In this document: one piece after another, positions 1-28,934 of the stretch
Position numbering within the stretch: position 1 is the stretch's first letter
Layout: every line of letters begins with the position of its first letter
IMG/VR virus record: IMGVR_UViG_3300042345_000683
Span: 1 to 28,934 of that record
Strand: one strand, 5' to 3'
Source: a virus
Length of the DNA stretch: 28,934 nt
The notes under the pieces: model-generated
What the model saw: only the letters and a program-made list of their open reading frames with translations
Databases searched by the model: none
What the model was told of the DNA's origin: nothing
Program-made: the position numbers and the translations under genes

Positions 1-1
1 G

Positions 2-103
2 GGCTGGATTTTCCCAGGATTCATCCTTGGCTTTTGGCAGTGGGTGCTAATTGCCATCACTATTCGCATGCTTATTTGGCCCACTAATTACAACAACAAA
101 TGA
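2..103 (+). CDS. C-terminal end of a membrane protein (partial, cut by left edge)
   Basis: An open frame enters from the left edge and stops at TGA 101-103. It encodes 33 visible residues, which are strongly hydrophobic (for example FPGFILGFWQWVLIAI) and end in a short polar tail (NYNNK), so at least one membrane segment is visible. Its stop overlaps the thyX start in an ATGA arrangement (100-103), which usually means translational coupling and co-transcription. The family cannot be named from this fragment. The upstream start is outside the window. Confidence 0.6.
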   Translation, partial: GWIFPGFILGFWQWVLIAITIRMLIWPTNYNNK

Positions 104-819
104 CCCGCTCTCCACTCCAGGCTATTGATCCCCTCTGTGACGGTATTAGCTTTGTCAGGCTCATCGATTGGATGGGAACTTCGCTTGACATCGTTTGTGA
201 TGCGCGGCAAAGTTTCGATCAAGCCTCTCTTGAATGGACTGATAAAGATCAGAAACTTCTTAACTATTTGGTGAAGCATCAGCACACTAGCCCCTTCAGG
301 GGCGTTGTCACAAAATGGCAAGTGAAAGCTCCGCTGTTTATTGCTCGTCAATGGTGGAAGCATGTTATTGGTGGCACGTATGCCAATGACCAACTTGGCT
401 GGAATGAAAAAAGCTTCCGCTATTGCGAAGCCGACGACGAGACGTACTACATGCCTCGTGAATTTAGGCAGCAAAGCGCCAGCAACAAACAAGCTTCTGC
501 TGGCCCCTTAGAGCCCTCTATGAACAAAATGGCGATGATCGAATATGCCAAGGCGCTAGAGCAAGCTAAGCAGGCTTACAGGGCTCTTCTGACGCTAGGC
601 GTGAGCAAAGAGCAGGCTCGTGGAATCATGCCAATGAGCGCATATACGCAATTCACTTGGACCTGTAGCTTGCAAGCCCTTCTGCATTTCTTGTCATTGC
701 GCGACAAGCCAGATGCACAAGGCGAAATTCAATGCTACGCTCAAGCACTGGCCACACTGGCCCGTCCTCTCTTTAAAGAAGCCTTTCAAGCATTCGAGGA
801 AAATGGCAATGCCTTTTGA
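100..819 (+). CDS. thyX: FAD-dependent thymidylate synthase (ThyX)
   Basis: Makes dTMP from dUMP using methylene-tetrahydrofolate, NADPH and FAD. Phages use it to supply thymidylate for DNA replication. The 239 residues carry HTSPF at 62-66, an ARQWWKH segment at 82-88, NEKSFRY at 102-108, and a C-terminal ARGIMP / FTW / LHFLSLR / AQGEI series (173-210) matching the FAD- and dUMP-binding parts of the family. The signature differs from the textbook RHR-x7-S form: the second R of RHR is V89, and about 8 extra residues separate the H from NExSxRY. I believe phage ThyX variants like this exist, so activity remains plausible. The start overlaps the stop of the upstream membrane protein gene, and the end overlaps the DUF3310 gene. 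The three genes form a compact operon. Confidence 0.93.
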   Translation: MTRSPLQAIDPLCDGISFVRLIDWMGTSLDIVCDARQSFDQASLEWTDKDQKLLNYLVKHQHTSPFRGVVTKWQVKAPLFIARQWWKHVIGGTYANDQLGWNEKSFRYCEADDETYYMPREFRQQSASNKQASAGPLEPSMNKMAMIEYAKALEQAKQAYRALLTLGVSKEQARGIMPMSAYTQFTWTCSLQALLHFLSLRDKPDAQGEIQCYAQALATLARPLFKEAFQAFEENGNAF

Positions 820-1183
820 ACAAGCTCCTGAAGCTTTCCATCCAGTGGAACGCCCCAAGCACTATGCATTTGGTGGCATTGAAGCCATTGAAGGCATTGA
901 AGCCAGCATGAGCACTGAAGCCTATCGCGGCTTTTGTAAAGGCAACGTACTCAAGTATGTTTGGCGCTATGAAAGTAAAAATGGTCTTGAAGATTTAGAG
1001 AAAGCCAAGTGGTATCTCAATCAGCTTATTTTTGCGCTTGAAACTGATCAAGAGCGTGAAGCTCTAGCTGCCATTGAAAATAATGTGGACAATGGCTGTA
1101 AGGATGGCTTCTGTCCAATGCCAGGCATTCGCTACGATCTTCCTGGTAAGCAAGTGCTATTTGATCCCGTAGATAAAGCCTAA
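803..1183 (+). CDS. DUF3310 family protein (phage nucleotide-module associated)
   Basis: A 126-residue protein with the full DUF3310 pattern: RPKHY (17-21) followed by GGIEAIEGIEA, a YRGFCKGNVLKYVWRY block and GLEDLEKAKWYLNQLI. This small helical domain is common in phages. I associate it loosely with MazG-like nucleotide metabolism, but its biochemical role is not established. The start at 803 follows GAGG (796-799) closely. ATG 809 has more normal spacing (9 nt) and is an equally good start. A longer frame from 713 lies inside thyX and is unlikely. The gene overlaps thyX by 17 nt, so the two are co-translated. Its TAA (1181-1183) overlaps the stop of the convergent HNH gene by 4 nt, and its own terminator follows at 1208-1237. 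Confidence 0.85.
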   Translation: MAMPFEQAPEAFHPVERPKHYAFGGIEAIEGIEASMSTEAYRGFCKGNVLKYVWRYESKNGLEDLEKAKWYLNQLIFALETDQEREALAAIENNVDNGCKDGFCPMPGIRYDLPGKQVLFDPVDKA

Positions 1184-1662
1184 GCTGCCTGCCATTCTGT
1201 ATAACAAAAGCCCCCAGAAATGGGGGCTTCTTCTTTTGACGGTGGAATGTAATAATCACGCTCCTCTGCGAATGCTTCAATATCCTGCAAAGAAGTGTGG
1301 GCGCTAACAAAGCTATTGTGATGCACCCATGCAAGAAGAAGCTCTTCTCGCTTCTCAGTCCAGAAACGCTGTGGACGCCACCATTCAAAAATAGGCTCAG
1401 CTCCTTTTAGTAAATTACACGCTTGACAACTTGGCACTAAATTATATTTTGCAAAATGAGGCCCACCCTTGCTTTTAGGCACAATATGGTCAATCGTTAG
1501 CTTTTGATCCCATCGCCCGCAATATGCACAGGCGCATTGTCCAAGAGGACCACGTAGCGGATAGTCTTCAAAAATGCTCTTGCGAAATCTGCGTCTTGCG
1601 TCTCCAGGGCGAAGTTCAATGAGAGAATAAAGCAGCTCATCGGGACCATTCGCTCTTCGCAT
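1180..1662 (-). CDS. HNH endonuclease, McrA-like zinc type
   Basis: A 160-residue HNH nuclease. It shows CAYC (45-48), the DHIVPKSKGG core (D58-H59, the catalytic His position), N74 and CQAC (79-82). The two CxxC pairs form the structural zinc site of the beta-beta-alpha-metal fold. Such free-standing HNH genes in phages commonly act as homing endonucleases, and some assist packaging. It lies antisense between two plus-strand genes, so a homing role is more likely here. Its last roughly 16 codons run through the terminator hairpin of the thyX operon and its stop (1180-1182) overlaps the DUF3310 stop. This suggests the C-terminal tail was acquired from flanking DNA. No clear ribosome site was seen before ATG 1662. 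Confidence 0.88.
   Translation of the reverse strand: MRRANGPDELLYSLIELRPGDARRRFRKSIFEDYPLRGPLGQCACAYCGRWDQKLTIDHIVPKSKGGPHFAKYNLVPSCQACNLLKGAEPIFEWWRPQRFWTEKREELLLAWVHHNSFVSAHTSLQDIEAFAEERDYYIPPSKEEAPISGGFCYTEWQAA
1208..1237 (+). terminator. Rho-independent terminator of the thyX-DUF3310 operon
   Basis: A perfect 8-bp stem, AAGCCCCC (1208-1215) with GGGGGCTT (1222-1229), has a 6-nt loop and is followed by CTTCTTTT on the plus strand. It starts 25 nt after the DUF3310 stop. It lies wholly inside the 3' coding end of the convergent HNH gene. Confidence 0.85.
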
Positions 1663-1700
1663 GGCACTATTTACTTTTTCTGGAAATAATCTAACGGGCC

Positions 1701-1729
1701 TTTAGAGAGTAGTGCGCGTTCGCTAATAT
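1701..1729 (+). promoter_or_regulatory. Possible sigma70-type promoter before the holin-like gene
   Basis: TTTAGA (1701-1706) and TAATAT (1724-1729) are spaced by 17 bp. Each matches 4 of 6 consensus positions, and they sit just upstream of the gene starting at 1750. The A+T-rich stretch TATAAAAAT (1727-1735) overlaps. The position makes sense because the preceding operon is terminated at 1208-1237 and an antisense gene intervenes. The match is weak and the call rests largely on location. Confidence 0.3.
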
Positions 1730-1749
1730 AAAAATTGCAGGAAATCTCC

Positions 1750-1959
1750 ATGGACTCCTTTAAAGAAGGCATGGCCAATTTTGTGGCCACTATCACGGCT
1801 GGCATGCTTCTTTCCACTGGGGCCATGCTTATCACTGTTGGCAATCAACAAGCCAAAGTGGCAGTGCAAATTGAAAGCATTACGGAAAAGCTTAGTGCTT
1901 TAACGGATAAGATGAGTGACATTGAAACAAGAGTGCGTAGTTTAGAAATTAAGCGCTAG
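1750..1959 (+). CDS. Small one-TM membrane protein, holin-like
   Basis: A 69-residue protein: a short N-terminus, one hydrophobic segment (about residues 10-31, including FVATITAGMLLSTGAMLITV), and a C-terminal part with coiled-coil-like heptads (IESITEKLSALTDKM and IETRVRSLEI). ATG 1750 is chosen because AGGA (1739-1742) lies 7 nt upstream. A TTG at 1735 is possible but lacks a ribosome site. The size, single membrane segment and charged C-terminal tail, and its place upstream of the endolysin, fit a holin or lysis-accessory protein. No conserved family motif was recognised, so holin is an inference from context. Confidence 0.65.
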   Translation: MDSFKEGMANFVATITAGMLLSTGAMLITVGNQQAKVAVQIESITEKLSALTDKMSDIETRVRSLEIKR

Positions 1960-1988
1960 GCTTTAAGAAACCCTCCTGGGAGGAAATC

Positions 1989-2132
1989 ATGGGCGGCATT
2001 GAATGGTTTGTGGTTGGTGGCATTCTTGTTGCTGCTGCCGATCAAATTATCGAACGCACTCCTTATAAAGAAAACAACATCCTGCAATTGATCATGACTG
2101 GCCTTAAGGCAGTCTTCCGTGTGAAGGGCTGA
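1989..2132 (+). CDS. 47-residue membrane protein, possible lysis accessory
   Basis: ATG 1989 follows a strong ribosome site GGGAGGA (1978-1984). The frame encodes 47 residues ending at TGA 2130-2132. The N-terminal third is a short membrane segment (IEWFVVGGILVAAADQII). The rest is a basic amphipathic stretch ending in FRVKG. Small proteins of this look occur near lysis genes in cyanophages, as far as I recall. The site CCTCC-TG-GGAGG (1972-1983) could fold over the ribosome site and limit initiation. It lies between the holin-like gene and the endolysin, now separated from the latter by an antisense HNH gene. Confidence 0.6.
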   Translation: MGGIEWFVVGGILVAAADQIIERTPYKENNILQLIMTGLKAVFRVKG

Positions 2133-2136
2133 AAGA

Positions 2137-2694
2137 CTAGAGCCATTTCCAGTTTTCTCTGTTGATGATTTTTGCAATCGCGGTATCGCCTACGCTATAG
2201 CGAGCCGCGATTTCTTTGCACGTTAAGCCTTGCTCGTACAGCTCGCGAACTTCAATAACATCAGCCTCTTTTAGTTTGGCTTTGTGATGCTTTTCGCCAA
2301 TAATGATAGTGCCGTCCCTCCACTTGTCTTTAATATTTTGAGCGGGAGTTCCATAGTATAAATTTCCAACGCTATTGTCTTCTTTTCCATTGGGACCATG
2401 CAGAACCCATTTGTCCTTTGGCTTAGGCCCAAGAAACACCAATGCTACTAGTTGATGAATTCTAGTGTTTTTAAATTTATCACCCTCAGTTTGTGCTATT
2501 AAGACTTGCGCATAGCCGTCTTTGTCAAGTCCAGGTTTTAATATTTTCTCTGGCACAGTCCGATAGGCCCGTTTCCCTTGTCGGATGCCACAAGAGACGA
2601 CTCGTCTTAGGCTTTTGACACGCCCAAGATTGCTAACTTCGTAACGACCTTCAGCGCCTGGCACTGGGCGCCATTCTTCTGCGATAATGTCCAT
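2137..2694 (-). CDS. NUMOD4 / HNH homing endonuclease with C-terminal helix-turn-helix
   Basis: A 185-residue free-standing homing endonuclease. Domains in order: NUMOD4 (EEWRPVPG...YEVSNLGRVKSL, a DNA-recognition element), an HNH_3 nuclease core (RIHQLVALVFLG, then VLHGPNGKEDNSVGNLYYGT, with the usual nHidg block changed to LHGPNG), and a C-terminal helix-turn-helix (LTCKEIAARYSVGDTAIAKII). ATG 2694 matches the start of the paralog at 3730..4293 (both begin just before EEWRP). A longer frame from TTG 2754 would add 20 unrelated residues, and neither start has a good ribosome site. It lies antisense between the 47-residue membrane protein gene and the endolysin. Its stop is 4 nt from the stop of the former. 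Confidence 0.88.
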   Translation of the reverse strand: MDIIAEEWRPVPGAEGRYEVSNLGRVKSLRRVVSCGIRQGKRAYRTVPEKILKPGLDKDGYAQVLIAQTEGDKFKNTRIHQLVALVFLGPKPKDKWVLHGPNGKEDNSVGNLYYGTPAQNIKDKWRDGTIIIGEKHHKAKLKEADVIEVRELYEQGLTCKEIAARYSVGDTAIAKIINRENWKWL

Positions 2695-2794
2695 GGTTGC
2701 TCGATTAGGCGAGTGATCCACGGGTTCGGTGACTGCAATCACGCGGACCCACAAAAATCATAACAGCTAGACTTTATGAATAGAGGATCTAGCC

Positions 2795-3733
2795 ATGGAA
2801 ATCCCCAACACATGGAAAGGAGTTCAAGATCATGCCAAGAGAGTCGGAGCCAGATTCCCTGAACTAGTGGCAGCCCAATGGGCGCTTGAGAGTGGCTTTG
2901 GCAAGCATTTTTCTGGGCAATGGAATGCGTTCGGCCTAAAGGGGAGTGGCACCACTACTACCACGCAAGAATGGTACGACGGTCAATGGGTGACAATTAA
3001 GGCAGGGTTTATTGATTTCCCTAGCCTTGCTGCTTGCATTGAATATCTTGTAACCCGCTGGTACAAAGATTATCGTCAATTTAAGGGCGTGAACAATGCG
3101 CCTAATCGCTATGCGGCAGCACGCATGCTCAAGGAACAAAGCTATGCAACGGATCCCGATTATCCTGCAAAGCTTTCTAAACTCATGAAAGAATATGCCC
3201 CAGAAACCACGCAATTTACTATGATTGGCCCCAAGAAGCGTCCTCAAGACTTTGGCTTTAAACCTGGCGATTCGCATTTGGTTGTGAACGATGCAGTGGA
3301 AACCATGAAAGCTTTTTCCTATGAAGGAAAACTATTGTGGGAAATCCCTTGCCTTGCTCGTGGGCAATATAGTGACTTTGAATGGCGCATCCAAAACAGT
3401 GATTGTCCTCCAGGTCTGTACAAGCTAGGCACGATTTATCGAGATTATGACAGAGTAGGCGACAAACCTGCCTATGATCGTACGCTTATGGCTTATGGCT
3501 GGTACAGTTTTGACATGATTGATCTAGAGGGGCAAGAAAGGGATAATGGGCGTGCAGGGATCATGCTTCATGGCGGATCTAGTGCACTTGGGTGGCCAGG
3601 CGCGTGGGCTCCAAATCAAAAACTAATGCCAACAATGGGTTGTTGTCGTGCTCGTAATATTGATTTGCGCGATAAAATTTTGCCACTAACAGACAAGGGA
3701 GCTGTCTTTATTAGCGTTTTCCAAGAAGGTTAA
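2795..3733 (+). CDS. Endolysin: GH73-type glucosaminidase plus L,D-transpeptidase-like domain
   Basis: A 312-residue putative peptidoglycan hydrolase. Residues about 5-135 match the glucosaminidase (GH73) pattern: AAQWALESGFGKH with the likely catalytic Glu32, NAFGLKG, then GFIDFPSLAACIEYLVTRWY and YATDPDYPAKL. Residues about 155-305 resemble a YkuD-type L,D-transpeptidase: SHLVVND, CPPGLYKLG, IMLHGG (His259) and PTMGCCRARN (Cys283, Arg285). In that domain the family's S/T-H-G-C motif has Met281 instead of His, so transpeptidase activity is uncertain and the domain may only bind the wall. There is no signal peptide, so release would need a holin. AGAGGA lies about 8 nt before ATG 2795. The stop overlaps that of the convergent HNH gene by 4 nt. 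Confidence 0.8.
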   Translation: MEIPNTWKGVQDHAKRVGARFPELVAAQWALESGFGKHFSGQWNAFGLKGSGTTTTTQEWYDGQWVTIKAGFIDFPSLAACIEYLVTRWYKDYRQFKGVNNAPNRYAAARMLKEQSYATDPDYPAKLSKLMKEYAPETTQFTMIGPKKRPQDFGFKPGDSHLVVNDAVETMKAFSYEGKLLWEIPCLARGQYSDFEWRIQNSDCPPGLYKLGTIYRDYDRVGDKPAYDRTLMAYGWYSFDMIDLEGQERDNGRAGIMLHGGSSALGWPGAWAPNQKLMPTMGCCRARNIDLRDKILPLTDKGAVFISVFQEG

Positions 3734-4293
3734 ATATGCTTCCAACGTTCTCGCCTAATAATTTTCCCTATAGTCTGTATGTCAACCCCGTATTCATCTG
3801 CCAACTGCCTGCTATTTGATTTAGTTTTTGAGTAGCGAATATATTTAGCTCGTATTTCTAGTACTTGCTTCTCCGTGAGCCGAGCTTGGTGGTTCTTTGA
3901 GCCCCACAAAACGGTGCCGTGCCTATATTTGTCTTTTGTATTTTCCTTGGGCGTATCCCAGCGCAAATTATCAATTCGATTATTGAGCGAATTACCGTCA
4001 CAATGACAACACTCCATTCCGCTGGGGCGGAGACAGCCAAAAGCTTCGAGCACTAAATGCGCTACATATCGCGTATTATTTTTACTACCATCCTTTAATG
4101 GTAATCCAACCATCGCGTATTGTCCATACTTGTTCTTTCTGATACAAATAGACAGGATTTTGCCTTTAAACCTTTTGAGTAGACCATTCTTGTCTCGCGA
4201 AGCTCGGTCAAGGCTCCTGACCCGACCGAAGCTGCTCACCTCGTAAAGCCCCTCGTAACCAACGATGGGGCGCCATTCTTCTATCATGGACAT
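3730..4293 (-). CDS. NUMOD4 / HNH homing endonuclease, paralog of the one at 2137..2694
   Basis: A 187-residue protein with NUMOD4 at the N-terminus (EEWRPIVGYEGLYEVSSFGRVRSL), an HNH_3 core (VAHLVLEAFG, then CCHCDGNSLNNRIDNLRWDT) and a C-terminal helix-turn-helix (SRQLADEYGVDIQTIGKII). Unlike its paralog it keeps the standard nHxdGN block. It has a strong ribosome site (AAAGGAGGT, 7 nt before ATG 4293), so it appears translated independently. The two paralogs share domain order and the final R-x-x-W-K block but differ widely, which suggests separate arrivals rather than a recent duplication. Its stop (3730-3732) overlaps the endolysin stop. It separates that gene from the terminator at 4320-4350. 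Confidence 0.9.
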   Translation of the reverse strand: MSMIEEWRPIVGYEGLYEVSSFGRVRSLDRASRDKNGLLKRFKGKILSICIRKNKYGQYAMVGLPLKDGSKNNTRYVAHLVLEAFGCLRPSGMECCHCDGNSLNNRIDNLRWDTPKENTKDKYRHGTVLWGSKNHQARLTEKQVLEIRAKYIRYSKTKSNSRQLADEYGVDIQTIGKIIRRERWKHI

Positions 4294-4319
4294 GATGCCT
4301 ACCTCCTTTAGGTATCCGT

Positions 4320-4350
4320 GGGCAGGGAATTGCAGTTCCGCTGCCCTTTT
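4320..4350 (+). terminator. Rho-independent terminator, probably for the endolysin transcript
   Basis: GGGCAG (4320-4325) pairs with CTGCCC (4341-4346), extended inwards by GGAA/TTCC with one bulged G, and is followed by TTTT AT. The U-run is only on the plus strand, so it acts on rightward transcripts. The only plus-strand gene it can serve is the endolysin, whose stop lies 587 nt upstream across the antisense HNH gene. Confidence 0.75.
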
Positions 4351-4385
4351 ATCTTAGACGATGCTCAAAGAGAAAATGAAGACCT

Positions 4386-4595
4386 TTAAAGAAAACCGCT
4401 CTCTTTCCAGTTTAGAAGCGCCCTAAGGCGCTTCCATTTAGCTAGCTCCTTCTCGTGATAATCTTCCCAGCTAGCAATGGCATCGCTTAGCCCCTTGGCG
4501 GCAATAGAAGGATCATCATCAGTGAGAAGCTCTTGAAGAGCGTCAGAGATGTGATCTACTTGCTGTTTATACCACTGGTCCTTAAAAGCATCCAT
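4386..4595 (-). CDS. Hypothetical 69-residue protein, last gene of the late region
   Basis: A small soluble, helical, acidic-then-basic protein (for example VDHISDALQELLTDDDPSIAAKGLSDAIASWEDYHEKEL). No family was recognised. It follows the 407-residue structural protein by 33 nt on the same strand and probably shares its transcript. The nearest ribosome-like motif (AAGGAG) lies about 15 nt before ATG 4595, farther than usual. A hairpin-forming repeat GAAGCGCC / GGCGCTTC (4415-4422, 4427-4434) lies near its 3' end but lacks a U-run. Confidence 0.6.
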   Translation of the reverse strand: MDAFKDQWYKQQVDHISDALQELLTDDDPSIAAKGLSDAIASWEDYHEKELAKWKRLRALLNWKESGFL

Positions 4596-4628
4596 TGAAG
4601 GAAAGGCAAGACTCCTTAGTTTAACTGG

Positions 4629-5852
4629 TCAAACTACTTCCACCCAGCCAATCATGCCTAAAGCCTTGGCGCTTAAGCTGCTGTCCACAGTAAGAATCAA
4701 AGTGTCGCTAACGCCAGAGGCGTTTTGCCCTAGCGCTAAGCGAATAGCTTCTGCCACTGCATAGTTATTAGCACTGCCTTGGCTGACAAAGCCTGAGTCA
4801 ATCACGGTGCCTCCAGAAGCAGTGCCACTGGTCGTCACTTCCACATTTCCCCTGCCATTGTTGGCAGCGCTCCAAGTTACGCCAGAAAGCGTAGGATTCA
4901 GCCGTAATCTCCATAACACCACATCGCTAGACGCAGTAGTAGTAGAAATTCTCACGGGAAGGATGACATTGCCAGTGCGACCACTAGCCATGCGAATACC
5001 AGCAGTAATGCGCTCTCCAGAAGCATTAGATACAGTTGAAAGATCGTGCCCAACTGAATAAATGGCGCCATCTGGCTCGTAGCCGCCTTCGCTTAAAAGG
5101 CTGCAACACACGTGCTTCATCGTTGCAGAAGAAGCTTGAGCCGTTGCATTATGAATGCGATATGACAATGGCAAAATAGCTGTTGTCATATAAACGCTGT
5201 CCAATGCATTGAAATGTTCAAACTCATGGCAATACACTATTTCTCCATCAATAACAAAACCACACCGAACACGCCCCACGCCAAGCCATTCCAGATCAGC
5301 AGTAAAGATTTGTGCTTTTGAAAAATCAAGAGAAGAGAGCGTATTAATATTCCAATCGCTTTGATTTACTGCATTTTCATTGATAGTGCCAGAAGCGTAG
5401 CTTCTAATGACAAACTGCACCGTGGTACCACTGGCGCGTAGCATCACGCCATTCTGGTCGTTGAAAATTCCCACTTCCTGAATGAGGCCAGAAGCAAGCG
5501 GAGCTCCTACAAAGCTTTGCAAAAGCATCATGCTTTTGCCTGCTTGGTAAGGAAAGTTCTGCTTAGTGCGACGAAGAACAGTATCTCCCGATGCAGTGGT
5601 GGCACTCATCGCAACACTGCTTTGATGCGTCAAAAATGTAGAAGTGCCGCTACCAACAATACTGTCAAACCATTGATCAGGACGCTTGTCATAGCGCATT
5701 GTGCTATCAAAAAGCGTATAAGGAGCACTGGTACGCTGTCTTCCAAAAGCATCTACAGCCCCACTATCTGGTCCTTTTTGTAAAATCTTTCCACGATAGT
5801 CGGCTTCAATATGAGTTTCAAACTGTTCGCCACCTGCAATAATTTGTCCCAT
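4629..5852 (-). CDS. Virion structural protein with DAFGRxR...TLFDS N-terminal motif
   Basis: A 407-residue, beta-rich protein with no membrane segment or signal peptide. Residues 33-50 carry a VDAFGRQRTSAPYTLFDS motif that I recognise from phage minor structural proteins (capsid- or tail-associated). The middle and C-terminal parts are rich in Ser, Thr, Gly and Val, including an ASGG/TTTASS pattern, as in fibre or decoration proteins. Its exact position in the particle is unknown. It lies 30 nt downstream of a strong terminator (5882-5910), so it probably has its own promoter. TACAATAAAAG within that gap resembles a -10 box but a -35 partner is not evident. Confidence 0.7.
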   Translation of the reverse strand: MGQIIAGGEQFETHIEADYRGKILQKGPDSGAVDAFGRQRTSAPYTLFDSTMRYDKRPDQWFDSIVGSGTSTFLTHQSSVAMSATTASGDTVLRRTKQNFPYQAGKSMMLLQSFVGAPLASGLIQEVGIFNDQNGVMLRASGTTVQFVIRSYASGTINENAVNQSDWNINTLSSLDFSKAQIFTADLEWLGVGRVRCGFVIDGEIVYCHEFEHFNALDSVYMTTAILPLSYRIHNATAQASSATMKHVCCSLLSEGGYEPDGAIYSVGHDLSTVSNASGERITAGIRMASGRTGNVILPVRISTTTASSDVVLWRLRLNPTLSGVTWSAANNGRGNVEVTTSGTASGGTVIDSGFVSQGSANNYAVAEAIRLALGQNASGVSDTLILTVDSSLSAKALGMIGWVEVV

Positions 5853-5881
5853 GACAATTCTGCCTTTCTTTTATTGTAGGA

Positions 5882-5910
5882 GCAAAAAGAAAGGGCCTTT
5901 CGGCCCCTTC
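5882..5910 (-). terminator. Rho-independent terminator after the 45-residue basic protein gene
   Basis: On the minus strand GAAGGGGCC (5910-5902), a GAAA tetraloop and GGCCCTTTC (5897-5889) form a 9-bp stem with one G-U pair, followed by TTTTT. It starts 2 nt after the stop of the gene at 5913..6050. Confidence 0.85.
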
Positions 5911-5912
5911 GC

Positions 5913-6050
5913 TTATTTACCTTGTCCGCGCATTTTCTTGCGTCCATGACTCGGTTTGCTGTTTTTACCTTGTCCCTGGGCAGATTTTTTAGGTTTGCCA
6001 GGCGTAAACAGCTTTTGTCCACTGATGCCAATCTTTGATTTTGCCGCCAT
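5913..6050 (-). CDS. 45-residue basic Lys/Gly-rich protein
   Basis: The frame from ATG 6050 to TAA 5913 encodes 45 residues, about a third Lys or Arg, with almost no hydrophobic core (KPKKSAQGQGKNSKPSHGRK and a GQGK ending). It is predicted to be disordered and strongly positive, so it may bind nucleic acid or the capsid interior, but this is inference from composition only. It lies 23 nt after the DUF7936 gene and directly before a strong terminator, which marks it as the last gene of that unit. The ribosome site is weak. Confidence 0.6.
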   Translation of the reverse strand: MAAKSKIGISGQKLFTPGKPKKSAQGQGKNSKPSHGRKKMRGQGK

Positions 6051-6073
6051 GGAAGGACGATGAAAATAAAAGC

Positions 6074-6388
6074 TTAGCTAGCCCAAGGCAGACCAGTGCC
6101 AGTGGTGGGAGTTTTCTGCTGATCAATTTGAGCCTGGAGAGCGTCGCAAATTTCTTGCACCTTCTCCTCGCCAAATTTTTCCTTCAGCCAATCAATGACA
6201 ATTTCAGGCGTAAGATCCGCGTAGGGAATCATTTCATCTTCATCGGGAGCTTCAAGCCCGAGACTGCCATATGCAGACGAACGATAAGCGCCATCAAAAG
6301 CTTCAATGGTGTAGTGAACAGTCATGACGATTCCGTCAGAAAGGGCTCGCTCCATCTGAGCGATGTTCCAAGTGAATTCAGTGGCCAT
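6074..6388 (-). CDS. DUF7936 family phage protein
   Basis: A 104-residue protein that I recognise by pattern: FTWNIAQMERALSDGIVMTVHYTIEA near the N-terminus, then SAYGSLGLE, PYADLTPEIVIDWLKEKFGEEKVQEIC and a terminal GLPW. Proteins of this pattern are frequent in cyanophages and T4-like phages and their function is unknown. It is probably a small soluble protein. ATG 6388 is the natural start (MATEFTW). An upstream TTG adds two residues only. No clear ribosome site is visible. The gene sits just downstream of a bidirectional terminator, so it needs its own promoter or readthrough. Confidence 0.75.
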   Translation of the reverse strand: MATEFTWNIAQMERALSDGIVMTVHYTIEAFDGAYRSSAYGSLGLEAPDEDEMIPYADLTPEIVIDWLKEKFGEEKVQEICDALQAQIDQQKTPTTGTGLPWAS

Positions 6389-6426
6389 GATCAATCAATT
6401 AGTCTTAGTTAGTTTAAGCGATGAAA

Positions 6427-6465
6427 AAGAAAAGGGACGGTGGAATGCCGCCCCTTGTTTTTTTT
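6427..6465. terminator. Bidirectional hairpin terminator after the 1120-residue fibre gene
   Basis: GGGACGG (6434-6440) and CCGCCCC (6448-6454) form a 7-bp stem with one G-U pair. It is followed by TTGTTTTTTTT on the plus strand and by TTTTCTTTTT on the minus strand. It ends the fibre transcript 15 nt after the stop at 6480, and would also stop antisense reading from the left. Confidence 0.85.
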
Positions 6466-6479
6466 AGTGAGTAAAACTA

Positions 6480-9400
6480 CTAACTCAAGCGATAGGTCAC
6501 GAACGTATTCGCTGCTGTACGCCGTGAGGCAAAGCGACCAGATGCGCCAGCCGCAACAGTGGTGCTGCCAACAATGGTGTGACCAGTGCCCGCACCGATG
6601 GTGCAGGTGCCGGAGCCCGTATTGATCACAGACCATTCAAAGGTCATGTTGGTGTAGATGCCGTTGAAGCCACCCTCGGTAAGGGTTCCGGTGGGGAGGG
6701 TGAGTGTGGCAGCAGCACCGGTGTACTGAATGATGCCAGTTTTCAGCTCAGCCACCGTCAGGGTTGCGGCGGCGCTCTTACTGGTGACATCGGGCTGGTT
6801 GTAGGCAATCACCCGGTCGTTGGTGATGCGGAGAGCTTCGGTGGGCGAGGAGGCACCGTCCAAGGTGACCGACAGCACAAGCCTGCCCGGCATGTCGTTG
6901 AGGCCGGGGGTGCCGTCTACAAAACACTGAATACGAGCTGCCGGAGTAGCAAGATCCGTGCCATCATCACCATTGAAAACCAATTGCCCCAACTCATCAC
7001 CATTTTGAACAATCGTTCCAGCGGCGACTGTCGCGTTTCTGCTCTTGGCCAGTATTAACTGACCTGCGGTTGCATCGGTATTAAATCTTGCTATAGACAG
7101 TGACGCGCCATTGTTGGTGGCGGTGCTGTGTAGTTCAACGCCTGCAGTTACGCCATTGGTGCTGATTGCACTAGACGTGCCAATTAACAACCTGCCGGAG
7201 CTGTCGATGCGTGCGCGTTCACTGCCTGAAACCCGAAATCTGTGCGAATCAGACGTAATAAGAAAAGAGTTGTCACTGCTGTTGTTAGCCCTTAAATCAA
7301 TAGATCCTCCATCTCCATAAATAGCCGCACTAGCACCCGCGGCAATATCAGTAAGAAAAAGGTTTGCAAAAGTTGCGCCTGCAATATCTAAATTTGCTCC
7401 AGGACTCGTGGTGCCGATTCCTACGCGGCCTGAGCTGTCGATGCGGGCGCGTTCTGCACCACCAGCATCACTGTAGAAAACAAGATTATCTGAAGTATCG
7501 TTGTATATTGCCCAGTCGTTAGAACCAGCGCGTCCAAACCGAAATACAGCGTTTCCGGATGGGGGATTGATCCGAATGTCTCCTGCGGTTTCAAGGATGT
7601 AGCCAGGACTCGTAGTGCCAATCCCTACGTTTCCTCCTGATGTAATCCTCATCCTCTCCGTCGGGCTGCTCGCTCCGTCGGCGGTGGTCGAAAAGACAAG
7701 CCTGCCCGGCATGTCGTTAGTGCCAGGGGTGCCGTCTACTTCGGCGGAAATACGTGCGGCTTGAATTGCTGCTGAGCCATCAGTACCATAAAAATAAAGC
7801 CTGCCTAAAATATCTCCCGAGTTGACAAGTGTTACCGCTCCGGCGCTAGTCCCCCTTGACTTGCAAAACCTAAACTCCGGGGCGCCAGTATCGGCCCTGT
7901 TATGAGTAAGGCTTATTGATGCAGATTGATAATTTGTAGTCCCCTCAAGCTGAAGTCCACTTGCATAACCATCTGCTGTACGGCTAGTAGACGTGCCAAC
8001 TAACAGCCTGCCGGAGCTGTCGACGCGGGCGCGTTCGTCAGTGCTGCCTTGCTTAAAAATAATTGCGTTTGTTGACGCGCCAGACTGAATAGTTATTGGA
8101 TAGCCAGAGAAGAAGCGCGTGCCAACGGTAGCCCTTGTGTCGTAGGCAAGATCTACGCCACCATAAACAGTTGAGTCTGTGTTAAAGGTAAAGTTAAGAG
8201 CGCCAGTGGTTCCAGTGGTACCTGCTTTAATTTTTAGTGTTGCATCGGTAGCGTCCAGAATCGCATTGCCCGCCACTTCAAGGGCTTCGCTAGGGCTCGT
8301 AGTGCCAATCCCTACGCGGCCAGCGTTAGGGCATAAAGCTAGGTTGTAAGAAGTACCTGTGCCATGTCCTTGAATTGTTGGTATTCCATTGGACTGACCA
8401 ATAGCTAAAGATGCAGTTCCTGATTGAAAATTAACGTCGTACGAACTGTAATTAGGGGTTGAGCCTGTGTAGTCTCTGGATCCAGTGGTATGTAGCAAAG
8501 AGCCAGGCGCACTAGTCCCCAGACCTAGCTTCCCGTCCGATGTGATGCGGAGGCGTTCAGCGTTATTTGTGCCAAATAACAGTGAGTTATCTGAGTGGTT
8601 GTATTGAATAGTACCTACTGTTGATGAAGCTGTATCTCCAAAGTAAATAGACGCTGCTCCGCTATCCGCCGTAGAAACAGTGATCGCGGCATTGCCCGCC
8701 CTCTCAAATTGTGCAACTGAAGCACTAGTAGCTGCTGCCGCTGATGCACTCGATTCTAAAACGTGGAGTTTATCATTTGGATTTCCAACACCAACCCCAA
8801 CACTTCCGCTCGCATCAACAAACAACCGCCCAGTGCCATTAGTCGAGATGGCTACGTTATTTGCTGATGGCAAATAAACGCCATTTGTCGGAACAGTGCT
8901 ACTAGAAGGAATCAGCGCTGCTCCAGTGACATTACCCGTAGTAACGACATTCTGCCCGCCAAAATCAGGGCTAATTTTTGTACCAGCAATCGCGGCACTA
9001 GCATTTACATCCGCATTAACAATGGTGCCATCAACAATGTTGGCACTGGCTACTGTCACCCCACTAGGCAATGCTCCAGAACCAAGCTTGCTCGGAGCAA
9101 TCGCAGCACTTGCATTGATATCCGCATCGACAATAGTATCATTAGCAATCATCGTGCTGGTAACACTACCAGTATCGCCAGTGGTAATTACAGTGCCAGT
9201 GACATTGGGGAAAGTAATGGTGCGATCAGCAGTGGGATTAGTCACTGCTATTGTTGTTTCAAAGCTATCGTCCGAACTTCCTTCAAAAACAAGGCTGCCA
9301 CTAGGGCTAATTAAAAGCTCTCCAGTGAGAGTGCCGCCAGACTTGGGCAGTGCAGCATTAGCAAGATCATAAGCGCTCTTCACTGCAGTAGAAGAAGCGA

Positions 9401-9842
9401 TGGTGGTAGAGCTTGTAGTGCTAGTTGAATCACTAAGCTTGCTCTGTAAACCAGCAGAAGTGACGGCCCTCACTGCGTCACTGCCAGCTTGCGTTTCAGC
9501 ATTAGTAGCAAGTTCAACTAAACCAACAGTGCTAGTTGTGCCAGAAGGCGTAAGATTAACAAAAGCGCTGCCAGTGTAATAATTAAGACCAGGCGTTGTC
9601 AGGCTATTATCCACCCACAGTTCGCCCGTTGAATTGCCAGCGCTGCCAGCGGGACTTGCATTGGGAGCGCTAGTTCCCACATGGGCAGGGCCAACTTTCA
9701 CTACATTTCCTGCACTGTCCTTAAAGAACATTGCAGGAGTGCCAGAAGCAGTATTGATGGCAATTTGTCCGTCTGCAAGCCCCGAAGCAGTAGGGCGCTT
9801 ATTAGCAGTGGACGAACGAAGATGCTTAAGAATGGAAGCCAT
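6480..9842 (-). CDS. Long tail fibre / virion structural protein with repeats
   Basis: A 1120-residue fibre-like protein. The N-terminus (RPTASGLADGQIAIN, then PAMFFKDSAGNVVKVGP) matches a virion-anchoring module I remember from cyanophage structural proteins. The middle holds many short Gly/Ser-rich repeats of the form ERxRIxSxGxxGIGTTSP (about residues 425 to 900), typical of elongated beta-structured fibres. Two diverged copies of a unit of about 110 residues (about 620-735 and 895-1005) share GTPGxNDMPGRLV and DGASSPTE. The last roughly 110 residues look like a compact end domain, possibly receptor-binding. Base composition changes sharply along the gene (see findings). The start has no strong ribosome site. 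Confidence 0.82.
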   Translation of the reverse strand: MASILKHLRSSTANKRPTASGLADGQIAINTASGTPAMFFKDSAGNVVKVGPAHVGTSAPNASPAGSAGNSTGELWVDNSLTTPGLNYYTGSAFVNLTPSGTTSTVGLVELATNAETQAGSDAVRAVTSAGLQSKLSDSTSTTSSTTIASSTAVKSAYDLANAALPKSGGTLTGELLISPSGSLVFEGSSDDSFETTIAVTNPTADRTITFPNVTGTVITTGDTGSVTSTMIANDTIVDADINASAAIAPSKLGSGALPSGVTVASANIVDGTIVNADVNASAAIAGTKISPDFGGQNVVTTGNVTGAALIPSSSTVPTNGVYLPSANNVAISTNGTGRLFVDASGSVGVGVGNPNDKLHVLESSASAAAATSASVAQFERAGNAAITVSTADSGAASIYFGDTASSTVGTIQYNHSDNSLLFGTNNAERLRITSDGKLGLGTSAPGSLLHTTGSRDYTGSTPNYSSYDVNFQSGTASLAIGQSNGIPTIQGHGTGTSYNLALCPNAGRVGIGTTSPSEALEVAGNAILDATDATLKIKAGTTGTTGALNFTFNTDSTVYGGVDLAYDTRATVGTRFFSGYPITIQSGASTNAIIFKQGSTDERARVDSSGRLLVGTSTSRTADGYASGLQLEGTTNYQSASISLTHNRADTGAPEFRFCKSRGTSAGAVTLVNSGDILGRLYFYGTDGSAAIQAARISAEVDGTPGTNDMPGRLVFSTTADGASSPTERMRITSGGNVGIGTTSPGYILETAGDIRINPPSGNAVFRFGRAGSNDWAIYNDTSDNLVFYSDAGGAERARIDSSGRVGIGTTSPGANLDIAGATFANLFLTDIAAGASAAIYGDGGSIDLRANNSSDNSFLITSDSHRFRVSGSERARIDSSGRLLIGTSSAISTNGVTAGVELHSTATNNGASLSIARFNTDATAGQLILAKSRNATVAAGTIVQNGDELGQLVFNGDDGTDLATPAARIQCFVDGTPGLNDMPGRLVLSVTLDGASSPTEALRITNDRVIAYNQPDVTSKSAAATLTVAELKTGIIQYTGAAATLTLPTGTLTEGGFNGIYTNMTFEWSVINTGSGTCTIGAGTGHTIVGSTTVAAGASGRFASRRTAANTFVTYRLS

Positions 9843-9894
9843 AGCAATGGAAGCCGAGCCAAAATGGCGGCATTAACATTGCCTCATTCTAAAG

Positions 9895-10059
9895 CTAAGT
9901 ATATTCGCCTTCGTCTATTTCAGCATTTGTGTCGTTGATAATATGATCTATGTCGGACCATGCAGTGTAATAAAAAGCTTTGCTTGTTTTTACCAACACT
10001 TGACCGTAGTCACCATAAGGAGGAATTTCTTTTCCTGCATAGACAAATTTGTCGTGCAT
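9895..10059 (-). CDS. 54-residue hypothetical protein between two fibre genes
   Basis: ATG 10059 is preceded by a strong AAGGAGA ribosome site, and the frame runs to TAG 9895. The product is small, acidic and aromatic (MHDKFVYAGKEIPPYGDYGQ at the start, then YYTAWSDIDHIINDTNAEID). No family was recognised. It lies 22 nt after one fibre gene and 52 nt before the next, so it is co-transcribed with them. Its place suggests a fibre-associated or chaperone role, which is only a guess. Confidence 0.65.
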   Translation of the reverse strand: MHDKFVYAGKEIPPYGDYGQVLVKTSKAFYYTAWSDIDHIINDTNAEIDEGEYT

Positions 10060-10081
10060 TTACTTTCTCCTTGCATGATGA

Positions 10082-12592
10082 TCAGTACGAACCATCATCG
10101 ACAGTGCCAATGCTCATGATGCCAGTGCTAGCTGCAACGACCACTTCTGAAGATCCCCTCACAATGCCAGTGGTGCTAGCTGTGGCAAGTTGCACTCTTG
10201 CCCATACAAGCTCATTAAGATCTTCCTGACTGGCCACGCCAGATGCCACTGGCGATAATGCGTTGCCATCAACTAGTACGTCTTGGTCGCCAACACCAGC
10301 CACTGCGCTGCTCAAATTGACCTTAGTCCAAGATGCACCCACGCCCTGCGACAGCACCCAGTTACCAATGGAAAGGCTTTCAGTGGGCGCAGGAGCAGTG
10401 CCCACACCAGAAGCAGTGACAATTAAATAGACGCCATTATTGCTAGTGTTTGGGGCGGAAAGCGATTGCCCAACAGTAAGCCCAGCTTCAATGCCGTAGC
10501 TATTGATGCTTTCAACTATATTGCCAGAAGCGTTATAAGTGCCACCAAAACGAAGGTTAATTTGAGTGGGACTGCCATAACCAAGGTTCAGCCAATAACC
10601 GTTGGGAACAGGCGCCACTTCACCCACCCAGATATAAGCAGAACGGTCATTAGGATTAATCCACCATTGACCAGCAAATTCAGGAGTGGGAGCACTTTCA
10701 CTAACTTGCGCAATGCCATAATCAGCAAGTTGAGAAGCCGTGACGCTATTCTCAGCTAAAAACGTGCTTCCAAATGTGCCAGTGGTAATTTTGCTTGCAT
10801 CAAGATTTGGAATGTCCGAAGCCGCTAATGCGGCATTAGCAGAAACAATGTGCCCTTGAGCATCAATAGTAATTGAGCCCGTATACGTTCCTGCAACGGC
10901 TGCATTGGTATGGCCAATTTCGCCAGTGCCATCAACTGATAAACCAGCGCCTGGATAAACAGCGCCTTTGTCTACACTGGTAGCAACAGGCAGGTCTGAA
11001 GAGGCAAGCGCCCTAAACGATGGGGTGCCAGTAGTTCCACTGGAAGGACCAGCAAAAACACTATTAACAACTTGGTCATCAAGAGAGCTGGTAATTGTGG
11101 CGGAGAAATTATCTGGATAGCTAACAGTGAAGGCAATGGGAGAAGAATCAACAAAGCTAATTTCACTAATTGCAGCTTGCCGCTCCCAAGAATCTCCGTC
11201 CCACGTATATTCAAAATACGTGGCAGTATCAATGTATTGCTGGCCAATGAAATCACCAGAAGCGGTTGGGGAGCCATTCGCAACAATAGTGGATGAATTA
11301 TCTCCTATTTTTGCTGCGGTGATGGCATTATCGGCTATCTTTGCCGTAGTAACAGCGCTTCCAGAAATAGCTGCCGTAACAACACTTTCGCTTCCATAGC
11401 TATCAAAAGTGAGAGAACCAGCGGCAATATTAACGCTAGTAATAACACCATTATCAATATATCCCGAGCCAACAAGGTTTAAAACGGCAAGTGAACCAAG
11501 CCCAAGATTAGTGCGAGTATCTGCTGCGCTATTACCACTTGCAATAAGACCACGCGAATAAGCAGGGAATGACGACACTGCATAAGTGTCAGCTCCCGTT
11601 AAATAAATAAGCTCATCTGCACTAGTAGAGAGCCCAGCAATGGAAGCAAGTCCAGCATCATACGCTTGCACGTCCGTGCCAATGGCAAGACCAAGATTTG
11701 TACGGGCATCAGAAGCAGTAGAAGCACCAGTGCCCCCATCGGCAATAGCAAGATCAGTGATACCAGAAATGGTGCCGCCACTAATTGCAACGCTTCCTGC
11801 GTTTTGAACGGCGATATCACCAAGCCCTAAAGAAGAGCGCACTGCTGCTGCATCAGCTCCAGAAGCAATGGTGCGTCCAAATGATGAAAGTGTTGTAGAG
11901 GCTAATACTCCCGATGCAGAAGAATAAATGATTTCATCGGCTGCTGTATAACGCTCTGCCACTCCAAAAAGAACAGAGCTATATGCCTGCACGTCAGTGC
12001 CAATGGCAAGCCCAAGATTCGCTCGCGCCCCTAAAGCCGTAGACGCGCCAGTGCCTCCATCATCTACGGCAAGATCCGTGATGCCGCTGATTGTTCCTCC
12101 ACTAATTGTTACATCACCAGAGATGAAGGTGACGCCGCTGATGGTGCCCCCAGAAACTACGATGCTTCCCGCGTCTTGACTGCTGAGTGTCCCAAGTGTG
12201 GGAAGTCCAGTCAGGCTTGCATAGGTGCCGCTAGTCGCCACTGGAGCAAGCCCAGTAATGCTGCTTGCTGTAATGGCAATGGTGATGCCAGTGGCGGCTG
12301 TGATGACGCCCTTGCTATTAACTACAAATTGAGCAACAGTAGCCGCATCGCCATAAGTGCCAGATGCTACACCAGTGTCACTCAGTACATTATTAGAGAG
12401 TTTTGTAGTGGAAGCTTGATCAAGCTTGCTTAAATCAATGAAGCTTGATGGAGATCCACTAATTCCATAATTAAAGATGTTGGCTACTGTAATCTTTTTA
12501 GTTTCAGCAGCGCTAATATCAACAATGGGCAGTTCATCTGCCTGAGAAAGATCAACAGACAGAGCATTGAGTTCAGAAATGCGAACAGCCAT
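10082..12592 (-). CDS. Tail fibre protein with GGTGAST...NLGL repeats
   Basis: An 836-residue fibre. The N-terminal segment (VRISELNAL, then DELPIVDISAAETKKITV) is the type that anchors fibres to the virion in many marine phages. Residues about 160-200 and 267-307 are near-identical repeats with SGGTISGITDLA, DGGTGASTA, R-NLGLAIGTDVQAY, and a third weaker copy follows (TRTNLGLGSLAVLN). The GGTG-ASTA-NLGL repeat is widespread in phage fibres and likely forms a trimeric shaft. A later block (QWWINPNDRSAYIW, YGSPTQINLRFGGTYN) looks like a more globular domain. AGAGGA precedes ATG 12592. It is the first of the two long fibre genes in transcription order. Confidence 0.85.
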   Translation of the reverse strand: MAVRISELNALSVDLSQADELPIVDISAAETKKITVANIFNYGISGSPSSFIDLSKLDQASTTKLSNNVLSDTGVASGTYGDAATVAQFVVNSKGVITAATGITIAITASSITGLAPVATSGTYASLTGLPTLGTLSSQDAGSIVVSGGTISGVTFISGDVTISGGTISGITDLAVDDGGTGASTALGARANLGLAIGTDVQAYSSVLFGVAERYTAADEIIYSSASGVLASTTLSSFGRTIASGADAAAVRSSLGLGDIAVQNAGSVAISGGTISGITDLAIADGGTGASTASDARTNLGLAIGTDVQAYDAGLASIAGLSTSADELIYLTGADTYAVSSFPAYSRGLIASGNSAADTRTNLGLGSLAVLNLVGSGYIDNGVITSVNIAAGSLTFDSYGSESVVTAAISGSAVTTAKIADNAITAAKIGDNSSTIVANGSPTASGDFIGQQYIDTATYFEYTWDGDSWERQAAISEISFVDSSPIAFTVSYPDNFSATITSSLDDQVVNSVFAGPSSGTTGTPSFRALASSDLPVATSVDKGAVYPGAGLSVDGTGEIGHTNAAVAGTYTGSITIDAQGHIVSANAALAASDIPNLDASKITTGTFGSTFLAENSVTASQLADYGIAQVSESAPTPEFAGQWWINPNDRSAYIWVGEVAPVPNGYWLNLGYGSPTQINLRFGGTYNASGNIVESINSYGIEAGLTVGQSLSAPNTSNNGVYLIVTASGVGTAPAPTESLSIGNWVLSQGVGASWTKVNLSSAVAGVGDQDVLVDGNALSPVASGVASQEDLNELVWARVQLATASTTGIVRGSSEVVVAASTGIMSIGTVDDGSY

Positions 12593-12594
12593 TG

Positions 12595-13527
12595 TTAATC
12601 GTCCTCTTGCAGTACGCCTAGTTCTTCAAGCGTAGATTCATTGCCAATGCTAACATCACCTTCAGTGGTTAAGTCGATAGGACTATCACCAGACCGCAAT
12701 TTAAATTCTCCAGCAGTAATAAAATCAAAGCTACATTCTGCAATTTGATCAGCTCTCATTGTGAACGCCGATCTAGACAAAATGCCTTGCAGCTCATAAT
12801 ATACGCCTTCAAAAGTAGAATAGCCAGGTGGTTGAGGAGGGCCTGGTTCTAGGATGTAAAATTTCCCCTCAAATCGACTTCCCACTTCTACTTTTTGAAT
12901 GAGTTCAGCAAGGGCAAGAGGAATTTCCTCGTTGTCCATATTTTTAAAACTGAACAAACAATCAACGCTGCCATTGCCTGTAATAGCACTAGCAGAAAAT
13001 CCTCTAAACTTTTCTCCCAGTGCAGTGGTATCAATTGATTCACGATCAGTGGAGATCGTAAATCCTTGCACTTCACCAAGAGTGTTATAAGCGCCAGGAA
13101 GAAGATCAATGGTGACAGGCCAAGGAGCTTCGCCTTCGGTCTTGTTTAATGGCACTGCCAAATATCTTGCATCAGGATTGGCAATAGCATCGCCAAAATT
13201 CCTGTACATGCGGATGGCGCCCATTGCATCCACATTGGCAAAAAACTCTAGCGGACCAACGCTTGCACCAGGATCATCAATGTAAGTGGTATTGGCGGCG
13301 TTTGTATAAAACCTGAAAGGAAGCCCTCTTGAGCTGGTGCCATTAATCCTAATGCGATCACCAGTGGTTATTGTGCCAAAATCAAGATCAAGCCCTTGTG
13401 GTGTGCTAAGAGTAAATCTTTTTCGCGTGTAAACAATATCTGCTGGGTTAATTTGCAGATTAAATTGATGAGCGCCACCGACACGCTTAAATTCAATACT
13501 GCCATAATGACCAGCAAAAACTGTCAT
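12595..13527 (-). CDS. Tail protein with tail-tube-like motifs (310 aa)
   Basis: The protein contains GFTISTDRESIDTTALGEKFRG (about residues 155-176) and a SGNGSVDCLF-like strand, matching the next gene upstream (ETTALGD, SGEGSATLLF). Near the C-terminus AECSFDFITAGE parallels VECTFDLISRGR of the tail tube protein at 24582..25160. This makes a tail-tube-like fold likely. Its place between the gpJ-like protein and the fibres suggests a tail-tip or fibre-attachment role rather than the main tube. It ends in an acidic tail (LGVLQEDD). GAGG precedes the start by a normal distance. The gene is tightly spaced with its neighbours (2 and 15 nt). Confidence 0.65.
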   Translation of the reverse strand: MTVFAGHYGSIEFKRVGGAHQFNLQINPADIVYTRKRFTLSTPQGLDLDFGTITTGDRIRINGTSSRGLPFRFYTNAANTTYIDDPGASVGPLEFFANVDAMGAIRMYRNFGDAIANPDARYLAVPLNKTEGEAPWPVTIDLLPGAYNTLGEVQGFTISTDRESIDTTALGEKFRGFSASAITGNGSVDCLFSFKNMDNEEIPLALAELIQKVEVGSRFEGKFYILEPGPPQPPGYSTFEGVYYELQGILSRSAFTMRADQIAECSFDFITAGEFKLRSGDSPIDLTTEGDVSIGNESTLEELGVLQEDD

Positions 13528-13542
13528 TGCATCGCCTCAAAA

Positions 13543-14358
13543 TCAAAGCTTAGTGATGTCAGGCTTCCAGGGCGTATCAAGGAACGCTCCGTCAATGGTA
13601 AAGCTCGTGTCAACAGCGACCACTTCTCCATAGCTTACTCCCACGCTTGCGCTAGTAATATAGGCATTGAAAAGGAAATTGGTTTTCCATAGCGCATTAC
13701 CGCCAACTTGTCCTGCTGATCCGCTAGTACTTCCATCCACCGCAAGATTTAAAACTACGCGAGGTGCAGTGCCGCGAGGGAATAAAAGATCTACAAGCTC
13801 AAAGATATCTGATTGAGCTGATGAGCCAGCCAGAGTCGTGTCATCTTCGTAAAAAAGCAAAGTTGCACTACCCTCTCCAGAAGTCATACCTGGCGAAACT
13901 GTGCGAACAACGTCACCAAGCGCAGTCGTTTCAATGACTTCACTATTGCTAGTTAGAGACCACGAGCGAATTTTTGCAATGCGATACTGATCACTAAGAA
14001 CTTCTCGTTCGCTATTGAGGCCAAGATTTTGAGTGGTGTCAACTGTAATAGACGGACTAACGTCTACCATTACATTTTTGCTATTGATAGTATAAAATCT
14101 TATAACATCGCCAGGGGCATAATTCTTGCCAGCGCTAATAACTGTAAACACACACCCTCTACTTCCCTGAGTAGTGTTTACTGTGCGATCAGCACGAACT
14201 ACTGCATCTTTTCCGCTGCCAACAACAGTCCTGACTCCATATGTTCCATTGAGATCCACTGCAACATTTGCAGGAATGGTAGTCGTAAAAGTACCAGTCA
14301 GTCCTGACGATTGACTGCGGGCAATATAAATACGCCCATTATTGCCCGTGTAAATCAT
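13543..14358 (-). CDS. Tail protein with tail-tube-like motifs (271 aa), paralog of the next gene
   Basis: The opening (MIYTGNNGRIYIARS) is similar in style to that of the 310-residue neighbour (GHYGSIEFKR). It carries SWSLTSNSEVIETTALGDVVR and SGEGSATLLFYED, which align with IDTTALGE and GNGSVDCLFSF in the neighbour. The two genes are therefore tandem paralogs of a tail-tube-like family. It has no membrane segment. It lies 41 nt after the gpJ-like gene. A role at the tail tip is an inference from position. Confidence 0.65.
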   Translation of the reverse strand: MIYTGNNGRIYIARSQSSGLTGTFTTTIPANVAVDLNGTYGVRTVVGSGKDAVVRADRTVNTTQGSRGCVFTVISAGKNYAPGDVIRFYTINSKNVMVDVSPSITVDTTQNLGLNSEREVLSDQYRIAKIRSWSLTSNSEVIETTALGDVVRTVSPGMTSGEGSATLLFYEDDTTLAGSSAQSDIFELVDLLFPRGTAPRVVLNLAVDGSTSGSAGQVGGNALWKTNFLFNAYITSASVGVSYGEVVAVDTSFTIDGAFLDTPWKPDITKL

Positions 14359-14399
14359 GGCGAAGATAGAAGCTTATACGCTCATTCTAATCATAACAA

Positions 14400-17300
14400 T
14401 CACTCTTCAACGAATTGACTTGCGTCTCCAATGCGTTTTGCAATGAGAGAAATGCCATTGTTGTCAGTAGGATGCTCTACTGCTTTTACAGTGACAATTC
14501 CCTCTTCGTTCATTTCCACATCAATCACTCTTGCTGAACGCTTTGAAAGCTTAGAAGACTTTCTTCCCACTGCAAACAAATAGCCTTCATACTTAGCCAA
14601 TGAATCAGCAATGCCATTGCGAACAAGCACATTCTGCTTATTGAATGTATTCTGCTTGCCGTTATAAAGAAAGAAGTCATAAAGACTACCACCAGCTTTC
14701 TCTGGAAGCTCTCCACCAATGGGAAGATTAAGTTCTCCTCCAGCTAAAATGCTGCCAGTATGCAAATCGTCCCACGTTTCCTGCCCAATGTCAATATACA
14801 CATAAGAGCCAGGAGCAATGGAAGCTTCGGAAGGCAGTGTTTGTAGCTCATACGCTTTTCTCGATAAATTACGCATGAGACACATAAGCCTTGCCACATA
14901 CACGGCCTGATTTCGCGTGGTAACAAATTGAGACAAGTCGAGAGTTTCACGAATACACAATGCTTCGTTCGCGCTCTTGAGTCTCAATGTCACGCTTTCA
15001 TTGCGAGGAAAATATTCATCGCTTTCTGAATCCCTGTAAATAGCCGTGACAATCACATCTTGCGTGGATGCTCCGTAATCCACGAATTCTTCCTTATAAG
15101 ATCCTTCAAGAATATTGCCCTGGTTGAACAATGTAGAAATAGGGAGTGGTCTGTCTGATAAAATTCTTCCATTTCCATCGGCTGGTACAGAAGGCACAAG
15201 AGTGGTTTGCCCTCCAATCGTGGCAAGCTCTAACAAGCTAAATGCAGAAGCTTGCGCCCAGAATTCACGCCATGATTGAGGGTCAATAATTGCTCCGTCC
15301 ATGAAGAGCTTATTGCGCTGACAAAAAGCTTGGGCTTCTGCAAGACGTGGCATGTTGATGGATTCAATGCGAGCATATTGACCAATGCCATTGTCTTTGT
15401 CTAAAACAGTATCAATGAAGATTTCTGGTGCATAGCTAGACGATCTAGCCTTGGGCGATGCAACAAAAGCATCCACTTGAGCAGCAGAAGCATAACTATT
15501 AGCATTGCCAGAAAGCGCTCTTACCTTCTTGCCCTTTTCCACCCATACTGTTACGTCCCGCAAATCTTGAAATCCACGTCCTGCAAAAGCATGCACTGCC
15601 AGCGTAGACAAGCCTCGATACAGTGATGCGTTGTAATCGCTCCAATTGTCTTTCAATTGCTCATTAACTGCAGCAATTGTAAGTTCTGGCGCTTGCTCAT
15701 AGGAATACCTTGTTTGCGTGCGCACGTCGTAATTAAACAGCTCCCATTCCATCGACTCCTTAGGCCCTTTATTCAATGGAGGCCATGCACTAAATGGAGT
15801 GGTGATAAAGCCATTAAATTCAACGACAATATCATTTACACCAGGAGCATTGCTGCTGTTTAGTTGACGCTTTCTGCTGTTGGCGTTAACGTAAGCGTAG
15901 CCAACGAAGTTAATTCCTCTACAACCAGCTTCCGCCTCTGGATCCGTCACGGGAGTTAAGCGAATCTTCCACTCAGCCGTACCACCCCCTTGCTTAATAA
16001 AGCGGAAATAAGTGAAAATATCTTGCTGAACAGATCCTCTAATGCAAAACACATAAGGAATGGTCTTGTATTGATCGTTGTCTAATGCATATTCACAAGT
16101 GAACATTGCAGTGCGAGGTTGTTGACCATTCTCTCCATTCTTGTAACCATAGTCGTCTTCGTCAGTGCCATATTTCCTTTGGCGACCATTGACCTGCCTG
16201 AAGAGCTGAAGCTTTAGCGAAAGCTCAATTGCTTCGCATTTTGTCACTGAAGAATAAGCGGCCTGATCAATTCGGGCCAAACATTTTGTGCCATTGCGTT
16301 CTAGGACACTGCTGTACAAGATGGGACTATTCTCTATTAATTGCTCCAATGCGTCTATCTCCTTCTGGAGAGTCACTGTCTTCTTACGCAGCGAATTACG
16401 CTTTTCTCTTAATTGCTTCTTTTGCTTCTGATCATAAAAAAAGCTTACTTCTAGATCTTCCTCAATATCTGCTATTTGCTGATTTAGAAGGACAATAGTC
16501 TGCTCTTTCTCTGAAATCTGCTCCTGATACTTCACCCTGTCTTGCCCTTCGTCCTCGCCATTCCACGCTTCGTTGTAACCAATGCTTGGCATCGGCCCTG
16601 ACGTTTCACAAACTAACGTGGCCTTAAGAGAACTAAATTCAATTTCTCCGCGCCCATCGTCTGTGTAAGCTACTTTCTTTGCCCTAAAAATAGCCCCGCC
16701 AAGTTTATACAAAGACCCATCATCAAATACTGCCGCTGCGTTCCTCAAAATGCTTTCAATGGCTTCGCGACCGTCTGCCCCTTTTAAGCTGTTGCTAGTA
16801 GTACTAGCAATGGTGACAACAATTTCTCCATCCTTTGGAAAATTTGGTCGATTATTTGTGCCCTCCCAATATCCTTGAGTGCCACTAATTGAAATGGGAA
16901 CAAAATCACTGGGATCTCGTCCTCCATTGCCTTTTAGTTCAATTGCTTTTGGGCGAATGGGAACAATGCCAGTGATGCTGCAAGTGTTGCTAGTGGTTGG
17001 AGCATAAGATTGGCTAAAGCCTTTCTTGTTAGCCTTAGCATGGGACAATGCAGCAGTTGTAACATTTGCAGAGTTGCCATACCACGTAGGATCTTCTTTG
17101 AAGGCATTGACAGAAATGTCTCCAATGGGAGTGAAATCCTGGTAAGTAGTGGGGCCATTATCACTAAAGTACAGCCATGCCTTGCTCCTTACCACTTGAT
17201 CAAAAGGAAGCTGACCCACTGCAGTGCGCTCAGGCTTGATCTCTTCAACAGTGGACGCCCCAATGGAAAGCATGAGCTGCATGAATTGTGAGCCGCCATA

Positions 17301-17726
17301 GCTCAATACGGCGCTCCACAAAAGCAAAGTGGAAAGCCTGACGCCACCATTACGATTTTGATCCGTGTTGGTGTAGACAAGTCCCACTGGTTCTCCATAG
17401 CGAGACACTTCTTGAACACCATTGAAGCCAAAACGCGGCACTGCACGCTGCTCTCTAGTGTTACGTCCCTGTCCTCTCGGCTGTTCTGGCTGTGGAGCAA
17501 GCAATGCTGCTGCCACTTGCAAGATAGTGCCGATAATTGTAAGGACTAAAGCAATGGTGCCAGCAGGCTCATTCCTAATGTCAAAAACAGTGCCTTGTTT
17601 CGCATCAATATATTCTTGCTTCGCACAAACAAAATCCAGATATTCTTGCTTCGTTACGCCAAGAGCTTCAATTAAACCATGTTCATAAGGAAGCAGCGGG
17701 CGATCATTAGAACTATTCCCCGCCAT
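14400..17726 (-). CDS. Central tail tip / host-specificity protein, lambda gpJ-like
   Basis: An 1108-residue protein placed last in the M-L-K-J series after the tape measure, as lambda J is. The N-terminus has a hydrophobic segment (about 56-77, GTIALVLTIIGTILQVAAALL) and a second one near 130-157, as in the small I-type/J tail-tip proteins. GFNGVQEVSRYGEPVGLVY resembles the start of tail-tip hubs. A coiled-coil insertion of about 75 residues (about 390-465, rich in Glu, Lys and Gln) interrupts the fold. The C-terminal half has hub-like features (YSYEQAPELTIAAV, NNLFMDG-type segment, LYVYIDIGQE). Start ATG 17726 overlaps the upstream gene by 14 nt. Assignment is by context plus weak similarity. 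Confidence 0.72.
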   Translation of the reverse strand: MAGNSSNDRPLLPYEHGLIEALGVTKQEYLDFVCAKQEYIDAKQGTVFDIRNEPAGTIALVLTIIGTILQVAAALLAPQPEQPRGQGRNTREQRAVPRFGFNGVQEVSRYGEPVGLVYTNTDQNRNGGVRLSTLLLWSAVLSYGGSQFMQLMLSIGASTVEEIKPERTAVGQLPFDQVVRSKAWLYFSDNGPTTYQDFTPIGDISVNAFKEDPTWYGNSANVTTAALSHAKANKKGFSQSYAPTTSNTCSITGIVPIRPKAIELKGNGGRDPSDFVPISISGTQGYWEGTNNRPNFPKDGEIVVTIASTTSNSLKGADGREAIESILRNAAAVFDDGSLYKLGGAIFRAKKVAYTDDGRGEIEFSSLKATLVCETSGPMPSIGYNEAWNGEDEGQDRVKYQEQISEKEQTIVLLNQQIADIEEDLEVSFFYDQKQKKQLREKRNSLRKKTVTLQKEIDALEQLIENSPILYSSVLERNGTKCLARIDQAAYSSVTKCEAIELSLKLQLFRQVNGRQRKYGTDEDDYGYKNGENGQQPRTAMFTCEYALDNDQYKTIPYVFCIRGSVQQDIFTYFRFIKQGGGTAEWKIRLTPVTDPEAEAGCRGINFVGYAYVNANSRKRQLNSSNAPGVNDIVVEFNGFITTPFSAWPPLNKGPKESMEWELFNYDVRTQTRYSYEQAPELTIAAVNEQLKDNWSDYNASLYRGLSTLAVHAFAGRGFQDLRDVTVWVEKGKKVRALSGNANSYASAAQVDAFVASPKARSSSYAPEIFIDTVLDKDNGIGQYARIESINMPRLAEAQAFCQRNKLFMDGAIIDPQSWREFWAQASAFSLLELATIGGQTTLVPSVPADGNGRILSDRPLPISTLFNQGNILEGSYKEEFVDYGASTQDVIVTAIYRDSESDEYFPRNESVTLRLKSANEALCIRETLDLSQFVTTRNQAVYVARLMCLMRNLSRKAYELQTLPSEASIAPGSYVYIDIGQETWDDLHTGSILAGGELNLPIGGELPEKAGGSLYDFFLYNGKQNTFNKQNVLVRNGIADSLAKYEGYLFAVGRKSSKLSKRSARVIDVEMNEEGIVTVKAVEHPTDNNGISLIAKRIGDASQFVEE

Positions 17727-18117
17727 CCTTCTTGCCCCAATAAAGACGTATTCTAGGCAAATTATACAACTTCGCCCTTACAACTTTCTCCCCTGCTGAG
17801 ATGAAAAGAAAACCATCATCATCAACAACTGTGCCCAAGGCCAGTCCTCCAGTGTTGCCACATAAATAGCCCATTGCCCCAATGCGAGCATCGCACTGAT
17901 CTGCATTTTCTTTCATCCATCTTGCAATCATTGCACCAGGAAATTTCTCTTCCTCCCATTTCTCATATATCCATTCGAAATCTTGCGAATAGTCATAAAG
18001 ACCAAGCCTTCTTCTTGCTTCGCTCATTAGCTGTAAACAATCAGTGGCCCCTTCATTGGGCTTCTTCCCCCATTGATACGGAAGACCAATTAAATCATTG
18101 AAACAAACAAAGCTCAT
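17713..18117 (-). CDS. NlpC/P60-like tail protein, lambda gpK-like, probably inactive
   Basis: A 134-residue protein with the opening of a tail-associated NlpC/P60 or DUF6950 domain: GLPYQWGKKPNEGATDCLQLM, with Cys27 at the catalytic position. In lambda this domain (gpK) cleaves peptidoglycan and is a tail-tip component. The whole protein contains no histidine, so the Cys-His dyad cannot form. It may be structural only. The C-terminal part (GLALGTVVDDDGFLFIS) keeps the strand order of the family. ATG 18117 overlaps the previous stop (ATGA), and the end overlaps the gpJ-like start by 14 nt. Confidence 0.72.
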   Translation of the reverse strand: MSFVCFNDLIGLPYQWGKKPNEGATDCLQLMSEARRRLGLYDYSQDFEWIYEKWEEEKFPGAMIARWMKENADQCDARIGAMGYLCGNTGGLALGTVVDDDGFLFISAGEKVVRAKLYNLPRIRLYWGKKDGGE

Positions 18118-18602
18118 CGCAGTGAAATTTCTGCACTTGTCGGCAATGGTCCAACCAAGCTGCGGGAGAATGTAGCACGAGGAAACTGTCCTCCCACGCT
18201 ATCCATTGAGCTTCTAAATCGCAGTTCAATGGTAGTGTCCGAAAAGGCAGAGCCAATGCCAATATACTGCTCTCTATATGATGCGCCTGTGAATGCATTA
18301 ATGGCATTGAGCCAGTAAGTGGTCAAGGTGAGACGACTGAGCCTGTTTCCATTACCTTGTTCCACAATACGCATAGCAAATGCATCATTTGGCAGCAAAA
18401 GCTGCATCATTGCATTGTCTCCGCCAATATTGGCTACAGTTCCTTCAATGCGAAATGGAGCAAAAGTATACCTTACATTACTTCCTGGAACCTGCTTTGT
18501 TTCACCAATAAAATAGTTTTGATAGTAATTTGTACTAGTCTTGTTTCCATTACTGTCGTACATGATTAGCTCAAAAAATTGAGCCGCGCGAATGGTCGTC
18601 AT
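18114..18602 (-). CDS. Minor tail protein, lambda gpL-position (DUF1833-like)
   Basis: A 162-residue beta-rich protein. It shows APFRIEGTVANIGGDNAMMQLLLPNDAF in the middle and an ending with FPRATFSRSLVGPLPTSA, the kind of proline-rich finish seen in DUF1833-like tail proteins. It follows the gpM-like gene and precedes the gpK-like gene, which is the place of lambda gpL. It overlaps both neighbours by 4 nt (ATGA), so all are translationally coupled. No iron-sulfur cysteine cluster like that in lambda gpL is present. Confidence 0.65.
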   Translation of the reverse strand: MTTIRAAQFFELIMYDSNGNKTSTNYYQNYFIGETKQVPGSNVRYTFAPFRIEGTVANIGGDNAMMQLLLPNDAFAMRIVEQGNGNRLSRLTLTTYWLNAINAFTGASYREQYIGIGSAFSDTTIELRFRSSMDSVGGQFPRATFSRSLVGPLPTSAEISLR

Positions 18603-19033
18603 ACCAAGTCTCCAATGAAAGTAATGGAAATAGTGCTTAGTGCTAACACTGTGCTTTCTACTTGTGGGGAATCAGCATAAAACCATTGCACATTGGGAAT
18701 AGTGCGAAAGTTATCGAACGTTGCATCTTTTTTGTAGCCAGAAAACAATTCCCTTGGTATGCGAAATCCTTCGGTGGAGCCATATTGACCATGGTAGTGA
18801 TCAAAAATAGTATTAAGCACTCCTTCATCTACGTTTTCGAACGTTAGTTCAAGCGTATAGCCCGATGCTTTATTGCCAAAACTTCTGCGAACAGTTTTAC
18901 CAGACAAGCTTGTATAAGCTTTCACTGGATAGACGCCCATCGTAAAACGACGAGACGTGGGGCGAATGGCATCATTCGCCTTGATGTCATCCACTTTGCG
19001 GGCGGGAGAAACGTTAGAAGGAAAGTCTGCCAT
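18599..19033 (-). CDS. Minor tail protein, lambda gpM-like
   Basis: A 144-residue protein with the pattern of gpM-type minor tail proteins: FDHYHGQYGSTEGFRIPRELF near residue 80-100, FRTIPNVQWFYADSP, and a final beta strand ending in FIGDLV. It sits directly after the tape measure (2-nt gap), as lambda M does, and probably forms part of the tail tip. Its stop overlaps the start of the next gene (ATGA). Confidence 0.75.
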   Translation of the reverse strand: MADFPSNVSPARKVDDIKANDAIRPTSRRFTMGVYPVKAYTSLSGKTVRRSFGNKASGYTLELTFENVDEGVLNTIFDHYHGQYGSTEGFRIPRELFSGYKKDATFDNFRTIPNVQWFYADSPQVESTVLALSTISITFIGDLV

Positions 19034-19035
19034 GA

Positions 19036-22000
19036 TTAACGCATGCCCACTTTACGACGAGCAGAAGGAGAATTCTGAAGCTTGTCTAAGGCTAGCGAAG
19101 CCCCACGATTGGCACCGTCACGAGCAGCCATTTTACGGGTTTCAGCCATTGCCGCTTGTAGCTGTGCCACATCCACGTATTCCCTGTCGCCAAATTTAGT
19201 GGTTTGGAAGCTCATGGAGAGCACAGGAGAAGAAGATTGTTGACGGGCGTTGTCTGAGAGCAAGTCACGAGAAGACTGACCACGCATTTGCACGGGAATG
19301 CTCTTGCCATCGGGAAGAGGAACAATGGCTTCGTTGTACTTGCCTTCGCCTACAAGACCGAGAGTGGGACCAGAGACAACGCCACCATTAGCGAAGGCAC
19401 GGAAACCGCCAGAAGCAATGCCACCATTTGCAAAACCTGCAAAATTCGGGGCCATATTCCCAGCCGCATCTGTATATTGCCGCATAGGAGCAAGAGTGCC
19501 TTCTGTAATGCCAAATTTTGACATGTCTGCTCCACCGCCTCCTCCGAGTCCCGCAAACATTTTTGCAATGCCAATGGCGATATAAGTGGAGATCATTTGT
19601 GAAGCAGCTTGAGACAATGATTGACCAACACTTTGTAAGAAATTGGCAAACACTTCTTTTGCGGTGGCAGTGCCGCTAATCATATTTACTATGCCTTCAG
19701 TCAAAACATTAGCAAAAGCAGAACTAACTCCTTGAATGGCACCTTGTAGCCCTTCAAAAACACTACGAAGCTGCATTGCTGTCGTTTCAACGTTAGCAAG
19801 CTGAGTGGCATAGTCTCTGTCTCCATATCGTGCCATTGCTTGTTCAAACACGCTGGAAGCTTCTCCTGTGAAGCCAGCTTGCAAGCCCCCTCCAATTAAA
19901 CCAAGTCCAGTTTGCGCTTCTCTAAGATTTTTCGTTTTCTCTAGGTTTTCTTTTAGTCGCGCTTCTTCCTCTGATAAAACCTGAACAGCTTGTGCCTGTT
20001 GCCTAAGTTTTTCAATGTAGGGACCAACAATTTTTAACTGTTTTTCTGTGAGTCCTGTCGTTTCGCGTTTAATTTGCGCCTCAATTTTTTCTGACTCGGA
20101 AAGATTTTCTTGCCCCACCGTTAAAGCGGCGATGCTATCTTTTAATTCATTGGTTTTGTTTTCAAAGGTATCAGATCGTCCGATAAGATCTCCTAGTAGG
20201 GCTTTTCGGTATTCTGCTGTGACATTTTCTCTCGCCAATACAGCAGCATTTTGCATTGAGGCTTGAGCAGTGCCACGCTGAGCCTCCTTGTACTCCCCTA
20301 GTGTTTTAATTGCGGCTTGATACTGAGCCTCAACAATGTCGAGGCCATATTCATAGTCTAACTCTGCTTTTGCTAGTTCTTTCTGAGAGGAAGTAAGATC
20401 TGACTGTGCGTCTACAAGTGTTTTCTGGAGAGCAAGGCGCTCCCTAAGCACTTTTGTTTCGTCTTCCGCGAAATCCTTAAGCTCTTTTGCCTTCTTCGCT
20501 TTTTTTCCTTTGCCTCCAGCGGCATCTAAGCTCATGCCTGCCCCTGGCCCGCCAAAAGTAAAATCCTTTCCGCCAGGAGCGGAAGCGGCGTCAAGAGCAG
20601 CTTGGCCACCAGCAGCAGCAAATTGAGCCTGAAGCTGCTGACGCCTCGTCTCTAGTGGGCTCTGCGCGGCACCTCTCCTTCTTCCTCCAGTTTGACCAGC
20701 AGCAATTTGAGCATTTACTTTGTCAAGCTCAGCCTTTATCTCAGCCACTCCAACCATGCCAAGCAAACGCCTTATCTCCCTAATAGCGCCACTGAATGCC
20801 CTTGTAATTGCTGTGCTAACTTGCACAGCAACTTTCAAAATACTTCCAACAATTCTGGCAAAATCCGTTGCCAGAACGGCCCAGTCTCTAAGATACTGCG
20901 CAATAAATTCTTTGTTTTGATTCGCCCAGTTGCTAAAACCAGAAATCGTTTCAGCAAAGAAATCTTGAAATACTGCGCCCGCTGGCCCTAACGCAGATCC
21001 AATAGCAATCTGCATGTCATTCATCGCCTTCTCAAGGCGACGCCCAGCAAATTCAGGACCAGTCGCTAATCTCTCTGAAAACTTTGCATAGTCTTCGTAA
21101 TTCTTTTTAGCGAAATCAACAAAATCGCCAACTGTTACCTTGCCTTGCTCAAGTGCGCCTTGCAGCTCATCAAAGCTCATTTTGTTTGCTTGCGCAAACT
21201 TAACCACGGCCCCAGGGAATCTTTCTCCTAATTGACCGCGAAGCTCTTCTGCTTGTACGCTGCCCTTGCTGAAGATTTGCACCACTGCTCGCATGGCACC
21301 ATCAACATCTTCCATGGAGCCACCAACGGAAGATACGGCCAATACAACACCTTCTAAAATTTGCTGAGTTTCTTGAACACTTAGTCCGTACTGTTTGGTA
21401 TTAACCCTCAATTGAGTGAATTGACGATACACCCGTTCAATGGGGACCACGAGGGTATTACTACTTTCTGCGATTGCTTTTTGCGCCTCAGCAAAATCGG
21501 CAGCGTCAATGGAAGCGAGAGCGAGTCCACGTTGCAATTGTTGAATGGTCGCAGCGGTGTTTGTTACGCCTGCAGCCATTGTGCCAAGATTATCTGCTAG
21601 CTGACCAAAAGCAGCGCCTGCAAATGCTCCAGGAACGCCTCCCATTAAACCGCCAGCAATGCCGCCAACGGCACTGCCAACGCCGCCTCCTAAACCTCCG
21701 CCATATAAGAAAGCACCACCAGCGGCTCCTAGGCGTTGTCCACCAGTAAGAGGGCGACGAGTTTGTTTTTCAATGCCTCCTTCTACACTGACAATCTCCT
21801 TATTAAGCTGCTTCCACTCTGTAGTATCAGGAGCAATTTCTCTAGCTCTATTACGCAATACAATAAGTTTTGCTTCAAGAGCATTTAAACTGCCAGGCGC
21901 AAATGCGCCTAGGCTTTCTTGCATTTGAATGCTTTCAGCGAGGCGATCTGTCGCTTTGAGCTGGGAATTGATTTGTCCAATTTGCCTTTGCAAATCAATC

Positions 22001-22416
22001 CAAGGCGCCGTATTCGGCGCCAATTGCGAAGCTTCAATTCGAGCTGCTTGCAACTCTTTGTTTAGACGGACAAGGCTTGCTTCGTCAAAAGATTGCGCTT
22101 GCCCGCGAAGGCGCAATGGCTCAGCAGCAAGCTGACCGCGCTCTCTTTGGCCTTCTCTAAAACCCAAACTAGCAGCAGTAGAACGAAAAGCCCCTGATCC
22201 AATTTGCAAGCGAGAAAGCTTGCGTTGCATGTTTTCTATCTGCTTATCTAACTGCCTAAATGTTGCATTCAAATCCGCCTGTAAAGGAGCAGCATCAAGC
22301 GTGATTTTTACGCTTTTGCCAGTGCGAGCTACTTGAGCTACTTTTCTATTGACCTCTTCAATTTCACGAATAATTCTGCTGGCATTAGTCGTAAAATCAA
22401 TCGTATAACGTGCCAT
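19036..22416 (-). CDS. Tail tape measure protein
   Basis: An 1126-residue protein. It has long helical N-terminal stretches (IIREIEEVNRKVAQV and further), a glycine-rich hydrophobic block near residues 222-275, and the tape-measure N-terminal core motif AEELRGQLGERFPGAVVKFA near residue 395. Long coiled coils follow (EDETKVLRERLALQK, QRGTAQASMQN). The C-terminus has FANGGVVSGPTLGLVGEGKYNEAIVPL, a frequent ending in tape measures. It sets tail length: at 0.15 nm per residue, about 170 nm, which fits a long siphovirus tail (family rule plus inference). Start ATG overlaps the previous stop by 1 nt. Confidence 0.93.
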   Translation of the reverse strand: MARYTIDFTTNASRIIREIEEVNRKVAQVARTGKSVKITLDAAPLQADLNATFRQLDKQIENMQRKLSRLQIGSGAFRSTAASLGFREGQRERGQLAAEPLRLRGQAQSFDEASLVRLNKELQAARIEASQLAPNTAPWIDLQRQIGQINSQLKATDRLAESIQMQESLGAFAPGSLNALEAKLIVLRNRAREIAPDTTEWKQLNKEIVSVEGGIEKQTRRPLTGGQRLGAAGGAFLYGGGLGGGVGSAVGGIAGGLMGGVPGAFAGAAFGQLADNLGTMAAGVTNTAATIQQLQRGLALASIDAADFAEAQKAIAESSNTLVVPIERVYRQFTQLRVNTKQYGLSVQETQQILEGVVLAVSSVGGSMEDVDGAMRAVVQIFSKGSVQAEELRGQLGERFPGAVVKFAQANKMSFDELQGALEQGKVTVGDFVDFAKKNYEDYAKFSERLATGPEFAGRRLEKAMNDMQIAIGSALGPAGAVFQDFFAETISGFSNWANQNKEFIAQYLRDWAVLATDFARIVGSILKVAVQVSTAITRAFSGAIREIRRLLGMVGVAEIKAELDKVNAQIAAGQTGGRRRGAAQSPLETRRQQLQAQFAAAGGQAALDAASAPGGKDFTFGGPGAGMSLDAAGGKGKKAKKAKELKDFAEDETKVLRERLALQKTLVDAQSDLTSSQKELAKAELDYEYGLDIVEAQYQAAIKTLGEYKEAQRGTAQASMQNAAVLARENVTAEYRKALLGDLIGRSDTFENKTNELKDSIAALTVGQENLSESEKIEAQIKRETTGLTEKQLKIVGPYIEKLRQQAQAVQVLSEEEARLKENLEKTKNLREAQTGLGLIGGGLQAGFTGEASSVFEQAMARYGDRDYATQLANVETTAMQLRSVFEGLQGAIQGVSSAFANVLTEGIVNMISGTATAKEVFANFLQSVGQSLSQAASQMISTYIAIGIAKMFAGLGGGGGADMSKFGITEGTLAPMRQYTDAAGNMAPNFAGFANGGIASGGFRAFANGGVVSGPTLGLVGEGKYNEAIVPLPDGKSIPVQMRGQSSRDLLSDNARQQSSSPVLSMSFQTTKFGDREYVDVAQLQAAMAETRKMAARDGANRGASLALDKLQNSPSARRKVGMR

Positions 22417-22928
22417 CAGCGGCGCCCTCCTTGACGAAGCATACTTTCAATAATCCCTTCAATTTCGTCTAAAGTGGGCTCGGTCCAAGGGCGAGCTGGC
22501 AGCCGCTTATTGGATTTGCTAACCATGCCGTCATGTACGCCTTCTGCCACTTCATCATCCCAAATAAATTCAACAACTGAATTACCAATCTGCTCCCTTC
22601 GTTTACTTTGCAGCAATGCGCCAGTATCAATAATGTCCCTAGGGCTATTAACTACTTGTCCATTCTTTCTTCGCGTTTCATTTGGCCAGTCCCATTTTTC
22701 GCTTGTCATTTGCTGGTCAAAATCGGCATCAGCCCAATCCATTGCTCTTTCAAAAGTGCGACCGTTAATGCCCCTTAGTTGACGAAGCTCGTTTCCTTCA
22801 TATTCAGTTATTTGCGCACCAGCGAACCGCCTTGCGTTTCTTGACAATGCAGATAATCCATCAAGAAGTCTGCCAATTGCGCTATCAGCTCGAAATGCAT
22901 TACTCTCAAAGCGAAGCTGATAGGCCAT
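22416..22928 (-). CDS. HK97 gp10-like minor tail / tail completion protein
   Basis: A 170-residue protein with a SPRDIIDTGALLQSKRRE segment, a VEFIWDDEVAEGVHDG segment and PARPWTEPTLDEIEGII at the end. This order (DTG-x-L-x-S, then A-x-x-VHxG, then RPWT) resembles HK97 gp10-like and related tail proteins. Such genes often lie upstream of the tail tube gene; here it lies between the tail chaperone and the tape measure. It overlaps the tape measure start by 1 nt. The exact role is uncertain. Confidence 0.6.
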   Translation of the reverse strand: MAYQLRFESNAFRADSAIGRLLDGLSALSRNARRFAGAQITEYEGNELRQLRGINGRTFERAMDWADADFDQQMTSEKWDWPNETRRKNGQVVNSPRDIIDTGALLQSKRREQIGNSVVEFIWDDEVAEGVHDGMVSKSNKRLPARPWTEPTLDEIEGIIESMLRQGGRR

Positions 22929-22964
22929 TATTAATTAAGCCATAATAGCTCCAATCTAACATTT

Positions 22965-23375
22965 TCAACTAAGTTCAGCGCCAATCATGCCTACAATTGC
23001 GGCTGGCAGCTTCTCATTTTTTAAGGCCCACTCAAGCGCTTCTTTTGTTGATGGCTTCAATGAAGACATGCCATCATCAAGCTCGTAAGGCAAAAATTGG
23101 TCCAACTTTACCTTGCTGCCCTTTGCCCCTAGTGCTCCCATCACAACCATTGCTAACTTCGCAGTGCTAACACTTGCCGCATTTGTTCTTGCTTGCAAAG
23201 TTTTATAGCTTTTTTCAAGAACATCCGCAATCAACTTGACGGGAAGACGGGCGAAATTACCTGCTTGAAATAATGGATCGGCTAGTTGCAATGAAGCTAT
23301 TTGGCAATATATTTCCGTCCAATCAGTGGCATTATCAATAGCTTCGTCGGCTTGCTTTGCAAGCCGCTCTATTAG
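22965..23375 (-). CDS. Tail assembly chaperone, frameshift-accessed T part
   Basis: An open frame of 136 codons, reached by a -1 shift at A AAA AAC (23375-23381) near the end of the upstream gene. It then reads through CTA ATA GAG without a stop to the stop at 22965. The product would be a 309-residue fusion, as in lambda gpG-gpGT. The sequence (ADPLFQAGNFARLPVKLIADVL, MVVMGALG, EALEWALKNEK) is helical. Without frameshifting the only early starts are TTG codons; the first ATG is far inside, which supports shift-only expression. The tape measure follows after one gene, matching the usual placement of this pair. Confidence 0.75.
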   Translation of the reverse strand, partial: LIERLAKQADEAIDNATDWTEIYCQIASLQLADPLFQAGNFARLPVKLIADVLEKSYKTLQARTNAASVSTAKLAMVVMGALGAKGSKVKLDQFLPYELDDGMSSLKPSTKEALEWALKNEKLPAAIVGMIGAELS

Positions 23376-23381
23376 TTTTTT
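23348..23381 (-). other. Programmed -1 ribosomal frameshift site
   Basis: The slippery heptamer A AAA AAC (23381-23375) is in the correct phase of the upstream gene (codons AGA AAA AAC TAA). An 8-nt spacer (TAATAGAG) is followed by a perfect hairpin CGGCTTGC-AAA-GCAAGCCG (23366-23348; 8-bp stem). The zero-frame stop immediately follows the heptamer. Confidence 0.85.
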
Positions 23382-23893
23382 CTTCCTTCCTCCTCTGACT
23401 CTTGTTCTTTATCACTTTCTTGCCCCCCATCTTCAATAGCCATAAAAGCTTCCACTTGCTCTAGCCATGCTTGTGGAAGTTTCTGCGTGTCTTCAATGGT
23501 CCAATCATCAGTGGCCGTCCATTTCTTGCCGCTAAGAATTTCACCACGATTGCGGAAAAAGATAGTAATTAACTCACCAAATTGCTCCCGTGCAGAGGGC
23601 ATACTACTCATTAATGCCATAGCCTCTTCTGAATACTCCGACAAAATACTTTCCCCCTCATTGTTTCCTTGAAGCATTGCAAACGCTTCGTCTTGATCTA
23701 CTTCTTTTTCAATGGCAATTTTCTTTGCCAATGCAATGGCTCGCAAAGTGAACTGCGCTCGTTTCTGTCCCTGCTCTTCGCGTTTCCACGCTTCTTCCGC
23801 AAGCCAACTGCCAAACTTGCGGAGCCTTAGGCAATCGCCAATATTCTCGTACTCTGCGTCGCTAAGCAGAAAAATGCTCGAATACTTGCTCAT
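23372..23893 (-). CDS. Tail assembly chaperone, gpG-like
   Basis: A 173-residue helical protein with an acidic, low-complexity end (QESDKEQESEEEGRKN). It lies between the tail tube region and the tape measure, and its last codons hold the -1 frameshift site. Together these identify it as the short form of the tail assembly chaperone pair that coats the tape measure before tube polymerisation. Its sequence alone has no motif I recognise. The acidic tail lies just before the junction and would act as a flexible linker in the fusion. The start is 8 nt after the preceding stop. Confidence 0.75.
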   Translation of the reverse strand: MSKYSSIFLLSDAEYENIGDCLRLRKFGSWLAEEAWKREEQGQKRAQFTLRAIALAKKIAIEKEVDQDEAFAMLQGNNEGESILSEYSEEAMALMSSMPSAREQFGELITIFFRNRGEILSGKKWTATDDWTIEDTQKLPQAWLEQVEAFMAIEDGGQESDKEQESEEEGRKN

Positions 23894-23901
23894 GATCTTC
23901 T

Positions 23902-24120
23902 CTATTGCAGAAAGAGTCTAGCATTGGCAATTCGCAACGGCACTCCACTATTAATTGCCTTTAAAGGCAAGCAAGCCTCAATTTTTTTATCCTTGTAAAT
24001 AAAAACTGCAAAGGCTGGGCATTGAGAAAGAAAGCAGGCTAGGCCAGCCTTGATTGATATATCATCCACTTCTGCATCAAACAGCCAGATTTTCTCGCAA
24101 CTGCTTTTTAAAACTTTCAC
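23902..24120 (-). CDS. Hypothetical 72-residue protein, GTG start
   Basis: A small protein (KIWLFDAEVDDISIKAGLACFL, then FAVFIYKDKKIEACLPLKAI). No family was recognised. The start is GTG 24118-24120, overlapping the stop of the upstream gene in a GTGA arrangement (24117-24120), so it is likely translated by coupling. Its position between tail terminator and chaperone suggests a tail assembly role, but nothing in the sequence shows what it does. Confidence 0.6.
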   Translation of the reverse strand: MKVLKSSCEKIWLFDAEVDDISIKAGLACFLSQCPAFAVFIYKDKKIEACLPLKAINSGVPLRIANARLFLQ

Positions 24121-24527
24121 GATGCAGGATAAATGTTTAGTAATTCCGTGTCTGGAATTCTAATGCGATATTGTCCATAAATCACGTCTGATTCAGGGCG
24201 AAATGAGAATTGGGCATCGGGGAACCGTCTTGCCATTCGTGTTGCCGCAGCTTGCAAGGCATTGGAACTGGTTGTGTAATCAACTAGTACGACAGTCCAT
24301 TGCTTATTGTTTTGCACTTTCCCAACCATTGCCCTAGGAGAAATGGAGGCAAATTCTTCAATTGTCACTTCCAGTCCTTTTACTTTCCACTCATTCGGAA
24401 CGCCCTGCCTCCCTACAACGTACACGGCGGGAAGCGTGGCATTATTAGGCAGCGTATAAGTGCCAATTAAATTAGGCGATGCAGAAAGTAGTTCAGTGAC
24501 CGTTTCCCGAAGTTGCGCAATGTTCAC
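24117..24527 (-). CDS. Possible tail terminator / head-tail joining protein
   Basis: A 136-residue protein: a helical N-terminus (MNIAQLRETVTELL), a PAVYVVGRQG strand, a WTVVLVDYTTSS segment, a long helix (ALQAAATRMARRFP), and a strand QYRIRIPDTELL. This alternation fits the small alpha/beta tail terminator fold (lambda gpU, HK97 gp9-type), but no diagnostic motif is present. Its place next to the tail tube gene supports the call. A terminator hairpin (24527-24558) lies immediately upstream, so its expression is probably lower than that of the tail tube. Confidence 0.5.
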   Translation of the reverse strand: MNIAQLRETVTELLSASPNLIGTYTLPNNATLPAVYVVGRQGVPNEWKVKGLEVTIEEFASISPRAMVGKVQNNKQWTVVLVDYTTSSNALQAAATRMARRFPDAQFSFRPESDVIYGQYRIRIPDTELLNIYPAS

Positions 24528-24558
24528 AATAAAATAGCCTCCCCATAAGGGAAGGCTA
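24527..24558 (-). terminator. Rho-independent terminator or attenuator after the tail tube gene
   Basis: On the minus strand TAGCCTTCCC (24558-24549), loop TTAT, and GGGGAGGCTA (24544-24535) form a 10-bp stem with one G-U pair, followed by TTTTATTG. It lies 23 nt after the tail tube stop and just before the start at 24527. Readthrough is needed for the tail genes downstream. Confidence 0.85.
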
Positions 24559-24581
24559 GCAAAGATCTATGGAAAGATGAA

Positions 24582-25160
24582 TCAGCTATTAGGAGCAGAA
24601 GGAATGATCGAACCAGTTTCAGAGGCATTCTGGTGGATGCCAATGCGGCCACGGCTAATCAAATCGAAGGTGCATTCCACGAGGTTATCAGCAGGATAGC
24701 TCTCGTTGTAGTTCATCACGCAAGCAGTAAAGGCCACGCGATCATAATAATAAGTCGTGCCAGAAGCGCCAAGCTGCTTGTTAATTTCCACGTACACTTC
24801 GTGGTTTTTGTCATAGCGCGAGGCGGTAATCACCTGGAACGCTTCATCAAAACTATTGGGCAGGAACACAGTGCCATCAACGTCCTTTTGGAAGTAGGAA
24901 GTGACAGAAGCAGTGGCTTGGCTGGTAACGATCACGCTATCAGCGAAACCGCCGCCGCCCAGCAGATAGAATTCTTGGTTGCCATCGTTAAAGGCAACAG
25001 AAGCCGTAGTAGCGGCTTGCAGGGTATAAAGGGTGGGAGCGCCGCTCACGGTGAAGGTAGCGCCGCTCTGGGTGATCACAGGACGTGAAGTTCCGTTGAT
25101 CGAGCCAACACGCACAATCACGTCTTGACTCTTCACCAGCTCCGTAGGATGGTAAAGCAT
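24582..25160 (-). CDS. Major tail tube protein
   Basis: A 192-residue beta-rich protein. Its placement is that of the tail tube: after the head-tail connectors and before the tail chaperone and tape measure. The C-terminal half contains EVYVEINKQLG, YYYDRVAFTACVMNY and LVECTFDLISRGRIG, a strand order found in tail tube proteins, and the last motif recurs in the 310-residue tail protein at 12595. It is followed immediately by a strong terminator, as expected for a highly expressed structural gene. Confidence 0.75.
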   Translation of the reverse strand: MLYHPTELVKSQDVIVRVGSINGTSRPVITQSGATFTVSGAPTLYTLQAATTASVAFNDGNQEFYLLGGGGFADSVIVTSQATASVTSYFQKDVDGTVFLPNSFDEAFQVITASRYDKNHEVYVEINKQLGASGTTYYYDRVAFTACVMNYNESYPADNLVECTFDLISRGRIGIHQNASETGSIIPSAPNS

Positions 25161-25214
25161 GAGAAGATCCTCAGCAATGGAAAGAATGATTAAGCGGAGG
25201 AAAGCCTGATCGAA

Positions 25215-25604
25215 TCAAGCATTATCAACGCTTCCTTTGCCAATTAGTCTAAAAATTCCCCTAATTGGTGTGCCGAGGAACTGCCAATAATGAATAGCAA
25301 TCTCCTCGTTTGGCAACAGCTCAAAGCGCCCTTCTCTCCCATTGATAATTGCTTGAGCAGAATCTCCAGGTGTCACGCCAGATAGCGTAAGCGGAGAAGT
25401 AAGACGACCTTCCATATAGACGGCAGTCTGGTCTGCACCAAGCAAATAATCGTACTGAGGATTGCGTTTTTGTCTTAACGATGCATAGTAAGTAATGCCC
25501 GTTGCAACAGCCACATAATTTCCAGTTTCGCTATCAAGCGCATAGCCCGAAGCCACTGACCATACCAGCGTGGAATTGGCAAGTGGCTCCAGGAAATTGC
25601 TCAT
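25215..25604 (-). CDS. Head closure / head-tail connector protein
   Basis: A 129-residue small beta-rich protein (LVWSVASGYALDSETGNYV, then YYASLRQKRNPQYDYLLGADQ, and EEIAIHYWQFLGTPIRGIFRL). The order of strands and a REGRF-type middle fit head-closure (stopper) proteins between connector and tail tube, though no exact family was identified. It overlaps the upstream gene by 4 nt (25601-25604), so the two are coupled. Confidence 0.6.
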   Translation of the reverse strand: MSNFLEPLANSTLVWSVASGYALDSETGNYVAVATGITYYASLRQKRNPQYDYLLGADQTAVYMEGRLTSPLTLSGVTPGDSAQAIINGREGRFELLPNEEIAIHYWQFLGTPIRGIFRLIGKGSVDNA

Positions 25605-25912
25605 ACAACGAAACCAACAGAAGAAGAAGGAAGAAGATTCAGCATGCGCTTGAACTCTTGACCGTATTGAGTGGCATCTAGCCCCTCGCCATACACCTTG
25701 CCGTCAGTAGCACCAATTTGAATGCCCATCTGCGCAAGCTGAATGGCAATAATATGAGCAGCGAGGAATTTCACGGCCCTATCAGTTTGTTCCCCAAATA
25801 CATCTTGCGATGCATCGTAAGTGGCTTCAGAGATGGCACCATTTACAATCCCCGATGGATGGGGAGTAAATTCAGGAAACCGCTCAAGAAAACTCGCATA
25901 AGTGACGGCCAT
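25601..25912 (-). CDS. Head-tail connector adaptor, DUF4054-like
   Basis: A 103-residue helical protein with SFLERFPEFTPHP at the N-terminus and LAAHIIAIQLAQMG in the middle. The (F)LERFPEF opening and LAAH helix resemble DUF4054 / HK97 gp6-type adaptors that sit under the portal. The gene is followed at once by the head closure gene, with a 4-nt overlap, which is the expected order. Confidence 0.75.
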   Translation of the reverse strand: MAVTYASFLERFPEFTPHPSGIVNGAISEATYDASQDVFGEQTDRAVKFLAAHIIAIQLAQMGIQIGATDGKVYGEGLDATQYGQEFKRMLNLLPSSSVGFVV

Positions 25913-25914
25913 GA

Positions 25915-26301
25915 TCAGGCTTTCCCAATGCGAATGTTTTCAATGCGCTTATTAATGGCATTACGCACCCTTACACGGCCTTCAATCTTCTTCCATCCAT
26001 TCAACTGATCGGGATCATGAATGAGTTCGATCATGCGGATGGCTTCCACCATTGGCATTTGAGAAAGCGTTTGCACATCTTGTGGAATATCTTCCACCAT
26101 GATTTGCTCACGCACTTCCTCGATGGCTCCAATGTTCATAAGGCGTTTAACCGCCCTATTCTCACGAGCCACCTTCCATTGATGCTCTGGAATATCTTGA
26201 TTAAGACCAGGCGTGAGTTGAATCATGCCAGTTTGCGTAATAATGCCAAACCCGCCTTCACGGGGCGGGTTTTCAAGTTCGGGACGATAAGCAATGAGCA
26301 T
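25915..26301 (-). CDS. Hypothetical structural-region protein (128 aa)
   Basis: It lies between the major capsid protein and the connector genes. The sequence starts MLIAYRPELENPPREGGFG, then LTPGLNQDIPEHQWKVARENRAVKRLM and GAIEEVR. The LTPGLNQ-(x)IP-x-x-QW block followed by N-x-x-V-x-x-L is seen in small phage proteins after major capsid genes, but I cannot name the family. A strong hairpin (26248-26272) lies within its first 20 codons. Confidence 0.65.
   Translation of the reverse strand: MLIAYRPELENPPREGGFGIITQTGMIQLTPGLNQDIPEHQWKVARENRAVKRLMNIGAIEEVREQIMVEDIPQDVQTLSQMPMVEAIRMIELIHDPDQLNGWKKIEGRVRVRNAINKRIENIRIGKA
26248..26272 (-). promoter_or_regulatory. GC-rich hairpin early in the gene after the major capsid gene
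   Basis: AAACCCGCC and GGCGGGTTT form a 9-bp stem with a 7-nt loop, about 85 nt after the major capsid stop in the direction of transcription. A run of only three T follows on the minus strand, so it could cause partial termination or shield mRNA ends. It encodes the PPREGGF stretch of the 128-residue protein, so it may also be coincidental. Confidence 0.35.
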
Positions 26302-26356
26302 TGTTCAAAAGAAACAATTGTCCATAGCTTAACGTCCCTCGCTTGACTAACTATCC

Positions 26357-27265
26357 TCAGGCCGAAGCTTGAACGTAGATAACGCTCTTGGGATAGTACA
26401 GAGCCACACCACCCACGCGAGCATGAGCGGGAACAATGAACTCAAGACCACGCTGTTGGGGCGGGAAGAGTTCCAGGGGCTGAGGAATGTGCAGTTGCAC
26501 CTTCTCAGGATCACGCTTGTACACAACCATGCGGTTGGTATTCAGCACGCTATTACCAGCATCCAGTTGGTTGATGGGCTCAACGTTACGGATGTAGGGA
26601 TTGGTGCGCAGGAAGTATTCCAGCACAGTCACGTCCGAGCTGTCGGAGTTGCGGGTGGTGCTCACCTTGTTGTAGTCCTCATAAGCCATGAGGATAGTGT
26701 CGGGCTGCTCCTTCATCTTGGAGGCGTTGATAATGGCGCTCACGCCATAGTTCAACAGTTCAAGCATTTCCTGAGCAGTGGTACCACTATCGGTGAACCA
26801 CTTATCAGCAGCAACAACGTCCACAGTGGAGTTGTTGAAGAAACCAGACAGGCCAACGGTGCTTTCACCGAACAGAGCCACTTCTTCCACCTTCTCCTCA
26901 TAGGCACGACGCACGGCAGCAGCACGACGCTGCTCCAGAGCGATGTTGGCCATCTGAGCGGCACGCAGTTCCTGCACGGTGTAACCGAAGGAACCACCGA
27001 AGGAGCGGATGTTGATGCTCTTCTCAACTTGGCTGATGTCAGCGCGGGGCAGATCGTCAGCAGCATCAGCAATCAGCTTGAACTCGCCAGTGGAGTCCAT
27101 GATGCGATAGGTGAAGGTCTGAGCGCCAGGGCCAGCTTCACTAGTGACAGGCAGAATGGTCGGATACTTAATATCCGCATACTGCACTTCAAACACTTGG
27201 GGGCGGATGTACTCAAGCTGACGCTCAAGGAACAGACCCGCGTCATCCATACGGAATTCAGACAT
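26357..27265 (-). CDS. Major capsid protein (DUF2184 type)
   Basis: A 302-residue capsid protein of the HK97 fold. DUF2184-like features: MSEFRMDDAGLFLERQLEYI opening, YADIKYPTILPV, FTYRIMDSTGEFKLIADAADDLPRADI, a long helix near residues 100-130 (AQMANIALEQRRAAAVRRAYEEKVEEVAL), and LEYFLRTNPYIRNV with VVYKRDPEKVQLHIPQPLELFPPQ near the end. It forms the icosahedral shell. AGGAGG precedes the start. It directly follows the cement protein gene (15-nt gap). Confidence 0.9.
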   Translation of the reverse strand: MSEFRMDDAGLFLERQLEYIRPQVFEVQYADIKYPTILPVTSEAGPGAQTFTYRIMDSTGEFKLIADAADDLPRADISQVEKSINIRSFGGSFGYTVQELRAAQMANIALEQRRAAAVRRAYEEKVEEVALFGESTVGLSGFFNNSTVDVVAADKWFTDSGTTAQEMLELLNYGVSAIINASKMKEQPDTILMAYEDYNKVSTTRNSDSSDVTVLEYFLRTNPYIRNVEPINQLDAGNSVLNTNRMVVYKRDPEKVQLHIPQPLELFPPQQRGLEFIVPAHARVGGVALYYPKSVIYVQASA

Positions 27266-27280
27266 TGTTAGGGCCTCCTA

Positions 27281-27841
27281 TCAAGAATCAGCGGAAAGAG
27301 TAAAGCTGGGGCCATTCAGCTCCAGAATTGCAATGCCGCTGGAAGTGGTGGTGCTCAGGAAACGTGCGCCAGCGAGGCGAACGGTTTTACCAGAAGCAAA
27401 AGCATGCGAGAATTGACCAGCCTTGCCAGTGCCGCTAGCGGAATACAGCACGCGCACAGGCGAAGTGGGCGAAACGGCGCCAGTCACATAGACAGCCACT
27501 GCACCTTCGTTGGCCACGTTCAGCACTTGCTGATTCTTCACACCAGGACGGTTGTTGGAATCAAGAGCGGTTTCATCAACGTAAGTGAGAACGTTGATAC
27601 CCTGAACGGTGTCAGAAGCGCCAGAGATGGTAGCAGCAGAGTTTGCAGCAGTGCCAGCGGTGTTGTAGACAACCACATTACCGAAAGGCAGCACAGCGCC
27701 AGTTTCGTTGATGTAGGTGCCGATGGTGTTGTCGCGAATGTCAGACAGTTGACCTTCCAGCAGTGCAGTGTGCTCCAGAGCATAGCTCTGTTGCACGCCA
27801 CCAGCGGAGGCAGTGCCCGAAGCAGAGAAAGTTACGGCCAT
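27281..27841 (-). CDS. Head decoration / structural cement protein
   Basis: A 186-residue beta-rich protein, small-residue rich, in the place usual for capsid cement or decoration proteins: between scaffold and major capsid. The INETGAVLPFGNVVVY and VQGINVLTYVDE segments match the cement pattern (P-x-G-x-V-V followed by a G-x-x-V strand). It presumably binds the capsid outside at points between subunits. AAGGAGG lies before ATG 27841, within the end of the scaffold gene. Confidence 0.75.
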   Translation of the reverse strand: MAVTFSASGTASAGGVQQSYALEHTALLEGQLSDIRDNTIGTYINETGAVLPFGNVVVYNTAGTAANSAATISGASDTVQGINVLTYVDETALDSNNRPGVKNQQVLNVANEGAVAVYVTGAVSPTSPVRVLYSASGTGKAGQFSHAFASGKTVRLAGARFLSTTTSSGIAILELNGPSFTLSADS

Positions 27842-27843
27842 GA

Positions 27844-28461
27844 TTACTTAGCCTCCTTGGAGATGGAAAGGGGCTTCTTCCATGCATTCTGCAGCATATC
27901 CATATAGGCAGAGGGTGCAGAAACAGGAGAAGCAATGGAAGCTACGGCTTTACGCAGCTCATCGGTGGTGGCAGAGTCAGAACGACCCTCAGAAAGAGTG
28001 TCGAACATTGCCTGCACGTAGTCATCGCTCTTCTCAGAAAGATCAAGCTCGTCACCACGTACTGCTTTGATGGAATCAACCATCACTTCGCGGGCAGTTT
28101 TGCCAGCAAATTCATAAGCAGAATCCAGGACAGGCTTGGCTTTCTCAATGAGAGCCACGCGCTCTTCAACCATGGAATCAAGGTTGATTTCTTGAGCAGC
28201 AGCAAGTTCGCCTTTCAGCTCTTCCACCTGCTCAGCCAGGGCATCGGCGCGACCCTCGGCGGAATCGCACTTGCCTTGCATTTCCTTTTCCATGGCGTCC
28301 ATTTCTTCCTTCATTTTGGAAGCTTCGGCCATGGCGTCTTCGTAGCGACGCTTCATTTCGGCGTAGCTGCCTTTTGCGTCTTCACGCTCAGCAGCAATAG
28401 CAGCCGCAAGGGCTGCGTCCGCCTCGAAGGAAACGCCATCAAACACGATGTTTGCTGACAT
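27844..28461 (-). CDS. Nested scaffold protein (internal start, 205 aa)
   Basis: ATG 28461 lies within the protease-scaffold frame and follows AAGGAA (28468-28473) by 6 nt. From here the protein (SANIVFDGVSFEADAALAAA...) is nearly all helix with long heptads (about residues 30-95 of the nested product), and ends with an MLQNAWKKPL segment. The arrangement resembles lambda C/Nu3, where an in-frame internal start yields extra scaffold. The site is sequence-supported, but expression from it is inferred. Confidence 0.6.
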   Translation of the reverse strand: MSANIVFDGVSFEADAALAAAIAAEREDAKGSYAEMKRRYEDAMAEASKMKEEMDAMEKEMQGKCDSAEGRADALAEQVEELKGELAAAQEINLDSMVEERVALIEKAKPVLDSAYEFAGKTAREVMVDSIKAVRGDELDLSEKSDDYVQAMFDTLSEGRSDSATTDELRKAVASIASPVSAPSAYMDMLQNAWKKPLSISKEAK

Positions 28462-28934
28462 AGTTTTTTCCTTTTTGGAAGTAATTAAATCGTTGACAGC
28501 GGCATCCGCCGAATCAAGCATGAGACGCACTTGCGCCCCACCTCTAGCCCTGTTGACAATAGCAACGTGGTTGCCACGAATGTTACGCTGAACACCATCA
28601 TAATGCTGGCCGTCAGGTGTAACGCCAGGCTCCGGACTGTAATCAACCTTGTAGCCACATGAAACCTCGCGCACGTCTCCGCGCATGATTGAATCAATGG
28701 TTTCCTTATCGGTCACAGTCAGAGTGCTTTCAACAAAGCCATCGGAGTAAGAGACATCTGCGCTGGTAAAACCAACCGCATAGTCTTTTGTATTGGCGGC
28801 ATCAAGTAGCACTGGAGGGTGTTCTCTTGTGACGCATTTTTCCCGAAAACTATCAAGCGCTTCTTGTGAAGCCACTTCATCCTCGGGCCTATACTCCAAG
28901 CGGACACCGCCACTTGCATCTGTATACGACTGAA
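27844..28934 (-). CDS. Prohead protease (DUF2213 type) fused to scaffold, partial at right edge
   Basis: The frame is open to the right edge. The visible N-terminal part reads QSYTDASGGVRLEYRPEDEV, so the true start is outside the window. The protease shows TREHPPVLLD, REVSCGY (Ser80 in numbering from TTG 28899) and GNHVAIVNRARGG (His111), the likely catalytic Ser and His of the herpesvirus-like protease fold. After SKKEKT it continues into a scaffold region with heptads (MKRRYEDAMAEASKMKEEMDAME). The protease would cut the scaffold and capsid protein during head maturation. An internal start at 28461 would make the scaffold alone. Confidence 0.85.
   Translation of the reverse strand, partial: QSYTDASGGVRLEYRPEDEVASQEALDSFREKCVTREHPPVLLDAANTKDYAVGFTSADVSYSDGFVESTLTVTDKETIDSIMRGDVREVSCGYKVDYSPEPGVTPDGQHYDGVQRNIRGNHVAIVNRARGGAQVRLMLDSADAAVNDLITSKKEKTMSANIVFDGVSFEADAALAAAIAAEREDAKGSYAEMKRRYEDAMAEASKMKEEMDAMEKEMQGKCDSAEGRADALAEQVEELKGELAAAQEINLDSMVEERVALIEKAKPVLDSAYEFAGKTAREVMVDSIKAVRGDELDLSEKSDDYVQAMFDTLSEGRSDSATTDELRKAVASIASPVSAPSAYMDMLQNAWKKPLSISKEAK
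28468..28473 (-). promoter_or_regulatory. Internal ribosome binding site for nested scaffold
   Basis: AAGGAA is located 6 nt before ATG 28461, inside the protease coding sequence and at the junction between protease and scaffold domains. The placement at a domain boundary, rather than at a random internal Met, is the main argument for it. Confidence 0.55.

Follow-up and report, generated by a model that had tools for sequence, protein, structure and literature searches.

Two different things probably share one geometry in this viral DNA: two antisense HNH genes, H2 and H3, that appear to be mobile, and a third, H1, that is fixed and carries a predicted terminator in its tail. What is new is a terminator-like hairpin encoded in the tail of H1, past the stop codon of the neighbouring DUF3310 gene. 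In the mechanism we propose, H2 and H3 would be free-standing HNH homing genes with specific target sites, inserted antisense immediately after stop codons and still being gained and lost among relatives. Where the host gene ends in YTAR, an antisense frame abutting it could stop there, giving an exact 4-nt overlap; with TGA as the host stop, the nuclease frame would continue into antisense host sequence. The variable tail of H1 would now serve the upstream ThyX/DUF3310 operon as its terminator. Presence and absence of the genes, their junctions, the run-on alleles and the conservation of the hairpin are read from the sequence itself.

The source virus is cyanophage-like, and in the window (the whole stretch of 28,934 nt analysed) three backward-facing HNH nuclease genes meet the stop codons of forward genes. 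A ThyX-type thymidylate synthase (100–819, plus strand; PF02511, 4.7e-40) is followed by the DUF3310 gene (809–1183, plus; PF11753, 4.1e-23), the convergent partner of H1. H1 (1180–1662, minus; PF01844 HNH, 6.5e-11, plus HNH_5) encodes an HNH protein of 160 aa, and the two stops have the CTAA at 1180–1183 in common. A 69-aa gene (1750–1959) and a 47-codon gene (1989–2132), both on the plus strand, are open reading frames kept in relatives and lack a Pfam match; the latter is the convergent partner of H2 (2137–2694, minus; NUMOD4, 3.3e-17), a NUMOD4/HNH protein of 185 aa, from which it is separated by 4 nt (2133–2136). The lysin (2795–3733, plus; glucosaminidase domain, PF01832, 3.6e-17) starts next to the H2 insert and has its stop, within the TTAA at 3730–3733, in common with H3 (3730–4293, minus; NUMOD4 4.1e-16, HNH_3 1.3e-7), a NUMOD4/HNH_3 protein of 187 aa. 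The HNH catalytic domain lies above the Pfam cut-off in H1 (PF01844) and H3 (HNH_3); for H2 only NUMOD4 does, the HNH_3 match scoring 21.0 bits against a cut-off of 24.8. The H2 start is most likely the ATG at 2694 rather than the TTG at 2754, as far as which the frame stays open. The preliminary description of this DNA had reported these stop-to-stop distances (overlaps of 4 nt for H1 and H3, a gap of 4 nt for H2), and they are confirmed. Its placing of the three genes inside a plus-strand module needs amending for H3, which lies at the module edge, the next gene (4386–4595) being on the minus strand as well.

Empty and occupied sites of H2 and H3

Loci of relatives were taken from 80 of 587 and 80 of 163 matches listed, and some of the 150 locus identifiers denote stretches of one contig that overlap each other. 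Intervals with identical sequence count as one, near-identical ones as separate; the counts are uncorrected for relatedness, and G002 and G014, for instance, are closely related. Genes were called with a codon-trained caller and compared by eye with the annotated loci L002, L200, L201, L203 and L199. This caller overlooks some genes, those for HNH proteins in L203 and L199 included, and we therefore located HNH frames with tblastn.

H2 is carried by 5 of 81 comparable intervals, the remaining 76 being without it. The empty site reads TGA-AGCC-ATG; where it is occupied, the insert starts at the plus-strand stop codon, and a 70% relative of H2 sits at the same site in L212/L313 (one genome). In 50-base bins, L008 is 98–100% identical to the window over 2100–2900, compared with 74–94% to the left and 84–86% at 2950–3050, and returns to 100% at 3050–3150, right of the H2 tract. 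L026 is 94–100% identical over 2150–2950, compared with 82–96% to the left and about 80–82% to the right, and L088 has no sharp tract, H2 being 86–100% identical by bin. In two of the three H2-bearing relatives compared, the near-identical tract reaches 100–150 nt into the lysin, which is what co-conversion during homing would leave. Both nuclease activity and homing are predicted properties of these HNH genes.

At the lysin stop, H3-family genes are present in 17 of 63 intervals between the lysin and a minus-strand 69-aa gene (16 of the 17 at a distance of −4, a 4-nt overlap), the intervals scored as lacking H3 including four (L033, L036, L054 and L092) that hold an H3 remnant. Empty alleles exist here too, the H3 insert beginning at the lysin stop codon, and L060 and the empty ‘ATTCGCC’ alleles match on either side of it. 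We found 19 distinct HNH proteins at the site, with at least four 3′ types and one 5′ cassette; these proteins and the 19 occupied contexts discussed below represent almost, but not quite, the same set of alleles. The cassette (4294–4372, minus strand), which consists of a ribosome-binding site and a hairpin, is recognisable as a pattern in 17/17 H3-bearing intervals. A 28-mer from it occurs in 30 viral contigs, of which 29 show a lysin match there and the thirtieth (L161) breaks off inside H3. The hairpin (GGGCAG..CTGCCC, 4320–4346) folds weakly on the H3 strand (z-score −1.5, with 15 of 200 shuffles as good), the z-score on the other strand being −2.5.

Six contexts at this site are scar-like (L036, L054, L092, L081, L082 and L197), their short HNH-like ends being probable deletion scars, that is, HNH losses. 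Identity over the last 40 nt of the lysin is 72% for alleles of the same type, 64% for different types and 59% for pairs with and without the HNH gene, and there is no clear co-conversion tract. A candidate target duplication at the right border of H3 (CCAAGAAGGATGA in L098/L182) is clear in one allele only, and we do not claim it.

Comparison with relatives lacking the genes thus places the empty sites of H2 and H3 at the stop codon, and for these two the proposed reverse insertion exactly after a stop holds. The accompanying idea that such entry leaves the host gene and its 5′ signals intact stands only in part, since the H3 insert separates the lysin from the next plus-strand frame. The lysin stop overlaps the start of that frame (ATGA) in 25 of the 49 contexts without an HNH gene or scar, and the right border of the H3 site leads into the start of another plus-strand gene in 17 of 19 contexts, as read by eye.

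Shared stop codons and the question of a general rule

Both exact overlaps in the window are YTAR tetramers (CTAA at 1180, TTAA at 3730), H2 having no overlap. YTAR reads as a stop in either direction, which allows an antisense frame that abuts the host stop to use that very codon for its own end and yields the exact 4-nt overlap. The lysin stop lies in YTAR in 17 of 19 contexts with an HNH gene versus 17 of 49 scar-free contexts without one (Fisher p = 8e-5, uncorrected for relatedness), the contexts being classified by the cassette pattern, so that an HNH gene without it would count as HNH-free. In two lysin alleles with a TGA stop (L149/L183 and L155) the HNH frame runs on into the antisense lysin, with overlaps of 46 and 26 nt. 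In alleles whose right flank resembles the ATGA empty sites, the YTAR stop may have arrived with the insert.

Four-nucleotide overlaps might also be ordinary compaction of convergent genes, to which the HNH identity of one partner is irrelevant. In the part of PMC2174442 that we draw on, YTAR overlaps are the standard convergent 4-nt overlap and a known consequence of stop codons read backwards, and 1890 convergent overlaps are tabulated, 1218 of them of at least 5 nt. Four distinct intervals with no HNH gene at this place show a 4-nt overlap between the lysin and the minus-strand 69-aa gene themselves. In the fetched loci, 9 of 163 de-duplicated convergent pairs without an HNH gene lie exactly at −4 (38 of the 163 represent one repeated distance of −35); at that rate the chance of at least two of three HNH genes lying at −4 would be about 0.01, by arithmetic done after the fact. 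Compaction is nevertheless an unlikely explanation: at the lysin site several different HNH 3′ ends stop at one host base and the pair of TGA alleles continues past it, a pattern that links the overlap to the border of the insertion.

The further suggestion, that HNH genes in general prefer reverse entry exactly behind a stop codon, is very improbable and, in this lineage, largely refuted. It fits the window, where all three HNH genes are stop-adjacent and antisense, and nested antisense placement is frequent in some families: 42/42 for H1, 16/21 for H3, 28/37 for the S-CRES1 gp74 type, 5/8 for the S-CBS4 gp017 type and 6/14 for the H2 type. Across 17 relatives, however, the nested antisense genes (24 of 44) all belong to four families, and 20 of the 27 HNH genes other than H1 are not nested antisense; for the Pseudomonas, Staphylococcus and Mycobacterium HNH types the count is 0/24. 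A survey of orientation and distance, which the preliminary description had called for, also shows that other antisense families sit differently: the gp017 type leaves gaps of 34–68 nt in 4/5, and the gp74 type overlaps by 8–38 nt in 28/32 and lies at −4 in 1/32. T4 offers one antisense case, segD, in the sections of PMC2988022 consulted. The layout is therefore real without being a general rule, since H2 and H3 come and go and H1, whose tail here holds a predicted terminator, is found in every relative examined.

H1 and the hairpin in its tail

H1 is present in 86 of 86 comparable intervals of relatives, overlapping by 4 nt in 77, and in 17/17 longer relatives, for which orientation was taken from computed locus intervals and a wider survey; among all of these there is no H1-free site and hence no visible event of entry. 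Over codons 1–120, seven pairs give dN of 0.04–0.18 against dS of 0.86–1.68. On the explanation that we favour, H1 is probably an old, fixed HNH gene.

Within its 3′ coding end, on the opposite strand (1208–1239, plus), our scan matched an intrinsic-terminator-like hairpin with a T-rich tail, placed to serve the ThyX/DUF3310 operon. The signal combines a GC stem, a short loop and a T-run 3′ of the coding region, as expected of an intrinsic terminator. Forty of the 42 distinct H1 tails carry it, past the DUF3310 stop and with 12 distinct arm pairs among relatives, and the same scan gave no host-strand terminator in 84 windows of the H1 body (its shuffles moved two-base blocks and are not strict dinucleotide shuffles). 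Synonymous recoding of the tail kept the terminator in only 346 of 8400 cases (4%). Synonymous change is depressed in the last 20 codons (pS 0.15 and 0.30, versus about 0.5–0.8 mid-gene); it is likewise low in the first 20 (0.21), which the terminator does not explain. We claim no promoter at the conserved start of H1: the alignment has a TA..AT box before the plus-strand 69-aa gene and no convincing −35. The hairpin scores on the H1 strand too, in 37/42 tails, and would there terminate just before the H1 stop codon. A terminator in every antisense HNH tail is ruled out, as the scan found it in 0/20 H3 tails, 0/7 H2 tails, 1/32 of the gp74 type and 0/5 of the gp017 type.

We infer that the H1 tail doubles as the transcription terminator of the ThyX/DUF3310 operon. 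If the variable tail has become that terminator, deletion of H1 would take it away. The embedded terminator would then be the reason for the fixation of H1, in contrast to the loss of H2 and H3. The strongest competitor, to which we give somewhat less than an even chance, is that H1 serves the phage as an enzyme in its own right and was never a homing gene, its fixation being unrelated to the terminator. Purifying selection on the H1 body and its occurrence in every relative examined agree with this, as do relatives at 34–40% identity among 40 of 169 cyanophage records listed. An enzyme of this kind leaves unexplained why the terminator lies in its tail rather than in an intergenic stretch, yet is compatible with it.

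More tentatively, and on balance doubtfully, antisense HNH genes might persist by sharing host end-signals, with H2 and H3 at an early, mobile stage and H1 at a locked-in one. If this is true, sharing a YTAR stop would cost an antisense nuclease nothing, and takeover of a host terminator by its tail would lock it in. The natural series of empty, occupied and scar-like alleles offers a test of how a selfish nuclease can be seated harmlessly beside useful genes, and may show a removable parasite becoming a fixed gene through capture of a host transcription signal.

Comparison with other phages

The stop-adjacent antisense arrangement of homing genes was not found in the titles and abstract openings among the matches listed. 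The seg and mob genes of T4-like phages are likewise small nucleases between conserved phage genes, and some hold host signals: promoters in segG, and terminators at the 5′ ends of mobE and segF (PMC2988022, as far as consulted). The same source, in part, describes a stable hairpin just upstream of the ribosome-binding site of seg43(25), as in H3. Its T4 endonuclease genes, segD excepted, are co-oriented with their neighbours, in contrast to the three antisense, stop-to-stop genes of the window, and the H1 terminator differs from those of mobE and segF in lying at the 3′ end, on the other strand. The T4 case gave embedded promoters as an idea for retention; what is new here is a testable embedded terminator with nucleotide-level constraint. 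In the part of PMC2174442 cited, the convergent overlaps use the same YTAR tetramers as the window, and in E. coli one gene of the pair uses a rho-independent terminator in 19 of 58 cases; unlike those pairs, ours include one partner that the lineage gains and loses (H3) and one HNH gene that is fixed (H1).

The Synechococcus phage S-CBS4 (NC_016766) carries an H1 ortholog, gp066 (63% over 135 residues), which is antisense with the hairpin in its tail and lies 133 nt from the stop of the preceding gene. A second antisense HNH gene of this phage, gp017, matches NUMOD4; unlike the window, S-CBS4 lacks an HNH gene both at the H2 site and immediately after the lysin. By tblastn, relatives of H3 occur at the lysin A locus of the Mycobacterium phages Coco12 and Mandlovu: Coco12 gp30 is antisense, inside the span of a two-piece lysin A, and Mandlovu gp31 is co-oriented, between lysin A and lysin B.

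The H2 and H3 sites

The window is a virus record of 28,934 bases, and its left end reads ThyX, DUF3310, H1(-), a 69-aa gene, a 47-aa gene, H2(-), lysin and H3(-), followed by a minus-strand module whose first genes are a 69-aa and then a 407-aa gene. The nearest named relative in a nucleotide search of the phage collection is Synechococcus phage S-CBS4, which aligns at 74% identity over 39% of the first 6 kb. The preliminary description reported three stop-to-stop contacts, and their coordinates are correct: the DUF3310 gene (809–1183, +) and H1 (1180–1662, -) share a CTAA overlap at 1180–1183, a 4-nt gap at 2133–2136 separates the 47-aa gene (1989–2132, +) from H2 (2137–2694, -), and lysin (2795–3733, +) and H3 (3730–4293, -) share TTAA at 3730–3733. 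For comparison, IMG/VR was scanned with DUF3310 and lysin queries, and the best 80 of 587 plus the best 80 of 163 matches gave 150 locus identifiers, which underlie the intervals between flanking genes discussed here.

Within these loci an H3-family gene, 46–100% identical to H3, occupies 17 of 63 distinct lysin-to-69aa intervals, 16 of the 17 with the 4-nt stop-to-stop overlap and all 17 with the 5′ cassette pattern. The 28-base cassette pattern was found in 30 IMG/VR contigs. In 29 of them lysin matches at the site; the thirtieth (L161) stops within H3. Nineteen distinct H3-site proteins, picked by their cassette, have near-identical starts (MSM/IIEEWRP) and at least four kinds of end. A near-invariant hairpin lies at 4294–4346, directly upstream of the H3 ribosome-binding site, and is retained among H3-site proteins down to 46–50% identity to H3; its loop is conserved as well, a feature that terminator function by itself would not require.

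In 17 of 19 distinct HNH-bearing lysin contexts the stop codon of lysin is part of a YTAR at which the HNH frame also ends, against YTAR in 17 of 49 contexts lacking both HNH gene and scar (Fisher p = 8e-5, ignoring relatedness). On our reading, the 4-nt overlap results when an antisense frame is set on a YTAR host stop; PMC2174442 explains this YTAR overlap. Where the lysin stop is TGA (L149/L183 and L155), the HNH frame extends into antisense lysin, by 46 and 26 nt. The lysin stop is ATGA in 25 of the 49 HNH-free, scar-free contexts, and there it opens another plus-strand frame, 80 codons or longer. In the window, the plus-strand gene that follows lysin/H3 in many relatives is absent, and only a short start-like stretch is left at 4375–4420.

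Entry directly after a stop codon, as originally proposed, is borne out at both sites by empty alleles. For H3 the clean pair is empty GGCTAA-TC/TT-ATTCGCC and GGCTAA-[HNH]-ATTCGCC in L060, where the insert directly follows GGCTAA and the empty alleles keep both sides. Six further contexts hold what we read as putative HNH remnants: roughly 45 nt from the 3′ end of H3 in L036, L054 and L092, about 20 nt (read as ..WKYVA) in L081 and L082, and about 64 codons in L197. Together, the empty and occupied alleles and these putative remnants indicate both gain and loss, at a site that appears to have been used over and over. Of 81 distinct intervals, 5 contain H2. In empty alleles, L005 for example, the sequence runs TGA|AGCC|ATG (47-aa gene stop, four bases, lysin start), and in occupied alleles the insert sits between TGA and AGCC-ATG, beginning at the stop codon.

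Identity between the window and L008 is 98–100% from about 2100 to 2900, 74–94% leftward and 84–86% at 2950–3050, with an additional 100% patch at 3050–3150; against L026 it is 94–100% from 2150 to 2950, 82–96% leftward and about 80–82% rightward. L088 shows no sharp tract against the window (86–100% by bin within H2). Tracts like those against L008 and L026 would be expected from co-conversion around a cut close to the start of lysin. Lysins beside 92–100% identical H2 genes begin MEIPNTWK, a start found in none of the 76 H2-free alleles. In L212/L313 the same site holds a 70% relative of H2, set off by an 8-nt gap, and the lysin that follows begins MNSWALIQ. At the lysin N-terminus (2795–2950) H2-bearing relatives are sharply distinct from H2-free ones, the remainder of lysin being more alike. 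H2 looks recent and mobile, and both H2 and H3 appear to work like free-standing homing genes.

Fixation of H1 and the hairpin in its tail

H1 is fixed within the loci retrieved: each of the 86 distinct DUF3310-to-69aa intervals, with S-CBS4 among them, carries it, and no H1-free interval was found in this set, which rests on the best 80 of 587 and best 80 of 163 matches. Its stop-to-stop distance is -4 in 77 and -8 in 5, with 0, 2, 362 and 882 once each. Whole-record search gave a PF01844 match in 17 of 17 longer relatives (43–80 kb). H1 has an HNH domain but was not polymorphic, and for this reason we would not class it as a mobile homing gene.

A scan placed a terminator-like site at 1208–1229 (+), inside H1 and beginning 25 nt past the DUF3310 stop; this single match carries little weight, since the scan returned 7 of these sites over 4 kb and shuffled sequence gave 4.0. 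The same feature occurs in most of 66 distinct H1 tails, whose last residues vary widely between clades. Under one fixed criterion 40 of the 42 H1 tails left after de-duplication carry a terminator-like hairpin, compared with 0 of 84 H1-body windows, 1 of 210 block shuffles and 1 of 68 other HNH-family tails; synonymous recodings of H1 tails yield it in 346 of 8400. The arms of the hairpin occur in 12 distinct pairs, so the stem is retained as its bases change. Tails could be aligned within two clades (15 and 12 sequences), where synonymous difference over the last 20 codons is 0.15 and 0.30, against about 0.5–0.8 mid-gene. The hairpin also scores on the H1 strand in 37 of 42 tails and may therefore be bidirectional as a predicted terminator; on that strand it would act right before the H1 stop codon. 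The embedded putative terminator would be a possible reason for the retention of H1. The first 20 codons (1540–1662) are almost as low in synonymous change as the tail (0.21 in the two-clade analysis), perhaps reflecting an element that regulates either the downstream operon or H1.

Antisense placement among HNH families

The preliminary description suggested a preferred insertion rule for HNH genes; as a general rule this is not supported by the relatives and families surveyed. In 17 relatives there are 44 HNH places (23 PF13392, 21 PF01844), of which 24, all from four families, are nested antisense, with opposite-strand genes on both sides (17 H1, 5 at the lysin stop, 1 H2 and 1 gp017). The other 20 are not: in none of the 19 regions read do both neighbours lie on the opposite strand, 7 of these 19 have a convergent gene at the HNH 3′ end, none at -4, and the twentieth gene, S-CBS4 gp069, is co-oriented. 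A wider survey of 146 entries after duplicate removal, each labelled by its best query, gave nested antisense placement in 42/42 for H1, 6/14 for H2, 16/21 for H3, 5/8 for the S-CBS4 gp17 type, 28/37 for the S-CRES1 gp74 type and 0/24 for Mycobacterium, Pseudomonas and Staphylococcus types. The exact -4 distance was found in 35 of 42 H1, 18 of 20 convergent H3, 1 of 32 gp74 and 0 of 5 gp17 cases. Convergent pairs without HNH genes show -4 in 9 of 163 (66 of 163 overlap, 38 of these at one repeated -35 distance), so that the supposed excess of 4-nt overlaps stands for H1 and H3 and fails for the other HNH families. Overlaps of 8–38 nt are seen in 28 of 32 convergent gp74 cases, and the closer relatives of gp74 mostly face a gene with an end similar to that of the S-CRES1 tail assembly protein. 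In virus contigs (L203, 2965–3387, and L248–L286) this second antisense family is found next to a tail-assembly-like gene.

Among the papers listed, judged by title or abstract start, none describes an antisense, stop-adjacent HNH arrangement. PMC10448857 deals with nuclease genes at exchange boundaries, and its main text lacks the words orientation and antisense. For T4, PMC2988022 describes host-gene promoters located within endonuclease genes, terminators within mobE and segF, and a single antisense case, segD. In Mycobacterium phage Coco12 (L198, 2248–3985) the lysin A gene is in two pieces, and its span encloses an antisense HNH gene.

Follow-up and report, generated by a model that had tools for sequence, protein, structure and literature searches.

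When a phage gene lies in a different frame from the gene that it overlaps and offers no evident start of its own, how is its product made, and what does the resulting pair of proteins do? The question arises on the minus strand of the window analysed here, the whole of an IMG/VR virus record (28,934 bases), where a G-like gene and a T-like gene overlap in this way. Tail chaperone frameshifting is textbook biology and is found in many phages, and the original prediction for this locus was that an unusually clean, textbook -1 frameshift joins the two genes of a tail assembly chaperone. We consider the source phage very likely to be a picocyanobacterial siphophage, because it shares 86.8% identity in the major capsid protein with Synechococcus phage S-CBS4.

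The G/T overlap and its proposed translation

The overlap contains these elements:

23372..23893, minus strand: G-like gene in the zero frame, with ATG at 23893, translating to 173 aa followed by TAA
23389..23394, minus strand: internal Shine-Dalgarno-like AGGAGG in the sequence, 7 nt upstream of the heptamer
23375..23381, minus strand: slippery heptamer A_AAA_AAC, the putative slip site, whose first A is codon position 3, the correct phase for a -1 shift
23372..23374, minus strand: zero-frame TAA in the sequence, directly 3' of the heptamer
23348..23366, minus strand: hairpin with an 8-bp stem and a 3-nt loop, seen in the sequence and part of the predicted MFE fold
22965..23381, minus strand: T-like gene in the -1 frame, with 136 codons after the heptamer and then TGA (22967-22965)

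The G-like protein has an acidic C-terminal tail that ends ...EEEGRKN, and the zero-frame end of its gene reads ...GGA AGA AAA AAC TAA. Reading the sequence directly, we found the heptamer in the correct phase with the zero-frame stop next to it, as had been predicted, and we likewise confirmed the predicted 8-nt spacer (23374-23367) and the perfect 8-bp hairpin, whose arms (23366-23359, CGGCTTGC, and 23355-23348, GCAAGCCG) enclose an AAA loop (23358-23356). The shifted frame stays open for 136 codons to 22965 and would give a fusion of 309 residues (173 + 136); every number in that part of the prediction holds.

We propose that the T-like domain is made only as the C-terminal part of this 309-residue fusion. 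Most ribosomes would synthesise the 173-residue G-like protein and stop at the TAA at 23374-23372. A minority would pause at A_AAA_AAC, with the hairpin ahead of them and the AGGAGG that they have just passed pairing with the anti-Shine-Dalgarno sequence of 16S rRNA. The tRNAs on AAA AAC would then re-pair with AAA AAA, one base back, and translation continuing in the -1 frame would yield the GT fusion as a minority product. From this layout we infer slippage itself, its efficiency and the role of each stimulator.

Conservation of the putative slip site among relatives

The sequence AAAAAAC occurs four times on the two strands of the window, against 8.1 occurrences expected, which is not above chance, and we rejected the heptamer count as evidence by itself. 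The local fold is only mildly unusual (101-nt fold of the region, z -1.83; equal or greater stability in nine of 200 dinucleotide shuffles), and for these two reasons we examined relatives. They came from four IMG/VR scans, for which the queries were the G and T proteins and alignments of these, and from the S-CBS4 record. The starting set comprised 130 loci and the window, 131 sequences in all. We removed the window's own piece (L001), dropped three sequences without a G match and three in which G is cut by a contig end (L059, L102, L107), and collapsed the remainder to 70 distinct junctions, namely the window, S-CBS4 and 68 from IMG/VR. These relatives share ancestry, such that counts over them are not independent. 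L064 ends too soon to include T or to be folded, which leaves 69 junctions in the fold test; L001, L026 and L038 were skipped in one of the comparisons. Two pairs of G/T alignments were made from hand-picked sequences, one of 26 chosen for spread (the window and 25 of the 70) and the other of 21. A GTDB genome scan for prophage copies gave 175 pattern matches, none of them a relative.

The G-like protein is conserved in all 70 distinct junctions, with 50-94% identity in the aligned subsets and 34% for S-CBS4, and the T-like protein is conserved in the alignments of relatives. An X_XXY_YYZ heptamer in the right phase is found in every one of the 70 junctions, and from it the -1 frame continues without a stop codon beyond the end of the zero frame. 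T was detected in 69 junctions (L064 ends too early) and occupies the -1 frame in each of them. The heptamer is AAAAAAC in 37 junctions, CCCAAAG in 20, CCCAAAA in 11 and AAAAAAA in two; AAAAAAG was found in none of the 70. As a control, we recoded the zero-frame overlap synonymously with the codon usage of the family, and an in-phase heptamer appeared in 1794 of 14000 recodings (12.8%), as against 70 of 70 in the real sequences. The decisive evidence is this conservation of the heptamer, not its presence alone. The check originally suggested, alignment of related phages, thus bears out the slip site: we found neither a relative that lacks an in-phase heptamer nor one with the shifted frame closed.

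The surroundings of the heptamer are also constrained. TAA follows it directly in 36 of the 37 A_AAA_AAC junctions. In the same group the preceding codon ends in A in 37 of 37 cases while encoding R, G, E, S, A or P, and in the C_CCA_AAR group it ends in C in 31 of 31 cases while encoding A, D, G, V or S. Given that the last base of this codon is fixed while the residue varies, selection appears to hold the base that enables slippage rather than the residue.

The anatomy of the site stands as predicted, but to call it unusually clean and textbook is too simple. According to PMC5009743, A_AAA_AAC shifts far less readily than A_AAA_AAG in E. coli, and C_CCA_AAG is highly shift-prone; the hairpin of the window is found in 28 of the 70 junctions, and relatives carry other heptamers. 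Distant relatives have swapped the heptamer to C_CCA_AAA or C_CCA_AAG. The A_AAA_AAC heptamer has precedent, because HCTV-2, a haloarchaeal virus and in that respect different, is reported in PMC5009743 to use it as the shift site of its tail g-t gene pair. In addition, an insertion-sequence cluster with A_AAA_AAC is presented as a proven case in an E. coli motif study (PMC4066793).

Putative stimulatory elements on either side of the slip site

The AGGAGG element, absent from the original prediction, lies where the protein has its Glu-rich tail. Among the 26 nearest sequences, Glu is encoded by GAG in 17 of 21 cases at codon -4 and 13 of 19 at codon -5, versus 201 of 544 elsewhere in G, and by GAA in 15 of 18 cases at codon -2 and 18 of 21 at codon -3. 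For pairing we used the bacterial anti-Shine-Dalgarno sequence, which we take to be that of the host. At spacings of 4-11 nt the mean pairing energy over the 70 junctions was -8.71 kcal/mol, versus -6.71 kcal/mol (sd 0.32) for recoded sequences, and none of 100 control sets was as strong as the real junctions; in a separate recoding test of the Shine-Dalgarno-like signal, none of 200 control sets reached the observed value. Pairing of -8 kcal/mol or stronger is found in 47 of the 70 junctions and is not universal. These comparisons indicate that the Shine-Dalgarno-like element is kept beyond the needs of the protein.

Downstream of the heptamer, the 51-nt stretch folds with z -2.8, and none of 100 synonymous recodings was as stable. 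The motif CGGCTTG-N5-CARGCCG is present in 28 of the 70 junctions, with the 8-nt spacer in all 28, and other clades are without this motif. The hairpin is a clade trait: the expectation that its pairing would be conserved in related phages fails for the family as a whole and is borne out, as constraint at the RNA level, within that clade. Over 23 distinct rows, 97.8% of positions in the eight stem pairs are paired; six pairs are invariant, one is either U-A or U-G, and four rows lack the innermost pair. We rejected covariation as evidence, given that no pair has changed on both sides and that shuffles equal the observed value, and used synonymous constraint instead.

The codon table for full-length T covers 27 of the 28 hairpin sequences. 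These 27 clade members share 27 invariant residues that have at least four synonymous codons, and only R6 (CGG), L7 (CTT) and A11 (GCC), whose wobble bases are paired in the stem, are encoded by a single codon throughout. By contrast, all four alanine codons occur at A8, whose wobble base lies in the loop. Eight different residues (K, R, Q, G, A, M, E, S) are found at codon 9, but 24 of 28 sequences have G at its third position, where it closes the stem by pairing with the innermost C. Of the A_AAA_AAC relatives, nine lack the motif; among these, L7 is encoded by five different codons and R6 by CGG in 9 of 9, and the constancy of the R6 codon is therefore not specific to the hairpin. Selection on RNA pairing is the best explanation for the pattern of codon choice as a whole.

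The predicted MFE fold of the 51-nt stretch is another structure in three of the 28 hairpin sequences (L041, L043 and L047). Grouped by heptamer, the mean fold z is -2.64 for AAAAAAC (n=37), -2.49 for CCCAAAA (n=10), -1.58 for CCCAAAG (n=20) and -0.47 for AAAAAAA (n=2), a comparison that is confounded by ancestry. A role for the hairpin as a terminator was rejected: a terminator scan calls none there and no T-run lies downstream. An Rfam search returned only a chance match (E 4.1).

Two variants of the stem were seen among the relatives. L070 (1006-1060) combines A_AAA_AAA with an 8-bp stem, GCGGCTTG-AAA-CAAGCTGC, built from the same codons in a shifted pairing register, and this stem is possibly a re-invented hairpin. 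In L014, L015, L016 and L017, T codon 5 is GAT rather than GAG and codon 12 is GAT in all four, such that the stem has 10 pairs; this is a possible coordinated change.

Given that a Shine-Dalgarno-like element, the heptamer and the hairpin are all present, the signal in the window is tripartite like the E. coli dnaX cassette, in which an upstream Shine-Dalgarno-like element and an A-rich heptamer are likewise combined with a downstream stem-loop. The dnaX heptamer, however, is A_AAA_AAG and its shift leads to a shorter product (PMC5009743), whereas the window has A_AAA_AAC and its shift would lead to a longer product. We suggest that the window signal works like dnaX but is not a dnaX cassette. 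Both types of stimulator were reported in nine of 69 clusters in the E. coli motif study (PMC4066793).

These elements help to weigh two other ways in which T could be expressed. RNA polymerase might slip on the A-run, which is A6 in the window and A7 in some relatives (e.g., L010, L017 and L021), and so produce a mixed mRNA pool in which some transcripts fuse G and T; transcriptional slippage is known in bacteria and viruses, as PMC5009743 notes. Nevertheless, 31 of the 70 junctions have C_CCA_AAR, with three or four As in a row, a sequence that suits tandem tRNA re-pairing and not polymerase slippage, and the conserved Shine-Dalgarno-like element and the hairpin at a fixed 8 nt would act on ribosomes. 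Moreover, A6 is shorter than the runs usually needed for transcriptional slippage, and we regard this explanation as very improbable. Slightly less probable still is that T is translated alone, by re-initiation at an internal start such as the TTG at 23291. This codon would open a 108-aa ORF (22965-23291), and in the S-CBS4 record the 3' portion of T has its own ORF annotation. The claim that T has no good independent start is nonetheless upheld by the relatives: TTG is kept at that codon in only five of the 28 in the hairpin clade, and no start codon within T codons 3-69 is common to all 28, the commonest being a TTG at codon 37 (23 of 28), which is TTA in the window. In addition, the protein from the heptamer to codon 31, upstream of the TTG, is conserved, and independent translation would leave the in-phase heptamers in 70 of 70 junctions unexplained. 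The comparative evidence strongly supports a -1 programmed frameshift, and we hold with high confidence that this locus uses programmed -1 ribosomal frameshifting in a gene pair of the lambda tail assembly chaperone type.

Gene context, probable chaperone function and possible exchange of slip sites

The neighbouring genes are:

24582..25160, minus strand: gene that probably encodes the major tail (tube) protein, by a match to phrog_1407 (major tail protein, E 7e-4); relatives also have it upstream of G
23902-24120, minus strand: 72-aa ORF just upstream of G, its position conserved in IMG/VR relatives
22416..22928, minus strand: 170-aa gene between T and the tape measure gene, with a homologue following T in 67 of the 70 junctions
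19036..22416, minus strand: tape measure protein gene (PF20155 TMP_3, E 1.5e-25; TIGR02675; PHROG tail length tape measure)

Judged by these profile matches, the identification of the tape measure gene appears firm and that of the tube gene weaker (E 7e-4). The 72-aa ORF at 23902-24120 has no family match in Pfam or PHROGs. The full order of tube gene, 136-aa gene, 72-aa gene, G, T, 170-aa gene and tape measure gene is found in 47 of the 70 junctions, and 22 more have the same order with at least one end gene undetected, mostly at contig ends. S-CBS4 differs in the position of its homologue of the 170-aa gene, which lies upstream of G, and is without a match to the 72-aa gene; two further contigs have no match to the 170-aa gene before their end. 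A tape measure homologue is found downstream in 62 of the 70 junctions, and the other eight have no match before the contig end.

The label of tail assembly chaperone fits this position and the architecture of the gene pair, but no chaperone family model in Pfam, PHROGs or NCBIfam matches G, and a search of the same three collections with T gave nothing significant for a chaperone. Of 21 G members, 17 match phrog_17098 (best E 1.8e-4), a 43-position family of unknown function that does not help to name the protein. In a few distant relatives T has sub-threshold matches to phrog_337 (best E 0.0032) and Phage_tail_T (PF06223; best E 0.013), the families that lambda T itself matches with E 4.7e-7 and 2.1e-14, respectively. 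Homology of T to lambda T is a lead suggested by these sub-threshold matches, not a result. Alignment with hhalign to lambda G and lambda T gave probabilities of 0.1% and 3%, which are not significant, comparison of G and T with PDB profiles gave chance matches only, and AlphaFold models of G and T (pLDDT 46.8 and 49.8) were too poor for a fold search.

As in lambda gpG/gpGT, two genes lie near the tape measure gene, an X_XXY_YYZ heptamer stands near the end of G, and T occupies an overlapping frame. The heptamer, however, is GGGAAAG in lambda and AAAAAAC in the window, the tape measure gene H follows T directly in lambda whereas a 170-aa gene intervenes in the window, and, relative to the lambda proteins, G has no detectable homology and T has sub-threshold similarity only. 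Synteny and architecture make a chaperone function of the lambda gpG/gpGT type the best reading, and it is on this analogy that we infer it. G would then coat the tape measure protein and the T part of the fusion would recruit tail tube subunits, given that lambda G binds the tape measure protein and lambda T the tube protein (PMC5009743), and because of these two roles the G:GT ratio would matter for tail assembly. Alternatively, the frameshift may be real and the pair may be another tail protein with a fused form. The lack of a chaperone family match for G and the gene that separates T from the tape measure gene, unlike in lambda, would fit such a protein; against it, 62 of the 70 junctions have a tape measure homologue downstream, S-CBS4 has its tape measure gene directly after T, and T weakly matches the lambda T families. 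We consider this alternative unlikely, and favour a frameshifted chaperone pair.

Tail chaperone frameshifting as such is known, and PRFect counts 2397 annotated cases of it in the SEA-PHAGES set (PMC10885494); what the present comparison would add is a well-resolved signal and an apparent exchange of heptamers. We found no paper on this frameshift in S-CBS4-like phages in the open-access literature, and the main text of a paper on S-CBS4 relatives (PMC6157547) contains neither "frameshift" nor "chaperone". For the S-CBS4-like cyanosiphophages, the locus provides a G/GT frameshift that is well supported and had not been annotated, and two hypothetical protein families gain a likely role.

A broader reading, possible although on balance doubtful, is that the slip site has been exchanged within one gene family, between A_AAA_AAC and C_CCA_AAG or C_CCA_AAA, and that the stimulators have changed with it, such that the G:GT ratio is held constant by compensation. 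On such a reading, the weak A_AAA_AAC would be combined with a rigid, GC-rich 8-bp hairpin at a fixed distance and with the Shine-Dalgarno-like element, and C_CCA_AAG with a stronger Shine-Dalgarno-like element and weaker structure. If this is true, the family is a natural experiment on the tuning of frameshift efficiency in cyanobacteria. Graded heptamers and stimulators in one gene would allow studies of frameshift tuning in cyanobacterial hosts.

The nearest cultured relative, S-CBS4, encodes G and T as gp032 and gp033, with T (27% identical) in the -1 frame. Its sole in-phase heptamer is A_AAA_AAA, which ends 39 nt before the zero-frame stop. After the heptamer the zero frame is basic and the -1 frame reads KKIEEEGEGGCLAERIEKQ, such that the acidic linker is encoded in the -1 frame in S-CBS4 and in the zero frame in the other phages. 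The layout of the S-CBS4 fusion is apparently unchanged while the slip site has moved. The tape measure gene directly follows T in this phage, and the homologue of the 170-aa gene upstream of G (L002, 4339-4704) represents a local change of gene order in the tail module. In the S-CBS4 record (L002, 5070-5971), G begins 23 residues too late, at a codon within the gene, the annotation of T covers its 3' portion only and starts inside T, and the fusion is unannotated, with gp032 and gp033 entered as separate hypothetical proteins.
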